Assembly: GCF_021533835.1 (NCBI RefSeq)
Contig: NZ_JAKFYQ010000001.1
Coordinates: 902,079 to 966,078, forward strand
Length of the DNA: 64,000 nt
From: Synechococcus sp. Nb3U1
GTDB taxonomy: Bacteria > Cyanobacteriota > Cyanobacteriia > Thermostichales > Thermostichaceae
Direction of reading: 5' to 3'
Shown: in pieces, positions 1 through 64,000 of the stretch
Numbering within the stretch: position 1 is the first letter of the stretch
How the letters are laid out: each line of letters begins with the position of its first letter
The notes under the pieces: generated by a model
Seen by the model: only the letters and a program-made list of their open reading frames with translations
Database searches by the model: none
Told to the model about the DNA's origin: nothing
Translations under genes and position numbers: made by a program

Positions 1-238
1 GGAACCATTTCCAGGGGCTTACTCTGAGCATACGCCAGGGAGAGTATCTCTTAGCTCTAGCCCGTCAGCTAACTCCGTCGGCATTAAGAGGTGGCTAAAG
101 AATGAGGGATCCGTCTGTGAGCGGAGTTTCGTTCGTTAGAGACCTACGGGGCTGAACATCAGTGGTGACAGAGGTTTTTGGGCTTTTGGCCAGAGTCCTC
201 TGCTTTCTCCTATTACTTCACTCCCCACGGATGCCCCT

Positions 239-1069
239 ATGCAGAATAGATTTGATGATACGGCTGCCTGGGTGCGGCGACTGTGGGCCTGGGTCTTTCA
301 AGAGCAAATACTTTGGCCTTCGGCCGGATTCGGGATCCTCTTGGCCTTGTGGTGGGGGATAGCCCTCTGGCGCAGCGACTTGATGCCCACCCCACCTCAG
401 GCGTTCGTGGCCAATTTGGATTACATTTTGCATCCCTTTTATCGCCGGGGCCCCGGGGACTTGGGGATAGGCTGGTTGCTTTTGGCCAGCCTAAGGCGAG
501 TGCTGACAGGTTTTTTGTTGGGTGCTGTTGTGGCCATTCCGATGGGATTTTGGCTGGGAATGTCACGTTCAGCATGGCTGATGTTCAACCCGATCGTGCA
601 GATATTGAAGCCGGTTTCTCCCCTGGCTTGGTTGCCGATTGCTCTTTCTATCTTTAATTTGGCCAATCCTTCCGCCATCTTCGTAATTTTTATCACTTCC
701 CTCTGGCCTACGATCATCAATACTGCCGTCGGCGTGGCCAGTGTGCCGCAAGATTATCTGGATGTGGCACAGGTATTGGAAATGCCTCGTTGGCGGCAAA
801 TCCTCAAGGTTATTTGGCCGGCAGCCTTGCCCTACATCTTTACAGGCTTGCGGATTAGCTTGGGGATCGCCTGGTTGGTGATTGTGGCGGTGGAAATGCT
901 CACGGGCGGCATTGGTATTGGCTTTTTCGTCTGGGATGAGTGGAACCGTCTCAATCTCAGCGCTGTATTTTTATCGGTGCTGGTGATTGGAGTGACGGGG
1001 TTGGTGTTGGACTACCTATTGGGCCAGATCCAAGTGTGGGCGACCCATCGACCGGCAGCCCAAGGCTAA
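239..1069 (+). CDS. NrtB/CmpB-type ABC transporter permease
   Basis: A 276-residue inner-membrane permease of the nitrate/bicarbonate/sulfonate (NrtB-CmpB-SsuC) class, with about six hydrophobic segments. The cytoplasmic EAA-like loop lies at roughly residues 175-200 (QVLEMPRWRQILKVIWPAALP), and the glycine-rich stretch GGIGIGFFVWDEWN typical of NrtB follows. It is the first gene of a four-gene plus-strand group: permease, binding protein (1249), UspA-like protein (2715), ATPase (3320). The substrate cannot be decided between nitrate and bicarbonate; cyanate is less likely because no cynS is nearby. The ATG at 239 has no strong ribosome-binding site. Confidence 0.85.
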   Translation: MQNRFDDTAAWVRRLWAWVFQEQILWPSAGFGILLALWWGIALWRSDLMPTPPQAFVANLDYILHPFYRRGPGDLGIGWLLLASLRRVLTGFLLGAVVAIPMGFWLGMSRSAWLMFNPIVQILKPVSPLAWLPIALSIFNLANPSAIFVIFITSLWPTIINTAVGVASVPQDYLDVAQVLEMPRWRQILKVIWPAALPYIFTGLRISLGIAWLVIVAVEMLTGGIGIGFFVWDEWNRLNLSAVFLSVLVIGVTGLVLDYLLGQIQVWATHRPAAQG

Positions 1070-1100
1070 CCGAGAGGGATCCCGCGGTTCGGCTCATCAT

Positions 1101-1130
1101 CCTGGCAATGACTAACCTGGCAATGACTAA
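1101..1130. repeat. Perfect 15-bp tandem duplication
   Basis: The unit CCTGGCAATGACTAA occurs twice head to tail, just downstream of the permease gene in the gap before the binding-protein gene. It is one of many short tandem duplications in this window. Confidence 0.95.
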
Positions 1131-1248
1131 CTAGGAGCAGGGCCTAATATCCCCACATTGAGGTAGGAAGTTGCTCTGGTGCTGGTCTTTGATTTGATTT
1201 TCTTTGATTTTCTGACTTGATCTATCGATACGATTGCGAGGTTTTTTC

Positions 1249-2619
1249 ATGCTCTCAAGACCTCATTCCCGGCGCAGCTTATTGCGAGGGTTGGGCGCCG
1301 CCGGGGCTGGGATCCTAACAGGCAGGATCTATCCAACCGTACAAGCAGCCGACATCGAGCCAGTGGTGGATCCGAGTTCTCTGGAGAAGCCCAATTTGAC
1401 GGTGGGCTATGTGCCGGTCAACGATTGTGCCCCGTTTGCAGTGGCCTATGAGAAGGGCTTCTTTCGGAAATATGGGCTGAATGTCCGCCTCAATCGCGAA
1501 TCTAGTTGGGCCAACTCTCGGGATGGGGTAATCTTCGGGCGGTTGGATGCTTCGCCTGTGGTGGCCGGGGCTGTAACCAATGCCCGCTTGGGGGCGGAAG
1601 GAGCGCGGCGAGCGCCTATGTGTGCGGCCATGACCATTCACCGCCACGGCAATGCCATGACCATGAACCCTGCCATGTGGGAGGCTGGCTTGCGGCCTTG
1701 GTATGAGTATGCCGGGAATCTAGAAGCCTTTGGGCGAGACTTTCGTGGCTACTTTCAAACTTTGCCCAGCCAGCGGCGACTGTGGGCCACGGTGCTCAGT
1801 TCGGCCATTTACGAATACTTCATCCGGTATTTGGCCGCTGATGCCGGGATCAATCCGATCGCAGGGTTTCGTATCATCATCATTCCGCCGCCCCAGATGG
1901 TGACCAACATTCGTATTGGCGCCATGCAAGCCTACATGGTGGCGGAGCCATGGAATACCCGCGCCATCACGGGCAATGAGGGGGTAGGGTTCACCTTCGC
2001 CCATGGCAAAGAGGTCTGGCGAGGTCATCCCGACCGGGTGTTGGCGGTGATGGAGAACTTTATTGAAAAGAATCCTCGCACCTATCGCGCCCTGGTGATG
2101 GCGATGATCGAGGCTTGTCGCTACTGCGATGAACACCGGGAGGAGATAGCAGAATTGATCTCGGCCCGAGCCTATACGGGTGCCCCAACTCGCTACACCA
2201 GCCCCGCCATTGTCGGGAACTATAACTACGGCGGCTTTGATGAACAGGATCGCATCCGCCAGATGCCAGACAGCACGCTATTTTTCCGGCTTCCGGAGGA
2301 TTTGCCCCATCCCGAGCAAGATCACTCCACCTTTCTATGGCAATCCCAGGGCATCTGGCTAGTTACTCAGGCGGCCCGTTGGGGTCAGATCCCGGAGATC
2401 CCCGCTGATGTAGAAGAGCGGATCCGACGGGCTTGGCGCACCGATCTCTACCGGGACATTGCCGCTGATATGGGGATCCCCTGCCCGGCGGAGGATTTCA
2501 AGCTTGAGCCAGCAGAAGTATTTATCGACAACAAAGCCTTTGATGCGGGTGACCCAGTGGGCTATCTGAATAGCTTTGAGATTCGAGCCAATCGCCCGTT
2601 AGCTTTTTATCCGTCATAA
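1249..2619 (+). CDS. NrtA/CmpA-family ABC substrate-binding protein, Tat signal
   Basis: A periplasmic solute-binding protein of the NrtA/CmpA family, 456 residues. The N-terminus MLSRPHSRRSLLRGLGAAGA carries a twin-arginine signal (SRRSLL) and a hydrophobic stretch, so it is probably exported folded through Tat. The mature part has the family-typical opening VGYVPVNDCAPFAVAYEKG and the NrtA-like C-terminal region EDFKLEPAEVFIDNKAFD. I chose the ATG at 1249; an in-frame TTG at 1234 would add five residues. It lies between its permease and a UspA-like gene. The ligand could be nitrate, nitrite or bicarbonate; pocket residues would need a structural alignment. Confidence 0.88.
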   Translation: MLSRPHSRRSLLRGLGAAGAGILTGRIYPTVQAADIEPVVDPSSLEKPNLTVGYVPVNDCAPFAVAYEKGFFRKYGLNVRLNRESSWANSRDGVIFGRLDASPVVAGAVTNARLGAEGARRAPMCAAMTIHRHGNAMTMNPAMWEAGLRPWYEYAGNLEAFGRDFRGYFQTLPSQRRLWATVLSSAIYEYFIRYLAADAGINPIAGFRIIIIPPPQMVTNIRIGAMQAYMVAEPWNTRAITGNEGVGFTFAHGKEVWRGHPDRVLAVMENFIEKNPRTYRALVMAMIEACRYCDEHREEIAELISARAYTGAPTRYTSPAIVGNYNYGGFDEQDRIRQMPDSTLFFRLPEDLPHPEQDHSTFLWQSQGIWLVTQAARWGQIPEIPADVEERIRRAWRTDLYRDIAADMGIPCPAEDFKLEPAEVFIDNKAFDAGDPVGYLNSFEIRANRPLAFYPS

Positions 2620-2714
2620 GGTCAAGACGTTGAGTCCAATCCAGTTCCAAAGATTCTTCTTCTCACTGCGCCAAGTGCATACTGACGTGAACACTCTTCA
2701 CCGGAGATCTCACC

Positions 2715-3272
2715 ATGAAGACCCAAAAAACATTACAGTCCTCTCCGTTTTTGCGCCCAATTTTGCAACAGCTCCAGGATGGGTTAGATCATCCAGCCTT
2801 ACATCCGCCTATTTTGGTTTCAGGATCCCAAAGTGATGCCCCCCAAGATTATCTCAAGCTGGCGGTTGCCTATAACGGATCCCCCGGCAGTCACGCGGCC
2901 CTGGATTTAGCTCTTTGGATGGCTCATCAAACTCGTATTGCCACCTCGCAAATTGTGGCTCTGCATGTGGTGTTTGTCGGGGATCCCAACCTGAAAAGCA
3001 ATGCCCCCGCCCTCAGCCAGGCTGATGTCCTACTCCATCAAGCCCGTGCTCTCGCGGATGAATGGCGGGGGCAACTCCATGCCCATTTGCGGTTTGGGGA
3101 TCCGGCTGCGGAGTTGAAAACGGTGGTCGCCCAAGAAGGGATCCAGATTTTGATCGTGGGCTGCCGGTCATCCCAACATCCCTTGGTACGGCTGTTAGGA
3201 AATTGTCCGGCTGTGGTTCTGGGGATCCCGGAGACAGGGGTTGTGCCGTCTGAGACGGTTGTGGTGGGTTAG
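2715..3272 (+). CDS. UspA-like universal stress protein
   Basis: A 185-residue single-domain universal stress protein. After about 50 poorly conserved residues, the Usp fold starts at LAVAYNGSPGSHAALDLALW. It continues through the central strand QIVALHVVFVG and the late strand GIQILIVGCRSSQHPLVRLLGN. The usual nucleotide-binding G-2x-G-9x-G(S/T) motif near the end is only partly recognisable. A GGAG-type ribosome-binding site precedes the ATG. It lies inside the transporter group, between the binding-protein and ATPase genes, so it may respond to or modulate transport; that role is inference. Confidence 0.75.
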   Translation: MKTQKTLQSSPFLRPILQQLQDGLDHPALHPPILVSGSQSDAPQDYLKLAVAYNGSPGSHAALDLALWMAHQTRIATSQIVALHVVFVGDPNLKSNAPALSQADVLLHQARALADEWRGQLHAHLRFGDPAAELKTVVAQEGIQILIVGCRSSQHPLVRLLGNCPAVVLGIPETGVVPSETVVVG

Positions 3273-3319
3273 GCCATGGCTGTGCAGTGAGAGAAGCTAA
3301 ACAGAAGGAGGTGGTTTTG

Positions 3320-4177
3320 ATGAATTATCCTGTGCCGTTTTCCCAGACACTAGATGCCGCCCATTCATCAGAGAAGTTTTTAGAGATCCGGGGCTTGGTG
3401 AAAGCCTATCGAGATCCCCAAGGCCAGAATCTGGTGGTGCTCAATGGCATTGATCTGACTGTAGGTGAAACCGAATATATCTCGATTATTGGGCATTCTG
3501 GGTGCGGCAAATCCACCTTGCTCAAATTGGTGGCAGGGTTAGAGCAACCCACCGAGGGCTCTCTGACCTTAGAGGGTAAGCCCATTCGCAAGCCCGGAGC
3601 CGAGCGGATGATGGTGTTTCAACACTATTCCTTGTTGCCGTGGTTGACGGTGCGAGAAAACATTCAACTGGCGGTAGATGAGGTGCTCAAAACCCAATCT
3701 CTGCAAGAACGGCGCCAGATTGTCGAAGCCCACATTCAACTGGTGCATCTAGAGGCGGCGGCCAATAAATATCCTGACCAAATTTCGGGTGGGATGAAGC
3801 AGCGGGTTGGCATTGCCCGTGCCTTGGCAATTCGACCCAAGTTGTTGCTGATGGATGAACCCTTTGGCGCTTTGGATGCCTTAACCCGCCGCCGCCTGCA
3901 GGAGGAGGTTTTGGCCATTTGGGAGGGACATCGGCAGGCGGTAATCATGATTACCCACGATGTAGATGAAGCTGTTTATATGTCAGACAAAATCATCCTG
4001 ATGAGCAATGGGCCCAAAGCCCGAATTGGCGAAATCTTGACAGTGGATCTGCCGCGCCCTCGCCCCAGCCGACATGATTTGAGGGAGATGCAAAACTATC
4101 ATGATTTGCGGAACCATGCCCTTGATTTTTTGGAGAAGTCTTATGCCCTAGGGCCGATCCAGACACCCCAAAAATGA
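3320..4177 (+). CDS. NrtD/CmpD-type ABC transporter ATPase
   Basis: The ATPase subunit that should energise the permease at 239. It is 285 residues long and complete. Walker A is GHSGCGKST, the ABC signature is ISGGMKQRVGIARAL, and Walker B is [15 protein letters not shown], followed by the switch histidine in MITHDVDEA. The start at 3320 is set by the strong AAGGAGGT ribosome-binding site at 3305-3312; an in-frame GTG at 3287 is unlikely. There is no NrtC/CmpC-type ATPase with a fused binding domain in the group, which differs from the usual nrtABCD or cmpABCD set. Confidence 0.87.
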   Translation: MNYPVPFSQTLDAAHSSEKFLEIRGLVKAYRDPQGQNLVVLNGIDLTVGETEYISIIGHSGCGKSTLLKLVAGLEQPTEGSLTLEGKPIRKPGAERMMVFQHYSLLPWLTVRENIQLAVDEVLKTQSLQERRQIVEAHIQLVHLEAAANKYPDQISGGMKQRVGIARALAIRPKLLLMDEPFGALDALTRRRLQEEVLAIWEGHRQAVIMITHDVDEAVYMSDKIILMSNGPKARIGEILTVDLPRPRPSRHDLREMQNYHDLRNHALDFLEKSYALGPIQTPQK

Positions 4178-4209
4178 CCGAAAAACAGATTTTTCTTGCA
4201 GTTGTTCCT

Positions 4210-5079
4210 TCATCGAACTGGGGTTCTTCGCTCCAGAACTTCTTTGGCAAGGATAGTAACCAGCGCTAACAAAGACAGTAACACCGCTGCACTATAGGCC
4301 GAGGGGGTGGCATAGCTCTTGTAGGCATCCTCCACAAACAAGGGTAGGGTTTGGGTGCGACCGATGATGTTGCCTGAGACCACTGCTACTGCGCCAAATT
4401 CCCCCATGGCCCGCGCATTGGTGAGGATGACCCCGTAGAGCAGGCCCCAGCGAATGTTGGGCAACGTCACCCGCCAGAAGATCTGCCAGGGATTGGCTCC
4501 TAGGGTTTTGGCTGCTTCCTCTTGATCGGTGCCGGCTTCTTCCAGCACGGGCAACACTTCCCGCGCCACAAAGGGAATGGTGATAAAGGTTGTGGCCAGC
4601 ACGATCCCCGGAAACGCAAAGATCACCCGCATATTCCAGGCTTGCAGCCAATCCCCCAGCCACCCCTGGCGACCAAAGATCAACACAAACATCAAACCCG
4701 CTACTACCGGCGAGATGGAAAAAGGCAGATCAATCAGACTTAGTAAAAATGTGCGCCCTCGAAATCTTTTGTGGGCAATCGCCAGAGCAGCACACACCCC
4801 AAAAATTGTATTGAGGGGCACCACAATCAGGGCTGTCATTACTGTCAGCCATAGGGCACTAACAAAATCTCGCTGGGTTAGATTCTGGAAAAATGGCCCA
4901 ATGCCACCCTTAAACGCCTGATAAAACACATTGATTGCCGGGATCCCTAAAAGCAAGGCAATATAGACAACCACTATGCCAATCAACACCCACTGTACCC
5001 GGGAGCCTTGAGATTTTCCTGGGCGCTCGTGTTGAGAGGGTGGAAGGATCCCAGTTTGGCCGTAGATCTCAGGTTTCAT
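4210..5079 (-). CDS. cysW: Sulfate ABC transporter permease CysW
   Basis: The second membrane subunit of the sulfate/thiosulfate importer, 289 residues with about six transmembrane segments. The EAA-type loop is EAGTDQEEAAKTLGANPWQI, followed by GEFGAVAVVSGNIIGRTQT, both typical of CysW. I start it at the ATG at 5079, which overlaps the end of cysT by 11 bp; an upstream in-frame start at 5115 would overlap more. It is convergent with the ATPase gene that ends at 4177. The tight overlap with cysT suggests translational coupling. Confidence 0.92.
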   Translation of the reverse strand: MKPEIYGQTGILPPSQHERPGKSQGSRVQWVLIGIVVVYIALLLGIPAINVFYQAFKGGIGPFFQNLTQRDFVSALWLTVMTALIVVPLNTIFGVCAALAIAHKRFRGRTFLLSLIDLPFSISPVVAGLMFVLIFGRQGWLGDWLQAWNMRVIFAFPGIVLATTFITIPFVAREVLPVLEEAGTDQEEAAKTLGANPWQIFWRVTLPNIRWGLLYGVILTNARAMGEFGAVAVVSGNIIGRTQTLPLFVEDAYKSYATPSAYSAAVLLSLLALVTILAKEVLERRTPVR

Positions 5080-5920
5080 AGCGACGCCCCCAGGCTTGTA
5101 AGAGGTTAATAGCAATGAGCGAAACTAGCGAGATCAAGAGCAAAACCGTGCCGATCACGGTCGCGCCCGCATAGTCATATTGCTCCAGTCGTTGGATCAC
5201 CAGCACAGCCGAAATCAAGTCTCGAAAGGGAATGCTAGAGGCGATGATCACAATCGATCCGTACTCCCCCACCGCCCGCGAAAAGCCCAGTGCCACCCCC
5301 GTCAAAATGGCTGCCATCAACTGTGGTAAAAGCACCTTCCAAAAGGTCTGAAAGCGAGAGGCCCCCAGACTCCAAGCGGCTTCTTCCACCTCTTTTTCGA
5401 TCTCCTGCAATACCGGCTGCACCGTCCGCACCACAAAGGGTAGCGAGATAAACAACATCGCCACCCCCACCCCCAAGCGGGTAAAGGAGATGCGGATTCC
5501 CATAGGGGCGACCAGGGATCCCATCCAGCCATTGTTGCTGTAGACCGTCGCCAGGGTCAGCCCTGCCACTGCCGTGGGGAGGGCAAAAGGCAAATCGATG
5601 ATCCCCTCGATCATTTTTTTGCATGGGAACCGATAGCGCACCAGCACCCAGGCCGTCAGGGTGCCCAAAATGCCGTTAATTAAGGCCGCGATCAACGCCG
5701 TAACGAAGGTAACTTCATAGGTAGACACCGCCACCCGATCCGTGGCAATCCGCCAGAACTCCGCCGGCCCCACCGTGCTCGCCCGCAGAACCAAGGCTGT
5801 CAGGGGCACCAACAGCATGAAGAACAAATAGATGAAGGTCACCCGCCACGGCCACGATAGATTGGCCAGAGCCTTGAAGGAGTTGACGTTAGACTGTGAA
5901 GGAGCAGCAGATAAAGTCAT
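5069..5920 (-). CDS. cysT: Sulfate ABC transporter permease CysT (CysU)
   Basis: The first membrane subunit of the sulfate importer, 283 residues. Hallmarks are DLPFALPTAVAGLTLATVY and the cytoplasmic loop EEAAWSLGASRFQTFWKV, then the GEYGSIVIIASSIPFRD segment. It is transcribed ahead of cysW and overlaps it. The gap upstream to cysA is 461 bp and contains a dispersed repeat, so cysTW may depend on its own promoter rather than on read-through from cysA. Confidence 0.93.
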   Translation of the reverse strand: MTLSAAPSQSNVNSFKALANLSWPWRVTFIYLFFMLLVPLTALVLRASTVGPAEFWRIATDRVAVSTYEVTFVTALIAALINGILGTLTAWVLVRYRFPCKKMIEGIIDLPFALPTAVAGLTLATVYSNNGWMGSLVAPMGIRISFTRLGVGVAMLFISLPFVVRTVQPVLQEIEKEVEEAAWSLGASRFQTFWKVLLPQLMAAILTGVALGFSRAVGEYGSIVIIASSIPFRDLISAVLVIQRLEQYDYAGATVIGTVLLLISLVSLIAINLLQAWGRRYET

Positions 5921-6146
5921 AGAGGGTAGTTCAGTGTGAGCACGCTTTAGGTTGAGTGAGCCATGGAGCAGATTATCCAGATTATCGAGTTTTGCCAGAA
6001 GTAGCAGGTGACGGAATTTGCCCTATTTGTCTGCCTATTGCAAGATAACTTTCAACCGGTTAGCGACATCAATGTGATGGTGAATGTGATGATGAATTTT
6101 GCTCCTGAAGCTCGTATTATCCTATGAAATCTGACAGAAATGGGAG

Positions 6147-6230
6147 ATACAGCAGATTCAGCTCAATCCCTTGCTTCATAAGGTTTTTTGCTTAGCTCAA
6201 GAGTCTGCGTGAAGTCGGAAAAGGCTGTAG
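6147..6230 (-). repeat. Dispersed intergenic repeat, copy A
   Basis: Read on the minus strand it begins TACAGCCTTTTCCGACTTC, passes through CTCTTGAGCTAAG and CCTTATG, and ends near CAAGGGATTGAGCTGAATC then TGCTGTAT. It aligns over its whole length with copy B at 37157, with scattered mismatches. The far inverted end seen in copies B, C and D is not recognisable here, so this copy may be truncated. Confidence 0.75.
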
Positions 6231-6279
6231 TTGCGTTGAAAGGTCACTCTGACCTCTGCTCAGGTGATCTTAATCTTAT

Positions 6280-6305
6280 AGAATCAAGTTGAAGAATCAA
6301 GTTGA
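6280..6305. repeat. Perfect 13-bp tandem duplication
   Basis: The unit AGAATCAAGTTGA is present twice head to tail in the gap between cysA and cysT. Confidence 0.95.
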
Positions 6306-6381
6306 GCTATCTATCTTGGTAACAGAGTTAGTTAAGGGTGTTCCTCTGAACACATATTAAACCCAGAATAGTGAGGTTATC

Positions 6382-7428
6382 TCAGGCAGGAATAGAGCTG
6401 TTCTGTACTGCCCGATGATTTGAATCCATGGGAAATGCCTTGATTGCTTTGGGTCGTACATACACCCGTTGACCCCGCTGGATGGGGGTTGCGGCATATT
6501 GCTCGCGGCTCAGGTGTGCCCACAGGGATCCGCCATCATGGAGAACCAACTCCGCTTGAATTTCTCGACCTAAGTGCAGCACATCCTGTACCTGCGCCGA
6601 GACTCCACCACTGCAGGGATCCGTCTCGACTAGCACATCATGGGGGCGCAAGAACACCTGCTGGGATCCCTGAAACTCAGGTAACTGGCAGGACAGGGCA
6701 GACTTCGGATGCAAGACATTCACCTGCCCCACAAAGCTCATCACAAAGGGGGTGGCCGGATGGTCGTAGATTTCCGCCGGGGATCCCACCTGTTCGATCT
6801 GGCCGTGGCTCATCACCACAATTTGATCCGCCACCTCCATCGCCTCCTCTTGGTCATGGGTGACAAACACGGTGGTAACATGCACCTCATCGTGTAGCCG
6901 CCGCAACCAAGCCCGTAGCTCCTTGCGCACTTTGGCATCGAGGGCCCCGAAGGGTTCATCCAAGAGCAATACCTGCGGCTCCACCGCCAAGGCCCGGGCT
7001 AGCGCCACCCGCTGCCGTTGCCCGCCCGAGAGCTGCGAGGGATAGCGATCCCCAAAGCCTGAGAGCTGTACCAACTCCAGCAGCTCATCCACCCGCGCCC
7101 GAATCTCTGCCCGCGATGCTCTGCGGATCTCCAGGCCAAAGGCGACATTTTGCCGCACCGTCATGTGCCGGAACAGCGCATAGTGCTGGAATACAAAGCC
7201 AATGTTGCGCTCCTGCACACTGGCATAGGTGGCATCCCGTCCGGTGAGCAAGATCCGCCCAGTATCGGGCATCTCCAGGCCGGCAATCAGCCGCAGCAAA
7301 GTGGATTTCCCAGATCCCGATGGCCCTAGCAAAGCAACAAGGGATCCCGTTTCAATGGTGAGATCCGTCGGTTGCAGAGCTTGAAAATCTCCAAACCGCT
7401 TTGAAACCCCTTCAATCGTGATGCCCAT
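6382..7428 (-). CDS. cysA: Sulfate ABC transporter ATPase CysA
   Basis: The ATP-hydrolysing subunit of the sulfate importer, 348 residues. Walker A is GPSGSGKST, the signature is [15 protein letters not shown], Walker B is [15 protein letters not shown], and the switch is [15 protein letters not shown]. After about residue 235 comes the C-terminal regulatory region of the CysA/MalK type, including the motif [11 protein letters not shown]. It lies between sbpA and cysT on the same strand but is separated from each by more than 400 bp. Other sulfate operons usually have these genes tightly packed. Confidence 0.93.
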
Positions 7429-7855
7429 GCTACGTGCCTTTGGCGATGAAACGAATGCTGGCTAGACGAGACATAATCTTACAGTACTCAATTCCACGGT
7501 ATTCCGGTCGAATAACCGCTAATTAAGGTTGAATCTACCACGGTCAAGCTTAGAATGCAAGTGTTTTAGGATTCAATTCCAGCTCACCAGCTAGGGCGGT
7601 CTGGGATGTGTCTAGAAAGCCAACCGTGATTTCAGTTACTACAGTCTTTTCCGACTTCACGTACAACACAAGGTCAAGAAGAAATTCTTGTTGGACAAAG
7701 GGTTGGCCTGCATCGACTGTGGTATGTATCTGTGGTATATATCGCTGGAAAGGGCTGTACCTTTGCTATTAGTTGGATCCCATTGCTTGACAGGAACCGA
7801 GACTTTGATCCGTTTGTCGCCCAGCAGGGCTTGATTTCAGCGTTGTCATCCGTTG
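7429..7855. other. Intergenic gap between sbpA and cysA, no gene seen
   Basis: A 427-bp gap without a supportable gene. It contains copy C of the dispersed repeat (7640-7759). The remaining sequence is low in GC and shows no terminator I can defend. Confidence 0.7.
7640..7759 (+). repeat. Dispersed intergenic repeat, copy C, inverted ends
   Basis: A 120-bp element starting TACAGTCTTTTCC and ending GGAAAGGGCTGTA, so its ends form an imperfect 13-bp inverted repeat. The interior carries the small palindrome CAAGAAGAAATTCTTG and the block AAAGGGTTGGCCTGCATC. It is strikingly similar to copy D at 52261. It is longer than D because of an internal near-tandem repeat (CTGTGGTATGTAT / CTGTGGTATATAT). 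It encodes no protein, as expected of a MITE-like element. Confidence 0.85.
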
Positions 7856-8896
7856 TCAAAGTTGCGCCTGGATGTCATCGAAGATGGCCCCATCGTCGAA
7901 GAATTGTTGCTGCACGGCATCCCAACCCCCTAAATCCTCCACTGTGAACAGGTTGTCGAGGGTCGGGTACTGATCGGCAAACTCGGCAGCCACCTCTTTA
8001 TTCACAGGGCGAAAGCCAACGGCGGCAAACTCCCGCTGGGCCTCGGGGGTAAACAAAAATGCCACAAACGCCTCTGCCACTTCGCGGGTACCCTTGCGAT
8101 CCACAATCTCGTCCACTACGGCGACGGGATTCTCAATCGAGATACTGGAGCTAGGGAGGACATAGGGCAGATTCTTGCCGCGCCTATTCGCCAGCAGGAC
8201 CTCATGCTCATAGGTGATCAGGGCATCCCCCTGACCTTTTTGGAAAAAGACATCGGTGGCTTCGCGGGCATCCCGAGATAAGACGCCGGCATTTTGGTAG
8301 ACCTGGGTGGTGAACTCCAGCGCTTCATCATCAGTTGCCTCTTGAACTAGGGTTTTGTGTCCCCAGAGGCTCAAAAAGTTCCAGCGTGCCCCACCTGAGG
8401 TCTTGGGATTGGCGGTCACCACGTTGATACCCTCTTCAGCCAGATCATCCCAATCTTGGATCCCTTTGGGATTGCCCTCACGGGTGACGATCACCGCCAC
8501 AGAGCGAGTCAGAATACCTCCGTTGGGGGCGCGGTCTTCCCAGCCTGGTTGGATCAAGTTCGCTTCTTGGATCCGATAAATATCCAAAGCCATCGCCAAA
8601 GCCACAACGTCAGCGTCTAACCCATCAATGACGGCGCGAGATTGGGTAGCAGATCCAGCATAGCTAGCTTCAATGAACACCCGTTGTCCAGTTTCCGCTT
8701 CCCACTGCGCAGCAAATTTAGGAATGATGTTGTCGTAGGCGGCACGGGTGACAGCATAGCTGACCAAGGTGAGATTTACCCGCTCTTGAGCCTGGCTAAG
8801 CGCAATAAACAGACGGCTCAAGACCAAACCAAACACAAACATACCGGTGGCTGCCAGAAATCCCCGTCGAGCAAAACCCACACAAAACACTGACAT
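7856..8896 (-). CDS. sbpA: Periplasmic sulfate-binding protein SbpA
   Basis: The extracytoplasmic receptor of the sulfate importer, 346 residues. An N-terminal signal (MSVFCVGFARRGFLAATG plus a hydrophobic stretch, ending near ALSQA) precedes the mature start RVNLTLVSYAVTRAAYD. Family motifs visible are SYAGSATQSRAVIDGLDADV, NPKTSGGARWNFL and GDALITYEHE. I start it at the ATG at 8896, which has AGGAC six bases upstream; the in-frame TTG at 8902 is less likely. It is the promoter-proximal gene of the sulfate cluster. Confidence 0.93.
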   Translation of the reverse strand: MSVFCVGFARRGFLAATGMFVFGLVLSRLFIALSQAQERVNLTLVSYAVTRAAYDNIIPKFAAQWEAETGQRVFIEASYAGSATQSRAVIDGLDADVVALAMALDIYRIQEANLIQPGWEDRAPNGGILTRSVAVIVTREGNPKGIQDWDDLAEEGINVVTANPKTSGGARWNFLSLWGHKTLVQEATDDEALEFTTQVYQNAGVLSRDAREATDVFFQKGQGDALITYEHEVLLANRRGKNLPYVLPSSSISIENPVAVVDEIVDRKGTREVAEAFVAFLFTPEAQREFAAVGFRPVNKEVAAEFADQYPTLDNLFTVEDLGGWDAVQQQFFDDGAIFDDIQAQL

Positions 8897-9051
8897 ACAC
8901 AAGTCCTAAAGCTCACTATAATCTACGGTAAATACGAAGGAAAACCGCACTTTATGTACGATCAAAGATAATACAAGTGACTTCGTAATGCAAGCGTTTT
9001 GCAATTGACTTGATTTGGGGTCCTTTCGAGAGGGATCCCTGTAGATGAAAA

Positions 9052-9069
9052 AGGGCTGCGGATGGCCCT
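9052..9069 (-). terminator. Probable intrinsic terminator after the 9180-9866 gene
   Basis: On the minus strand AGGGC and GCCCT flank an 8-base loop, and the stem is followed directly by TTTTC. It lies about 110 bp past the stop of the membrane-protein gene and upstream of sbpA, so it would separate the two transcripts. The stem is short. Confidence 0.45.
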
Positions 9070-9136
9070 AATGTTTTATAAAAGCTCTACAAATACAAAA
9101 CAGAGAAAAGTCGTTCAGGGGGTGAAGCTGGGATCA

Positions 9137-9225
9137 GGCCAGCCCTTGCGCTTGTAGCTCTAACTTCACTATCCCCTGGTCACTCTCCACTCTCCACGGC
9201 CAGCCCTTGCGCTTGTAGCTCTAAC
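9137..9225. repeat. 28-bp direct repeat at the 3' end of a membrane-protein gene
   Basis: A 28-bp sequence (starts GGCCAGCCCTTGCGCTTG, ends GCTCTAAC) occurs at 9137-9164 and again, identically, at 9198-9225. The second copy encodes part of the last residues (ELQAQGLA) of the minus-strand gene. The first lies past its stop. This is a partial duplication of the gene end, offset by 61 bp. Confidence 0.95.
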
Positions 9226-9866
9226 AGTTCGTCCGCCATATCCAAAAAAGCCTCCCGATCCAGGTAGGAAACATCTCCCACCCATTCCCCCAGCTTGACT
9301 ACATAGATTTCGCTCAGGGTAGGGCGCCGCTCCAGATCGCGGGAATAGGCTTTCACCAAGCCAATCACCGATTGCTTCTTCACAATCCGCCCATAGCGGG
9401 GATCATCCTTAGCCCGCAGGCGATAGGTGACCCCGGTTTCATCCCCCATTTCCATCTCAAACTGCCGCTCCTGCACCTCTTCGATATACAGGTCTCCGTT
9501 TTCGTCCAGCTTTTCCCGTTCCTCTACCACTACATTGATGCGGCGCGTGCGCAACACCTGTCCAAAAAACAGGCCCCCATAAGGGATCTCTCGAAACGCC
9601 AGTTGGCGGCGGGAAATGCCGTAGAGCGGCCCCCACAAGAAGGGGTACAACAAGGAGAGGATCCCGGCTAGAAAACAAATGGCCCCAAGAAAGGATCCCT
9701 CGCCAAAGGCACGGGAAAGCACCAGCAGTGCTACACCGACCAAAATAGCCGTGATGATGCGACCGGTGCTCTTGAGGGCATCGCTCCAGTAGGCGGCATA
9801 CTGCAGGCGGGTCGGCACCACCGGAATCACCGCTTCACACTCTTCTGGGGTTAGCTCCAACAACAT
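9180..9866 (-). CDS. Conserved cyanobacterial membrane protein, function unknown
   Basis: A 228-residue protein. Residues about 35-80 hold two adjacent hydrophobic segments (IITAILVGVALLVLSRAF and FLGAICFLAGILSLLYPFLW). The rest is a soluble charged domain. Similar cyanobacterial proteins are sometimes labelled phosphate ABC permease, but two helices and no EAA loop do not support that. Its 3' end is partly duplicated just downstream, so the exact C-terminus may be recent. Confidence 0.7.
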   Translation of the reverse strand: MLLELTPEECEAVIPVVPTRLQYAAYWSDALKSTGRIITAILVGVALLVLSRAFGEGSFLGAICFLAGILSLLYPFLWGPLYGISRRQLAFREIPYGGLFFGQVLRTRRINVVVEEREKLDENGDLYIEEVQERQFEMEMGDETGVTYRLRAKDDPRYGRIVKKQSVIGLVKAYSRDLERRPTLSEIYVVKLGEWVGDVSYLDREAFLDMADELLELQAQGLAVESGE

Positions 9867-10067
9867 GCTCTAGGATCCTCAACAATGCCAAAATTAATCC
9901 GTAGCCCGATAGAGGGTAGGCCAGCCCCTATCTTAAAATGAGCTAGGAGCGCTTTGCTGCTGGGTTTACTTACTGCTCCAGTTACTGCTCTCTCCTCCCT
10001 GTGTCGTTTCGGATGGCTCAATCGAGCCTTAAGTCGCTAATATCAAGAGGTTGAGGCTCCCCTGTCC

Positions 10068-11501
10068 GTGCCATCTTCGCAGCCTTCTGACGCAATGCCA
10101 GATTGGGTAGAGACTGATCTGCAAAAACAAGTGGAGTTTTTGCAACAGCAGCTTGCCAGTGAACGAAAAGAGCGGATGCACCTGCTCACCCAGGTGGAGG
10201 AGTATTGGCAACAGATTCAAAAACTGACCCAAGAGAAGCGGGATCTGGAAATTTTATTGGAAACCACCACTGAACATGCCGATACCGTCGAGGCAGTTTT
10301 ATTCCAGAAAACCGAAGAATTGGTCTTGGCCAAATCAGATTTGGAGCTGATCCTACAAACTACCACTGAGCATGGGGATACGATAGAAGCAGATCTACGG
10401 GCCTCTGAAGCTCGCTTTCGTAGCATTTTCGAAAATGCACCCGAGGGCATGTGTCAGATTTCACCGCAAGGACGATACTTAAGTGCAAATCAAGCCTTAG
10501 CTCGCATTTTTGGCTATGGATCCCCGGCAGATTTGCTGGCAAATTTGAAGCAGGGTATGGAGCAATTTTACGTAGATCCAGAGCATTATCAAACTTTTTT
10601 GCAAGGTTTACAAGCGAAGGGGCAAATTTCCCAATTTGAGGCTCAGGTGCAGCGATTGGATGGTCGTTTGGTCTGGATTTCACAAAGTGCACAGGCCGTG
10701 TATAGCCGCGAAGGCGAGTTGCTCTATTTCGAAAGCACTATCGAAGACATCACCGAGCGCAAGCACATAGATCAGATGAAAAAAGAATTTGTTTCGACAG
10801 TCAACCATGAGCTGCGTACTCCCCTAACTGCTATTCGAGGAGCCTTAGGCTTGATTATTGGTGGTGCAGCGGGAGAATTACCTTCCCAGGTGAAGTCTTT
10901 GGCGGAAATTGCCTATCGAAGTGTGGAACGGTTGGTAGCTTTGGTGAATGACATTCTCGATATTGAGAAGATCGAGGCGGGCCGAATGGAGTTCCAAATG
11001 CAGCCACAACAGATGTTGGAGCTGGTGCATCAGGCCATGGAAGACAATCGCACCTATGCCACTCAGTATGAAGTAGAGCTGCAGTTGGATCCAAGTGCAA
11101 CAGAATGTTGGGTGATGGGGGATAGCCATCGATTGTTGCAGGTACTGACTAACTTGCTCTCCAATGCCTGTAAGTTTTCTCCGCCAGGATCCACAGTGCA
11201 GATTCAGGTAGGCCAACTTCAGGGTCAGGTACGGGTGGCTGTGATCGATCAAGGTACAGGGATCCCTGAGGCATTCAAGGGGCGCATCTTCCAAAAGTTT
11301 GCTCAGGCGGATAGCTCCACCACTCGTATGCGGGGAGGCACGGGCTTGGGCTTGAGCATCTGCAAAGCGATCATCGAACAGCACAGAGGAGAAATTGGGT
11401 TTGACTCAGCCGTAGGTATGGGTACAACCTTCTACTTCTTACTACCGGAATATCAACCTGATATCAGTACAGAAAATGGATTCACAATAGCCAAACAGTG
11501 A
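10068..11501 (+). CDS. PAS-domain sensor histidine kinase
   Basis: A 477-residue kinase with no transmembrane segment, so probably cytosolic. Order: a coiled coil (about 10-110), a PAS domain (about 118-235, starting RFRSIFENAPEGMCQISPQG), the HisKA dimerisation helix with phospho-acceptor His in EFVSTVNHELRTPLTAI, and the ATPase domain (N box NLLSNACKFSPPG, G1 DQGTGIP, G2 GGTGLGLSICK). The coiled coil contains an internal duplication, LEILLETTTEHADTVEA and LELILQTTTEHGDTIEA. The start may be the GTG at 10068 or the ATG at 10095. No response regulator is adjacent. Confidence 0.88.
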   Translation: MPSSQPSDAMPDWVETDLQKQVEFLQQQLASERKERMHLLTQVEEYWQQIQKLTQEKRDLEILLETTTEHADTVEAVLFQKTEELVLAKSDLELILQTTTEHGDTIEADLRASEARFRSIFENAPEGMCQISPQGRYLSANQALARIFGYGSPADLLANLKQGMEQFYVDPEHYQTFLQGLQAKGQISQFEAQVQRLDGRLVWISQSAQAVYSREGELLYFESTIEDITERKHIDQMKKEFVSTVNHELRTPLTAIRGALGLIIGGAAGELPSQVKSLAEIAYRSVERLVALVNDILDIEKIEAGRMEFQMQPQQMLELVHQAMEDNRTYATQYEVELQLDPSATECWVMGDSHRLLQVLTNLLSNACKFSPPGSTVQIQVGQLQGQVRVAVIDQGTGIPEAFKGRIFQKFAQADSSTTRMRGGTGLGLSICKAIIEQHRGEIGFDSAVGMGTTFYFLLPEYQPDISTENGFTIAKQ

Positions 11502-11535
11502 TTTTCCCTGGTTCAAGGACTCTTTTTGGATCTTT

Positions 11536-11553
11536 TTAGATTTATTAGATTTA
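11536..11553. repeat. Perfect 9-bp tandem duplication
   Basis: TTAGATTTA occurs twice head to tail just upstream of the mini-RNase III gene. Confidence 0.85.
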
Positions 11554-11559
11554 ATCACC

Positions 11560-11943
11560 ATGTCCACAGGCTCTCATTTCCCCCTCACTCTCAAACAGCA
11601 AGTGGCACAATTAGATGAGGGATCCCGTCGGGATAAAGCTTGGCTGGGGGATGCGGTGTTGAGTTTATTTGCCCGCCAATGGCTACTTGGTTCGTCGCAA
11701 AAGGGGCAGCTTCCTGCACCCCCAAATTGTGATTTAACCCGAGCAGAGCTTTTTACCTGGATCACTTCCAATCAATTTCTTTCTGCTTTAGGAGATCCTA
11801 CTCGTGTTGAGGCGGAAATTGGGCTGCTTTATGAAAGTAAGGGGTTACAAGCCGCCTTTGTTCATATTCAAGAGCAACTTTTACCCTTGTTTTTGAAACA
11901 GGTGAACAATCGAGGTAAAGCCCTGCGCACCAGTCACCGCTAG
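11560..11943 (+). CDS. mrnC: Mini-ribonuclease III-like protein
   Basis: A 127-residue protein consisting only of an RNase III catalytic fold, with no double-stranded RNA-binding domain, as in Mini-III enzymes that trim 23S rRNA ends. The signature is DKAWLGDAVLSLFARQWLL, which keeps the catalytic Asp of LGDAV. The first Glu of the classical ERLEFLGD motif is absent, as expected for Mini-III. A late acidic helix (VEAEIGLLYESKG) could supply the second metal ligand. The gene symbol rests on domain logic, not on a database match. Confidence 0.7.
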   Translation: MSTGSHFPLTLKQQVAQLDEGSRRDKAWLGDAVLSLFARQWLLGSSQKGQLPAPPNCDLTRAELFTWITSNQFLSALGDPTRVEAEIGLLYESKGLQAAFVHIQEQLLPLFLKQVNNRGKALRTSHR

Positions 11944-11978
11944 TGGTTTTTACGTTTATTCTTGTATCCAACTGTCCT

Positions 11979-12518
11979 ATGCAGATTCGACCCGCTACCC
12001 CAGCTGATGTGCCGATCATTTATAAGCTGATTTGTGCCCTGGCTGAGTATGAACAACTGAGCCATCTAGTGACTGGATCCGTAGCAGAGTTACAGCAACA
12101 TTTGTTCGGCCCTGAGGCGGTGGCGATGGTGTTGCTGGCTGAAGTGGAAGAACGTCCCGGATCCCCTGTAGGGTTTGCCCTCTATTTCCGTAGTTTTTCT
12201 ACGTTCCTCGCTCGACCAGGCATTTACTTGGAAGACCTGTTTGTATTGCCCGAGTTTCGCGGTCGCGGCATTGGCAAAGCGCTGTTGGTGCGGTTGGCGC
12301 AAGAGGCGGTGGCTAAGGGATACGGACGGCTGGAGTGGATGGTGCTGGATTGGAATGAACCGGCGATTGAATTTTACCGCCGGATGGGGGCTAAACAACA
12401 CACAGAGTGGATCTTGAACCGGGTTACAGGGGCTGATTTGGCAGCTCTAGCTCAGAGCCTGAACGAGTCACGCACCATCGCCCAGTTTGGCAAGGATCCT
12501 CGAACACACTCAAACTAA
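11979..12518 (+). CDS. GNAT family N-acetyltransferase (diamine acetyltransferase-like)
   Basis: A 179-residue acetyl-CoA-dependent acetyltransferase. The start MQIRPATPADVPIIYKLI, the acetyl-CoA loop LPEFRGRGIGKALL, and the end DWNEPAIEFYRRMGA fit the spermidine/spermine or thialysine acetyltransferase branch. I use the ATG at 11979; an upstream in-frame start would add 12 atypical residues. Its end overlaps the convergent fusion gene at 12510 by 9 bp. The real substrate (polyamine, amino acid or other amine) is not shown by the sequence. Confidence 0.83.
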   Translation: MQIRPATPADVPIIYKLICALAEYEQLSHLVTGSVAELQQHLFGPEAVAMVLLAEVEERPGSPVGFALYFRSFSTFLARPGIYLEDLFVLPEFRGRGIGKALLVRLAQEAVAKGYGRLEWMVLDWNEPAIEFYRRMGAKQHTEWILNRVTGADLAALAQSLNESRTIAQFGKDPRTHSN

Positions 12519-15500
12519 GATGGTAGAACCCAGCGACAGTTCTCTCAGAGATTGGCTGACCCTAGGCATCAGCGGATCCCATCCCAGCTCCTCCTGCTGC
12601 TGGCGAAACAACCGTACAGAGGGGTAGTAAGGAGAATCTTGTCGCTCTCTTAACCATCGCCAGTCACAGTTTTGGCACAAGAGGATCCAGGTCGGTTTGG
12701 CTAGGGCTCCGGCCAGATGGGCAACTGCCGTATCTACAGAAATGACCAGATCCAGTTGGCTGATCAAGGCCGCCGTATCGGCAAAATCTGTAATCCAGGG
12801 ATCCCAATTTTTGAGCTGAATATCTGAGGGTAGATCTGCCAGTTGTTTCACCTGTGGCCCTTTTTGTAGGCTGTGAAACTGGATCCCAGATACAGACAAA
12901 ATCGGTAGCCATTGTTTGAGATGACTGGAGCGATTGCGGTCGTTCCCCTGCGTGGGGCTACCTGCCCAACAGATGCCCACGTTGAGGATGGACGGTGATT
13001 TTTCAATCCTAAGAGAGCTCGGGATCTCTGGTACCTGCAAATAAGGCACTTGATTGGGGATTTGATCAAGGGAATGGATCCCTAGACACCAGGGCAAACT
13101 CATTAAGGGAGAATACACCTGAAAAGCCGTCAGGGGGATCTCTCCTGCCCCGTAAAGACCGCTCACCCCAGGGATCCCTTGAAACAAAGTTTTGAGGGGA
13201 TTCGGACAGACCAAGATCAGCTTTTGGCACCGCTGAGCTGCTAAGGGTAGGAAGCGAACAAACTGAATAGAATCTCCGGATCCCTGCTCCGTATGCACCA
13301 GCAAGGTTTGCTGAGAGATATCTTCCCCTTGCCAGCGGGGGTGAGGGCATTGAAAAGGTGTAAATTGGCTGGTTTGCCAGCGCCACTCAAACTCTTGCCA
13401 CCCCTGCTTCAGTTCCCCTTGCTTGAGCCAGGCCATTCCCAAGTTCATGTGGGCATCCGCAAATTGGGGATCCAACTGGATCGCCTTCTCATATTGCTGA
13501 ATGGCCTCAGCCAAACGGTTTTGCTTGACATAGATAAGCCCCAAGTAATTGTGGGCGCGTGGGTGACCTGGATCCTCTTGAATGGATAGACTCAGGTGAT
13601 ATTCAGCTTCCTGCCAGTGCTCCAAATCGCCACAGGTTACCCCCAAGTTGTAGCGGGCCACTTTCATCTGTGGATCCAGCTGTAAGCATCGTCGGAAGTA
13701 ATCGGCAGCTTTTTCCCACTCCCCTTGCACATGGGCTTCGTTACCTAAGGCCAGCAATCGATCCGGGTTGAAATCTTGCTCGAACTTTTGATGGAGATAG
13801 GCTTGTCTTTGGGCTATGATTTGATGGATTTGCTCAAAGTATGTCTGCTGCTCTGGGGGTATTGTCTCTTGAAAGGTACGCGGATCAGATTGAAATTTTT
13901 GGAGCTGCCGACTCAAATAATTGCCAGGATAATGCACATATTCTACAGTTTGCTCAGGAGTCCAGACAACGCTAAAAAATGTTGTCAACCATTGGATATA
14001 GGCTTTGCCTTCATCTTCATAATTTGATTCTCGAAAAGGCTTGTCAGCAGGAAAGCCCTCAATGAATTCATGGGCCTCACGTCGAATACATAGATTCAAA
14101 GGCAATACCTGTTTAATCTGGTCATACCAGTAGGGATGAAGGCTCAGCTGAATGCGGATCCCGGTCTTTACTGCTGCCGGATAGGACTTGGGCAGGCGAT
14201 AAATAGGATTGGCCAAGTTGGGATCCAAGGGTCGGTTAATAAGCTTCAGACAGGTCAAAACGTGATCTTCCAAAAACAAATTGCCTTCATCACAAAAGAA
14301 AATGGCCTGGGCCTGAGTGGCTTGTATGCCCGTATTTCTGGCTGCCCCTTGCCCTTGATGATTTGTATGCCGAATCAAACGGATCCTATTCTTTTGCTGG
14401 GCCCATTGATTTAGCAAATCCCAGGTATTGCCTTCTGAGGCATCGTCTACAATTACAATTTCGTGACTTATCTGTTCGGCAAAAGGATAGTTTTTATAAA
14501 AATGCTGAGTACTGGCTTCGATGCTTGTTAGGGTTTGCTCGATAATTGGCCAACCTTTCTTTTTGTTCTTTTTTTTATTGAATATCGGCACAACTACGGC
14601 AAAACTTTTAACTTCCGGTTCAGGTTCGGTTGTGGCTGTATCCATGCAAAAAACTGGCACTGGCTCATTGACCACTTGTTTGAGGGCTTCATCCGGCAGT
14701 ACATAGGTGGATCCAATCAGCTTCTCTTGCTCCGGATCATTAAACCGGGGATCCCCAAAGACCTCAGGGAAGCGGATCCCGGGCAGCACCTGCACCGAAA
14801 AAATTTCTTCAACACCCTCTTCAAATCGCAAAAAGGCCAGTGTCTCTCCGGTTTCAATGTGTATTACCCAAACCCCACAAATCCGTTCTGTTAAGCGCTG
14901 AGTCAACGGGATCCCACTGAACACCGCCGATTCTCGCACCTTAGAAAGCCCCACAAAGGCCAGTGGCCCGTAGAAGTCAACTCCACGGGTGAACCCCGGC
15001 ACAGTGGCAACCGCTTGCCAAGTACCCCTGTGCAAATCTACTCGAGCCAAACTGCCCTGCCCCGACTCCAGCACCCAAAGGCGATCTTGATACCAGCGAG
15101 GAGAGTGGGGCATCGATAACCCCTGCAAGAGAATCTTGTTGCTGCCGACATCCATCAAAATGCCGCCGTTAGCCTTGTTGGCCCGCCACCCTCCAGGGGT
15201 ATTGGTTGCCCCCAGGGCCGTGATGTAGCGGGGGATCCCGTTCACCAAGGCCAGCCCATTCAAATGACAGCGATCCGTCAGGTCATAGGCGGTCACAAAG
15301 GGGGGCCGCCAGCGAGGGACAAAGCTATGCTCAGTATCCACCGTGCACAGACAAGAAAAGCGCGTATTCAAAAACCACAAGCCCTCCTTTCCGTAGGCCA
15401 TCTCGTGAATGTCGATATCCCCGGTAATGTGGGTTTGGCGGGGGATGAAACAAGCATCATGTTTCCCCGGTGGATTCAACCTGTGCCCCACCGCTGGGAC

Positions 15501-15740
15501 ATTGCGCAGCTCCCAGATTTGGTACGCACAGCCTATTGCCAGCCTTTGTTCTGCAACCGCCAGGCCCATGGGCTTTTGATAGATGCGAAAGTGGGTGTTG
15601 AGCTTGTCTCCATCCGCCCGCACCACGATCAGCTTGCCCGCCTGATAAGTAGAGACCACCAGCGAGATCCCCAACTGATTGAGAATGGCCGGAAAGTGGG
15701 TGGTATGAACGCTGCGCAGCGGATTGATCAGCGGATCCAT
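12510..15740 (-). CDS. Fusion: TIGR03032-like domain, GT2, TPRs, GT9-like domain
   Basis: A 1076-residue multidomain protein with no signal peptide. Residues about 8-345 resemble the TIGR03032 beta-propeller-like family (STYQAGKLIV, GDIDIHEMAYG, CHLNGLALVNG). Residues about 375-640 are a family 2 glycosyltransferase (FAVVVPIF, IVIVDDASEGNTWD, GQGAARNTGI); the usual DXD is replaced by CDEGN. Residues about 690-810 are three to four TPRs (ARYNLGVTCGDLEHWQEAEY, AHNYLGLIYVKQ). Residues about 820-1065 resemble the TPR-linked family 9 glycosyltransferase fold (LVHTEQGSGDSIQFVRFLP, VISVDTAVAHLAGALAKPTW). It is probably involved in surface glycan or glycoprotein assembly, but that is inference. It is divergent from alanine dehydrogenase. 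Confidence 0.8.
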   Translation of the reverse strand: MDPLINPLRSVHTTHFPAILNQLGISLVVSTYQAGKLIVVRADGDKLNTHFRIYQKPMGLAVAEQRLAIGCAYQIWELRNVPAVGHRLNPPGKHDACFIPRQTHITGDIDIHEMAYGKEGLWFLNTRFSCLCTVDTEHSFVPRWRPPFVTAYDLTDRCHLNGLALVNGIPRYITALGATNTPGGWRANKANGGILMDVGSNKILLQGLSMPHSPRWYQDRLWVLESGQGSLARVDLHRGTWQAVATVPGFTRGVDFYGPLAFVGLSKVRESAVFSGIPLTQRLTERICGVWVIHIETGETLAFLRFEEGVEEIFSVQVLPGIRFPEVFGDPRFNDPEQEKLIGSTYVLPDEALKQVVNEPVPVFCMDTATTEPEPEVKSFAVVVPIFNKKKNKKKGWPIIEQTLTSIEASTQHFYKNYPFAEQISHEIVIVDDASEGNTWDLLNQWAQQKNRIRLIRHTNHQGQGAARNTGIQATQAQAIFFCDEGNLFLEDHVLTCLKLINRPLDPNLANPIYRLPKSYPAAVKTGIRIQLSLHPYWYDQIKQVLPLNLCIRREAHEFIEGFPADKPFRESNYEDEGKAYIQWLTTFFSVVWTPEQTVEYVHYPGNYLSRQLQKFQSDPRTFQETIPPEQQTYFEQIHQIIAQRQAYLHQKFEQDFNPDRLLALGNEAHVQGEWEKAADYFRRCLQLDPQMKVARYNLGVTCGDLEHWQEAEYHLSLSIQEDPGHPRAHNYLGLIYVKQNRLAEAIQQYEKAIQLDPQFADAHMNLGMAWLKQGELKQGWQEFEWRWQTSQFTPFQCPHPRWQGEDISQQTLLVHTEQGSGDSIQFVRFLPLAAQRCQKLILVCPNPLKTLFQGIPGVSGLYGAGEIPLTAFQVYSPLMSLPWCLGIHSLDQIPNQVPYLQVPEIPSSLRIEKSPSILNVGICWAGSPTQGNDRNRSSHLKQWLPILSVSGIQFHSLQKGPQVKQLADLPSDIQLKNWDPWITDFADTAALISQLDLVISVDTAVAHLAGALAKPTWILLCQNCDWRWLRERQDSPYYPSVRLFRQQQEELGWDPLMPRVSQSLRELSLGSTILV

Positions 15741-15887
15741 AGCAGAGATGTGAGGGTGCGTTTAGTTTACCCTCCCATTTGCTCAGGCAAAGGCAGCCAT
15801 AGCAAGAGGATCGAGGGAATTTTCGAGGAGATGAGAATGTGTGAAGAGGATGTCACACTGGAAAGACCAGCGACAACAGGGATCCCT

Positions 15888-16976
15888 ATGCAAATCGGTG
15901 TGCCTAAGGAGATCAAAGAGCAAGAATTCCGGGTCGGGTTAACTCCGGCGGCGATACGGGCGCTGACGGAACAAGGGCATCAAGTCTGGGTAGAAACCCA
16001 AGCGGGCCAAGGGGCAGGCTTTACGGACGAAGACTACCTAAAAGCAGGGGCCAAACTGGCAACCACCCCACAGGAGATCTACCAGCAGGAGATGGTGGTG
16101 AAGGTGAAAGAGCCTCTACCTGCTGAGTATCCTTTGTTGCATCCCGATTTGATCCTGTTTACCTATTTGCATTTAGCCGCCAGCCGGGAGCTTACCCTAG
16201 CGTTGATGAAATCGGGAGCCACCTGCATCGCCTACGAAACGGTGGAATTGACGGATGGCTCCCTGCCCTTGCTGATGCCCATGAGCGTGATTGCCGGGCG
16301 ACTATCGGTGCAGTTTGGCGCTCATTACCTCACCCGACAACAGGGGGGACGCGGTGTGTTGCTGGGCGGGATCCCTGGGGTATCGCCCGGGCGGGTGGTG
16401 ATCTTGGGGGGCGGCACGGTGGGTACAGAAGCCGCCAAAATGGCCGTGGGTTTGGGGGCGCGGGTGCAAATTCTGGATATCAATCTGCATCGCCTGAATG
16501 AGTTGGAGCTGATTTTTGGATCCCGGGTTGAGCTGATCTACAGCACCACCCAAAGTGTGGAAGATTGCGTCAAAGATGCCGATCTGCTGGTAGGAGCGGT
16601 GCTGGTACCGGGGAGTCGGGCTCCAGTTTTGGTGAAAGAAGACTTGGTGGCCCAAATGCGGCCCCGCTCCTTGATTGTGGATGTGGCGGTGGATCAGGGG
16701 GGCTGCATTGCCACGACACGGGTGACCACCCACGCCCAGCCGGTTTACGAAGCCTATGGAGTACTGCACTACGGTGTAGCCAATATGCCGGGAGCCGTCC
16801 CCTGGACTTCTACCCAGGCCCTAGTCAACGCGACGCTGCCCTACACCCTTAAACTAGCTCGCTTGGGTTTAACAGCGGCTCTGGAACAGGATCCGGCTCT
16901 GGCCAAAGGACTTAACGTCAAAGCCGGAAAGCTGAGCCATCCGGCGGTGCAGGCCACCTTCCCCGATTTGAGCTGA
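15888..16976 (+). CDS. ald: Alanine dehydrogenase
   Basis: Catalyses NAD-dependent oxidative deamination of L-alanine to pyruvate and ammonia, or the reverse. It is 362 residues long, the usual length. The N-terminus MQIGVPKEIKEQEFRVGLTP contains the substrate-binding Arg, KVKEPLPAEYPLL contains the catalytic-site Lys region, and VVILGGGTVGTEAAKMAVGL is the Rossmann loop. The C-terminal NMPGAVPWTSTQALVNATLP is diagnostic. The ATG at 15888 fits the family start exactly. The in-frame open stretch upstream to 15264 is antisense to the fusion gene and is not coding. Confidence 0.95.
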   Translation: MQIGVPKEIKEQEFRVGLTPAAIRALTEQGHQVWVETQAGQGAGFTDEDYLKAGAKLATTPQEIYQQEMVVKVKEPLPAEYPLLHPDLILFTYLHLAASRELTLALMKSGATCIAYETVELTDGSLPLLMPMSVIAGRLSVQFGAHYLTRQQGGRGVLLGGIPGVSPGRVVILGGGTVGTEAAKMAVGLGARVQILDINLHRLNELELIFGSRVELIYSTTQSVEDCVKDADLLVGAVLVPGSRAPVLVKEDLVAQMRPRSLIVDVAVDQGGCIATTRVTTHAQPVYEAYGVLHYGVANMPGAVPWTSTQALVNATLPYTLKLARLGLTAALEQDPALAKGLNVKAGKLSHPAVQATFPDLS

Positions 16977-17052
16977 AACCCGCTTGTTGGTAAAAGGAGC
17001 CCATCCAAATAGCCCCCAAGCCAATTCCACCTCCACGAGGGATCCGAGATCC

Positions 17053-17826
17053 CTACTGCCGCCAGGCCAGCACGTATCGCTCTAGCGCCGCGAAGAAGGT
17101 GTAGAGCAAAATGCCCATAATGCCGAGAGCAACCAACCCAGCAAAGGCTAAAGGCACATCAAAAGAGGAACTGGCCGACACGATCAGATAACCCAAGCCG
17201 CCATTGGAGGCCACCGTTTCTGAGATCACAGAACCCACAAACGCTGAAGAAATGGACACCTTCAAGGAGGCAAACAGATAGGGCATACTATGGGGCAGGC
17301 CCACCTTGATGAAGATCTCCCAGCCACTTGCCCCCAAAGAGCGCAGTACATCCCGCATTTCTGCCTCGACGGTTTCTAGGCCCACCGCCACATTCACGGC
17401 GATCGGGAAAAAAGCTAGCAAAAAGGCCGTCACCACCGCTGGGATCAGGCCCAAACCAAACCAAATCGCCAGCAGGGGCACCAAGGCCACCTTCGGGATC
17501 GTGTTGAAGCCCACCAGCAGCGGATACAAAGACAGATAGGCCAGGCGGGAACTGCCGATAATGGATCCCAGCAAGACCCCCCCCACCAACGCCAGTATAA
17601 AGGCCAACAGCGTCGAGCCAACGGTAATCAGGGAATGGCGCATGATCACTTGACTCCACTGGTTCATGGCCCCGATGATCTCGGTGGGGGCGGGCAAGAT
17701 GAAACGGGGAACATTGAGTAGGCGTACCCCCACCTGCCACAGCACAATGCTGAGGATGATGGTGACGGCGGGCAGGATGATCGAAGCCGCTTTGGTGTGT
17801 AGAAATTGGTTGAATGATTTCTTCAT
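17053..17826 (-). CDS. SsuC/TauC-like ABC transporter permease
   Basis: A 257-residue permease with about six transmembrane segments. The segment GFNTIPKVALVPLLAIWFGL is the hallmark of the SsuC/TauC/ThiX branch, followed by the loop MRDVLRSLGASGWEIFIKV. It is transcribed after the ATPase gene at 17898, 71 bp away. No substrate-binding protein gene is near, so the cargo (sulfonate, pyrimidine precursor, other) is open. Confidence 0.85.
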   Translation of the reverse strand: MKKSFNQFLHTKAASIILPAVTIILSIVLWQVGVRLLNVPRFILPAPTEIIGAMNQWSQVIMRHSLITVGSTLLAFILALVGGVLLGSIIGSSRLAYLSLYPLLVGFNTIPKVALVPLLAIWFGLGLIPAVVTAFLLAFFPIAVNVAVGLETVEAEMRDVLRSLGASGWEIFIKVGLPHSMPYLFASLKVSISSAFVGSVISETVASNGGLGYLIVSASSSFDVPLAFAGLVALGIMGILLYTFFAALERYVLAWRQ

Positions 17827-17888
17827 CGGGATCCCTCGGCAAATGGTGCTCGCAGCCAGTCGGTCAAAACCTTGCAGGACAAACCAAT

Positions 17889-17908
17889 TAATAGCTTCTA
17901 ATAGCTTC
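17889..17908. repeat. Perfect 10-bp tandem duplication across an ATPase stop
   Basis: TAATAGCTTC is repeated head to tail across the 3' end and stop codon of the minus-strand ATPase gene. Confidence 0.85.
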
Positions 17909-18737
17909 GGCGAATGTGTTTGCGCACTTCCGAAACCAGATGGTGGAAGTCATCCGTCAGGCAGATCTCCAGCGGGCGTGGGCGGGGCAGATCCACCTTG
18001 AGGGAAAAAATGATCTCGCTAGGGCGCGGCCCCATTACATAAATGGTGTCGGAGAGGAAAACGGCCTCTCGCAAATCGTGGGTGATCAAAATGCTGGTAC
18101 AAGCGGTGCGCATCCACAGCCGCTGCAACATCTCCCACATATCTTCGCGGGTAAAGGCATCTAGAGCAGCGAATGGCTCATCCAACAGCAACAGCTCCGG
18201 CTGATGAATCAAGGCTCGACACAAAGAAGCCCGTTGCCGCATTCCACCCGACAGTTGCCAGGGATAGGCATTTTGAAAGCCATCCAAACCAACGGTCGCC
18301 AGCAGATCAAGAGCAGATTTTTTGTGCTGGGCCAGGTTTTGCTTGAAGGTGCGCTTGTGGGGCTGTACCACCTCCAAAGGCAGCAACACATTTTTCAGGG
18401 TATTGCGCCAGGGCAGCAACACCGGGTTTTGAAAGGCCATGCCCACGTTTTTCAGGGGGCCATCGATCGGTTGGGATTGAAAGTAGATGGTGCCGCCATG
18501 GTTGGTATTCAAACCCGACACCATTTTTAACAGCGAGGTTTTACCACAGCCGCTCGGCCCGACGATGGAGACAAATTCAGAGTGCTCTACAGAAAAGCTG
18601 AGATCCCGGATGATGGTGACGGGAGCCCCTTTGCCAGGGTATTGCAGCGAGACGTGGCGAAATTCCAGAACCGGCTGCCCCAGAATCCTATTGCGGGGGC
18701 TTGACGGATCTTGGGCAACCCTCTGAGACTCCAACAT
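17898..18737 (-). CDS. SsuB/TauB-like ABC transporter ATPase
   Basis: The ATPase partner of the permease at 17053, 279 residues. Walker A is GPSGCGKTS, the signature is LSGGMRQRASLCRAL, Walker B is LLLLDEPFAALDAFT, and the switch is ILITHDLREAVFLSD. The N-terminal 25 residues before FRHVSLQYPGKG are a non-conserved extension. A receptor gene is missing from the cluster, so it may be encoded elsewhere. A 10-bp tandem duplication crosses its stop codon. Confidence 0.87.
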   Translation of the reverse strand: MLESQRVAQDPSSPRNRILGQPVLEFRHVSLQYPGKGAPVTIIRDLSFSVEHSEFVSIVGPSGCGKTSLLKMVSGLNTNHGGTIYFQSQPIDGPLKNVGMAFQNPVLLPWRNTLKNVLLPLEVVQPHKRTFKQNLAQHKKSALDLLATVGLDGFQNAYPWQLSGGMRQRASLCRALIHQPELLLLDEPFAALDAFTREDMWEMLQRLWMRTACTSILITHDLREAVFLSDTIYVMGPRPSEIIFSLKVDLPRPRPLEICLTDDFHHLVSEVRKHIRRSY

Positions 18738-19145
18738 CGACTTAACTCCGGGTGTTTGCGCAAACGCACAGGGCAGGGAAGGCCTAGGAAGGCTTAGTTT
18801 TTACTAAAAATTTTCATAATAAAAAACAATAAAAATGTTTTTAGAGCTCATCCTGCCATCACTACACCAGAGAGAGCAGCAGCCAACTGTGTTGCCTGAT
18901 ACTTTGTCCGCTAGACTCCAGCTCACCTTACCCTCCCCCAAATATGCCCATTTCCCGGCAGAGGAGAGGAGCCTGCCTGAGAGGGATCCCTAGGGATTCA
19001 TTCATTGCAGAGAAAAAGTGAGATAAAGCAGAGATTCGTCACGGCTCAGGCTCTGCACCTGGTGATTTCTGGAAACCCTCGTGGGGGACTCTAACCGTCT
19101 TTCCGCCCTGTACAACGGACTGTCGAAATGCCCTTTGGAGGGGAG
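18738..19145. other. Intergenic region, no gene seen
   Basis: This gap of about 400 bp has no credible reading frame. It holds an AT-rich stretch at about 18796-18843 that could be the promoter region of the ABC pair. I see no riboswitch-like conserved core or terminator I can defend. Confidence 0.55.
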
Positions 19146-19778
19146 CTACTGGTGCTCGAAGATGTTGCTGAAGCCCATTAAGTCCAGATCCACCAGCGTG
19201 GGTAAATGTTGAAAACAACGCTGTGCCAGTTCCCAGCGCTCTTCCCGTTGCAACATTTGGGCTAGCTTATCCCGAGCTGGGATCAGATAACGAACATCGT
19301 TGGCGGCATATTCCAGTTGCTCGGCAGACAAAGCCTGGACGGATCCCCAGTCCGAACTTTGGGCAGTTTTGTTCAACTCCACCCCGCACAGCTCGTTCAC
19401 CACTTCTTTAAGGCCGTGCTTGTTGGTGTAGGTACGCGCCAGTTTGCTGGCAATTTTGGTGCAAAACACAGGCCAAACCGGGATCCCGAGATGATACAAC
19501 AGCATCCCCAGATCGAAGCGGGCATAGTGGAAGATCTTTTCGATGCCGGGATCCGTCATCAACTGGGTCAAGCGAGGGGTCTGTCGTACCCCGCGACTCA
19601 GCCGCAACAGCACCACCTCCCCAGCAGGATTGGCAATTTGCACCACACAGAGCCTATCCCGTTGCGGGATCAAGCCCATGGTTTCGGTATCCACAGCCAA
19701 ACAAGACTCCTGGGCAAGAGCCTCTAGAACCTCGGCAGAGAGATCCTCATCGCAAAGTTGAAAAGGCTGTAGGCCCAC
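19146..19778 (-). CDS. Ribonuclease D-like 3'-5' exonuclease
   Basis: A 210-residue DEDDy exonuclease of the RNase D class, probably acting on structured RNA ends. Exo I is LAVDTETMGL (Asp and Glu metal ligands), Exo II is KIFHYARFDLGML (Asp), and Exo III is LEYAANDVRYLIPARDKL (Tyr and Asp). It has only the exonuclease fold and lacks the HRDC domains of E. coli RNase D, a common cyanobacterial form. It is 52 bp upstream of nothing on its own strand but follows rpsN in transcription order. Confidence 0.9.
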   Translation of the reverse strand: MGLQPFQLCDEDLSAEVLEALAQESCLAVDTETMGLIPQRDRLCVVQIANPAGEVVLLRLSRGVRQTPRLTQLMTDPGIEKIFHYARFDLGMLLYHLGIPVWPVFCTKIASKLARTYTNKHGLKEVVNELCGVELNKTAQSSDWGSVQALSAEQLEYAANDVRYLIPARDKLAQMLQREERWELAQRCFQHLPTLVDLDLMGFSNIFEHQ

Positions 19779-19830
19779 CCGGGATCCCTCAAATGCTCAA
19801 TCAAGCTCAATCGATCGCAGATTTAGGGGC

Positions 19831-20136
19831 TTACCAGCTGGACTTAACCACGCCGGGCAGCAGCCCTTCGTGAGCCATTTCCCGCAGGCTGTTGCGAGAC
19901 AGGCCAAAATCCCGAAAATAACCGCGTGGACGGCCCGTTTGCCAGCAGCGATTGCGTAGACGGGTACGTGAGCTGGCCCGAGGGAGTTTTTGCAATTGGG
20001 CGTGCAGCTCCATGCGGGTGGCCTGGTCGATCTCTGGATTGGCCATTTCTGCCTTCAGTTGTTGTCGCTTTTCCCGATACTTATCGACCAAGCGTTGGCG
20101 CTTTTTCTCCCGCTCGATCATGCTCTTTTTAGCCAC
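19831..20136 (-). CDS. rpsN: 30S ribosomal protein S14
   Basis: A 101-residue small-subunit protein starting [20 protein letters not shown] and ending [16 protein letters not shown], with the [19 protein letters not shown] signature. It is the long, zinc-independent form: the two CXXC pairs of the short form are absent. It is a stand-alone copy, not within an spc operon, as usual in cyanobacteria. It precedes the RNase D-like gene on the same strand. Confidence 0.97.
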
Positions 20137-20423
20137 GGTTCACTTGTTTCCCCAGATTTTTCAGCTTTACCAGGATAACGAGAACCGCCTGCCTCAGGCA
20201 AGGGGATCCCGATGCGAAGCAAAACCAAGTCCCCTTCAGATGCGAACATCACCGCCGAGGATGCTAGCCGCACCCTTTCCGAGCCCCGGCTCCTTTTCCG
20301 TATGTCTTTGGCAAAGGGTTTGATTCCTTGTGATTCTTTAAATTTTCCAGGCTCCGTAGGATCCCTGAAGTTTGGAGTTTGGCCCTGGGGCACCCTATGT
20401 CTAAGCAAGGTTGGTGTTGAGCG

Positions 20424-20738
20424 ATGAGAATTTCCAGGGTGATCTCGTTTATTGCCGCTAAGTTCAAGGTTTCCCCAGAGCAAATCGAAGCCACGCGCGG
20501 GGTTCTCCACAAACCTCCGGCTCTTTTGGCAGTGCTCAAGTCTATTCCTCCCCTGCCTAAGGAGGTGTTGCAGGATCCCAGCTTGGTGTATGCCTATCCT
20601 GCCGCTTTCATTCAGTGGTCGAAGTGTATGCACGGCTTAGCGGAATGGAATACGGTGCCGGTGCTCAGCTATGCGGATTATGTGGCGCAAATGGAGCTGG
20701 CCTTTCTGCCGACGGATATTGCCATGAGTAGCCACTAG
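20424..20738 (+). CDS. Hypothetical protein, 104 residues
   Basis: I do not recognise this product. It starts with an ATG at 20424, opens with MRISRVISFIAAKFKVSPEQ, contains a proline-rich middle (KSIPPLPKEVLQDP), and has no membrane segment or obvious motif. A purine-rich GTTGGTGTTGAG lies before the start. It is convergent with the GTPase gene ending at 20784. Codon choice resembles its neighbours, which supports it being a real gene. Confidence 0.55.
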   Translation: MRISRVISFIAAKFKVSPEQIEATRGVLHKPPALLAVLKSIPPLPKEVLQDPSLVYAYPAAFIQWSKCMHGLAEWNTVPVLSYADYVAQMELAFLPTDIAMSSH

Positions 20739-20783
20739 GGATCCCTTGGCTCAGGCTTGATCTAGCGCTGGCTCTTAACCCTT

Positions 20784-22298
20784 CTAGCCATTCCGAAAAA
20801 TACGCCTAGAAGCCTCGCGGATGAAGTCTTGCAGCCAGCCGGATTTCTGTGTGCTTTGAACCTGAGCCTGGATCACTGCTTGCATCCCGCCTTCCCCCCA
20901 GGTTTGGTTGCGCTGGAAATACTCGATGAAGCTCTTGCCCGCAATGCGGGTGAGGTAGCCAGCACTGGCGGCTTGGATTGGAGCAGTGACCAAAAATCCC
21001 ACCACACTCACCTCCGCAACCATTGCCAAAATCCCCGTGGTCAGTTGGATTGCCCCTTCTACCAAGCCCAGGCTAGCCAGGGTTTTGGCCAAAGAAAGGG
21101 CCAGCTCCCGCCCCTGCTGCAGGTTCATTTTGCAACCGTAGACGGATCCCAATTCCACCACCATCTGGGCATTGATTGCCGCAATGGCCAACAGATCCAC
21201 CGCCGGGATTGGGTTGGCAAACACTACGCCTGTAACAATCCACTGAAAGCGATCGATCACTTGCTCTGCCTGCTGGCGCAATTGGGTTTGGATAATTCGT
21301 TTGGCTTCTTCTCCCAATTGTTGTGACTGCAACAAAGCGTTGTCTAAAGCCAGGGATCCCCCTTCCGCATAGAGGATCGCCTGGATGCGATCCCGCACCG
21401 CCACCACATTGGCCTCTGGTCGCCAGGTTTGGGATCCCACTTGTACGGGAGCCGGAGCGGCACAGGCCATCAACACATCGCCAGGCTGAATCAGCGGATA
21501 AACCCGTTCCCGCAGGCGTTGTAGCAAAATTATTTGTTCTTCGGAGGTATAGCGATCGGTTTTATTGAAGATCAGCAGGGCGCGTTTCCCGAGAGCAATC
21601 AACTGTCGTAAGGGATCCACCTCCGACTGGCGCAGATCCCCATCCACCACCACCACGAGCAAGTCGGCCGCTTCCGCTTGGGCACGGGCCTCACTTTCCC
21701 GCAGCGCCCCCGCCGGGCCAATCTCCAGAATGCCAGGGCAGTCTATAATCTGGACAGGTTCCGGGATCCCAGGCAAGTTCCATTCGTAAAGGGTGGCCGC
21801 CTCGGTGGTGCCCAGAGTTGCCCCCACCGCCCCCACCCGCCGCCCTAGCAAGGCATTTACCAAAGAGGTCTTGCCTGCCGACCCGGTGCCAAAAACCACC
21901 ACCTTGAGCTGTGGCTGAGCCAAATGTTTTGCCAACAGAGCTGAGCGTTCCGCCAGAGCTGCCCGTGCCACTTGATCCTGAATTTGCGCCATCTGGGCTT
22001 CCAGTTGGGCCAAGTTTTGTTGGACAACATTTCGCTTGTCCGCAGCCTTTTCCGGTAGGGCCGGTTGTGGGGACGTTTCTGGCGGGCGACGAAACAGAAA
22101 CAGATAATAGATAGAAGCCGCCAAAAACACCAGCAACAGCAGCACCAGCACCGTGATCAACAGCCCCCCCAGAATCGGGTGGTAACGGGTGGCATAGTAC
22201 AAATCAAGAAAAGACTGAATCAGCCAAACAATCAGGCCCGTGAAAAAAGCCAAGAGCACCAACAACAGCAGCAAGCGCAGGTAAGGAACCAAACGCAT
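20784..22298 (-). CDS. Membrane-anchored Era/YcjF-like GTPase
   Basis: A 504-residue GTP-binding protein. Two N-terminal transmembrane helices (about 7-30 and 43-68) anchor it. A coiled coil follows, then a G domain with G1 GTGSAGKTS (near residue 136), G3 DCPG and G4 NKTD. The C-terminal third resembles the DUF697 membrane-associated region of such GTPases (ATAINAQMV-like helices and GY-LTRIAGKSFIEYF). Relatives are common in cyanobacteria, often in two or more copies, with unclear function. The next gene on this strand begins 64 bp upstream. Confidence 0.82.
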   Translation of the reverse strand: MRLVPYLRLLLLLVLLAFFTGLIVWLIQSFLDLYYATRYHPILGGLLITVLVLLLLVFLAASIYYLFLFRRPPETSPQPALPEKAADKRNVVQQNLAQLEAQMAQIQDQVARAALAERSALLAKHLAQPQLKVVVFGTGSAGKTSLVNALLGRRVGAVGATLGTTEAATLYEWNLPGIPEPVQIIDCPGILEIGPAGALRESEARAQAEAADLLVVVVDGDLRQSEVDPLRQLIALGKRALLIFNKTDRYTSEEQIILLQRLRERVYPLIQPGDVLMACAAPAPVQVGSQTWRPEANVVAVRDRIQAILYAEGGSLALDNALLQSQQLGEEAKRIIQTQLRQQAEQVIDRFQWIVTGVVFANPIPAVDLLAIAAINAQMVVELGSVYGCKMNLQQGRELALSLAKTLASLGLVEGAIQLTTGILAMVAEVSVVGFLVTAPIQAASAGYLTRIAGKSFIEYFQRNQTWGEGGMQAVIQAQVQSTQKSGWLQDFIREASRRIFRNG

Positions 22299-22361
22299 AG
22301 GAACCCCAGGCCAAAATGGATTTACTCTACCTGCTCAAATTCTGGCTGCACAACTAGACAT

Positions 22362-22883
22362 CTAAATATCGGCCTCAGGCTGCCATTCGCTATCTGGTTC
22401 TGCCTGCCTACACCGAGATCCCCGTTCCTCTGAGCCAATCACCTGAATCGGATTGGGATCCCCATCGACCTTCACCTGCACATCCCGCAAATACCATTCT
22501 GATCCGGCTGCGCCCCGTTCCGACTCCACAGTCACATCTCCCGTCCGCTGAGCCCCCGTGATCAAAAAGGAGAGACACACCCAACCTGCCTCCTCATTTT
22601 CCTGAAAGCGCAACTGAGACAGCCATCCCGGCCTTAAGGGATCCCCCAAACGCTCCACCACCACCGGATTGTGTTCGAGCACCTCAACCGCCAAGTGGTA
22701 GCTGCGAAAGGCCCCAGAAGCGCGGATCCCAGTCCAAACCAAGAACCCGACTCCCGCCAGGCCTAAGCTCAGCACCGCCAGCGCCCCCAGGCAACCACAA
22801 CCACAACAGCCCAAAGGAGTAGCACACCCCACCTTTTGAGGACTTTCTGACACAGGCAACCGTAAAGAATAGGACGGTCTCAC
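22362..22883 (-). CDS. Coa1-like membrane protein
   Basis: A 173-residue protein. A Cys/Gly-rich segment (GCATPLGCCGCGCLG) leads into one transmembrane helix (about 33-50). The remaining domain resembles the cytochrome oxidase assembly factor Coa1 pattern: a helix AVEVLEHNPVVVERLG, then a beta-rich part with GAAGSEWYLRDVQVKVDG. The link to oxidase assembly is only by fold resemblance. The ctaCDE operon is 24 kb away. It lies upstream of the GTPase on the same strand. Confidence 0.55.
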   Translation of the reverse strand: MRPSYSLRLPVSESPQKVGCATPLGCCGCGCLGALAVLSLGLAGVGFLVWTGIRASGAFRSYHLAVEVLEHNPVVVERLGDPLRPGWLSQLRFQENEEAGWVCLSFLITGAQRTGDVTVESERGAAGSEWYLRDVQVKVDGDPNPIQVIGSEERGSRCRQAEPDSEWQPEADI

Positions 22884-23315
22884 CCTAACACAGCACCGTT
22901 CTGCACAAAATCACAGGTTCCTCTACGCCATTTGTCGGTGCTGAGAATTGCCTTTTATTTCCGTATTGTCACAGATGCAGGCTAGCCACTTCAAAAAAGA
23001 GTTCGGGAAAACATGGAATCACTGGCTCTTTTGCGAGTTCAAATAATTAGTTAATGGGTCTAATTTCAGGCTAAGACAAGAGTCGTATCTCTATACGCTA
23101 AATCGCTTATTCATTCTACGGTGACTTAAAAAAGTCTTATACAGCAAGGGATTTAAGATTCAAGCACCGGCTCTTGGCCCAAAGCAGCATCGATTGACAC
23201 CTCAAAATTCACCCTCCACAGAGGGCAGAAAGGAAAGGCAAAGTGCGTACATCCAATCCGCTATTCGGCGGAGTAATTCTTGGAGGTATTTGTCGAGAAT
23301 AAAAACAGGAAAAAT
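22884..23315. other. Intergenic AT-rich region, possible repeat remnants
   Basis: A 430-bp gap without a gene. TCACAGATGCAG at about 22969 matches the left flank of repeat copy B, and CAGCAAGGGATTTAAGATTC near 23142 resembles its right part. The middle does not align, so this may be a degraded or interrupted copy of the dispersed repeat, or chance. Confidence 0.4.
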
Positions 23316-23630
23316 ATGAATGAGGCTAAGACCATGACCGTGCAGCAAATCATTCAATCCGCCATGATGACTGGGCTGCTCACCTCCGCTCAGGAGCACG
23401 AGCTGAATGTGCTGCTGTTCAAGCAAGAATGTTCTGAAGCTGACCTGTTTTTACTCCGCCGCCTCCACCGTTGCCTGCGTCAGGGATCCATCCGACAGAT
23501 TGAAACCTTGAACAACACCATTGCCATTGGCCACTTTGGCTCACCCCTGCGTTTGGTACCGGATATTACTGAGGAAACCCAGCCCGTAACCCAAGGCCTG
23601 ACCCTAGTCTGCAGCCCAAAAGTGGGTTAA
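23316..23630 (+). CDS. Small conserved cyanobacterial protein, function unknown
   Basis: A 104-residue soluble protein starting MNEAKTMTVQQIIQSAMMTG. The pattern (T)VQQIIQSA-X2-GLLTSAQEHELN, then ADLFLLRRLHRCLRQGSIRQ resembles a short cyanobacterial hypothetical family, from memory only. AGGA precedes the ATG at 23316; the in-frame TTG at 23280 is unlikely. It ends 11 bp from the end of the convergent RND gene. Confidence 0.6.
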   Translation: MNEAKTMTVQQIIQSAMMTGLLTSAQEHELNVLLFKQECSEADLFLLRRLHRCLRQGSIRQIETLNNTIAIGHFGSPLRLVPDITEETQPVTQGLTLVCSPKVG

Positions 23631-23640
23631 ACAAAAGCGT

Positions 23641-26600
23641 TTACTTCCGACTGCCCACCGGCACAGCCGGGGATGACAAGCTGGGTAGGCTGGGCAAAGT
23701 GGGGGTCTGCGGCCCGGAGCCATGCAGCAGCACATAGAAGCAGGGAATGACAAGTAACGTCAGCAGCGTCGCCAGCGAGAGGCCGGAAAACACCACCACC
23801 CCCAAGGGTTGTAATAACTCAGAGCCTTCCCCCAAACCCAGCGCCAAGGGGAACAGGCCCAACACGGTTGTCACGGTTGTCATCAGGATCGGGCGTAGCC
23901 GTTGCGGGGCAGCATTTAACATGGCACTGCGATAATCCAAGCCCTGCTCCTCCCGAATTTGGTTGGCCAACTCCACCATCAAAATGGCGTTGTTGACCAC
24001 AATCCCCACCAGCAGCACTGCTCCCACCAGTACCGTTGCCCCCACAGCAGTTTGGGTGATGAATAGGCCCAGGATCCCCCCTGACAAAGCCAAGGGCACC
24101 GTCAGCATGATCACCAGTGGGTCGATGAGGGAGTTGTATTGCACCGCCATCACCACAAACACCAGAAAAGCCGCCAGGGATCCCAGCAGCAGCAGGTTGT
24201 TGCGCAGCTCCCGATTCGTGGCCAGAGCCTCGCTGGGCAAGCGGGTGACACCGGCGGGCAACTCCAAGCCGGATAAAATCTCATCCACTTCGGTGATGGC
24301 GGCACTCTGGCTAGCTCCAGCGGTGAGGCTGCCATTCAAGATCGCCACCTGCCGTTGGTTGATGCGGCGAATTTCTCCGGGGGCTTCCGCCATTTGCAAC
24401 CGGGCCACATCCCCCAGGCGCACCGGCTGACCGTTCTGCACAAACAGGGGCAAACGCTCCAGTTGCGAGGGTCGGGTAATGCCGCCGGAGCCCAACTGTA
24501 CCCGTACATCCATGAGGCGGTTTCCCTGTTGCAATTGGGTAGGCACGGATCCCTGTACCGCCGTTTGCACCACCCGGCCCATATCTTGGGTGCTCAGGCG
24601 CAGCGGGGTAGCTCGCTCCCAATCCGGCCAAATTTGCACCTCTGGCTGGTTGTCATCGGCATCGGGACGGAAAGTGGAGAGGTTGGCTTGTTCATCCAAA
24701 GCCCGCAATACCAAGCGACTGGCCTGTTGCAGCGCCTGCATATCCTCCCCTTGCAACACCACATCCACCTCGGCATTCACCGCCGAATTGCGGGTGGAAA
24801 GCCCCCGTACACTGCCCGACGCAACCCGGATCCGGGATCCCACCAAATTCAGGCGGTTCATCAAGCCATTCACCCGATCCACAAAAGGGCCCACTTCCGT
24901 ACCGGGTTTAAGGGTGATATTGCTGGTGCCCCGCAGCGGATTTTCGGTGGTGTTACCCCCGAAGGCGGAGCCTCCCGCCGTGGTGAACACATACTCTACC
25001 TCCGGTTGCTCCAGCAGGATGCGATCCACCGCCTGCATGATGCGCTGGTTGGTCTCCAGGGTGGTACCGGGGGCAAAGTTGGCGAATAGGTTCACCTGGC
25101 CGGTGCTGATGCGAGGCAGAAGCTCCTGATTCAGTTGCCCGGCCATCCAGTAGCTGCCGCCCCCCAGCAGCAAAAAGGCCACCAAGATCAACAACCCAGG
25201 CCGCAACAACAGGCGACCCAACAGTTGTTGATAGGCATAGGTACCGCTGATCACCCCCTGCTCAAACCGTTGCAACAACCAGAATCGTTTCAATCCACTG
25301 CTGCGGCGAATCGTCAGCAGACGAGAAGTGAGCATCGGCACCACCGTCAGGCCCACCACCAGGGATCCGGCCACGGCAAAACTGATGGTTAGGATCAACT
25401 CGTTAAAGATCAAAGATACAAAGCCGCCAATGAGCAAAAAGGGTAAGACTGATACCAGGTTGGTGGCCGTAGAAGCCAACAGAGCCGACTCCAACTGGCG
25501 GCTACTGCGCTCCGCCTGATCGATCACCCGCTGCCCAAACCACTGGGCGTTGCCGTTCTCTCGCGGGATCCCTTCTACCCCTTTGGCGATGTTTTCCAGC
25601 ATCACAATAGCGTTGTCTACCACGATGCCCACCCCCAGAGCCAAGCCCCCCAAGCTGATGATGTTGATGGAGAGACCAAACAGGCCCATCAGCAAAATCG
25701 CCGTTAGGGTTGCCAAGGGAATGGCGATCACCACGATCACGGTTTGGCGCAGGGATCCCAAAAACAACAGCACCGCCAGGCCCGCTAGCAGGGCTCCACT
25801 CAAACCGGCGGTGGCCACATTTTGAATGGAGCTGCGAATAAAGCGGGATTCATCACTGGTAGGGGTTAGGGTCATCTCGGGGGGAATAATGCCGCTGGCT
25901 CGCAGTTGGTTGAGGCGACGACGGATTCCTTCTACCACCACGATGGTGTTGGCATCCGGCTGTTTTTGAATGCTCAGGCGCACCGCTGGCTCACCATTCA
26001 GGGTTACCCGTACTCCTTCGGCAGCCGGACGCACCGCCACTGCCGCAAAATCTGTCAAGCGGACGGTCGAGCCGTTGGGGGTATTGAAGCGCAAAGCCTG
26101 AATTTCTTCTGGGCTACGGAACCGTCCTACCGTTCGGGTTAAAGATTCAGAGGATCCCCCCCGAATGCGTCCACCGGCAATATCTTGGTTACGGGCTTGT
26201 ACCTGGCTCAACACATCCGTCAGGCCCAACCCCAACGCCTGCATCCGCTCCAGATCCAGATCCACCTGCACTTCTTCGGTAATGCCCCCCGCCACATCCA
26301 CCGTGGCCACCCCCGGCACCACCCCCAGATCGCGGGCCAATTCTTCTTCCGCAAAGCGACGCAGCTCCACGCCTTCTAAACCTGGTGCCTTTAAGGCAAA
26401 CTCGTAGACAGGCAGCTGCGAAGGGTCGAACTTAAACACCGTGGGAGCCGAAACATCCTCTGGCAGTCGTCCCCTGGCCCGGTTCACCGCCGCCGTTGTA
26501 TCGTTCAGGGCTTGGTCGATGTTGCCGCCTGGCGCAAAGTAGAGATCCACCCGTACCTGGCCTTCACGGGTGGTGGAGTAGATCTGTTCGACTCCTTCTA

Positions 26601-26841
26601 CGGTGGAGAGGGATTCTTCCAGGGGTTGAGTGATCTCCTGGATAGCCACCTCAGGTGTTACTCCTGCCACATCCACCCGTACCCCAATGCGCGGATAGAC
26701 AATGGCAGGCAACAGATCCACAGGCAGGCGGGTGATGAAATAAATGCCCATGATGATCACCGCCAGGGCCAACATCAGCGTGCCAATGTGGCGACGAATC
26801 GAGAGGCCACTGACACTGAGTCCAGTTTTGGCTGTGGTCAT
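23641..26841 (-). CDS. RND-family efflux transporter, inner-membrane pump
   Basis: A 1066-residue pump of the AcrB/HAE type with 12 predicted transmembrane helices and two large periplasmic loops. The start SIRRHIGTLMLALAVIIMG, the first-loop PAIVYPRIGVRVD, and the TM4 segment LGVGIVVDNAIVMLENI are typical. TM4 keeps one proton-relay Asp, while the second position is Asn, as in some RND pumps outside the proteobacterial HAE1 group. It is transcribed after the adaptor gene at 26880, 38 bp away. No outer-membrane TolC partner is in the window, so it probably uses a shared one. Confidence 0.93.
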   Translation of the reverse strand: MTTAKTGLSVSGLSIRRHIGTLMLALAVIIMGIYFITRLPVDLLPAIVYPRIGVRVDVAGVTPEVAIQEITQPLEESLSTVEGVEQIYSTTREGQVRVDLYFAPGGNIDQALNDTTAAVNRARGRLPEDVSAPTVFKFDPSQLPVYEFALKAPGLEGVELRRFAEEELARDLGVVPGVATVDVAGGITEEVQVDLDLERMQALGLGLTDVLSQVQARNQDIAGGRIRGGSSESLTRTVGRFRSPEEIQALRFNTPNGSTVRLTDFAAVAVRPAAEGVRVTLNGEPAVRLSIQKQPDANTIVVVEGIRRRLNQLRASGIIPPEMTLTPTSDESRFIRSSIQNVATAGLSGALLAGLAVLLFLGSLRQTVIVVIAIPLATLTAILLMGLFGLSINIISLGGLALGVGIVVDNAIVMLENIAKGVEGIPRENGNAQWFGQRVIDQAERSSRQLESALLASTATNLVSVLPFLLIGGFVSLIFNELILTISFAVAGSLVVGLTVVPMLTSRLLTIRRSSGLKRFWLLQRFEQGVISGTYAYQQLLGRLLLRPGLLILVAFLLLGGGSYWMAGQLNQELLPRISTGQVNLFANFAPGTTLETNQRIMQAVDRILLEQPEVEYVFTTAGGSAFGGNTTENPLRGTSNITLKPGTEVGPFVDRVNGLMNRLNLVGSRIRVASGSVRGLSTRNSAVNAEVDVVLQGEDMQALQQASRLVLRALDEQANLSTFRPDADDNQPEVQIWPDWERATPLRLSTQDMGRVVQTAVQGSVPTQLQQGNRLMDVRVQLGSGGITRPSQLERLPLFVQNGQPVRLGDVARLQMAEAPGEIRRINQRQVAILNGSLTAGASQSAAITEVDEILSGLELPAGVTRLPSEALATNRELRNNLLLLGSLAAFLVFVVMAVQYNSLIDPLVIMLTVPLALSGGILGLFITQTAVGATVLVGAVLLVGIVVNNAILMVELANQIREEQGLDYRSAMLNAAPQRLRPILMTTVTTVLGLFPLALGLGEGSELLQPLGVVVFSGLSLATLLTLLVIPCFYVLLHGSGPQTPTLPSLPSLSSPAVPVGSRK

Positions 26842-26879
26842 GGGGTTAGCTCCTTTGCGAATTCATCTGGCATCCTTCC

Positions 26880-28169
26880 TTAATCGGGCATGGTGGAAAT
26901 GACACTCAACTGCACTTCCTGGCCGTCTTGGAGGGGGGTAGAGCTGCGCACCACAAAGGGATCCCCCACCTCCAACCCCGATAAAACTTCCACCTGGCCA
27001 TCCCGCCGTTCCCCCAGTTGCACCGGACGGGCTACCACTCGTACTGACTCCCCTTGTCGTTCCACCCCAAACACCGCAGCAGAGCCCTGGTACTGCTGGA
27101 TAGCACTTTCAGGAACGATCACCCGTTGATTTTCCGGTAGGGCCAACTGCACTCGTGCCAACAGCCCACTGCCGATCCGCCCGTCGGGGTTGGGGATCAC
27201 CACTTCAATCGGGATTAACCGTGCCTGTGGATCCGCCGCTGGGGCAATGCGGGTAATTTGTCCAGAAAAGCTCTGACCAGGGAAAGCATCCAATTCTATC
27301 TGAACGGCTTGCCCCACCTGCACCTGCCCTAGCTCCAACTCGGAGAGGGGAAACTCCACCCTCACCTGACTAAAATCCGCCACCGTCAGTACATCCGCCC
27401 CCGAGTTTAAAAAGGTGCCGGGATCCGCCTGGCGGGAGAGCACCACTCCACTCAGGGGGGCCAGCAGTTGGGTGTAGGAAAGGCGTTCTTGGGCTTGGGC
27501 TACCAGGGATCCCTGGGCTTCCACCTGGCGTTGAGCGGCGATCACCGCTTGTTCTTGGGCGCGCACCTGTTCTTCGGCAGAACGCAGGGCTTGGGCAGCG
27601 GTACGGGCGGCGGTACGGGCTTGTTCCGCCTGTTGGGCAGGCACCGCTCCCTCTTGGGCCAACTGCCCCAGCCGCTCGGCATCCGCTTCCTGTTGGAAGA
27701 GATTGCCGCGGGCCTGCTCCACCTGCGTACGGGCCTGGCTCAGTTGCGCTTGCGCTTGGGCCACCTGGGACTCTTGCGCCGCCACTTGAGCTTGGGCCTG
27801 GAGCAGAGCCGATTGCAACAGAGTGGGATCCAATTGCCCCAAAACTTGCCCCTCTCGGACGGGATCCCCCACATCCACCCTTAGCTCCAGCAGTAATCCC
27901 TCAGTACGAGTGCGCAGCGTGGCTTGCCGCAACGGTTGGGTGGTGCCAGTGTAACGCAAATTAGCCTTCAGGGATCCCCTCTGGGCCGTCGCCACATCCA
28001 CCGATAGCAGACGAGCCTCTCCCCCCTGAGCTCCTACCCCCGGCTGAGCCCAAGTCCAATCCAGCTGCAGCAACACCCACAACAGACCAGTGACACAAGT
28101 CCGACCCATCCCGCCTGCTAAACTCCGCAGCCCGGAGCCCTTTGGGGTTTGAGAATACCGCATTGCCAC
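26880..28169 (-). CDS. RND efflux periplasmic adaptor (HlyD/MFP family)
   Basis: A 429-residue membrane-fusion protein that links the RND pump at 23641 to an outer-membrane channel. A signal peptide (hydrophobic TGLLWVLLQLDW) is followed by the lipoyl half-motif LRTRTEGLLLELRVDVGDPV and a long Ala/Gln-rich alpha-helical hairpin (about 110-225, rich in AQAQ repeats). The second lipoyl half follows (YTQLLAPLSGVVLSRQADPG), then beta-barrel domains. No lipobox Cys is obvious. ATG choices are 28169 or 28163. Operon with the pump. Confidence 0.92.
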   Translation of the reverse strand: MAMRYSQTPKGSGLRSLAGGMGRTCVTGLLWVLLQLDWTWAQPGVGAQGGEARLLSVDVATAQRGSLKANLRYTGTTQPLRQATLRTRTEGLLLELRVDVGDPVREGQVLGQLDPTLLQSALLQAQAQVAAQESQVAQAQAQLSQARTQVEQARGNLFQQEADAERLGQLAQEGAVPAQQAEQARTAARTAAQALRSAEEQVRAQEQAVIAAQRQVEAQGSLVAQAQERLSYTQLLAPLSGVVLSRQADPGTFLNSGADVLTVADFSQVRVEFPLSELELGQVQVGQAVQIELDAFPGQSFSGQITRIAPAADPQARLIPIEVVIPNPDGRIGSGLLARVQLALPENQRVIVPESAIQQYQGSAAVFGVERQGESVRVVARPVQLGERRDGQVEVLSGLEVGDPFVVRSSTPLQDGQEVQLSVISTMPD

Positions 28170-28550
28170 TCACAACCTACTCGCTTACCATCACTGCCCG
28201 TGTCAAAACCTCAGATCAACAAAAATAGAAGACCCACTGGGTTTGACTGCTCCCCTCCGCAAATGGTTCAAACTCTGATGGTTGACTTTGCAAACCTTTC
28301 AGAGGCTTGATTTAAGCAATCCTTCACATTTCTACACGACAAATGGGATCCCTGCCAACCGGAAGCGCAGAGAATAGCGGCTTGGGGCCATGTCTACTGC
28401 GGGAAAGCGTTAGAAACCTCACCCCAGACCCTCCAGACAATGACCAGACAATTAAGACAATCTCACGTCTGCCGGGATCCCTGCAGGAAGAGGGTAGAAC
28501 TGGGTTAAGGTCGCAAAAGCGGCGCGTAGCGCAATCCCGAGGAGCCGGAA
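28170..28550. other. Divergent promoter region, no gene seen
   Basis: A 381-bp gap between the divergent efflux adaptor and transaldolase genes. It presumably holds both promoters, but no clear -35/-10 pair stands out. A triple AGACAAT-like repetition lies near 28434-28465. Confidence 0.55.
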
Positions 28551-29729
28551 ATGAGTAAGAGCTTGCTGGAGCAGTTGCGGCAGATGACTGTCGTGGTCGC
28601 CGATACGGGTGATATCAATGCCATTGAGAGTTTTAAGCCTCAAGATGCCACCACCAATCCTTCCCTGATCACGGCTGCAGCCCAGATGCCTCAGTATCAG
28701 GGCATTGTGGATGAAACTCTGCTCAAAGCCCGCCAAGAAGTGGGATCCCAGGCGGATCCGCAAACGGTGGTCTCCCGCGCCATCGATCAACTGGCGATTG
28801 CCTTTGGGTTACGCATTTTGTCGATCATCCCCGGACGGGTCTCTACCGAAGTCGATGCCCGCCTCTCCTACGACACCGAAGCCACTGTGGCCAAAGCCCG
28901 CTATCTCATCGAGCAGTACAAAGCGGCTGGAGCGGACCCCAGTCGGGTGCTGATCAAGATCGCCTCCACCTGGGAAGGGATTCAAGCTGCCGAGATCCTG
29001 GAACAAGAAGGGATCCACTGCAACCTCACCCTGTTGTTTGGCCTACACCAAGCCATTGCCTGTGCGGAAGCAGGCGTCAAGCTGATTTCCCCCTTTGTGG
29101 GCCGAATTTTGGACTGGTATAAGAAAAACACAGGCCGTGAGAGTTACCCCCCTGCCGAAGATCCGGGCGTGCTCTCAGTAACCGAGATCTACAACTACTT
29201 CCGTAAATTTGGTTTCCAAACGGAGGTAATGGGGGCGAGTTTCCGCAACATTGGCGAAATTATAGAGTTGGCCGGGTGTGATCTGCTCACCATTTCCCCT
29301 GGCTTGCTGACAGAGCTGCAAAATACAGAAGGAGAGTTGACCCGCAAGCTAGATCCGGAAAAAGCCCAAAGTTTGGATATCCCCCGTCTGGTGATCGACA
29401 AAGCCACCTTCGATCAAATGCACAGTGAAAATCGCATGGCTACCGAAAAGCTGGAAGAAGGGATCCAGGGCTTCTCCAAGGCGTTGGTTGCTTTGGAGAA
29501 CCTGCTCACCGAACGGCTGCACAAGCTAGAGGGCAACAAAGAAATCGTCACCCATGCCGCCCAGGATGTGTTCCGGGTCTATGACCTGGATGGGGATGGC
29601 TTCATCACCCGCGAGGAATGGATGGGAGCCGATCGCGTCTTCGATGCCCTTGATGCCAACCAAGATGGCAAGATCACCCCTGAGGAGATGTTGGTGGGGC
29701 TAGGGGCAGCCGTCTACTTGAAAAAGTAG
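28551..29729 (+). CDS. tal: Transaldolase with C-terminal EF-hand pair
   Basis: The pentose phosphate/Calvin-linked enzyme that moves a dihydroxyacetone unit between sedoheptulose-7-P and glyceraldehyde-3-P. Residues 1-325 are a full TalB-type barrel with the Schiff-base Lys in [11 protein letters not shown] and the opening [14 protein letters not shown]. Residues about 340-390 add two EF-hand loops, [13 protein letters not shown] and [13 protein letters not shown], with all usual Ca ligands. EF-hand transaldolases are known from other cyanobacteria. The calcium response itself is unproven. ATG at 28551 follows GAGGAGCCGGAA. Confidence 0.95.
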
Positions 29730-29852
29730 GAAAACGTAGGTTCAAATCGGCAAGCTACTCCCCTGAGTCCATCCCAAACACCTCGGATCCCTGCTCCAGG
29801 CGTAGAATAGGAATCCTTGTCCATTGCGTCTCGATTCGTGGAGGGGATCCCT

Positions 29853-32486
29853 ATGCTGGCCGACTATCGCACCCATGCTGCTGCCCGTGAGAGCCAAGGG
29901 ATTCCGGCGTTACCCCTCGATGCGGCCCAGACCAGCCAGTTGTGCGATCTGCTCAAGGCCCCGCCCACCGGGGAAGAAGCCTTTTTGATGCACCTGCTGA
30001 CGGAGCGGATCCCGCCGGGGGTGGATGAGGCAGCCTACGTGAAGGCGGGCTTTTTGGCGTCGGTAGCCAAGGGGGAGACCAACTCTCCTCTGATCACCCC
30101 TCTACAGGCGGTAGAGATTTTGGGCACGATGTTGGGGGGCTACAACGTTCAGGTGCTGGTGAATCTATTGCAGGATCCCCGGGGTGACATGGCCACTGCT
30201 GCTGCTCGGGCCCTCAGCCATACGCTGCTGATTTTCGATGCCTTTCATGATGTGCTGGAACTCAGCCAATCTGGCAATGTCTACGCCCAACAGGTGATCG
30301 AGTCCTGGGTGAATGGCGAATGGTTTACCGGCAAAGAGCCCTTAGCCGAGTCCCTGACCGTGACGGTATTTAAGGTGCCCGGGGAGATCAACACCGATGA
30401 TCTGTCGCCCGCTGCCCATGCCACCACCCGACCCGATATTCCCCTACATGCTTTGGTGATGCTAGAATCTCGCGCTCCGGGATCCCTAGCCACGATTGCC
30501 GAGCTGAAGCAGAAGGGCTATCCTGTCGCCTTTGTGGGGGATGTGGTGGGGACGGGATCCTCCCGCAAATCCGCCATCAACTCGGTGCTCTGGCATATCG
30601 GCTACGACATTCCCCATGTACCGAATAAGCGGGCTGGGGGGGTAATCCTGGGAGGCACGATCGCGCCGATTTTCTTCAACACTGCCGAAGATGCCGGGGC
30701 GCTGCCGATTCAGTGCGATGTCTCCGGGTTAGAAACCGGCATGGTGATCACCATCCATCCCTACCAGGGTGTGATCACCTCTGAGTCGGGTCAGACCCTC
30801 TCCACTTTCAGCCTCAAGCCAGAAACCCTCACTGATGAAGTGCGGGCCGGGGGACGGATCCCGCTGCTGATTGGCCGCGCCCTCACCGACAAAACCCGCC
30901 AAGCTCTGGGACTGGCTCCCTCGCCCCTCTTCATTCGCCCCACGCCTCCCATGGAAACGGGCAAAGGCTATACCCTGGCCCAAAAAATGGTGGGCAAAGC
31001 CTGTGGCCTGCCGGGGGTACGTCCGGGCATGAGCTGCGAACCCTTGATGTCCACCGTAGGATCCCAGGACACCACCGGGCCGATGACCCGCGATGAGCTC
31101 AAAGAGCTGGCCTGTCTGGGCTTTAACGCCGATTTGGTCCTGCAGAGCTTCTGCCATACGGCAGCCTATCCTAAGCCTGTGGACATCAAAACCCACAAAG
31201 AGTTGCCGGACTTTTTCGCCTCACGGGGGGGGGTGGCCCTGCGCCCCGGGGATGGCATTATCCATTCCTGGCTGAATCGGATGCTGCTGCCTGATACGGT
31301 CGGCACTGGAGGCGATTCCCACACTCGGTTTCCGCTGGGGATCTCGTTCCCGGCTGGCTCAGGGTTGGTGGCCTTTGCGGCTGCACTGGGGGTAATGCCT
31401 TTGGATATGCCAGAATCGGTTTTGGTGCGTTTTACAGGGGAGTTGCAACCCGGGATCACCCTGCGGGATATCGTCCACGCCATCCCCTATGTGGCTATTC
31501 AAAAGGGCCTATTAACGGTTGAGAAAAAAGGCAAAAAGAACGTCTTTGCTGGACGGATTATGGAGATCGAGGGTTTGCCCGATCTAAAAGTGGAACAAGC
31601 CTTTGAGTTTACTGATGCCTCTGCGGAGCGCAACTGTGCCGGTTGCACGATCAAGCTCAGTATTGAAACAGTTTCAGAATACCTGCGCTCTAACGTTGTA
31701 TTGTTGAAAAACATGATTGCTCGGGGCTATCAGGATGCCAGAACCCTATTGCGGCGCATCGCCAAAATGGAGGAATGGCTGGCCAATCCCAGTTTGATGG
31801 CAGCCGATCAAGATGCGGAATATGCCGAGGTGATCGAGATTGACTTGAGCACCATCACCGAGCCGATTGTCTGTGCCCCCAATGACCCCGATAAGGTGAT
31901 GACCTTGAGCGAGGTTTATGCTCAAAATGCAGCGGGCAACCCCGATACTCCCATCAACATTGATGAGGTTTTTATCGGCTCCTGCATGACTAATATCGGC
32001 CACTATCGCGCTGCTGCTAAAGTTTTGGAAGGCCAAGGGCGGGCTAAAGTGCATCAGTTCTGGATCTGTCCTCCCACTCGCATGGATGAATCGCAATTGC
32101 GTTCAGAAGGGGTGTATGGCACCTTTGCCGCTGTGGGTGCCCGCACGGAAATGCCCGGCTGTAGCCTCTGTATGGGCAACCAAGCCCGCGTAGAAGATGG
32201 GGCTACGGTGATGTCCACCTCCACTCGCAATTTCAACAATCGCATGGGCAAAGATGCCCGGGTTTACCTCGGATCTGCGGAACTTTCGGCAGCTTGTGCT
32301 CTGCTAGGACGGATCCCAACGCCTGAAGAGTATCAAGATATTGTCTCCAACAAACTGCAACCTTTCGCCGGAGAACTGTATCGTTACCTCAACTTCAATG
32401 AGATTCCCAACTTTGAGGACGAAGGACGAGTCATTCCCCTCGATCAAATGCCCAAAATCGAGGATTTGCTAGGGATCCGGTCTTAA
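29853..32486 (+). CDS. acnB: Aconitate hydratase B
   Basis: Interconverts citrate and isocitrate in the TCA cycle and is the usual aconitase of cyanobacteria. It is 877 residues long, close to the family norm. An AcnB-type N-terminal HEAT-like domain ([20 protein letters not shown]) leads the chain. The [4Fe-4S] cysteines are visible as [10 protein letters not shown] and [11 protein letters not shown]. The domain-4 motif [15 protein letters not shown] sits early, confirming the B-type domain order. The start at 29853 has a GTGGAGGGG ribosome-binding site; an upstream in-frame start at 29817 is unlikely. Confidence 0.97.
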
Positions 32487-32544
32487 GAAAAGGCTGGATC
32501 CGGATTGATTGGGCTGTAGGCACACCTCACAAGAGGGATCCGTG

Positions 32545-32850
32545 ATGCAACCGCGAACCTTATCATCACCCGATTCACCAATGGGCAAAATCATCACCAG
32601 CCTCACTGTCATCAATCGGGTTGACCAGGCCAACACCGAAGATGGGTTGCTCCCTTCGGATAAGATTCGTTCAGTAACCCTCAACAATGTGCTAGTTGAT
32701 AGTGCTAGTTGATACGGGGGCCACAACCCTTCACTTACCGACAGAGGTGATTCAGTAATTGGGACTCAAGCTCCTCAGAGAAGCGCCGGTGGCGACGGCG
32801 ACAAGAACTGGTACCGCCCGTGTTTTTCAAGATACCAAAATCAACTTTTC
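32545..32850 (+). pseudogene. Broken retropepsin-like aspartyl protease gene
   Basis: The first part reads MGKIITSLTVINRVDQ and then VTLNNVLVD, where the catalytic Asp-Thr-Gly should follow. A perfect 13-bp tandem duplication (32689-32714) shifts the frame and ends the ORF. In the shifted frame the sequence continues DTGATTLHLPTEVIQ, a TAA stop (32756-32758), then LGLKLLREAPVATATRTGTA and RVFQDTKI. This is the single-domain retropepsin (clan AA) fold common in cyanobacteria. Beyond about 32850 the match fades and the EAL-gene end begins, so the C-terminus seems lost. At least three lesions make it a pseudogene. Confidence 0.85.
32689..32714. repeat. Perfect 13-bp tandem duplication, gene-breaking
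   Basis: GTGCTAGTTGATA twice head to tail. Removing one copy restores the reading VLVDTGATTL with the catalytic Asp of the protease. Confidence 0.97.
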
Positions 32851-33653
32851 CCTTGCCCAAGGAGTAGTTCCAAATTTTCAGCAGACTTCATCAACAAAGG
32901 GCGTGGATAATCAATAGCAAATCCCTGTGCATAATCAATACCTATTTCTTGTATCTTTTTCAGGATTTCTGGTGATTCTATGAATTCTGCCACAGTCTGT
33001 AATTGCATTACATGTGCTACCTGACAAAAGGCTTCCACAATCGCCAGATGGGCTGGGTTAGTCAGTAGATCTTGAACAAAATGACCATCAATCTTGATAA
33101 AGTCAACTGGCAGCTCTTTGAGATAAGTAAAAGATGACATGCCAGCCCCAAAATCATCTAAAGCGAATCGACAGCCTAGCGACTTAAATCTGCGTATAAA
33201 TTGTGTAGCTCTTTCCAGGTGATTAATAGCAATAGTCTCGGTAATTTCAAGACAAATGAGCCTATTTGGGATCTGATATCGTTCCAATTCAGCCTGAAGG
33301 AAATCGGCAAATTCCAAGTCACTAATGCTGGCTCCAGAAAGGTTGACCGCATATGTGGCGGTACAGTTATCTAGAGGACACTCCTGCCAAACTTGGGAAC
33401 ATATTCTGGAATAGTTGGAGAACAGTGTATGGATAACCCATCTATCGAGCATGGGCATGACGCCATAACGTTCCGCCGCTGGGATAAATACACCTGGGCT
33501 CACTAAGCCTCCCTTTTCATCTGTAAGACGCAAGAGAACTTCGTAGTGTTTGCCTTCTGCTTGAACAGCAGTTTGAATTGGCAAGATTGTTTGTGCGAAA
33601 AGACAGAATCGATCTTCGCTCAGAGCTTTAGTTAATACTGAAATCCACTCCAT
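32841..33653 (-). CDS. EAL-domain fragment (cyclic-di-GMP phosphodiesterase)
   Basis: A 270-residue EAL domain, the third fragment of the broken sensor gene. It has EVLLRL in place of EALLR, LEITETIAINHLE, DDFGAGMSSFTYLKELPVDF, and IKIDG. The final motif is VAEFIES rather than VAEGVE. The metal and catalytic residues I can trace (Glu of EVL, DDF, Lys of IKIDG, Glu of AEF) are kept. Its ATG at 33653 overlaps the GGDEF fragment by 22 bp, so coupled translation of an active phosphodiesterase is possible, though a frameshift is the simpler reading. Confidence 0.75.
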   Translation of the reverse strand: MEWISVLTKALSEDRFCLFAQTILPIQTAVQAEGKHYEVLLRLTDEKGGLVSPGVFIPAAERYGVMPMLDRWVIHTLFSNYSRICSQVWQECPLDNCTATYAVNLSGASISDLEFADFLQAELERYQIPNRLICLEITETIAINHLERATQFIRRFKSLGCRFALDDFGAGMSSFTYLKELPVDFIKIDGHFVQDLLTNPAHLAIVEAFCQVAHVMQLQTVAEFIESPEILKKIQEIGIDYAQGFAIDYPRPLLMKSAENLELLLGQGKS

Positions 33654-34177
33654 TTCCCGTTGTTGACGGTTGAGTGTTCATCCCCAAGTTGATGAATTTG
33701 CACTCGATTTCGCCCCTGACATTTAGCAGCATAACAGGCAGCATCTGCAGCACTCATGATCTGAGCTAGGGTTTCTCTATTACTATGGAAGCTCGTTACA
33801 CCAATGCTGACTCCTGGAAAGAAAACTTTATCTTGCCAGAGGAACCGATATTCTCGAATGGATTGATTGAGATTTACAGCAATTTTTTCCGCTTGTTCTA
33901 AAGTGGTGTTGGGCAAAAGCACACCGAACTCATCTCCACCTAGCCGAGCCAATATATCTGCTGAACGAAGTTGGGCTTGTAGAGTCTTGGCAACCTGTCG
34001 TAGCAACTCATCCCCGGCATTATGACCACAGGTATCGTTAACAACCTTCAGTTGATCTAGATCAAGATAGCAAAGAGAGTGTAATTTACCATCATTCAAA
34101 AGTTGCCCTAGTCTATTCTCAAACTCCCAACGATTGAACAAACCAGTCAAGGGATCCCGACTCGCTTGCCAGGCCAA
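33632..34177 (-). CDS. GGDEF-domain fragment (diguanylate cyclase)
   Basis: A 181-residue fragment with a full GGDEF domain: RDPLTGLFNRWEFENRL, CYLDLDQLKVVNDTCGHNAG, the active loop ARLGGDEFGVLLPN, and SIGVTSF. No inhibitory RXXD site is obvious before the loop. The apparent start is a TTG at 34177, inside the linker, which is not a natural start. It belongs to the sensor upstream and the EAL domain downstream. It ends in a short out-of-frame tail NNGKWSGFQY, consistent with a frameshift. Confidence 0.75.
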   Translation of the reverse strand: MAWQASRDPLTGLFNRWEFENRLGQLLNDGKLHSLCYLDLDQLKVVNDTCGHNAGDELLRQVAKTLQAQLRSADILARLGGDEFGVLLPNTTLEQAEKIAVNLNQSIREYRFLWQDKVFFPGVSIGVTSFHSNRETLAQIMSAADAACYAAKCQGRNRVQIHQLGDEHSTVNNGKWSGFQY

Positions 34178-34299
34178 CTTGGCTTGATCAGCTTTCTGAC
34201 GCTCCCAGAATGTAATAATTCTTTGGGATAGGGCGATAATTAAAGTCCCAAATAAGAGGGTGACACCACCAATAGATATAAATAGAAATCTTTGACTTT

Positions 34300-35184
34300 T
34301 TAAGCCTTGTTGATAAATTGTTGATAAATTGAACGATCTTGTATGGTTTGCAATAACAAGCCTGGATTACCGGAAAGATCCGACAGGATACTGTAGCCAT
34401 GAATGGTATTTTCATTTTTAAGCCAAACAACAGTGGATTGTCCAGCAAGAAGCATATCAAGAACATCATTCCTTTGAAAGATGAGTTGACTGGAGAGGGG
34501 ATGGAAAATAACTGTTTGACGAGTTTTGTTAGAGATATCATCAGTAATGTGTTGACTCAGGACTCTTCCAGTTAGAAGTTCTCCTTGAATAGGATCTGAT
34601 TCGTTGCTTCGTACAATTGGACTTAAGCTAATTATAACTATATCTTTATTTACCTTGATAAATCCCGAGACAGGGGCTTTGGGATCCGAAGACTTGTCGA
34701 ATAGATTATTGCTCCTTAGATAATCGAAAATCTCTTCTAGAAATGGATGTCTCTCGCCAGTGACTGGATCGTAGAAATCTCCATAGACTAATTGATTATT
34801 GGAATTAAAAAAAGCGATTAAGTCAAACCCGGAAGTCAAGAATACATCATAATATAAGTTATTTTCGACATAGTCTGGCCTGGGATTCTGAATAAATTCA
34901 TAGCTGTCATCCCATACAGACCATTGATAATTCACAGCATTGAGCTGCTTAAGATAACCTTCGTAGGCTTCTTGAGCTCTTCCTACATTTCGACTCACTT
35001 CCTCTTCTTCGAGCTGAAGGTAACCTCTGTGTAGTGTGACCGACGCTAAGCCATACATTAAGCCAAGGAGTCCCACAGCCCCACTCAGTAGAGCAACAGT
35101 AACTTTCTGGTGTAGGGACATAAAAAACCTACACCGACTGACTAAAGACGGCATCATTGATCGAAAATCATAGGTTTGTATCAA
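34300..35184 (-). CDS. CHASE4 sensor fragment, membrane-bound
   Basis: A 294-residue fragment. A transmembrane helix (about 28-50, VALLSGAVGLLGLMYGLA) is followed by a periplasmic CHASE4 domain with YQWSVWDDSYEFIQNP. The frame ends in FINKA right after the 11-bp tandem duplication, just before the second membrane helix would begin. Without output domains it cannot signal by itself. The ligand of CHASE4 domains is generally unknown. Confidence 0.75.
   Translation of the reverse strand: MIQTYDFRSMMPSLVSRCRFFMSLHQKVTVALLSGAVGLLGLMYGLASVTLHRGYLQLEEEEVSRNVGRAQEAYEGYLKQLNAVNYQWSVWDDSYEFIQNPRPDYVENNLYYDVFLTSGFDLIAFFNSNNQLVYGDFYDPVTGERHPFLEEIFDYLRSNNLFDKSSDPKAPVSGFIKVNKDIVIISLSPIVRSNESDPIQGELLTGRVLSQHITDDISNKTRQTVIFHPLSSQLIFQRNDVLDMLLAGQSTVVWLKNENTIHGYSILSDLSGNPGLLLQTIQDRSIYQQFINKA
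34309..34330. repeat. Perfect 11-bp tandem duplication, gene-breaking
   Basis: GTTGATAAATT twice head to tail (plus strand). On the coding minus strand removing one copy restores RSIYQQGLKSQRF and joins the sensor to the GGDEF part. Confidence 0.97.
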
Positions 35185-35303
35185 ATTTATCGCAAGACAG
35201 TGAAAAACTAGGGAAATCTCTCTTGTTAAACGGGATGTAAAAAGGATGTGTGTTCCTCTTGCTTCAGGGAATAGGTTTTAGAATCTTGCTCAGATTCTCC
35301 TTC

Positions 35304-36824
35304 TTAACAGCCTCGATACAGGGATCCCAGCTTAGGCAGATTAAACACGGTGGCATCTTCGGGGTTCACCTTGAGCAGATGATGAGCTAGCAGCAGCCCT
35401 GCTATCGTCCAGGTTTGATAAAGTCGTGCCTGTTGTCCCATCCACATCCCTGTAGGGCCATCGAAGTATTCTGCCCATTTCTGTTCTGGCAAGCGTTTCA
35501 GCAACTTCTGATAAGACTCCTGCAACAGATCCTGCATCGGCAGGTATAGCCAGCCATTGCGCAAACCGGAATCGGGGCCGGATCTCTGTGCACCCGAGCC
35601 TGGCGCACCCTGCTGATGACGCAGCACCGCCAGAATCAAAAACCAGAGCAGGCAGGGCCAATGTCCAGCATTGTGGTAGCACCAAGCGCGGTTTTTCGGG
35701 TCGTAGCCGGTTTTGTTGCGCCAGTCAACATCATCTAGAGGTGGATGACAAATGCGTAAGGGCATTTCCGCAATCAGCTCACCCCGGTTGTGCAAAATCA
35801 GGCTGAATAAAGCCCGTTGTTGGGCTTGAGAGAGTACATCGAAAATGGCCCCCAAACAGTTTCCCAACGAAAAAAAGCGAAAATCCAGGCGGCCCGTACG
35901 CACATTACCGATCAAATATCCCCCACGGGATCCCAGCCAGTGCTGCAACCAGTGGGGAATGGTTTCGGTTTGGATGTTGTACTCGTTACTGATGGCATCA
36001 CCGTACTGTTCGGTCGGTCGTCGCCGCAACACCTGCACTGTATGGGTATTGACCCAATAATATTTCAGTAAATAGCGCCGCAGGCGTCTGGCCCAGTTTA
36101 CCACCTGCTTAGTTTGCCAGACTTGCTTTTGGGCAAAGGGATCCCCTCCACAGCGCTCTTTGGTGTTCAAATCCAACTGGATTAGGGCTGCCGTGCTCAA
36201 CAGAGCCCCGTAGAGCAACACCTGAATCTCCAGCGGACAGCCCCACACATCCATCGGACGATCGATCATAAAGGCTCCATCCGGCACATGCAGTGTCGGT
36301 GCCTCTCGGAACCCTGGATGCAAAATTAAATCCAAAAAGCGTTGCAAGCCATTTTGCACCTGGGGCTGCCGGGCCCAATCCTCATCTTGGCTGCGTTGCA
36401 CGTACACATAGGCCAATATCGGCCACCAAAGCGTGGCATCCACCGAAATTACCCGTCCAATCGCCCGCTGGCCATAGTCCCCTAGTAAGCGATCTCCATC
36501 TACCGTAAAACTGCTGGGGAAGGTGCCTGCCGTTTGGGGATGTGTGCTCTGCAAACTGAGACAAGTATCCAAAAATCGGCGCATGATGTCTGCTCGTCCA
36601 TCCAGCAGGAAAAACACCATCACCGGTACGTTGTCCCGGATGAACACCTCGTGATAGTTGAGGTCGGGGCTGGATCCCACCACCTTGAGCTGGCCTTCCA
36701 CGTAGGCATGGGTTTTCTGAGGGATCGCCGCCAAGGTGCCGATCGGCTTGTCTTGGTAATAAACCATGGCACGGTTGTAGAGCAGATCGCGGGCAACGCG
36801 GATGATCTCGGCTTCGGGGAGCAT
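35304..36824 (-). CDS. Alkaline/neutral invertase (GH100)
   Basis: Hydrolyses sucrose to glucose and fructose in the cytosol. It is 506 residues long and complete, with no signal peptide. Visible hallmarks are LNYHEVFIRDNVPVMVFFLL, RVISVDATLWWPIL (catalytic Asp in VDA), FMIDRPMDVWGCPLEIQVLL, GELIAEMPLRICHPPL (catalytic Glu region) and KNRAWCYHNAGHWPCLLW. The (alpha/alpha)6 barrel of GH100 is expected. It is upstream of nothing on its strand except the broken c-di-GMP gene 120 bp further on. It would supply hexoses from sucrose used as solute or reserve. Confidence 0.95.
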   Translation of the reverse strand: MLPEAEIIRVARDLLYNRAMVYYQDKPIGTLAAIPQKTHAYVEGQLKVVGSSPDLNYHEVFIRDNVPVMVFFLLDGRADIMRRFLDTCLSLQSTHPQTAGTFPSSFTVDGDRLLGDYGQRAIGRVISVDATLWWPILAYVYVQRSQDEDWARQPQVQNGLQRFLDLILHPGFREAPTLHVPDGAFMIDRPMDVWGCPLEIQVLLYGALLSTAALIQLDLNTKERCGGDPFAQKQVWQTKQVVNWARRLRRYLLKYYWVNTHTVQVLRRRPTEQYGDAISNEYNIQTETIPHWLQHWLGSRGGYLIGNVRTGRLDFRFFSLGNCLGAIFDVLSQAQQRALFSLILHNRGELIAEMPLRICHPPLDDVDWRNKTGYDPKNRAWCYHNAGHWPCLLWFLILAVLRHQQGAPGSGAQRSGPDSGLRNGWLYLPMQDLLQESYQKLLKRLPEQKWAEYFDGPTGMWMGQQARLYQTWTIAGLLLAHHLLKVNPEDATVFNLPKLGSLYRGC

Positions 36825-37104
36825 ACCAGTGTTTTATGGGGGCCGAGTTCTATTCTTACCGACCCACCCCAGCCCCGAAGAAAAAGCACGGGATCCGGAT
36901 CCCTGACTGACCCCGAGGGGGCCGAAACCGCAGTTCCTCCCGTTCAAACCATAAACATATATAAACTAATGAGAAAACGGGTTGCGAATCTGAGTTTTTC
37001 TGCCAAGAAACAAGATAAAATCAAAAAATCAAAAAATTAGACCTAATTTTAATGACAAAAAATGGTAAAAAACGATGATTTTGATTGGCGATCATCGATC
37101 TGTC

Positions 37105-37131
37105 TTGACATCGACTTTTAATTTTTATTTT
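37105..37131 (+). promoter_or_regulatory. Candidate sigma70-type promoter
   Basis: TTGACA at 37105-37110 is followed after 15 bases by TATTTT within an AT-rich run. It points toward the pentapeptide gene but lies about 240 bp from its start, with the dispersed repeat between. The -10 match and spacing are weak. Confidence 0.25.
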
Positions 37132-37156
37132 TAATTTGTATTAGCACCATCACAGA

Positions 37157-37264
37157 TGCAGCCTTTTTCAACTTCACCCAGGCTCTTGAGCTAAGTAAAC
37201 AACCTTATGGAACAAGGGATTGACCTAAGTCTGCTGTATCAGAATAGCGCTAGAAAAGTCTGTA
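37157..37264 (+). repeat. Dispersed intergenic repeat, copy B, inverted ends
   Basis: A 108-bp element starting TGCAGCCTTTTTCAACTTCA and ending GCTAGAAAAGTCTGTA, so the ends are imperfect inverted repeats. The core CTCTTGAGCTAAG then CCTTATG and CAAGGGATTGA matches copy A base for base over long stretches. It lies 79 bp upstream of the pentapeptide-repeat gene and may form part of its leader. Confidence 0.8.
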
Positions 37265-37342
37265 AGGAGTGCTTGTCTGTAGACAAAGCTCTTTAATTTC
37301 ATCCATGACAAATGATTTGAAAGCTCAGATTGAGAGGTAGGG

Positions 37343-38197
37343 ATGGTGAATGCAAAAGAACTTCTGCTTCGTTACGATTCTGGCGAACGAGACTTTCGCG
37401 GTGTCGATTTGAGTGGGGAGCGGCTCACCCAGGCCAATTTGACAGGGGCGAATCTGAATGGGGCTATTCTGGTCGGCACCGATTTGAATGGAGCTTGTCT
37501 TCATCAGGTGGAATTGTCGGGCGCTTGCCTTAGTGGGGCAAAAATTACCGGTGCAGATTTATCGGCGGCCAATTTGGATCACATCGACCTAAGTGGGGCC
37601 AATTTGTGGCGCTCCGATCTGAGTCAATCTCTACTCACCGAAGCCAATTTGGGCCGTTCCAACTTACATGCTGTCAGTCTGAGCGGGGCCAACCTACACA
37701 AAGCCTATTTGAATGGAGTGAACCTAGCGGAAGCCAACTTGGTCGAGGCCAACTTAAGTGAGGCCAGCCTCTCTCGCGCCATTTTGAACCAGGTGAAATT
37801 GGCCTTTGCCCGATTGCAAGGGGCTGATCTGGAACAGGCAGAGTTGATACAAGCCAACCTCTCGGATGCTGATTTGAGCCGCGCCAATTTAATCGGGGCC
37901 AACCTACGGGATGCCCAGCTGCTGCGGGCCAACCTCACCGCAGCCAACCTGACTGGAGCCAATTTGTTTCGGGCCAACCTGATGAATACGCAGCTAGGTC
38001 TAGCCTGTTTGCGGGGGGCTAAATTGGATTGGGCAGAACTGACGGAAGCTAACCTAACCGAGGCCGATCTGCGCTGGAGCAATTGCGACAATGCCAACTT
38101 CAGCGGCGCCAATCTGCACAAAACCAACCTGACGGAGGTGAAGTTGGACTCTGCCATCCTGCGGGGAACCAGCCTCAGTCCTCGCCAGCCTGAGTAA
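37343..38197 (+). CDS. Pentapeptide-repeat protein
   Basis: A 284-residue protein made almost wholly of A(N/D)LXX pentapeptides from about residue 20 to the end, for example ANLTGANLNGAILVGTDLNG. This folds into a right-handed quadrilateral beta-helix. No signal peptide or second domain is seen. Such proteins are abundant in cyanobacteria; some mimic DNA, but most have no known role. AGAGGTAGGG precedes the ATG at 37343 and serves as ribosome-binding site. Confidence 0.93.
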   Translation: MVNAKELLLRYDSGERDFRGVDLSGERLTQANLTGANLNGAILVGTDLNGACLHQVELSGACLSGAKITGADLSAANLDHIDLSGANLWRSDLSQSLLTEANLGRSNLHAVSLSGANLHKAYLNGVNLAEANLVEANLSEASLSRAILNQVKLAFARLQGADLEQAELIQANLSDADLSRANLIGANLRDAQLLRANLTAANLTGANLFRANLMNTQLGLACLRGAKLDWAELTEANLTEADLRWSNCDNANFSGANLHKTNLTEVKLDSAILRGTSLSPRQPE

Positions 38198-38297
38198 AGG
38201 GATCCCGACCCAGATCCGACGCTTTGCATTTCCCGAATCCACAAGCTCCGGCGTGTATGGTGGATAAAAGTTCTTTTTTGGGTTTCTCGCCGCCCCT

Positions 38298-40049
38298 ATG
38301 CCCAGGGTTAGCACCGCTTCCAACCAACCTAGCCAACGCTTCGCCAATGTCCACGGTAAAGGGTTAAAGCCCTACCAGCAAAAGCAACTGCAACGGCTTT
38401 ACCAACTGCGCTTGCCCCCCAGTAATCTGGTGACGGTCGAGTTCGCCCAACGGCTGGGCTCCATCTGCCAAGAGTTGGACTATCAACCGATCAGCGTCTA
38501 CCTGAACCGGCGCGGCCAAGTCATTCGAGTTGGGGTGGGATCCCCCTTTGAGACCCAAATCCCGGCCTGGGAATTGCCCCGCCAAGGGGCAGAGCGACTG
38601 TCGGGGATCCGCTGCATCACCACCCAAACGGGCTCGGAAGGGCCGGGGCAAAAGGCGCTCACCGCCATGGCTCTGCAGCGGCTGGATGCCCTGATCACCC
38701 TCTCAGTCTCTAAATCCAGCGGGCACCTACGGCGGGGGGGAACGGCTATCGGCTTTATCGAACGAGCCTATCTGGCCCATCTGCTGCCGGACGGAGAGAG
38801 CCGTTGGTCGGTTTCGGATCCCCTGCCCCTGGGGATTCTGGCGGAACAAGATCTACAAGAGTTGGTGGCGGATTTGGAGGATCAGTTTCGTCGTCAATTC
38901 ACCGCCCGCCAGGTGGATCTGGATCAGGATCGGGCGATTTTGGTGGGGTTGCAGGAGTCTGGACAAAGCAATGAAGACCTGATGGATGTTTTAGCCGAGT
39001 TGGGCCGCTTGGTGGAAAGTGCCGGTGGGCAGGTGCTGCAAAGTCTGTGGCAAAAACGGGAGGGCCCCAGCTCTGCTACGGTGATCGGCTCCGGTAAGGT
39101 GCAGGAATTGGCCTTACTGGTGCAGGATTTGGGAGCCAACCTGGTGGTCTTCGACCGAGAACTCACCCCCAGCCAAGTGCGTAGCCTAGAGGCGGCGGTA
39201 GGAGTGCGGGTGGTAGACCGCAGCGAGGTGATTCTGGATATTTTCGCGCAACGGGCCAGAACCCGGGCCGGGAAATTGCAGGTGGAGCTGGCGCAACTGG
39301 AGTATTTGCTGCCCCGCTTGGCCGGTCGAGGACGGACCATGTCCCGCTTGGGAGGCGGCATCGGCACCCGTGGGCCTGGGGAAACCCAACTGGAAATGGA
39401 GCGACGGGCCATTCAACGGCGCATCAGCAAACTTCGCCAGCAAGTCCAGGAGCTACGCAACCATCGGCAGCGGCTGCGGCAACGACGGGAGGGATCCCAA
39501 ATTCCGGTGGTGGCCATTGTCGGCTACACCAATGCTGGAAAATCCACCCTGCTCAATACCCTCACCCATTCTGAGGTTTATGCGGCAGACCAATTGTTCG
39601 CCACCTTGGATCCCACCACTCGGCGCCTAGAGTTACCCGATTATCAAGTAGTGCTGCTCACCGATACAGTGGGGTTTTTAACCGAATTGCCCGACCAACT
39701 GGTGGATGCCTTTCAGGCCACCCTCGAGGAGGTCACCGAAGCCGATGCCCTGCTGCACGTGGTGGATCTCTCCCATCCCAACTGGGAAGGGCAGATCGAG
39801 GCTGTGGAGAAATTGCTGGATCAAATGCCTCTTGCCACTGGCCCCCGACAACTGGTGTTCAACAAAATTGACCGGGTGGATCCCGAGTGGATGGAGGATG
39901 TGCGGCTGCTCTATCCGAAAGCCCTGTTTGTCTCTTCCACCACTGGCCAAAACCTGGATCAACTGCGGCATACCCTGACGGAGTTTGCCTCTGCCCTGTG
40001 TCCAAATAGCTCCGACTGGGAGGAAACAGGGGATCCCTGGAGCTCCTAA
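38298..40049 (+). CDS. hflX: GTPase HflX
   Basis: A ribosome-associated GTPase that splits stalled or heat-damaged ribosomes. It is 583 residues long, larger than E. coli HflX because of an N-terminal extension of about 200 residues that is usual in cyanobacteria. The HflX domain has the GXGK-like segment ATVIGSGKVQELALLV and RLGGGIGTRGPGETQLEMER, then a coiled coil. The G domain has G1 GYTNAGKSTLLN, G3 DTVGFLTELP and G4 NKIDRV. It has no partner hfq or hfl genes nearby. Confidence 0.93.
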   Translation: MPRVSTASNQPSQRFANVHGKGLKPYQQKQLQRLYQLRLPPSNLVTVEFAQRLGSICQELDYQPISVYLNRRGQVIRVGVGSPFETQIPAWELPRQGAERLSGIRCITTQTGSEGPGQKALTAMALQRLDALITLSVSKSSGHLRRGGTAIGFIERAYLAHLLPDGESRWSVSDPLPLGILAEQDLQELVADLEDQFRRQFTARQVDLDQDRAILVGLQESGQSNEDLMDVLAELGRLVESAGGQVLQSLWQKREGPSSATVIGSGKVQELALLVQDLGANLVVFDRELTPSQVRSLEAAVGVRVVDRSEVILDIFAQRARTRAGKLQVELAQLEYLLPRLAGRGRTMSRLGGGIGTRGPGETQLEMERRAIQRRISKLRQQVQELRNHRQRLRQRREGSQIPVVAIVGYTNAGKSTLLNTLTHSEVYAADQLFATLDPTTRRLELPDYQVVLLTDTVGFLTELPDQLVDAFQATLEEVTEADALLHVVDLSHPNWEGQIEAVEKLLDQMPLATGPRQLVFNKIDRVDPEWMEDVRLLYPKALFVSSTTGQNLDQLRHTLTEFASALCPNSSDWEETGDPWSS

Positions 40050-40144
40050 ATGAAAAACATAAGCACTATAAAGTATAAGCGTTATAACATTCGGTTACAT
40101 TGAGAACGAAATCGTTACCTGGCTGTACGCGAGAGGGGGAAAAT

Positions 40145-41881
40145 ATGGCCGTCACAGCAGTTGCACCTCGTCCAGCCCAGTCACACCTCACCCTACAAAC
40201 CCTACCGATTGGGCCAGATACCCTGGCAATTCGTTCGCAGGACTGGGATCGAGATCGCTTTGATATAGAGTTTGCCCTGGAAAACGGCACCACCTACAAC
40301 TCCTTTCTGATTCGGGGCGAAAAGGTGGCTCTGATCGACACTTCCCACGAAAAGTTTCGCCAGTTGTATCTGGATCTTGTGCAAGGGATCCTCAACCCTG
40401 CCGAGATCAATTACTTAGTAGTCAGCCATACCGAGCCGGATCACAGTGGGCTGGTCAAGGATCTGTTGGAGCTTGCCCCCCAAATCACGGTGGTTGCCTC
40501 CAAGGTGGCGGTGCAATTTTTGGAAGACCTGGTGCATCGGCCCTTCGAGCGGCAACTGGTGAAAAATGGCGACCGTTTGGACTTAGGTAAAGGGCATGTT
40601 TTGGAGTTTGTTTCCGCCCCCAACCTGCACTGGCCAGACACCATCCTCACCTACGACCACGGCACCCAGATTCTCTACACCTGCGATGTGTTCGGGATGC
40701 ACTACTGCGACGACTTTGCTTGGGATGAACATCCTCGCCTATTGCAGTCAGACTACAAGCTCTACTACGACTGTCTGATGGGGCCCAATGCCCGTTCGGT
40801 GTTGTCGGCCCTGAAACGCATGGAAGCCCTACCCCCTATTGCTGCCATTGCCACGGGCCATGGCCCTCTACTGCGGCACCACCTGACCGACTGGGTGGAG
40901 CAGTACCGCACCTGGAGCCTAGAGCAGGCCAAAGCCGAACGGATGGTGGCGGTGTTTTATCTGTCGGGATATGGCCAAGCAGAATCTTTAGCCCAAGCCA
41001 TTGCCCGTGGGATCCTAAAAACCGGCACCCAAGCTGAACTGGTAGATCTGCGGCTGGTGGATGCCCATGAGGTGCGAGAGCTGATGAGCCTGGCTGTGGG
41101 TGTAGTGCTAGGAATGCCACCTCAATCGGGGCCGGATGCGGCGGCAACCCAAGTGTTGCTCAAAACCCTACTGGCAGCCACCCACAGCAAACAGAGCTTT
41201 GGCCTGTTTGAATCGGGGGGAGAAGACGATGAGTCGGTCTATCTCTGTCGCAACACCTTACAGGAGATAGGTGCCAAAGAAGCCTTCGCCCCAATTTTGC
41301 TTAAGCAGCCCCCCAGCGAGGCGCTCCTACAATTGTGTGAAGAAGCAGGTACCGACCTAGGCCAGTGGCTAACTCGAGATCGCAGCATTCAGCAAATGAA
41401 AGCCCTCGATGCCGATCTGGATCGGGCCTTGGGCCGGATCAGCAATGGCCTGTACATCATCACCGCCCAAAAGGGGCAAGCCCATAGCGCCATGTTGGCC
41501 TCTTGGGTGGCCCAAGCCAGTAGTGAGCCGCCCGGGATCACCCTTGCCGTTGCCAAGGATCGGGCCATCGAATCCTTCATGCAAGTGGGGGATACCTTTG
41601 TTTTGAATGTGTTGCAGGAGGGCAACTATCAGTCGTTGATGCGGCACTTCCTGAAGCGCTTCCCACCGGGGGCCGACCGCTTCGCCGGAGTCAAAACCTA
41701 CCCGGCTGCCAATGGATCCCCGATTTTGGCTGATGCCTTGGCCTATTTGGAATGCCGGGTGGTGAGCCGTATGGAAACCAGCGATCACTGGATCGTTTAC
41801 AGCACCTTGGAAAAGGGCCGAGTCTCCAGCCTTGATGCTCTAACCGCTATTCATCACCGCAAAGTGGGCAATCACTATTGA
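40145..41881 (+). CDS. Flavodiiron protein (Flv3-like) with flavin reductase tail
   Basis: Reduces oxygen to water with electrons from photosystem I, protecting it under changing light. It is 578 residues long. It has a metallo-beta-lactamase-like diiron domain, a flavodoxin domain (about 255-400, opening VAVFYLSGYGQAESL) and a C-terminal flavin reductase domain (about 425-575, NGLYIITAQKGQAHSAML). The iron-ligand motif HTEPDHSG near residue 95 is canonical, which fits the Flv3/Flv4 type rather than Flv1/Flv2. No partner Flv gene is in the window. The ATG at 40145 follows GAGAGGGGGAAA; an upstream start at 40100 is unlikely. Confidence 0.92.
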   Translation: MAVTAVAPRPAQSHLTLQTLPIGPDTLAIRSQDWDRDRFDIEFALENGTTYNSFLIRGEKVALIDTSHEKFRQLYLDLVQGILNPAEINYLVVSHTEPDHSGLVKDLLELAPQITVVASKVAVQFLEDLVHRPFERQLVKNGDRLDLGKGHVLEFVSAPNLHWPDTILTYDHGTQILYTCDVFGMHYCDDFAWDEHPRLLQSDYKLYYDCLMGPNARSVLSALKRMEALPPIAAIATGHGPLLRHHLTDWVEQYRTWSLEQAKAERMVAVFYLSGYGQAESLAQAIARGILKTGTQAELVDLRLVDAHEVRELMSLAVGVVLGMPPQSGPDAAATQVLLKTLLAATHSKQSFGLFESGGEDDESVYLCRNTLQEIGAKEAFAPILLKQPPSEALLQLCEEAGTDLGQWLTRDRSIQQMKALDADLDRALGRISNGLYIITAQKGQAHSAMLASWVAQASSEPPGITLAVAKDRAIESFMQVGDTFVLNVLQEGNYQSLMRHFLKRFPPGADRFAGVKTYPAANGSPILADALAYLECRVVSRMETSDHWIVYSTLEKGRVSSLDALTAIHHRKVGNHY

Positions 41882-41931
41882 TCCCGACTGATCCCGAACA
41901 TCCCATCCCACAGGGTTGCTTCCACCGTCCC

Positions 41932-42363
41932 TCAATAGGATCGCCGATACACCAAACCATCAGGCCGGAGAAAAAAGGGACTGTTTTGGCCCAAACTGAT
42001 CCCACCCTGCTCCAGCTCAAAGGGCAGATCCTCTAGAAGTGCCTCAATCCAATTGGATCCCTGTCTGGTTGGGCTGTAGATGGCCTCTTGTAACCCTCCG
42101 GCTCTGGGTTGCGGAGCGTGTACCTGTTGCCAGTGCTGATATGGGCTGCTCGGGGTCGGAGCCATGGACGCAATGGAAGTAGGTTCCAACCGTGAGGATC
42201 CCCGAGCCGTCGCCACCGGGTAGGGAAAGGCATGAACGCTGGGGGCTTTCCCGTTAGGGTTTTGGAAGAATAGCGAGCCGTATTGAGTTTGCCCCCAAAC
42301 GCCTTGCGCCAGCGTTAGGCCAAGGATACAGCTGCCACAGCAGAAGAGAACCGGATGTTTCAT
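41932..42363 (-). CDS. Putative secreted protein, function unknown
   Basis: A 143-residue product. The N-terminus MKHPVLFCCGSCILGLTLAQ is a signal peptide, with probable cleavage near VWGQ. The mature part is rich in Pro, Ser and Gln and shows no recognisable domain; it ends FFLRPDGLVYRRSY. I use the ATG at 42363; an in-frame start further upstream would precede the signal with 22 unlikely residues. Confidence 0.6.
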   Translation of the reverse strand: MKHPVLFCCGSCILGLTLAQGVWGQTQYGSLFFQNPNGKAPSVHAFPYPVATARGSSRLEPTSIASMAPTPSSPYQHWQQVHAPQPRAGGLQEAIYSPTRQGSNWIEALLEDLPFELEQGGISLGQNSPFFLRPDGLVYRRSY

Positions 42364-42649
42364 GGGTAAACCTCTAAAACCACGGAGGGGCTGGAGCAAC
42401 TTCTCAAAAACGCATTGGATACAGCGCACCTCTATCTTGTCGATGCCAGAAGGAGGAACAAGTGACAGAGATCACTGGAGGAAGGTGAGTGTGCCAGAGG
42501 TGAGCGGAAGGCTTCCAAAAATCATGAACCTATTGAAGCAAAAATCTTCGCCCCAAACCTTACGTTGGAGCGAAAGCAATCCACGCTTTACCCCCACCCC
42601 AAGGGATCCCGAACGGGAGTACGGGTTGTTGACGGTGTTCTACAAAGCT

Positions 42650-43300
42650 CTACAAAGTAGCCGATTTGCTAGGGTGCTCGGCCCCACTCGCCCGCACGTA
42701 GGCATGCCAGGCCAGATCCAGGAGACTATCCAATACCGCTGCGGCCACGGCTGGGCCACCCTTGCGACCCTCGGTACGAATGTGGGGCACCATCGAATCC
42801 GCCAGATCCTGCTTGGCCTGCACCACATCGACAAAACCGGCAGGCGTGGCGATGACCAAAGCAGGGGCCACCTCTCGCTCCAAAATCAGCCGCACCAAGC
42901 TGGAAAGGGCCGTCTGGGATTGGCCAATCACGAAAATTGCCTCAGGATAGCGTTGGGCCAGGGTTTCTAGCCCCCAAGCGGAGCGGGTCTTATCCTTTTG
43001 CGGACGGGTAACGGCTTCGCTGCTGCAGTAGATGGGGTTGGAAAAGGTATTTTGAATGGCCAAGGCTATGCCAACTTGTACCATCGGCTCATCCACCACA
43101 ATAGTGGTACGGGCCGCCAGGGCGGCTGCCCCCGCCTGTAGGGCTTCATTAGAGAAACGGATTAACTTCAGATACTCAAAATCTGCAGTAGCATAAATAA
43201 CACGACGAACCACTTCGTATTCAGCAGGGGAAAGCTCGTGCTTGCCGACCTCCTGATCGATGATCATCAGGCTTTCTGCATCGGTCACATGCCACTCCAT
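42650..43300 (-). CDS. cobH: Precorrin-8X methylmutase
   Basis: Moves the C-11 methyl group to C-12 to form hydrogenobyrinate or its cobalt form in cobalamin synthesis (CobH/CbiC family). It is 216 residues long from the typical start MEWHVTDAESLMIIDQEVGK. Other marks are VRRVIYATADFEYLKLIRFS, VDEPMVQVGIA and IGQSQTALSSLVRLI. The end GRKGGPAVAAAVLDSLLDL is also typical. An in-frame start at 43342 is possible but less conserved. No other cobalamin gene is near, so the pathway is scattered, as common in cyanobacteria. Confidence 0.93.
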   Translation of the reverse strand: MEWHVTDAESLMIIDQEVGKHELSPAEYEVVRRVIYATADFEYLKLIRFSNEALQAGAAALAARTTIVVDEPMVQVGIALAIQNTFSNPIYCSSEAVTRPQKDKTRSAWGLETLAQRYPEAIFVIGQSQTALSSLVRLILEREVAPALVIATPAGFVDVVQAKQDLADSMVPHIRTEGRKGGPAVAAAVLDSLLDLAWHAYVRASGAEHPSKSATL

Positions 43301-43387
43301 CGGTTCTAGACCTCGCCTGCTGGCTATCCTCAATGGCAGCATTGTACCCGGAGAGGCCGAGACTGGACGGCGAACCTAATGACCAAC

Positions 43388-43765
<378 letters not shown>

Positions 43766-43782
43766 CTACCTGTTAAAGGCCT

Positions 43783-44121
43783 CTAGTGCTCGAGCAGCCA
43801 CTCAAACTCCTGCTGCAACGATTGGATGTTCCCCACCCGTGAGACCAAAAGGCTATCTTCTCCGGCATCTCGTAGGCGGGAGCGCCACAATCCCACTAGG
43901 TCAGGATTATCACACCAAAAGCGGATCACCGTCTCGATTAATGGATCCAAATCCCAACCCCGACGGGCTGGCACCTCCTCCAGGCATCCCAACAACGCAT
44001 CGAGGGTGCAGGGGCTTGTGCCCAGGTATTCCACCCCACAAGGCCGTTGCGCCAGTTCCTGTTGCTGGCAAAAGAAATGCAGGGCAGTGGCAATGCCAAT
44101 AATCTCAAAGGTGTAAAGCAT
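43783..44121 (-). CDS. Conserved cyanobacterial protein, function unknown
   Basis: A 112-residue soluble protein starting MLYTFEIIGIATALHFFCQQ. The middle GVEYLGTSPCTLDALLGCLE and the pattern VPARRGWDLDPLIETVIRFW look like a well-kept cyanobacterial family of similar length, recalled from memory. It has no catalytic motif that I recognise. It lies 53 bp upstream of the HIT gene in the same orientation. Confidence 0.7.
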   Translation of the reverse strand: MLYTFEIIGIATALHFFCQQQELAQRPCGVEYLGTSPCTLDALLGCLEEVPARRGWDLDPLIETVIRFWCDNPDLVGLWRSRLRDAGEDSLLVSRVGNIQSLQQEFEWLLEH

Positions 44122-44339
44122 TTGATCAACCCAATAGAAGTGTCCTTTTGAAAGTAGAGATCCAACAAAAGTTCATTCAGCACTATTCCAGCACCATTCG
44201 GATCGACCTCAATTGGGATCCCTCTCCAACCGTAGTCAACCCGTATATTAGGCACTGATTATACTCAACTTCGACAAGCTGCCAAGTCCTAAAAAATTAG
44301 CAGATAGAAACTATATTTGCTAGCAGTCAAGAAGGTGGC

Positions 44340-44391
44340 CTGCTACTCCCAACGTGGGATCCACGGTTGGTTTGCCTCTGAACAGTAGCAG
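44340..44391. other. Nested inverted repeat downstream of a kinase gene
   Basis: CTGCTACT (44340-44347) pairs with AGTAGCAG (44384-44391). Inside it, CCAACGTGG pairs with CCACGGTTGG except for one bulged base. It starts 13 bases past the stop of the minus-strand response regulator-kinase gene, so it could end or stabilise that transcript. No run of T follows on either strand, so an intrinsic terminator is not certain. Confidence 0.4.
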
Positions 44392-44403
44392 AAGGGAAAG
44401 TCC

Positions 44404-45645
44404 CTAGAGAGAATTGGATGTGGAATCCAATGGCAGAACAACTCGAAAAAGACTACCCTTGCCCACTTCGCTTTCCACCTCAATTTGTCCTTGATGCTGG
44501 TCAACAATACTCTTCACAATCGCTAAACCCAGGCCCGTTCCGTCCTCGGCCCGATGGGTGGGGTTATCCACCCGGTAAAACTTGGTAAACAAAAGGGGCA
44601 AAAATTCCGGCGGAATACCAATGCCCGTATCGGCAATTTGGATGGCGACTCGATTCGCTTGCGTCTGGATAGAGACCGTGATGGATCCCTGTTGAGGGGT
44701 GTACTTGATCGCGTTGGAAATTAAGTTGGAGAACACCTGACTCAACCCGGTGGCATCGGCAATGAGGGTCAGATCAGCCGCTGGGGGCTCAAAAACAACC
44801 GCTAGGGATTTGCTCTGAAAACTGGGCTGGAAGCTCTCCAGTTGTTGGCTAAGCAATTCCCCCAGGTTGACAACTTCCCACTGTGGGGGCATTCCCTGTT
44901 CAATGCGGGAGAGATCCAGCAAATCGTTCACCAACTTGAACATTCGTTCGGCGGAGCGATGGATTTGTTGAATCAATCCAGTCATCTGTTCTGGGTCTTT
45001 GCGCAGATCTTCTAAAGACAACAACAGGCGGGAAACTCCCAAAATGGAGCCGATTGGGTTACGCAAATCATGAGAAACGGTACTGATCAGCTGGTCTTTG
45101 AGCAAACTCAGTTGCTCGATCTGCTGGTTTTGATCCTCCAGAAGACGGTTACGTTCTTCCAACTGGGCGGAGCGTTCTCGCACTTTGGCTTCCAAAGAGG
45201 CATTTAGCTCTTGCAGAGCCTGGTTTTTAAGGGTCAGCTCCCGATCCAGGTCGTAGCTGCGCAAGGCTTCTTTCACCGTCAGACAAAGATCGATATCATG
45301 CCAGGGCTTGGAAATGTAGCGGTAGAGGCGAGCCCGATTGACCGCATTGCCCACATCATCTACATTGGCTTGCCCTGTCAACATGATCTTGATCGTCTCT
45401 GGGAAAAGAGTATGCACCTTGATCAGCAGCTCATCCCCCTTCATCCCCGGCATGATCTGGTCAGAAATGATGATCGGAATTGGGGATCCCTGTTTGTTCA
45501 GTTCGTCCAGAATCTCAAAAGCCTCATCGCCACTTTCCGCCAGTTCAATTTGGTAGTCTGCCCCCAAGCAGTGGCGCAATTGATCTCGCAGGCTAGCCAA
45601 TACGGAGCGTTCGTCATCCACACAGACAATCGCGGGTTTTCTCAT
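44404..45645 (-). CDS. Response regulator-histidine kinase hybrid
   Basis: A 413-residue cytosolic protein. An N-terminal receiver domain (about 1-125) starts KPAIVCVDDERSVLASL and has its phospho-acceptor Asp in IIISDQIMPGMKGDELL. A coiled coil (about 140-185) follows. The kinase core has the His in STVSHDLRNPIGSILG, the N box NLISNAIKYTPQQG, G1 DTGIGIP and G2 GTGLGLAIVK. So it can receive phosphate from another kinase and pass a signal on. The ATG at 45645 fits the receiver start; an upstream start at 45660 adds five residues. Confidence 0.9.
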   Translation of the reverse strand: MRKPAIVCVDDERSVLASLRDQLRHCLGADYQIELAESGDEAFEILDELNKQGSPIPIIISDQIMPGMKGDELLIKVHTLFPETIKIMLTGQANVDDVGNAVNRARLYRYISKPWHDIDLCLTVKEALRSYDLDRELTLKNQALQELNASLEAKVRERSAQLEERNRLLEDQNQQIEQLSLLKDQLISTVSHDLRNPIGSILGVSRLLLSLEDLRKDPEQMTGLIQQIHRSAERMFKLVNDLLDLSRIEQGMPPQWEVVNLGELLSQQLESFQPSFQSKSLAVVFEPPAADLTLIADATGLSQVFSNLISNAIKYTPQQGSITVSIQTQANRVAIQIADTGIGIPPEFLPLLFTKFYRVDNPTHRAEDGTGLGLAIVKSIVDQHQGQIEVESEVGKGSLFRVVLPLDSTSNSL

Positions 45646-45999
45646 CAGCTTTGCTCGCATCGGTCTCTGGGGAATCTACTGGGGATCCGGGCAAATCGGC
45701 CATCTCTCAGGCTGCCAGAACCCCTGCTGTAACGATTATGAACCTCTTTCTGGATGCTTCACCATCTTTGTTCGGGCCGGCTAGAGATCCAACCTTGACT
45801 TTTTACGGAATTTGACCACACTGTGTCCTCAACTACGGAATGTGAGTAAGAGTATCTTCAAGGATATCCCCTAACTAGTTTGCCCAAAAGGCGTTGAGCT
45901 GCATTTATCCCGAACTACTTGCCTATCATTTGCCGATTAACAGAGATCCCCCTGTGGATCTCCTTGCGGTTGATCGGTACTCATTTTCTGGAGTTTGTC
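45646..45999. other. Intergenic region, no intact gene seen
   Basis: A 354-bp gap upstream of the kinase gene (minus) and the Rieske remnant (plus). It contains no frame I can support. It may hold the promoters of both. Confidence 0.5.
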
Positions 46000-46368
46000 A
46001 TGCTCGCCACTCAGCAGCCTGTTCTGAAACGGTTTTGGTATCCTATCTTACCCATGGCAGACCTACAAGACGGGCTGAAATCCTTCACCCTCATGGATCA
46101 GCCTTTAGTGGTGTGGCTGGATGGCTAGGGGAACCCAGCCGTTGCCGAAGATCGCTGCTGTCACCGCTCCGCTCGGCTTTCCAAGGGGATTGTCGTCGAT
46201 GGCCATATTCGCTGCCTCTACCACGGTTTGGAAGGAACCGACCCGGATGTACCGTTGAATATCAAAGCCGAACAACACATGTCCAGCGACAAGCCGAGCA
46301 TCCTCATGCGCCACAAGCTGGCTGCTTTCCTCAAGGCTCACAGAGAAGTCGAGGCAAGCCGCCGCTAG
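46000..46368 (+). pseudogene. Rieske oxygenase remnant (PaO/VanA-like)
   Basis: Starts MLATQQPVLKRFWYPILPMA with a GGAG ribosome-binding site, then KSFTLMDQPLVVWLDG and an in-frame TAG (46126-46128). The same frame goes on with the Rieske cluster signature DRCCHRSARLSKG and RCLYHG, the two Cys-X-His halves. After LEG it jumps to what looks like the last 35-40 residues of such enzymes, ending HREVEASRR. The whole catalytic iron domain (about 200 residues) is missing. Its end overlaps ctaE by 4 bp. Both lesions are plain in the sequence; the exact parent enzyme is not known. Confidence 0.8.
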
Positions 46369-46976
46369 AGCAAGTAGAGCAAGATAAACAGCACGATCCA
46401 AACCACATCGACAAAGTGCCAGTACAACTCGGCAGCCTCGACACCAAAGTGATGCTCAGCACTGTAGTGGCCGGGCTTGAGAGAGCGCCACAACACCGCC
46501 AGAATAAACAACAGCCCTGCCGCTACGTGCAAACCGTGAAACCCGGTCAAGACGTAGAAGGTGCTGGCAAACAAGTTGGTGGTGAGGCCAAACTCTAGGT
46601 TGCTGTACTCATAAATTTGCCCCGCTAAGAAAATCGCTCCCATCAGAGCCGTGAGGGCAAACCACAGCCGCAGACCCTTGACATCATTGGCCTTGATAGC
46701 GGGCTCAGCCTTGTGAATCACAAAGCTGCTCGAAATCAAAATCAGGGTATTGATGCCGGGCAAGAGCAATTCCCGCTCGGGGGTGCCTTCCGGTGGCCAT
46801 ACTGGGGAGTTGAGGCTAAAGGCCAAATAGGCAATGAACAGCCCCAAAAACAGACAGGCCTCTGCCACCAAAAACACCAAAATGCCGAATACACGATGAT
46901 CAGGTTGCTCAGCATGGGTAGCGTGGGCCTGAGTCTGTCCGACCACCAGCGTGTCAGGAGCGAGGGATCCTTGCAT
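46365..46976 (-). CDS. ctaE: Cytochrome c oxidase subunit III
   Basis: Subunit III of the aa3-type terminal oxidase, 203 residues. Five hydrophobic segments are visible, the short cyanobacterial form. Marks are FGILVFLVAEACLFLGLFIA (start of the first helix), FYVLTGFHGLHVAAGLLF and ELYWHFVDVVWIVLFILLYL at the end. It is the last gene of ctaCDE, 54 bp after ctaD. It helps stabilise the catalytic core. Confidence 0.96.
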   Translation of the reverse strand: MQGSLAPDTLVVGQTQAHATHAEQPDHRVFGILVFLVAEACLFLGLFIAYLAFSLNSPVWPPEGTPERELLLPGINTLILISSSFVIHKAEPAIKANDVKGLRLWFALTALMGAIFLAGQIYEYSNLEFGLTTNLFASTFYVLTGFHGLHVAAGLLFILAVLWRSLKPGHYSAEHHFGVEAAELYWHFVDVVWIVLFILLYLL

Positions 46977-47030
46977 AGTTATCTACCCCTTCTCGATTAA
47001 AGCGTGCAGTTGTCAAAACCCAAAAAGACC

Positions 47031-48737
47031 CTAAGAGTGGGAAGACTCCGCTTCTATCAGCGCCAGTTCCCGCAGGGTTTGTAGCTGGGCGGCGAAGTAG
47101 TCGAGGGTTTCTTTACTGTGGAGACCATAGTCGTAGGGGCCTGTCAGCAAAATCGGATCCCCGTAGAAGTTTTGGTGGGGTGGGGGAGAGGTGGTCATCC
47201 ACTCCAGGCTCAGAGCTTCCCAGGGGTTATCTCCAGCCTTACGACCCGCCACCCAAGAATAGATGGCATTGAACAGGAAGGGCAGAGTGGAAATGGCGAG
47301 AATAAAAGCCCCCACCGAGCTAATCCAGTTCAGGTCAGCAAATTGCGGGTCGTACTGAGCAACACGGCGCGGCATCCCCATCAGGCCCAGCTTGTGCATG
47401 GGCAAAAAGCAGATGTTGAAGCCAACAAAGGTGAGGACAAAATGTACCCGTCCCCAGAATTCGTTCATCATCCGCCCCGTCATCTTCGGGAACCAGTGGT
47501 AGAGGCCGGCATAAATGCCAAACACGCTGCCGCCAAACAACACGTAGTGCAGGTGAGCCACCACAAAGTAGGTGTCGTGAACATGCACATCTAGCGGCAC
47601 GGAAGAAAGAATGATGCCGCTCAAGCCGCCGATCACAAACATGGAGACAAAACCCATGCCAAACAACATGGCGGAGTTGAGGCGAATCTTACCCCCCCAC
47701 AAGGTGGCCAACCAGCTAAACACCTTAATGCCCGTCGGCACAGCAATGGCCATGGTAGCAATCATGAAAAACACCCGCATCCAATCGGGGGTGCCACTGG
47801 TGAACATGTGGTGCGCCCAAACGATCAGCCCCAAAAAGCAGATGGCCAAACTGGAGTAGGCAATGGCTTTGTAGGCAAAAATCGGCTTGCGGGCGTGCAC
47901 TGGCAAAATCTCGGAGATCATGCCAAAGACGGGCAGGATCATGATGTAAACCGCCGGATGGGAGTAGAACCAGAACATGTGCTGGTACACCACCGGATCC
48001 CCGCCACCACTGGGGTTAAAAAAGGCGGTTCCGGCCAAGAGGTCAAAGCTGAGCAGGATCAAAGCTCCAGCCAAAACAGGAGTGGCAATGAGCGTTAAAA
48101 CCGAAGTGGCGAGCATGGCCCAACAAAAGAGGGGCATATCTTCCAGCTTCATCCCCGGCATCCGCATCTTGAGGATGGTGACGAAGAAATTCACCCCCGC
48201 CAAAATCGAAGAGGTTCCCCCCAACAAAATGCTCAGGATCCACAGCTCCTCACCCACTTTGCCGCTGATCAAGCTCAAGGGGGGATAAGAAGTCCACCCT
48301 GCCGCCGGAGCCTCCGTGAGCAAGCTCACCAAAAGCAGGATCCCTGTGGGCGGAATCATCCAAAAGGCCACCGCATTCAACTTGGGAAAGGCCATATCCC
48401 GCGCCCCGATCATCAGGGGCACCAGGTAGTTGCCAAAGCCCCCCACCAAAGCCGGCACAATCCACAAAAAGATCATGATCGTGGCATGGACGGTAAAGGC
48501 GCCGTTGTAGCGCTCAAACCCCAAAAAGTCGGCCTCTGGGGTCGCCAGTTCAGCCCGTACTGCTGTCGCCAACGCCCCTCCCACCAAGTAGAAGAAGAAG
48601 GTGGTGACCAAATATTGGATCCCGATCACCTTATGGTCGGTGGAGAAGGTAAAAAAGCGCCACCAAGGTTCAGAGGGCAACTCCATCTTGGCTAGGGGAG
48701 TGGAAGCGAGGTTCGGATTTTCTTGTAGCTGGGTCAT
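47031..48737 (-). CDS. ctaD: Cytochrome c oxidase subunit I
   Basis: The catalytic subunit that reduces oxygen to water at heme a3-CuB. It is 568 residues long with 12 predicted helices. Heme ligand and CuB His are visible in NGAFTVHATIMIFLWIVPAL, FWFYSHPAVYIMILP, and YFVVAHLHYVLFGG. The loop VWAHHMFTSGTPDW holds the other CuB pair. I use the ATG at 48737; three more residues are possible upstream. The operon order C-D-E and the nearby ctaA/B confirm a respiratory aa3 oxidase. Confidence 0.97.
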   Translation of the reverse strand: MTQLQENPNLASTPLAKMELPSEPWWRFFTFSTDHKVIGIQYLVTTFFFYLVGGALATAVRAELATPEADFLGFERYNGAFTVHATIMIFLWIVPALVGGFGNYLVPLMIGARDMAFPKLNAVAFWMIPPTGILLLVSLLTEAPAAGWTSYPPLSLISGKVGEELWILSILLGGTSSILAGVNFFVTILKMRMPGMKLEDMPLFCWAMLATSVLTLIATPVLAGALILLSFDLLAGTAFFNPSGGGDPVVYQHMFWFYSHPAVYIMILPVFGMISEILPVHARKPIFAYKAIAYSSLAICFLGLIVWAHHMFTSGTPDWMRVFFMIATMAIAVPTGIKVFSWLATLWGGKIRLNSAMLFGMGFVSMFVIGGLSGIILSSVPLDVHVHDTYFVVAHLHYVLFGGSVFGIYAGLYHWFPKMTGRMMNEFWGRVHFVLTFVGFNICFLPMHKLGLMGMPRRVAQYDPQFADLNWISSVGAFILAISTLPFLFNAIYSWVAGRKAGDNPWEALSLEWMTTSPPPHQNFYGDPILLTGPYDYGLHSKETLDYFAAQLQTLRELALIEAESSHS

Positions 48738-48821
48738 TGCAAGCACGCTCCTAAAGGGCGGAGACCAAAAGCGGGAGCAGGGATCCCTCGATCAAAAACA
48801 ATTCATTAGCGGCGGTTCTAC

Positions 48822-49787
48822 CTAGCCAGAAGACTGAGCTCCGAAATGTTGGTGCAGGGCTCGGATATCGGCTGGGATCCCCAGCCGTTGCTGCTGCGCC
48901 TTGGCAAAGGCGGACTTGGATTGAGCCTCTGGGGCAAGTGCCAGGGCGCTACCGTCAGGACGAGCAGCTAAGATCTGTTCTTCCTGCCAACTGTCGAAAG
49001 CTTCCGGAGTATCCACAAACAGTTGCCCGCCCATAACCCCGTGATAAGGACCGCACAACTCGGCACAGACAATCGGATACTCGCCCAACTCACTGGGCAC
49101 AAACTCTAGGTGGGTTTCTCGGCCAGGGATGACATCCTGCTTGAGGCGAAACTGGGGCACCCAGAAGGCATGGTTCACATCCAGGGCCGTCATATCCAGG
49201 CGAACCCGTTTGTTGAGGGGAAGGTGCAACTCACTCGCTACCAACCCCGACTCGGGATAGGTAAACACCCAAGCATATTGCATGCCCTGAACCTGCACAA
49301 CCAAATCGGGCTGGCCCACCTCTCCACCGGAAACCACTACAGGCGTGTAGGCATAGCTGGGATCTTCCGCCTCGTAGGTAGCTTCTTCCATCGCCATGGC
49401 CATCCCAGAGTGGGCATGTCCCCCAACATCCACACCGCCGTTGATGGCTTGATACACATCTAGGCTGGCCACCCCCAACCAGAGGATGATAATGGCCGGT
49501 ACCGCTGTCCAGACAATCTCCAGCAGCACGTTGCCGTGGTTGGGATCCCCGTCTCCCTCGTCACCCCGCCGTTTGCGGTAGCGAATAGCACTATAGAGCA
49601 GTACCCCCTGCACGATCAGAAAAATGCCGGTAGCAATGGTGATGGTGCTGTTAAAGAGGCTATCGAACAGGGGGGCGGAATCGGCGGCCGATTCGGGAAG
49701 AAGATGATGGTTTTGCCCGTACCAGATGCTGGTGATGGTCAGGAGGATCCCGACTGCGACCAAAATAATATTGTTGAGCGCGCTCAC
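48822..49787 (-). CDS. ctaC: Cytochrome c oxidase subunit II
   Basis: Carries the CuA centre that accepts electrons from cytochrome c6 or plastocyanin. Two N-terminal helices (LVAVGILLTITSIWYGQ and ATGIFLIVQGVLLYSAI) precede the cupredoxin domain, whose CuA ligands lie in CAELCGPYHGVMGG near the end of the domain. It has no fused cytochrome c. No ATG is near the start: I use a GTG at 49787 (MSALNNIILV); a TTG at 49808 would add seven residues. It is the first gene of ctaCDE and divergent from ctaA. Confidence 0.95.
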   Translation of the reverse strand: MSALNNIILVAVGILLTITSIWYGQNHHLLPESAADSAPLFDSLFNSTITIATGIFLIVQGVLLYSAIRYRKRRGDEGDGDPNHGNVLLEIVWTAVPAIIILWLGVASLDVYQAINGGVDVGGHAHSGMAMAMEEATYEAEDPSYAYTPVVVSGGEVGQPDLVVQVQGMQYAWVFTYPESGLVASELHLPLNKRVRLDMTALDVNHAFWVPQFRLKQDVIPGRETHLEFVPSELGEYPIVCAELCGPYHGVMGGQLFVDTPEAFDSWQEEQILAARPDGSALALAPEAQSKSAFAKAQQQRLGIPADIRALHQHFGAQSSG

Positions 49788-50154
49788 AACTGCTCTTCCC
49801 CAATGCAAAGTATGTCCACCTTAGCAAGCTCCCCAACGGAGCCTAGCCTGCTTGGGCGCGACTCTTCCATTTAGTTCACAGGGGCTGTGGAGGATTGGAC
49901 AGGCTTATGGATCTCTTCAGGATTGGGGATAGGAAGATACCAAAACCCGAGGGGCTTGTAGTAGAGCAGCTCAAAGAAATTCTTAAAAAGCCTTCGCTCC
50001 CCGCAAAACCGCTTTTAGGATTCGTTACAGGGACACAATGCTGAATTCGGAATCTCCGGTTGTCCTTAATGAAATCGCTCTAAGCATTGGCACAGGCTGT
50101 TTTTTGGGCTTAGCGATCTTTGAAAAGCAATCTTTATCTAAGTATTTAAGCGTG
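49788..50154. other. Divergent promoter region between ctaC and ctaA
   Basis: This gap of about 370 bp separates the oxidase operon from the heme A/O synthase genes and probably carries both promoters. An open frame from 50038 runs into ctaA, but its first 39 residues do not look like CtaA. Confidence 0.5.
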
Positions 50155-51210
50155 ATGGATTCATTGATTTCCCAACCTCTATCTTCGGAATCTGCGGATA
50201 CTGACCGGGATCCCTTGGCTTCATCTTGGGGTTCCAGTCAGCTCACCCTCAAGCTGGGTCGGGTTCTGCTGGGGTTGGCAGCGACCACCTGGCTGTTGAT
50301 GGGCTTGGGCAGTGCCACCCGTGTCATGAATGCCGGCTTGTCCTGTCCCGATTGGCCTCTCTGCTATGGGGAAATTGTGCCCAGCCAACAGATGAACTTG
50401 CAGGTATTTCTGGAATGGTTCCACCGCATGGTGGCTGCCGGGGTGGGGGTGGCGACGTTGACGTTGATGGGGTTTGCTTGGCTAAAGCATCGGTCTTTGC
50501 CCACGTGGCTGCCCTGGGGCCTCAGTTTTGCGTTTGGGTTGATTTTGGTGCAAGGGATCCTAGGCGGGCTGACGGTCACCGAGCTGTTGCGTTTCGACAT
50601 TGTCACGGCTCATTTGGGCACAGGCCTATTGTTTTTTGCCACGCTCCTTACCTTAGGGCTGTTGGCATTGCCCAGTTTTGGATCCCTTTCTCCTGCTGAT
50701 CCTACTGCTGAAGAACCTAGAGAGCGGGGATCGGTGGGGTATTTACCTTGGCTTGGCTTGGGGGCAGTGCTGTTGGTGTATGGCCAGAGCATCCTGGGGG
50801 CGTTGGTGGCTTCCCAATGGGCTTTGCATCAGTGCTTTGCTTCGGGAGACCTGTGCGGGGTGATGAACAGCCACTTACTGGGGGTGGCCCCGGCCACGAT
50901 TGCGGTGTTGGTGGTTGCGGTGGGTACTGGGCTGATGCGCAAACGGATCCCGAAGATCCTGAAGGTTTTCGGCCACTCCACTACAACGATTTTGCTAGCC
51001 CAAGTGGGGATCGGCATTCTCACCTACCGTTTCCGTTTGCAGGTGGAGCCTTTGACCGTAGCCCACCAGATGTTCGGGGCAGCTTTACTGGGCTGTCTGG
51101 TGGGGTTTACAGTGCTGGCTTGGCGGATGCAACACAGTGCTGACGAAGAGAGACTTTCTCCGGTGAGCCGGAAGCGGGTGGCCGTGACAGCAGAAATTAC
51201 CAGCGAGTGA
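50155..51210 (+). CDS. ctaA: Heme A synthase (CtaA/COX15)
   Basis: Oxidises the methyl group of heme O to formyl, making heme A for the aa3 oxidase. It is 351 residues long with eight membrane helices. Marks are [36 protein letters not shown] (heme-ligand His), [20 protein letters not shown] and [20 protein letters not shown]. The Cys pair [11 protein letters not shown] lies in the fourth loop. I prefer the ATG at 50155 over 50038. It is followed almost directly by ctaB, so heme O and heme A steps are co-expressed with the divergent oxidase. Confidence 0.93.
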
Positions 51211-51215
51211 GTTCC

Positions 51216-52214
51216 ATGCAGGATGTTTTCCAAGATCAATCGACGCGGATCCCTTTCCAGACTTGCCATCACCAGACGGTATCTCAGGTTTTTCGCAGCT
51301 ACAGCCAGTTAATTAAACCGAAAATCATCGCTCTGTTGTTAATGACCACGGCGGGGGCGATGTGGATGGCGGGTAACACCGACCCGGTGAAGTTTGCCAT
51401 CACCCTCTTGGGAGGAGGAATGGCAGCTGCGGCTGCCAATGCCATCAATATGGTGTACGACTCGGATATCGATCAGGTGATGGAGCGTACCCGCCACCGC
51501 CCTTTGCCCTCCGGTCGCATTCAAGTTCGCGATGCGCTGATTTTTGCTGGGATCCTGGCTTTGGCTTCCTTTGGGCTGCTGGCTCTTTTTACCAACCTGC
51601 TGGCTGCCAGTTTGGCCATGGCTGGGATCCTGGTGTACGTGGGGGTTTACACCCATTGGTTGAAGCGTTCCAGCACGCAGAACATTGTCATTGGGGGTGC
51701 AGCGGGGGCAATACCCCCTTTGGTGGGCTGGGCGGCAGCCACCGGTGAACTGAGCTGGGCGGCTTGGGTGATGTTTGCCATCATCTTTTTGTGGACACCG
51801 CCCCACTTTTGGGCCTTAGCCATTTTGAAACAAGAGGACTATACCCGCGCTGGGGTGCCAATGTTGCCGGTGGTGGCAGGGGAACGTTCCACGGCAGTTC
51901 AGATTTTGCTCTACACGCTCTTGATTTTGCCGGTGAGCCTCTCTTTGGTTTACCCATTGCATGTGCTCGGATCTTTTTACCTGGGGGCTGCCCTGCTGTT
52001 GGGATCCCTCTTGGTTTGGAGAGCGGTGCAGTTGCTTCAGGAGCCCCAGAATCGGGATCGGGCTGGCTCGCTGTTTATGTTTGCCAACTTGTATTTACTG
52101 TTGTTGTGTGGAGCCATGGGTTTGGATAGCTGGTCGTTGACCCATACCTTTTGGGGGCAAGCCACAGCATCCCTACAAGGGATTTACACCACCTGGATTG
52201 GATCCCTGAGCTGA
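51216..52214 (+). CDS. ctaB: Protoheme IX farnesyltransferase (heme O synthase)
   Basis: Adds a farnesyl group to heme B to form heme O, the step before CtaA. It is 332 residues long with about nine membrane helices. The first prenyl-diphosphate motif is [20 protein letters not shown], and the second region is [16 protein letters not shown] with [14 protein letters not shown] use the ATG at 51216; a GTG at 51207 overlaps the stop of ctaA and is also possible. Either way ctaA and ctaB are coupled. Confidence 0.95.
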
Positions 52215-52260
52215 ATGTGGGTGGAGCTAGTCCAACAGTTGGCTCTTTAGGGTTCACCTT

Positions 52261-52366
52261 TACAACCTTTTCTGACTTCATGGAGACACAAGGTAAAGAA
52301 GAAATTCTTGTCGGATAAAGGGTTGGTCTGCATCAGCTGTAGTATGTATCGCTGGAAAAGGCTGTA
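52261..52366 (+). repeat. Dispersed intergenic repeat, copy D, inverted ends
   Basis: A 106-bp element starting TACAACCTTTTC and ending GGAAAAGGCTGTA. It aligns with copy C (7640) nearly end to end; blocks such as AAGAAGAAATTCTTGT and AAAGGGTTGG are shared. Its flanks GTTCACCTT (left) and GTTCACTTT (right) differ at one base and could be an old target-site duplication. It lies between ctaB and rbgA. Confidence 0.85.
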
Positions 52367-52391
52367 TGTTCACTTTTAGAAGTCTGACGGC

Positions 52392-53243
52392 ATGAGTTCT
52401 CCGGCCATCCAGTGGTATCCCGGGCACATTGCCAAGGCGATCAGCCAGTTGCGAGACCAGTTGCAACGGGTGGATGTGGTGATTGAGGTGTTGGATGCGC
52501 GGATTCCGTGGGCCAGTCGCCATCCAGAGTTAGGGGGCTGGTTGGGGGAAAAGCCGCGAGTCTTGGTCTTGAACAAGATGGATTGTGTGGATCCCTCCAC
52601 CCTGAAGGCTTGGCAGGATTGGTTTGTCGGGCAAGGGATCCCGGTTTATCTCACCAACGGCCAGTCGGGAGAAGGGGTGAATCGTCTCAAACAGGCGATC
52701 TTACAGCTGGGGCAATCGGTGAATGCACGCCGCCGGCAGCGGGGGATGCGGCCTCGAGCGATTCGGGCGGTGGTGGTGGGCTTTCCCAATGTGGGCAAAT
52801 CCGCCCTGTTGAATCGGCTGCTGGGGCGGCGGGTGGCGGAGAGTGCGGCCCGACCGGGGGTCACACGGCAACTGCGCTGGGTGCGGTTGGGAGGTGATCT
52901 GGATTTGCTGGATTCGCCGGGGATCATTCCGCCCCTGTTGCCTGATCAAGAGGCCGCAACCAAGCTGGCTATCTGTGATGATATCGGTGAGGCCGCCTAC
53001 ACACCGGAATTGGTGGCAGCTCGTTTTTTGGATCAAGTGCGGGCGGTTCACCCTGATGCTGAGGTGATTTTGCAAAAGCGCTACGGTTGGTCAGGATTGA
53101 TCCCGATGGGAGAAGTTGCCGTGCATGAGTTGGCAGAGCGGCAATATCAAGGGGATCCCGAACGGGCAGCGCGGCAAATCCTCAACGACTATCGCAAGGG
53201 GTTACTGGGGCCGCTGGCTTTGGAACTCCCACCTGACTCCTGA
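52392..53243 (+). CDS. rbgA: Ribosome biogenesis GTPase RbgA (YlqF)
   Basis: Needed for late assembly of the 50S subunit. It is 283 residues long with the circularly permuted G domain of this family: G4 NKMD comes first, then G1 GFPNVGKSALLNRL, then G3 DSPG. The N-terminus IQWYPGHIAKAISQLRDQL with its catalytic-type His is diagnostic. The C-terminal part VHELAERQYQGDPERAARQI is the ANTAR-like RNA-binding tail. It follows repeat D by 25 bp and is co-directional with the FAD hydroxylase gene. Confidence 0.95.
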   Translation: MSSPAIQWYPGHIAKAISQLRDQLQRVDVVIEVLDARIPWASRHPELGGWLGEKPRVLVLNKMDCVDPSTLKAWQDWFVGQGIPVYLTNGQSGEGVNRLKQAILQLGQSVNARRRQRGMRPRAIRAVVVGFPNVGKSALLNRLLGRRVAESAARPGVTRQLRWVRLGGDLDLLDSPGIIPPLLPDQEAATKLAICDDIGEAAYTPELVAARFLDQVRAVHPDAEVILQKRYGWSGLIPMGEVAVHELAERQYQGDPERAARQILNDYRKGLLGPLALELPPDS

Positions 53244-53330
53244 AAGGAGCTTGGGTCTCTGTTCTGGCGATCTGTCTGCTTTAGGGAACAACTCTAGAAT
53301 AGGAATTGAGCATAGTTGCTGTGATCCCTC

Positions 53331-54656
53331 ATGATCTCTTTGCACGCCCCTGCCCTATCCTTTGCCCCTCTCCCTAGAGTCAGCGAGCCGGAGGTTAATC
53401 CATTGGATTTTGAGGTGGTGATTGTTGGGGCGGGTATGGTGGGATCCACACTGGCAGTTGCTTTGGGACAAGCCGGGATCCGCGTCGGGTTGATCGAGAA
53501 CCGCGATCTGAACCAGGGAATAGGGCCGGATGGACGAGCCAGCGCTTTGGCCTTGGGAACAGCACGCATCTTAGAACGGATTGGGGTATGGCCCCGGATG
53601 CAGTCTTGGGGGGTTTCTCCCATTTACCGCATCCAGGTTTCGGATGGGGAGAGCCCCTGGCTGGCTCAGTTGCGCCGTGAAACCATCCAAGCACCGGCTC
53701 TGGGTTACATCGTGGAGAACCAGATCACCCAAAAAGCCCTATTGCAGCGGATCCGGGAGTGCCCTTCGGTAACGGTTTTTAGCCCAGCCCAGGTGCAAGG
53801 GCTTTGCTCTGAGCCGGATCACATTCGGGTGGAACTGTCTGGGAAAGGCTTGTCCGGCGGCTTGCGAACGGCACTGCTGGTGGGAGCAGATGGTGCCCGT
53901 TCCCGGTTACGAGAATGGGCCGGGATCCCGCTCTCCCGTTGGGGCTATGGGCAGGTGTGCATTGTTTCCACCCTTACCCACGAGTTGCCTCACCGACAGG
54001 TGGCCTACGAACGCTTTCAGCCCAGTGGCCCCTTTGCCATTTTGCCTACCCCCGATCCCCACCGTAGTTGTGTGGTGTGGACAGCCCGACAGTCAGACCG
54101 AGACCGATTGATGAGCCTGTCGGAGGCGGAGTTTTTACAGGCCATTCAGCCTTCCTTTGGCTCCCAGTTGGGGGCTTTGCTAGCGGCTTCCCCCAGGGCG
54201 TGTTACGAACCGCAGCGGGCCCATGCCCAAACCTATATCGGATCCCGACTAGCCTTGATTGGGGATGCCGCTCACACCACTCATCCGGTCGGGGGGCAAG
54301 GGGTGAACTTGGGCATGCGGGATGTGGCTGCTTTGGCCGCCCTGGTGATCGAGGCGAAAACTGCAGGCAGGGATCCCGGCCATCCGACTTTATTACAAGC
54401 CTACGAACGCTGTCGTCGCCCGGAAAACGCACTGGTCCTTTTCGGAACTGATGTTGCCAATCGCCTCTTTTCCAACCAGAGTTGGCCTTTATTGATCTTG
54501 CGCTGCTTAGGATTGTGGGGCCTGGAGGCTTTGCCGCTGCTGAAACCGGCCTTGATGCGCCAGGCAATGGGGATCCGCCCCCAACAGCCCCAACTGCAGG
54601 ATCTCCCTCTCCACAACGAGCCCCTGCCCACCCCTGTCTCATCCATCCTGTTTTGA
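53331..54656 (+). CDS. UbiH/COQ6-family FAD-dependent hydroxylase
   Basis: A 441-residue aromatic-ring hydroxylase class flavoprotein. The Rossmann motif VIVGAGMVGSTLAVALGQAG starts near residue 30. The middle DG motif is LLVGADGARSRLREWAGI, and the GD motif is LALIGDAAHTTHPVGGQGVN. By homology it may hydroxylate a quinone-ring precursor. Cyanobacteria make plastoquinone by another route, so the true substrate is uncertain. The first 25 residues before the Rossmann fold are not conserved, so a later start is possible. Confidence 0.85.
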   Translation: MISLHAPALSFAPLPRVSEPEVNPLDFEVVIVGAGMVGSTLAVALGQAGIRVGLIENRDLNQGIGPDGRASALALGTARILERIGVWPRMQSWGVSPIYRIQVSDGESPWLAQLRRETIQAPALGYIVENQITQKALLQRIRECPSVTVFSPAQVQGLCSEPDHIRVELSGKGLSGGLRTALLVGADGARSRLREWAGIPLSRWGYGQVCIVSTLTHELPHRQVAYERFQPSGPFAILPTPDPHRSCVVWTARQSDRDRLMSLSEAEFLQAIQPSFGSQLGALLAASPRACYEPQRAHAQTYIGSRLALIGDAAHTTHPVGGQGVNLGMRDVAALAALVIEAKTAGRDPGHPTLLQAYERCRRPENALVLFGTDVANRLFSNQSWPLLILRCLGLWGLEALPLLKPALMRQAMGIRPQQPQLQDLPLHNEPLPTPVSSILF

Positions 54657-54742
54657 AAGTTACAAAAGTGCGGCCAGGGATCCCCTACTGTGGCATCACT
54701 GCATACTTTGCAACCAAAAACTGACATTCACGGTGGGATTCT

Positions 54743-56149
54743 ATGACTACAGGACTTTGTCCCGCAGACTTCAAGCCCTCTGAGCGCTCTACGGCTCTGG
54801 CCGCCCTGAGGGAGGAGCTAGAAGGGATCCCGTCCACCACCGATCCGCAGCAGTTGAGCAAGCTCTCCATCGACTGGCACACCTTCAGCCCGGTCTTGAG
54901 CAATAAACTGGCCGGCAAGCGGGCGGATATTGCCTATTTTCCCACCTGTGAGGCCGAGGTGATTCGCATCATCCAAGCCTGTGTCCGTCATCGGATCCCG
55001 CTCACCCCCCGTGGCGCCGGTACGGGCAACTACGGACAAGCCGTGCCTTTAGAAGGCGGTGTGCTGCTGGATATGACCCGGATGCAGTTGATCCTCTGGA
55101 CAAAAGGGGGAATCATGCGGGTGCAACCGGGGGCCAAGCTGATGGCCATGGAAAAAGAAGCCCGCAAAACTGGCTGGGAAGTGCGCATGGCTCCTTCTAC
55201 GTTTCGGACGGCCACAGTGGGGGGGTTTATCTCCGGCGGGTTTGGCGGCATTGGATCTATCATCTACGGGGTACTGCGGGAGCGGGGCAATATCCTCGGC
55301 CTGCGGGTGGTGACCATGGAAGCAGAGCCGCAAATCTTGGAGCTACGCGGGGAAGCTGTGCATCAGGTCAGCCACGCTTGGGGGGTCAACGGCATCATCA
55401 CCGAGATGGAAATGCCGCTGGGGATGGCCTATCCCTGGGCGGAGTGCATCGTGGTTTTTGAGGACTTCCTGCAGTCGGCTCGCTTCTGTCAGCGGCTGGG
55501 AGAGTCGGATGGCATCGTCAAGCGGATGATCAGCCTGCATGCCTGGCCCATCCCCAGTTACTTTGTTGCCCTTAAGTCCTATTTGCCCGAGGGATCCCAT
55601 GCGGCCCTGCTGCTGATTGCCGAAAACTCCTTGGAGCCGCTGGCGGATTTGGTCAAGGAGTGGGGGGGCCAGATCACCTATACCAAGCCCGCTGCTGAGG
55701 CCGGCAAGGGCATCACCCTGATGGAATACGGCTACAACCACACCACTTTGCACGCCCGCACGGCGGATCCCAGCCTCACCTATATCGATTGCCTCTTTCC
55801 GGCGGATCCCGACTTGAAAGCGATGAAGTATCTCTACCAAACCTTGAATCCAGAGATGATGATCCACGTCGAGTACCTACGCCTGAACGGCAAGGTCACC
55901 GCCCTCGGGGGCCAGTTGGTGCGCTACAGCTCCGAAGCTCGCCTGCGGGAGATCATGCAAATCCATCGGGAGCAAGGGGTGCATGTGCACGATTGCCACG
56001 ACTTCACCCTCGATAGCCTCCAGAAAAAAGATGCCAGCAACCGCAATGAACAACTGGAACTGAAAAAACGCACGGATCCCTTGGGCTTGCTCAACCCCGG
56101 CAAATTAAAAGCTTGGATCGACTGGCAAGCCCAACAAACCACCTCTTAG
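54743..56149 (+). CDS. FAD-binding oxidoreductase (GlcD-like PCMH fold)
   Basis: A 468-residue flavoenzyme. The FAD-binding segment is ITPRGAGTGNYGQAVPLEGG with the expected pyrophosphate loop, then TVGGFISGGFGGIGSIIYGV. The C-terminal cap domain is less conserved but ends DPLGLLNPGKLKAW, as in glycolate/D-lactate-type oxidases. Iron-sulfur motifs of multi-subunit forms are absent. The substrate is unknown; a 2-hydroxy acid is plausible. It is 86 bp after the UbiH-like gene and convergent with gcvH. Confidence 0.82.
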   Translation: MTTGLCPADFKPSERSTALAALREELEGIPSTTDPQQLSKLSIDWHTFSPVLSNKLAGKRADIAYFPTCEAEVIRIIQACVRHRIPLTPRGAGTGNYGQAVPLEGGVLLDMTRMQLILWTKGGIMRVQPGAKLMAMEKEARKTGWEVRMAPSTFRTATVGGFISGGFGGIGSIIYGVLRERGNILGLRVVTMEAEPQILELRGEAVHQVSHAWGVNGIITEMEMPLGMAYPWAECIVVFEDFLQSARFCQRLGESDGIVKRMISLHAWPIPSYFVALKSYLPEGSHAALLLIAENSLEPLADLVKEWGGQITYTKPAAEAGKGITLMEYGYNHTTLHARTADPSLTYIDCLFPADPDLKAMKYLYQTLNPEMMIHVEYLRLNGKVTALGGQLVRYSSEARLREIMQIHREQGVHVHDCHDFTLDSLQKKDASNRNEQLELKKRTDPLGLLNPGKLKAWIDWQAQQTTS

Positions 56150-56164
56150 CGACAGGAACGGCGT

Positions 56165-56554
56165 TCAGGATCCTTCGACCAAGCTGGCATAGGCCTCGGC
56201 GCTGATCATTTCATCGAGATCTTCAGGATTGGCAATGCGCACCTTGAGCAACCAGCCATCCCCGTAGGGATCGTCGGCAATACTTTCTGGGCTATCCACC
56301 ACTGCAGTGTTCACCGCCACCACTTCCCCTGAAAGAGGGGCATAGAGATCCTCTACAGCCTTCACCGACTCCACCGAGCCAAAACTCTCGCCTTTCTCTA
56401 GCGCGGCTCCCTCTTCTGGCAGGCCCACAAAAACGATATCGCCCAACTGATCGACGGCGTAGGCGGTGATGCCAATGACAGCAATATCATCCTCGACGCG
56501 GATGTACTCATGGCTATCCACGTAGCGTAGATGGGATGGATATTCCAAGGCCAT
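56165..56554 (-). CDS. gcvH: Glycine cleavage system H protein
   Basis: The lipoyl carrier of the glycine cleavage complex used in photorespiration and one-carbon supply. It is 129 residues long. The lipoylated Lys is in GSVESVKAVEDLYAPLSGEV near residue 63. The start ALEYPSHLRYVDSHEYIRVE and the end MISAEAYASLVEGS are usual. The other gcv genes are not in the window. It ends 16 bp from the convergent FAD oxidase gene. Confidence 0.96.
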   Translation of the reverse strand: MALEYPSHLRYVDSHEYIRVEDDIAVIGITAYAVDQLGDIVFVGLPEEGAALEKGESFGSVESVKAVEDLYAPLSGEVVAVNTAVVDSPESIADDPYGDGWLLKVRIANPEDLDEMISAEAYASLVEGS

Positions 56555-56628
56555 GCGGGTTCTCCCGATTCAGGATTCAGTGAATCATTCTAGACGGAAA
56601 GAGGTTCCACGCCTATCTCACGGAGGTT

Positions 56629-57534
56629 TCAAAGAAATTCCATCAACAGGCGATTCACGGTTTGTGGAGCCTCCTGCTGGGCCCAGTGCCCACACTCGGG
56701 GATGTATTCTTTGCGAATGCCGCTGGGGAAAAACGAGTCCATGCCTTCGGTCAGTTCCCGGCTGAGGGCAAAGTCTTCTTCCCCCCAAATCAACAGGGTA
56801 GGGGCGAGGATCTGCCGCATCGGCTCCAAAAATAGGTTCTGCAACGTCGGCAGATTAAAGAGCTGCCGGTAATAGTTGAGGGCGGAGGTGAGCACTTTGG
56901 GTTTGGCTAGAGCCTCCTGATAGAGCTGCAGATCGTGACGGGTAAAGGCACTTTTGCGCACGGACGTCTCTTGGAAGATTCTCCGCACCCAATCGGCCAG
57001 ATCCCGTTGCAGTAGCCACTCCGGCAGCCAGGGCAACTGAAAAAAGAGCATGTACCAACTGCGCCGCACTTGATCTAGGTTGCTGAGAAACTCCCGCCGA
57101 AAACAGGCCGGATGGGGAGAGTTGAGAACTGCTAACTTGCGGATTTGCTCTGGGAAAAACTGTGCCCAGTGCCAGGCGATGGCGCCCCCCCAATCGTGGG
57201 CGACTACAGAGGCGGTTTTCGCCCCAAAGTAGGTGAGCAGGCCGCGGATATCTTGGGTGAGGGTATCCAGGTCGTAGCCGTGGTCGGGCTTGTCGGAGTC
57301 GTTGTAACCGCGCATATCGGGCACCACGACACGGAATCGCTGTGCTAAGACCGGGATTTGGTGCCGCCAGGAATACCAAAACTCGGGGAACCCGTGCAGC
57401 AAGATCACCAACTCCCCTTCCCCTTGGGTGACATAGTGCAGTTGAATGCCGTTGGTAACGGCATAACCGTGCTGCCAACTCCCCATTTTGGCCGTCACGT
57501 CAGAAGGGAGGCGCAGGATCCCTGCTTCCACCAT
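56629..57534 (-). CDS. Alpha/beta hydrolase, epoxide hydrolase-like
   Basis: A hydrolase of 301 residues. The oxyanion region is HGFPEFWYSWRHQIP, the nucleophile is the Asp in VVAHDWGGAIAWHW, and the closing His is in ECGHWAQQEAP. A nucleophilic Asp with HGFPE points to epoxide hydrolases or haloalkane dehalogenases; the cap-domain tyrosines would decide, and one candidate lies in LNYYRQLF. Start codons possible are GTG 57558, ATG 57534 and ATG 57486; the last matches where conservation begins. Confidence 0.85.
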   Translation of the reverse strand: MVEAGILRLPSDVTAKMGSWQHGYAVTNGIQLHYVTQGEGELVILLHGFPEFWYSWRHQIPVLAQRFRVVVPDMRGYNDSDKPDHGYDLDTLTQDIRGLLTYFGAKTASVVAHDWGGAIAWHWAQFFPEQIRKLAVLNSPHPACFRREFLSNLDQVRRSWYMLFFQLPWLPEWLLQRDLADWVRRIFQETSVRKSAFTRHDLQLYQEALAKPKVLTSALNYYRQLFNLPTLQNLFLEPMRQILAPTLLIWGEEDFALSRELTEGMDSFFPSGIRKEYIPECGHWAQQEAPQTVNRLLMEFL

Positions 57535-57620
57535 GTCGTCTGCTCTGAGTCTGAACACATGATTGGGTATCCACCCATACTAACCTTTGCCGTTGTTTTG
57601 CTGGACTTGTGGGCCGGTCG

Positions 57621-57642
57621 CTTGCTTTCTACTTGCTTTCTA
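57621..57642. repeat. Perfect 11-bp tandem duplication
   Basis: CTTGCTTTCTA twice head to tail, upstream of gpsA. Only 9 bp separate it from the next tandem duplication. Confidence 0.95.
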
Positions 57643-57651
57643 GAAGTATGC

Positions 57652-57683
57652 GGTGAAGGATAACACTGGTGAAGGATAACACT
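57652..57683. repeat. Perfect 16-bp tandem duplication of the gpsA ribosome-binding site
   Basis: GGTGAAGGATAACACT twice head to tail, directly abutting the gpsA ATG at 57684. Each copy has the GAAGGA ribosome-binding core; only the second is at correct spacing. The duplication also creates a false in-frame GTG at 57669. Confidence 0.96.
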
Positions 57684-58616
57684 ATGGAACGGCTGGCAGC
57701 ATCAACTCATACCATCGCCATTTTAGGGGCGGGGGCTTGGGGAAGCACACTGGCTATGCTGGCTCAGGCTCAAGGACATCGAGTGCGTGTCTGGGATCGG
57801 CGCCGATCTCCAAATTTACTGGCCGTTTTGCCGGGGGCAGAGGTGATCGTTTCGGCGGTGTCGATGGCGGGGGTACGCCCGTTGGCAGAGGCGGTGCGAG
57901 AAATCGGGATCCCTTCCCAAGCCATTTTGGTCTCAGCCACCAAGGGATTGGATCCACTGGAGCTGCTGACCCCAACACAAATTTGGCGGGCCACTTTCCC
58001 CGAACAAGCGGTGGTGGTGCTATCTGGGCCCAATCTCTCGGTGGAAATCCGCCAGGGCCTGCCTGCTGCCGCCGTGGTTGCCAGCTGGGATCCCTGGGCC
58101 GCCACACAGGTGCAACAGGCCCTTTCTTCGGAACGCTTTCGCCTCTACACCAGCAGCGATCCGATCGGGGTGGAGTTGGGGGGCACCCTGAAAAATGTGA
58201 TTGCCATTGCTGTGGGGGTATGTGATGGGCTGCAGCTGGGTACCAATGCTCGCTCGGCCCTGGTAACTCGGGGGTTGGCGGAGATGATCCGGGTGGGATC
58301 CCGGTTGGGGGCACGGCCCGAAACCTTTAATGGCCTCTCGGGGTTGGGAGATTTGCTGGCCACCTGTCATAGCCCCCTCAGCCGCAACTACCGCGTTGGT
58401 CACGGGTTGGGGCAAGGGAAACCCCTAGGGCAGGTGTTGGCCGATATCGAGGGTACCGCCGAAGGGATCCACACCACCCCCGTTTTGCTGAAGATTGCCG
58501 CCCAGCACGGGATCCCGGTGCCCATCACCCAAGAGGTGCAGTTGTTGTTGCAGGGGCAGACTACCCCCCCAGCCGCCCTGGCCCGACTCATGGAACGGCA
58601 ACTTAAATCGGAATAG
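57684..58616 (+). CDS. gpsA: Glycerol-3-phosphate dehydrogenase [NAD(P)+]
   Basis: Makes sn-glycerol-3-phosphate for membrane lipids from dihydroxyacetone phosphate. It is 310 residues long from the ATG at 57684. The Rossmann motif is AILGAGAWGSTLAMLAQAQG; the substrate region is LSGPNLSVEIRQG; the catalytic Lys is in GGTLKNVIAIAVGVCDG. After WDRRRSP it runs almost directly into PGAEVIVSAVSM, omitting a segment of about 25 residues present in E. coli GpsA. From memory, this is the cyanobacterial form. Its stop lies within a 12-bp tandem duplication. Confidence 0.95.
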   Translation: MERLAASTHTIAILGAGAWGSTLAMLAQAQGHRVRVWDRRRSPNLLAVLPGAEVIVSAVSMAGVRPLAEAVREIGIPSQAILVSATKGLDPLELLTPTQIWRATFPEQAVVVLSGPNLSVEIRQGLPAAAVVASWDPWAATQVQQALSSERFRLYTSSDPIGVELGGTLKNVIAIAVGVCDGLQLGTNARSALVTRGLAEMIRVGSRLGARPETFNGLSGLGDLLATCHSPLSRNYRVGHGLGQGKPLGQVLADIEGTAEGIHTTPVLLKIAAQHGIPVPITQEVQLLLQGQTTPPAALARLMERQLKSE

Positions 58617-58631
58617 AGTTCGGAATAGAGT
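58608..58631. repeat. Perfect 12-bp tandem duplication at the gpsA stop
   Basis: TCGGAATAGAGT twice head to tail. The first copy contains the gpsA stop codon TAG, so the second is a non-coding echo of the gene end. Confidence 0.95.
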
Positions 58632-58858
58632 GACGTACTCATCCGTAGATGCACGGGTATGCGAGTAGATTCCGCGCATTCGCGACTCGTGGGATCCCGC
58701 AAGTGAGCAATTTGGCGGAGGTTTCCACCCCAGAGATTTCCCTATACTTTCACTATCGGCTTGGATCCCTTGCTTTAGCAGGGTTAAAAGAGCTGTGTAG
58801 ACGGCCTGACCGCGAGTTCCATTTTGTTTTTTTGCAAGGGGTAGTTCACCTTCTGCTT

Positions 58859-59224
58859 ATGTCTAAACGAATTTTGGTGATCGAAGACGAACAGCCGATC
58901 CGCACCTATCTGCAAAAGCTGTTGCGACGGGCCGGATACGATACCATTGCTGCCACCGATGGCGAAGAAGGATTGAGCTTGGTGCGCTCTCTGCTACCTG
59001 ATCTGGTGTTGTGCGATGTGGTGATGCCCAAGCTGAACGGCTATGGGGTACTCGATGCCCTGAGGCGGGATCGGGCCACTGCCCACATTCCTTTTGTGTT
59101 TCTCTCCTCCAAAACCAGCTGCGAAGACATCGAACAGGGACTGCGCCTGGGTTCTAGTGCTTACCTAACGAAGCCGATTGAACAAACTCATTTGTTGGGA
59201 ACCATTGCGGCTCATTTGGTTTAG
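58859..59224 (+). CDS. Single-domain response regulator (CheY-like)
   Basis: A 121-residue stand-alone receiver. It starts MSKRILVIEDEQPIRTYLQK with the acidic pair ED. The phospho-acceptor Asp is in PDLVLCDVVMPKLNGYGVL; the Thr/Ser switch is FVFLSSKTS; and the Lys is in AYLTKPIEQ. There is no output domain. The in-frame open stretch upstream (from 58649) is not receiver-like and is probably non-coding. No kinase gene is adjacent. Confidence 0.9.
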   Translation: MSKRILVIEDEQPIRTYLQKLLRRAGYDTIAATDGEEGLSLVRSLLPDLVLCDVVMPKLNGYGVLDALRRDRATAHIPFVFLSSKTSCEDIEQGLRLGSSAYLTKPIEQTHLLGTIAAHLV

Positions 59225-59268
59225 TCTTTTGGTTTAGCCTTAAGGACTCTGAGCACATCTAGCTGAGA

Positions 59269-60336
59269 TCAGTGTGGGGCAAGCGTTTGTTGCTGCCGCT
59301 GTAGTTGTTGCTGTTCTAGGGCTTCAAACAGAGCCTGAAAATTGCCTTCGCCAAATCCGGTGGCTCCCCCCAGCCGTTGGATGATCTCAAAGAAAAAAGT
59401 TGGCTTTTCAAACAAAGGTTGGGTGAAGGTTTGCAGCAACAGCGGCGCAGAGTGAGGATCAGCAGCAGGCAACGTAGAATCCAGTAGGATCCCCTGTTCT
59501 TGCAAATCTGGCCAATGGATCCCGGTAATCTCCTGCAAATCGGGGTACAGCTCCCCTTGGAGCATCGAGTAATATCCTTCGGGCACCCGCAAAAATTCCA
59601 CCCCACCCTGACGTAGCTGACGCAAACTACGGAGAATATCAGGGCTATGTAGCGCTACATGTTGTATGCCGGGGCCTGGATAAGCATCCAAAAATTCTTG
59701 AATTTGCGAGGTCGCGGACGTAGGCTCATTGATGGCCAACTGGATCCCGACTTGCGGATCTCCTACCACCCAACTTTCTAACCCGGAGTGATCGGTGCCA
59801 ACGCTGTAACGGTAAAGGCGCTCCCAGCCCAGCACCTGACTGTACCAATCTGCCGCCGCCTGCAGGGATCCCTGCTCGACATTCAACACCACATGATCGA
59901 GGTGGGAAAACAACCGCGAGGGATGCGGATGGGCTGGAACTGACCCTGGGATCAAAGAATGCCTGATTCCATAGGGAGTGAGCAGACACAAACCCGGTGA
60001 GGGACTTTCTGTTTCGTCCGTGCTCCAATCTAGCGCTGCACCCCGTCCGCGCAGAAGCTCCGCCAAGTCTGCCCCATCCTGCCTATCCATCGCCAAGGCC
60101 ACATCCACAATGCCGGGAGAATGCTGCTGCAAATAGCGATCCACCTCATCCCCAACATGGGCAGGCTGAGAAAGGCGTAAGCGAATTGATCCCTGGCACA
60201 GATCAAGCGTGTGGGGGGCTTGTCGCTCAATTTGAAACCCCCAAACCCGACAAAACTGCTCCCGCCAGTAGGGCAGATCCCAGAGATAAAAGTGCAGGTG
60301 ATGGATCCCTTGGATCCCACTTACGGATTGGTTCAT
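59269..60336 (-). CDS. 4-Hydroxyphenylpyruvate dioxygenase
   Basis: Converts 4-hydroxyphenylpyruvate to homogentisate, the head-group precursor of tocopherol in cyanobacteria. It is 355 residues long with two vicinal-oxygen-chelate modules. Iron ligands are the His in SHLDHVVLNVEQGS, the His in PGIQHVALHS and the Glu near the end in PTFFFEIIQRLGG. The closing FGEGNFQALFEALE is diagnostic. I use the ATG at 60336 (MNQSVSGIQGIHHLHFYL); 60360 would add eight residues. A long inverted repeat lies upstream in its possible leader. Confidence 0.9.
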   Translation of the reverse strand: MNQSVSGIQGIHHLHFYLWDLPYWREQFCRVWGFQIERQAPHTLDLCQGSIRLRLSQPAHVGDEVDRYLQQHSPGIVDVALAMDRQDGADLAELLRGRGAALDWSTDETESPSPGLCLLTPYGIRHSLIPGSVPAHPHPSRLFSHLDHVVLNVEQGSLQAAADWYSQVLGWERLYRYSVGTDHSGLESWVVGDPQVGIQLAINEPTSATSQIQEFLDAYPGPGIQHVALHSPDILRSLRQLRQGGVEFLRVPEGYYSMLQGELYPDLQEITGIHWPDLQEQGILLDSTLPAADPHSAPLLLQTFTQPLFEKPTFFFEIIQRLGGATGFGEGNFQALFEALEQQQLQRQQQTLAPH

Positions 60337-60829
60337 CGCCGCCACACCTGATCTCTCCACTAGGCACAGTTGCCTTCTCTTCCTCAGGATAGGCTTGCAA
60401 TGGGAGAGAGGAACACAAGCATTGTTCCGGGAAACCGCCGCAACAGCTGTATCCCTGCTGAAAAGGGCAGGGATACAAAAAGATCCAGGAAAGGCCCTGA
60501 GACCTTATACCCCCTGAGATCCTTTCGTGCCAGAAAGAACCATAGTTAGGGTTGACACACTCCTACCTCAAGAATTTGTTAATTCAAACAAAGAGATTGA
60601 GAAAAACCCGCACTCGCCATGTTAGATCTACTGCCAGTCAATGCACGGTTATGACTCTCTTCCTTCCGGCCATGAGTCTGAGCTGATGCCAGCTCATTCG
60701 CTCGTCCCCCGTAGAGGGGGTGCAGGGATCCCAGCTCCGCACGGATTTCGCCTTCCCTGAACAGGATCTGGAGATGGATATCGAGAAAAGCCGTAGGGCT
60801 GAGTGGGGAAAAAGAGGTCAGGAGCGTTT
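60337..60829. other. Divergent intergenic region, no gene seen
   Basis: A 493-bp gap between the dioxygenase (minus) and the oxygenase fusion (plus). It contains a strong inverted repeat (60448-60477), TTGACA at about 60553 without a good -10, and a small CCCCC-GTAGA-GGGGG palindrome near 60705-60720. No gene is seen. Confidence 0.6.
60448..60477. promoter_or_regulatory. Perfect inverted repeat upstream of the HPPD gene
   Basis: TGTATCCCTG at 60448-60457 and CAGGGATACA at 60468-60477 are exact reverse complements with a 10-base spacer whose ends can pair further. It is about 110 bp before the dioxygenase start on that strand. It may be an operator or a leader hairpin. The following A-run on the plus strand means a T-run precedes the stem on the minus strand, so it does not read as a terminator. 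Confidence 0.5.
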
Positions 60830-62686
60830 ATGGTCAGCACCAGCATCCCTGTAGTTAAGGCAGATCGCCGGCCGCGATATCCCCTCAGCGAACATTTGCA
60901 GGTGATTCAGCCTTCAGTTCCGGTTGAACTATTGGATGCAGAGTCTTGGCAAGGGATCCAAGCGATCGCCCAATTGCTCCCTGCTTCTTTGACCAACTTT
61001 TTTGGCTTTGAATGTCGGTTGGGGATCCCTGAGGCAGCGGGAGATTTTCTGATCTGTCTGGATGCTAAAGAAGCGGGCCGTAATACCTTGGCTTCCGCAG
61101 AGTATGGGGCCAGCCTGTTGCAATCGGAGCCGATTTGGCAGCGGATCCATCAATTGGGTCAACATTGGCAGTCAGCGGGATCCCTCTTGTCAGAGCGGGT
61201 TCACAACATATGGCTGGAGTTTGATGTGGAGCGGTCGGGGCCTGTTTCCACGCCTTTGCCCAGCTGTTTTATCGGCTCGTTGCCCATTTACGGGAACCCC
61301 GTCGAGGGGGACGAAATTCACCATTGGCTCCTTAACGAACCCCTGACCCTACTCCGAGGAGAAGCTCTGCCCACCTCCGTGCAAGCGACGGTGTTGCGCT
61401 GTCTACAAGCTCTGCCCATTGGGGCCTATGTATTTCAGGTCGGGTTGATGTTGGCTCGCCGCAACGATTGGGTACGCCTGTGTATACGCGATATTGACCC
61501 CGATCAAATCCTCACTTATCTGGATACCATCGGTTGGCCCGGATCTTTGGCGGGCTTAGAGCAGTTGCTAAATCAACTGGAGCCAACAGTCGATCGGATT
61601 GACCTGGATTTGGACGTGGAGGGATCCATTGGGCCAAAGCTGGGCTTAGAGTGCTACTTAATTGGCCAACCGGCGCGGGATCCCCGTTGGAGCCATTTTC
61701 TGGACAGTTTGGTGGCCCTAGGTCTCTGTCTCCCCCAGAAACGAGAGGCACTGCTGCGTTATCCCGGCTATGTACGAGAACGCCACTATCCTGAAACGTG
61801 GCCGCACCCTTTACAAAAGTTATCCCAATTGTTGGGGCCCGATTGTGAGAGCGTGTTTTATCGCGGTTTGCACCACATCAAGGTGGTCTACCGAGGGGAA
61901 CAAGTCCTGGAGGCCAAAGCTTACTTGGCTGTCAGTCAGCAGGTTCTCAACCTCAGTGCTGCCCGCAAAACCCTTACGAGCCAAGGATCCCAGGCAATAC
62001 TTTCTACTTCTAAAGCTACTTCTAAAGGCGAACGGCAACCGGCTTCCCCAACCCCTGGATTCACGCCCCCTTTCCAAATTTATAATTTTTTCTCGGCGAC
62101 CGAAGCAGAGCAGCTTTTGACCTACAGCCTGGAGCAAGAGGCAGCTTTTGAACCCAGCCAAGGCCAAACCTACGGCACTGAAGACGAACAGTCTCAAGAG
62201 GATCGCAACTACCGCTTCTCTTGGGTTTTGGAAACGATTCAGCCCAAAGTGGAAAACCAGATCCGGCAGGCGGTACGAGCCGCTTTGCCCCAAGCCTTGG
62301 CGGAATTGGGGATGGATCTCTTTGAGCCTGCCCACATCGAAGTACAACTCACCGCCCACAATCACGGCCACTACTTTAAGTTGCACAACGACAATGGCAG
62401 CGAAGTCACGGCCCGCCGTACCCTTACTTTTGTCTACTATTTTTCCCGGCAACCGCAGCCTTTCTTGGGAGGGGAACTGCGGGTCTATCCCGGGGCCGCT
62501 GCCAAAGTGGGCGCGGATAGAGGTTTAACCTTGCTCCAGCCACATCTCTACACCCCTATCCAACCTCGCCACAACAGCATTGTCTTTTTTCCCAGCCAGC
62601 TTTGGCATGAGGTACGTCGCGTTCGCTGCCCCTCCCGAGTCTTTGCCGACAGTCGCTTTACCTTTAATGGCTGGGTTTACCGCTAG
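60830..62686 (+). CDS. Unknown N-terminal domain fused to a 2OG-Fe(II) oxygenase
   Basis: A 618-residue protein. Residues about 425-618 form a prolyl-4-hydroxylase-type dioxygenase. The metal pair HXD is in YFKLHNDNGSEV (His about 519, Asp about 521), the distal His is in FPSQLWHEVRRV (about 592), and the 2-oxoglutarate Arg is in FADSRFTFNGW. Residues 1-390 are a large domain I do not recognise, with DLDVEGSIGPKLGLECYLIG and RGLHHIKVVY as its most motif-like parts. A 12-bp in-frame tandem duplication lies in the linker. The ATG at 60830 follows AGGAGCG. The next gene starts 45 bp on, so both are probably co-transcribed. Confidence 0.75.
   Translation: MVSTSIPVVKADRRPRYPLSEHLQVIQPSVPVELLDAESWQGIQAIAQLLPASLTNFFGFECRLGIPEAAGDFLICLDAKEAGRNTLASAEYGASLLQSEPIWQRIHQLGQHWQSAGSLLSERVHNIWLEFDVERSGPVSTPLPSCFIGSLPIYGNPVEGDEIHHWLLNEPLTLLRGEALPTSVQATVLRCLQALPIGAYVFQVGLMLARRNDWVRLCIRDIDPDQILTYLDTIGWPGSLAGLEQLLNQLEPTVDRIDLDLDVEGSIGPKLGLECYLIGQPARDPRWSHFLDSLVALGLCLPQKREALLRYPGYVRERHYPETWPHPLQKLSQLLGPDCESVFYRGLHHIKVVYRGEQVLEAKAYLAVSQQVLNLSAARKTLTSQGSQAILSTSKATSKGERQPASPTPGFTPPFQIYNFFSATEAEQLLTYSLEQEAAFEPSQGQTYGTEDEQSQEDRNYRFSWVLETIQPKVENQIRQAVRAALPQALAELGMDLFEPAHIEVQLTAHNHGHYFKLHNDNGSEVTARRTLTFVYYFSRQPQPFLGGELRVYPGAAAKVGADRGLTLLQPHLYTPIQPRHNSIVFFPSQLWHEVRRVRCPSRVFADSRFTFNGWVYR
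62004..62027. repeat. Perfect 12-bp tandem duplication, in frame
   Basis: CTACTTCTAAAG twice head to tail inside the oxygenase fusion gene. Being 12 bp it keeps the frame and repeats TSKA/TSKG in the interdomain linker. Confidence 0.95.
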
Positions 62687-62731
62687 GTTCGTTTGAGTTT
62701 GTAGCCTGTTTCACCACTTTTGAGGGATCCG

Positions 62732-64000
62732 ATGCAAATCAGCCAAATCCTCCGCCAACTGCCTGCCGATCTGGAATGGATGGTGCTCTTTGACCTCGCA
62801 GCGGTGCGGCAACTGGCTTCCGATGAGGTGGTGCGGGCCATGTACTTTCTGCCGGAAGATCTGGATTTGGATCCCTTTAGTCATGTCATCCTCAGCAGCG
62901 AAGGGAGGCTCCTGGCCCCTCAAGCCGTCGGGCCATTACGGGAAGCTGAAACCGGTGCGCCGACTTCCCTGTCTGGGATCCCGCTGAGTCTGGGGGAGCA
63001 GTTTGCCGAGCGGCTGGCCTGGGTGCCTGTCGATGAAGCCGATTGCCTCGGTCTGGGAGAACAGCTCCCTTATGCCCCGGTGCTGCTGCACCTGCGGCTT
63101 GCACAAGGGGTGGGCCAAGCTCAGGCCATTTTTGACCAAGCCCCCAGCCAAGAGCATTACGAGCTGCTGCGAGCGGTGGGGGTAGAGTATCTGGGTGGGG
63201 ATCCCCATCCCAAGGGCTATGTGGCCCATTTCCGTAATCGCCTGCCCGTCCACATCCACACCGGCATCCTCTCCCACTTCGAGCGCACCACCCATTGCAA
63301 CCAGTTTTTCTTACAACATGGGCAGATTGATCCGATTTTGGAAGCCGGTTTGTTGGAGGCTACGACTCGTCGCATGGGTTGGGGACAACGACAGGGATCC
63401 CAGGCAGTGCAGGCATTGGCTGTGCGGGTGGTGCAACAGCCGGAAGTGCCTTTGTCAATGCGTTGCCAGCCCCCTTTGCCGGATCGTCCTTTTGATTATG
63501 GGGATTTGGTGCCCCTGGGTTTCTTGCTACGTGCCCTGAAGACAACCAATCCCGAGTTTTCCGGCCCTTTGCAAGCTCATTTACAAGAGCGGCGCAAGGA
63601 GGATCTGTGGGCGTTTCATTCCGGTCGCTTGATTACGGCCACCGATTCAGCCTTGGTGATGTTGGGCTATTCGGATCGGGCTGGAGCAGAGGCCCTAGAG
63701 CGATTTGCCGACCCGGATGGGGGCTATGTTCCGCAACAGTGGAGATCCAGCCGCGAACAGGATACGCTTACACAAGCTGCGAAGCAGCATCAAATGTTGC
63801 TGGAAGAGGATTGTCGCCATTGGTGTCAGGCGGATTTTGCTACCACCTGTTTGGTACGGGCTTGGCAACGGCAGTGGGATCTTGAGAACACTTCTCTTTC
63901 CTATTTGCAGACCCATTTTGGGGAGCGCTCAGGGCTGTATTTTGCCAACCCGTATCTAGTGGACTGGGCCTTGGCTCTGGCTCTGGCAGAGGATCCGACC
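62732..64000 (+). CDS. Partial gene; cyclase/prenyltransferase-like C-terminal segment
   Basis: The frame is open from the ATG at 62732 to the window edge (423 codons, no stop), so the C-terminus is missing. GAGGGATCC before the ATG gives a plausible ribosome-binding site. The first 250 residues are not recognised; they include GYVAHFRNRLPVHIHTGIL. From about residue 285 the text resembles the alpha-alpha barrel of squalene-cyclase/prenyltransferase-repeat proteins: HSGRLITATDSALVMLG and FADPDGGYVPQQW. It follows the 2OG oxygenase fusion by 45 bp. A role in modifying or cyclising a small molecule or peptide is only a guess. Confidence 0.6.
   Translation, partial: MQISQILRQLPADLEWMVLFDLAAVRQLASDEVVRAMYFLPEDLDLDPFSHVILSSEGRLLAPQAVGPLREAETGAPTSLSGIPLSLGEQFAERLAWVPVDEADCLGLGEQLPYAPVLLHLRLAQGVGQAQAIFDQAPSQEHYELLRAVGVEYLGGDPHPKGYVAHFRNRLPVHIHTGILSHFERTTHCNQFFLQHGQIDPILEAGLLEATTRRMGWGQRQGSQAVQALAVRVVQQPEVPLSMRCQPPLPDRPFDYGDLVPLGFLLRALKTTNPEFSGPLQAHLQERRKEDLWAFHSGRLITATDSALVMLGYSDRAGAEALERFADPDGGYVPQQWRSSREQDTLTQAAKQHQMLLEEDCRHWCQADFATTCLVRAWQRQWDLENTSLSYLQTHFGERSGLYFANPYLVDWALALALAEDPT

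Follow-up and report, generated by a model that had tools for sequence, protein, structure and literature searches.

FlmG of Caulobacter O-glycosylates flagellin: according to PMC7591256, its TPR part binds the acceptor, and the TPR and glycosyltransferase (GT) parts are both required. HMW1C-like enzymes, according to PMC3983070, modify a giant exported adhesin while it is still in the cytoplasm. The locus described here encodes a protein with TPRs and two transferase folds, preceded by a domain of the DUF4915/TIGR03032 family. That family is widespread and has no stated function; in the literature searched we found no paper under the names TIGR03032, DUF4915, PF16261 or choice-of-anchor Q, and no assayed enzyme of the DUF4915 family.

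The gene lies in a window of 64,000 nucleotides (the whole stretch of Synechococcus sp. Nb3U1 DNA that was analysed; Table 1). Its reading frame starts with ATG, has no internal stop and yields an intact product in which the order, from N- to C-terminus, is DUF4915/TIGR03032 (a predicted six-bladed β-propeller), GT2, TPRs and a GT9-like GT-B domain. The intact frame, together with Pfam and NCBIfam domain searches, bears out the initial annotation of these parts as a single chain. The same annotation called the design unusual, and this holds in part: the four-part order is real, but it recurs in five proteins from four further genomes (49–60% identical over their length, one at 38%), five more have the same order lacking only GT2, and in cyanobacteria DUF4915 is commonly fused to enzymes that modify proteins. 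Among 61 TIGR03032 matches over cut-off, 23 occur in long frames, and all 23 are fused to enzymes of protein-modifying type: GT2-TPR-GT9 (3), TPR-GT9 (5), GNAT-TPR-GT41 (5), TPR-GT41 (4), TPR-GT41 on the other side (1), GNAT (4) and Asp/Arg hydroxylase-sulfotransferase (1).

Table 1. Features of the gene and its product (positions in the window; residue numbers of the protein)
Feature	Position	Strand	Product or basis
Whole gene, stop included	12510..15740	-	1076 aa
DUF4915/TIGR03032 domain, aa 15-327, predicted six-bladed β-propeller	14760..15698	-	Pfam, NCBIfam, model, structural matches
Propeller motif D156-R-C-H-L-N-G162, nearly invariant	15255..15275	-	conservation counts
Propeller motif M210-P-H-S-P-R215, nearly invariant	15096..15113	-	conservation counts
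GT2 (GT-A) domain, aa 371-655	13776..14630	-	Pfam, alignment with relatives, fold match
Lys-rich loop N388-KKKNKKKG396 after first GT2 strand, A-rich DNA	14553..14579	-	
Degenerate DxDD site, D484-E-G-N487 (relatives D-x-D-D)	14280..14291	-	alignment
Degenerate ED site, E575-D-E-G578 (relatives x-x-E-D)	14007..14018	-	alignment
TPR superhelix, aa 656-785	13386..13775	-	Pfam, model
GT9-like GT-B domain, aa 786-1076, conserved residues kept	12513..13385	-	Pfam, model, alignment
D1003-T-x-x-x-H1008 of GT-B domain, kept	12717..12734	-	alignment

The N-terminal domain, first described as TIGR03032-like, is a full member of that family, since it scores 428 bits against an NCBIfam cut-off of 251.5; the Pfam DUF4915 profile matches all of aa 15-327 (E 2e-131, 438 bits, cut-off 35). 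Conservation of its two propeller motifs was counted on 43 domains and, in a second count, on 58. An AlphaFold2 model of the domain (mean pLDDT 92.5) finds six-bladed YWTD propellers as its top structural matches (best Z 24.2, rmsd 2.7, 238 residues aligned), and YWTD, strictosidine synthase and arylsulfate sulfotransferase propellers all match at Z 20–24. A six-bladed β-propeller fold is predicted from these matches, which support the earlier description of the N-terminus as propeller-like. Among solved structures, none is credibly related to DUF4915 by sequence, the best being quinoprotein glucose dehydrogenase (E 0.51, 48 residues). We draw no parallel with arylsulfate sulfotransferase to claim a catalytic role for the propeller, the match being one of fold alone (Z about 20) with residues unmapped.

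At the other end of the chain, Pfam TPR families match about aa 663-785, and a GT-B domain follows, giving the layout of FlmG: TPRs, then a C-terminal GT-B, in a putatively soluble chain. The family match of the GT-B domain is weak: Glyco_transf_9 (PF01075) covers only 34 residues (aa 984-1017) at 24.8 bits, against a cut-off of 22, and in relatives it falls below cut-off (19.6 in L093, 20.3 in L087) or gives no match at E 0.001 (L086). The conserved residues are kept in a 28-row alignment: E818-Q-G-x-G-D, D997, W-R-W, and the D1003-T-x-x-x-H motif, which we take to be the sugar-nucleotide site of GT9 enzymes. By alignment, the GT-B domain is intact in its conserved residues. The model of the whole protein (pLDDT 92.3) has TPR-GT-B protein glycosyltransferases as its best Foldseek matches, namely SPINDLY and the T. 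terrenum and human O-GlcNAc transferases (OGT). PF13844 (GT41) is absent from the 22 Pfam families listed for the protein at E 0.1.

What might such proteins act upon? Giant FG-GAP/RTX open reading frames (at least 300 aa, with at least three FG-GAP-like or RTX-like motifs by pattern count) occur at 17 of 40 DUF4915 loci and at 1 of 40 control stretches; BLAST clustering finds giant proteins at 15 loci. The test loci were hand-picked from the TIGR03032 matches, long frames first, with L009 added and L100, which has no DUF4915, excluded, and several are shortened by contig ends; the controls are hand-chosen round-number positions in the same genomes. Choice-of-anchor Q genes adjoin TIGR03032 at L009, L090 and L091, and on plasmids of three phyla (Synechocystis PCC 6714, Planctomyces SH-PL62 and Diaphorobacter HDW4B), 75 plasmid records having matched, of which four were examined among the matches listed. 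In Synechocystis PCC 6714 the gene is of the DUF4915-TPR-GT9 type (7986-10229 of L175), and the choice-of-anchor Q protein next to it has 2459 aa. The adjacency frequency (5/40 loci, 0/40 controls) is not significant on its own (p 0.055). The six sites named have a candidate substrate gene beside the transferase, in the manner of HMW1C. The window gene does not: neither a choice-of-anchor Q nor an FG-GAP/RTX gene lies beside it or at the four other loci of the same architecture.

Within the window's own genome, FG-GAP and RTX proteins are ruled out as substrates by the lack of any PF13517 or PF00353 match, which leaves choice-of-anchor Q as the sole remaining candidate. Four choice-of-anchor Q matches occur there, none near the gene, and these proteins have signal-peptide-like starts and 17–22% Ser+Thr. 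Choice-of-anchor Q is present in 12 of the 14 genomes with a window-type DUF4915 (G011 and G015 lack it), and in the window's family the two are found together in the same three of eight genomes; five congeners of the window's organism have neither of the two families. Across 244 genomes sampled evenly over the phylum (the two surveys are assumed to share the same draw), choice-of-anchor Q occurs in 33 of 45 TIGR03032 genomes and 32 of 199 others; genome size and kinship confound this difference.

We propose, with about even confidence, that the window protein works in the cytoplasm as a soluble protein glycosyltransferase of several domains and acts on exported β-helical surface proteins, its GT2 domain being kept in a non-catalytic role. 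We infer that the acceptor is a protein, rather than a lipid or polysaccharide. This acceptor, a Ser/Asn-rich β-helical surface protein, would be held by the TPRs and the propeller together while still in the cytoplasm, and the C-terminal GT-B domain would transfer to it a sugar from a nucleotide sugar. In the window genome the acceptors would most likely be the choice-of-anchor Q proteins encoded elsewhere. In relatives, GT2 probably adds or extends a sugar by way of a metal-dependent D-x-D site; in the window copy, where that site is lost, it may persist for structure or binding, as a pseudo-glycosyltransferase.

An unlikely alternative is that the chain is a synthase of polysaccharide or glycolipid in which two transferase folds are combined, as in heparosan or chondroitin synthase, and whose TPRs and propeller organize a membrane complex. 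GT9 enzymes are classically lipopolysaccharide heptosyltransferases, which fits this idea, and the GT2 domain is nearest, by sequence and by fold, to the heparosan and chondroitin synthases. It belongs to GT2 by profile (PF00535, aa 382-521; E 9e-19, 68 bits, cut-off 23.3) and by GT-A fold, this part of the model matching heparosan synthase at Z 22.0 (rmsd 2.9, 222 residues) and RmlT at Z 21.1 (rmsd 4.0, 220 residues). A polysaccharide gene cluster is absent, however, around the window gene and its four relatives of the same architecture (L076, L077, L086 and L093); no neighbourhood is conserved among these five loci, whose only other BLAST match is to the opposite strand of the gene itself. 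DUF4915 is associated, moreover, with giant exported proteins and with parts of GNAT, Asp/Arg hydroxylase and sulfotransferase type, and the window GT2 lacks the metal site.

The loss of that site is peculiar to the window copy. The initial annotation had noticed CDEGN where D-x-D was expected and suspected altered function. CDEGN is indeed found there, at aa 483-487, and the suspicion is strengthened by the 15 other members of the GT2 subfamily compared, in every one of which positions D485, D486, D487 and D578 (window numbering) are retained or have a conservative match, giving D-x-D-D and E-D. The window protein reads D-E-G-N at the metal-binding motif and E-G at the E-D motif, which we take to hold the putative catalytic base. 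Eight of 65 GT2 columns invariant in five relatives are altered, five of them within these two motifs, and none of the eight is altered in the nearest relative, L077. The clustering has a post hoc hypergeometric probability of 1.3e-4 (7 motif columns) or 1.4e-3 (10). From the alignment, the window GT2 is very probably catalytically dead. That it might still work through a shifted site, D484-E485 and D576-E577 replacing the lost residues, seems improbable to us. Acidic residues do persist one or two positions off in both motifs, and the domain is not generally accelerated; but this shifted spelling occurs in none of the 15 relatives, and Gly stands here at the second Asp of D-x-D, which lines up with DSDD in the heparosan and chondroitin synthases.

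There is only a slim chance that the motif loss is an early sign of a gene becoming a pseudogene. Such decay could explain the Lys-rich loop, where A-tract expansion has left the only A8/T8 run in the window, the dip in G+C to 0.46 in the Lys-loop/GT2 part of the gene, and the gene's absence from the five congeners. The loop (KKKNKKKG, aa 389-396), recorded earlier as an insertion, is one only in part: it is three residues longer than in relatives, but a basic loop, N-x2-[RKQ][RK]G, is itself present in six of them. Its in-phase A-AAA-AAG would permit a programmed -1 frameshift by sequence; no downstream structure supports one there (z 0.12). Against pseudogene formation, all 1076 codons are open, and GT2 shows no general decay or acceleration, its relative-rate counts being equal (21:23, 21:24 and 26:21), no faster than in L077. 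Comparison with L077 gives pN 0.12 and pS 0.63 for DUF4915 (79% identical) and pN 0.24 and pS 0.79 for GT-B (66% identical), and away from the GT2 motifs the invariant columns are retained at the usual rate. Since dS is saturated for GT2 and GT-B, we claim no dN/dS ratio. An assembly or frameshift artefact, for which nothing was found in favour, can be dismissed: the five relatives of the same order come from independent assemblies, the altered motif codons are in-frame point differences, the stop or separate genes that would have betrayed a false fusion were not found for this architecture, and where a survey of relatives does find DUF4915 and its partner as separate, adjoining genes, in other lineages (L111; Diaphorobacter), this favours a functional link.

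More tentatively, and at somewhat less than even confidence, DUF4915 propellers may mark an undescribed cytoplasmic system, found across phyla, for the modification of exported surface proteins of giant size (choice-of-anchor Q, FG-GAP, cadherin-like and RTX), in which a substrate-holding or catalytic propeller has been recombined with GT9-like, GT2, GT41, GNAT, Asp/Arg hydroxylase and sulfotransferase parts; the window protein would be a member with a pseudoenzyme GT2. A widespread family would thereby gain a testable role, that of a partner to enzymes that modify giant surface proteins, and the window protein and its orthologue in genome G007 (L077) form a natural pair with which to study a dead GT2 within a working glycosyltransferase chain.

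Each of the known systems shares some of this design. Heparosan synthase 2 and chondroitin synthase likewise carry two GT domains per chain; they differ in making polysaccharide, in having neither TPRs nor propeller, and in keeping D-x-D intact in the aligned stretches. OGT and SPINDLY (GT41) have the TPR superhelix followed by GT-B; the window protein has only its weak GT9 match in place of GT41, which other DUF4915 fusions do carry. Members of the HMW1C family, like the DUF4915 loci, sit in some cases beside the substrate gene and in others alone, and they have an AAD domain instead of TPRs, belong to GT41, and are described with neither propeller nor GT2 (PMC3983070). FlmG, a single soluble polypeptide in which TPRs precede a C-terminal GT-B, is set apart, as described, by the lack of propeller and GT2, by its acceptor, flagellin, and by its sugar, pseudaminic acid (PMC7591256). 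On the best reading, it is FlmG, OGT and HMW1C that the window protein would appear to resemble in logic.

The four modules lie in a single intact frame, with Pfam and NCBIfam matches (see table), and their order, DUF4915-GT2-TPR-GT9, recurs elsewhere, in four genomes with five such proteins between them: two tandem copies in G021 (locus L076), and one protein each in G007 (L077), G151 (L086) and G140 (L093). The single multi-domain protein of the initial annotation is confirmed by these observations, and no split pair for this architecture was seen among the loci compared; the fusion is real and recurrent. Its 'unusual design' is supported only in part, since it belongs, as a recurring variant, among the modular TPR-GT-B glycosyltransferases. 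The GT9 label depends on a match that is short and weak and is missing in some relatives. In the second of the tandem L076 genes, DUF4915 is strongly diverged (end branch 2.05) and the GT parts are not.

Coordinates and domain matches of the features discussed
Feature	Position (strand)	Score	Remarks
Window gene	12510-15740 (-)		stop-free ORF, 1076 aa
DUF4915/TIGR03032	aa 15-327	428-438 bits	Pfam and NCBIfam
GT2	aa 382-521	68 bits	Pfam
TPRs	between GT2 and GT9		Pfam
GT9	after TPRs	24.8 bits (weak; cut-off 22)	Pfam
Lys-loop tract	14553-14579 (-)		A-rich
GATGAAGGCAA, two copies	14281-14291 and 14005-14015 (-)		11-mer
Own-genome paralogue	L100:7572-10352 (-)		contig 3; 927 aa
Tandem four-part genes	L076:8687-11935 and 11990-15088 (-)		genome G021
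TIGR03032 fragments	G131 contig 24:253711-255412		contain stops

The gene stands alone in its surroundings. By reading of translations, its neighbours are an opposite-strand GNAT-like ORF, with a 9-base end overlap, and, at the gene's other side, an alanine-dehydrogenase-like ORF; sulfate- and nitrate-type ABC transporter genes lie further out. The host genome (3.49 Mb, 4 contigs), from a phylum that includes Synechocystis and Oscillatoria, also encodes a 615-aa TPR-GT9 protein and a paralogue with reordered modules, TPR-GT9-GT2, whose GT2 motif is intact. A choice-of-anchor Q gene lies ~22 kb from this paralogue on the same contig.

The suspicion that the GT2 domain is altered is supported by loss of catalytic-motif residues that the alignments find in all relatives compared. 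When the six four-part proteins were aligned, 65 columns were invariant in the five relatives, and the window protein deviates at eight: V386I, N461H, V472I, D485E, D486G, D487N, G575E and D578G. Five of these fall in two motifs; L077, the nearest relative, also deviates at eight among its 65, none in the motifs. Scanning 386 genomes, of which 12 had a match at E 1e-50, supplied nine more subfamily members; once these and the own-genome paralogue are included, C-D-[DGAS]-D-D and E-D are retained in 15/15 distinct relatives. The domain profile aligns the acidic residues with the D-S-D-D of heparosan and chondroitin synthases. In GT2 enzymes, the second Asp of this motif binds metal, and the Asp of E-D is the likely base. 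From these losses we deduce that the window's GT2 is probably catalytically inactive. Taken over its full length, the domain shows no acceleration, since relative-rate counts against L077 with three outgroups are near-equal (21:23, 21:24 and 26:21), and the motif codons carry in-frame point differences. Both degenerate sites share GATGAAGGCAA, which occurs exactly twice in the window (0.06 copies expected by shuffling), possibly through intragenic copying.

The remaining domains are, by residue conservation, intact. In a comparison with TPR-GT9 proteins (28 rows), the GT-B domain retains E818-Q-G-x-G-D823, Q826, R829, W925, S957-L-Q, D997, D1003-T-x-x-x-H1008 and W1027-R-W, and departs at four listed columns (F830, C924, A1014 and Y1038). 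Near-invariant DUF4915 residues are likewise present, including D95, T106, C130, D156, C158, H159, N161, H212, S213, R215, R252 and E312. AlphaFold2 models DUF4915 alone with a pLDDT of 92.5 and the whole protein with 92.3, at a pTM of 0.61, so that the domain arrangement is not established. The N-terminus is propeller-like, as first proposed: six-bladed YWTD, strictosidine-synthase and arylsulfate-sulfotransferase propellers match it (Z 20-24), a likeness of fold that shows no function. SPINDLY, OGTs and heparosan synthase are the best Foldseek matches of the whole model. The propeller's invariant polar residues would fit either substrate holding or a catalytic step of its own.

Relatives also have a basic loop at the place of the Lys-rich loop, which is longer here by three residues. 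Its DNA contains the sole A8/T8 run of the window and an in-phase A-AAA-AAG, a recognized class of -1 slippery sequence. The -1 frame terminates after 24 codons, and slippage would yield little beyond the propeller alone; no RNA structure was found downstream of the A-AAA-AAG.

The DUF4915 pattern at large is more interesting than the window fusion itself. TIGR03032 matches occur in 45/244 sampled genomes of the phylum, and among the 61 matches over cut-off, all 23 in frames of at least 500 aa are joined to a partner of transferase or hydroxylase type: GT2-TPR-GT9 (3), TPR-GT9 (5), GNAT-TPR-GT41 (5), TPR-GT41 (4, plus 1 placed before DUF4915), GNAT (4) and Asp/Arg hydroxylase plus sulfotransferase (1). 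The domain tree (58 domains) has two deep groups, one of 17 rows with the window and every GT9-type fusion, the other of 41 rows, in which the partner, where there is one, is GNAT or GT41. The window's domain pairs with that of L077 (support 100/99). Fusions with GT2 and without it (five further DUF4915-TPR-GT9 proteins, L087-L091) intermingle in the first group, which implies repeated gain or loss of GT2. Elsewhere the pieces are adjacent and separate: a DUF4915 gene beside a TPR-GT41 gene in L111, and, in Diaphorobacter, a hydroxylase-sulfotransferase gene immediately preceding TIGR03032, the same combination being fused in L095. From this Rosetta-stone evidence we infer that DUF4915 works jointly with protein-modifying enzymes. 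Giant frames of many tandem TPR-GT9 units (3553-4169 aa) occur in L010 and in genomes G012 and G025; the 4046-aa frame of L010 has eight GT9 matches.

Candidate substrates are exported surface proteins. Within stretches of at most 18 kb, ORFs of at least 300 aa with FG-GAP-like or RTX-like repeats occur in 17/40 DUF4915 loci versus 1/40 same-genome control stretches (Fisher p 2e-5); four such giants scanned with Pfam contain FG-GAP, cadherin-like and RTX repeats. Choice-of-anchor Q proteins (NF041518) adjoin TIGR03032 in 5/40 loci (L009, L090, L091, L097 and L099) versus 0/40 controls (p 0.055), and are neighbours in Synechocystis PCC 6714 (2459 aa, beside a DUF4915-TPR-GT9 protein), Planctomyces SH-PL62 (2495 aa) and Diaphorobacter HDW4B (877 aa). 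In G131, stop-containing TIGR03032 fragments adjoin a choice-of-anchor Q frame, a decayed copy with its neighbour retained. In the window's genome, RTX (PF00353) and FG-GAP_3 (PF13517) have no match and choice-of-anchor Q has four, none inside the window; the three of these ORFs that were examined begin like signal peptides and contain 17-22% Ser+Thr, and two carry 7-8 copies of NSTLSGNS. Within the window's family, G000, G006 and G007 contain both DUF4915 and choice-of-anchor Q, and five congeners contain neither (p 0.018). Choice-of-anchor Q occurs in 12/14 genomes with window-type DUF4915 (absent from G011 and G015) and, across the phylum sample, in 33/45 TIGR03032 genomes versus 32/199 others, uncontrolled for genome size and kinship. 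The five four-part loci (window, L076, L077, L086 and L093) all lack a candidate substrate gene nearby.

By analogy with FlmG and HMW1C, the window protein most likely glycosylates a beta-helical protein that is destined for export. The acceptor would be modified inside the cytoplasm, with GT-B as the sole domain expected to be catalytic, and the propeller would hold the substrate or catalyze a separate step. In FlmG, flagellin is bound by the TPR part and modified by the GT part (PMC7591256); for HMW1C, cytoplasmic glycosylation of a giant adhesin is described, by enzymes whose genes in some cases adjoin the substrate gene and in others are isolated (PMC3983070). An HMW1A/HMW1C-like arrangement is found on a plasmid of Pseudanabaena sp. 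PCC 7367 (L178), where a TPR protein matching the TPR-GT9 part is encoded two genes from a filamentous-hemagglutinin N-terminal-domain protein.
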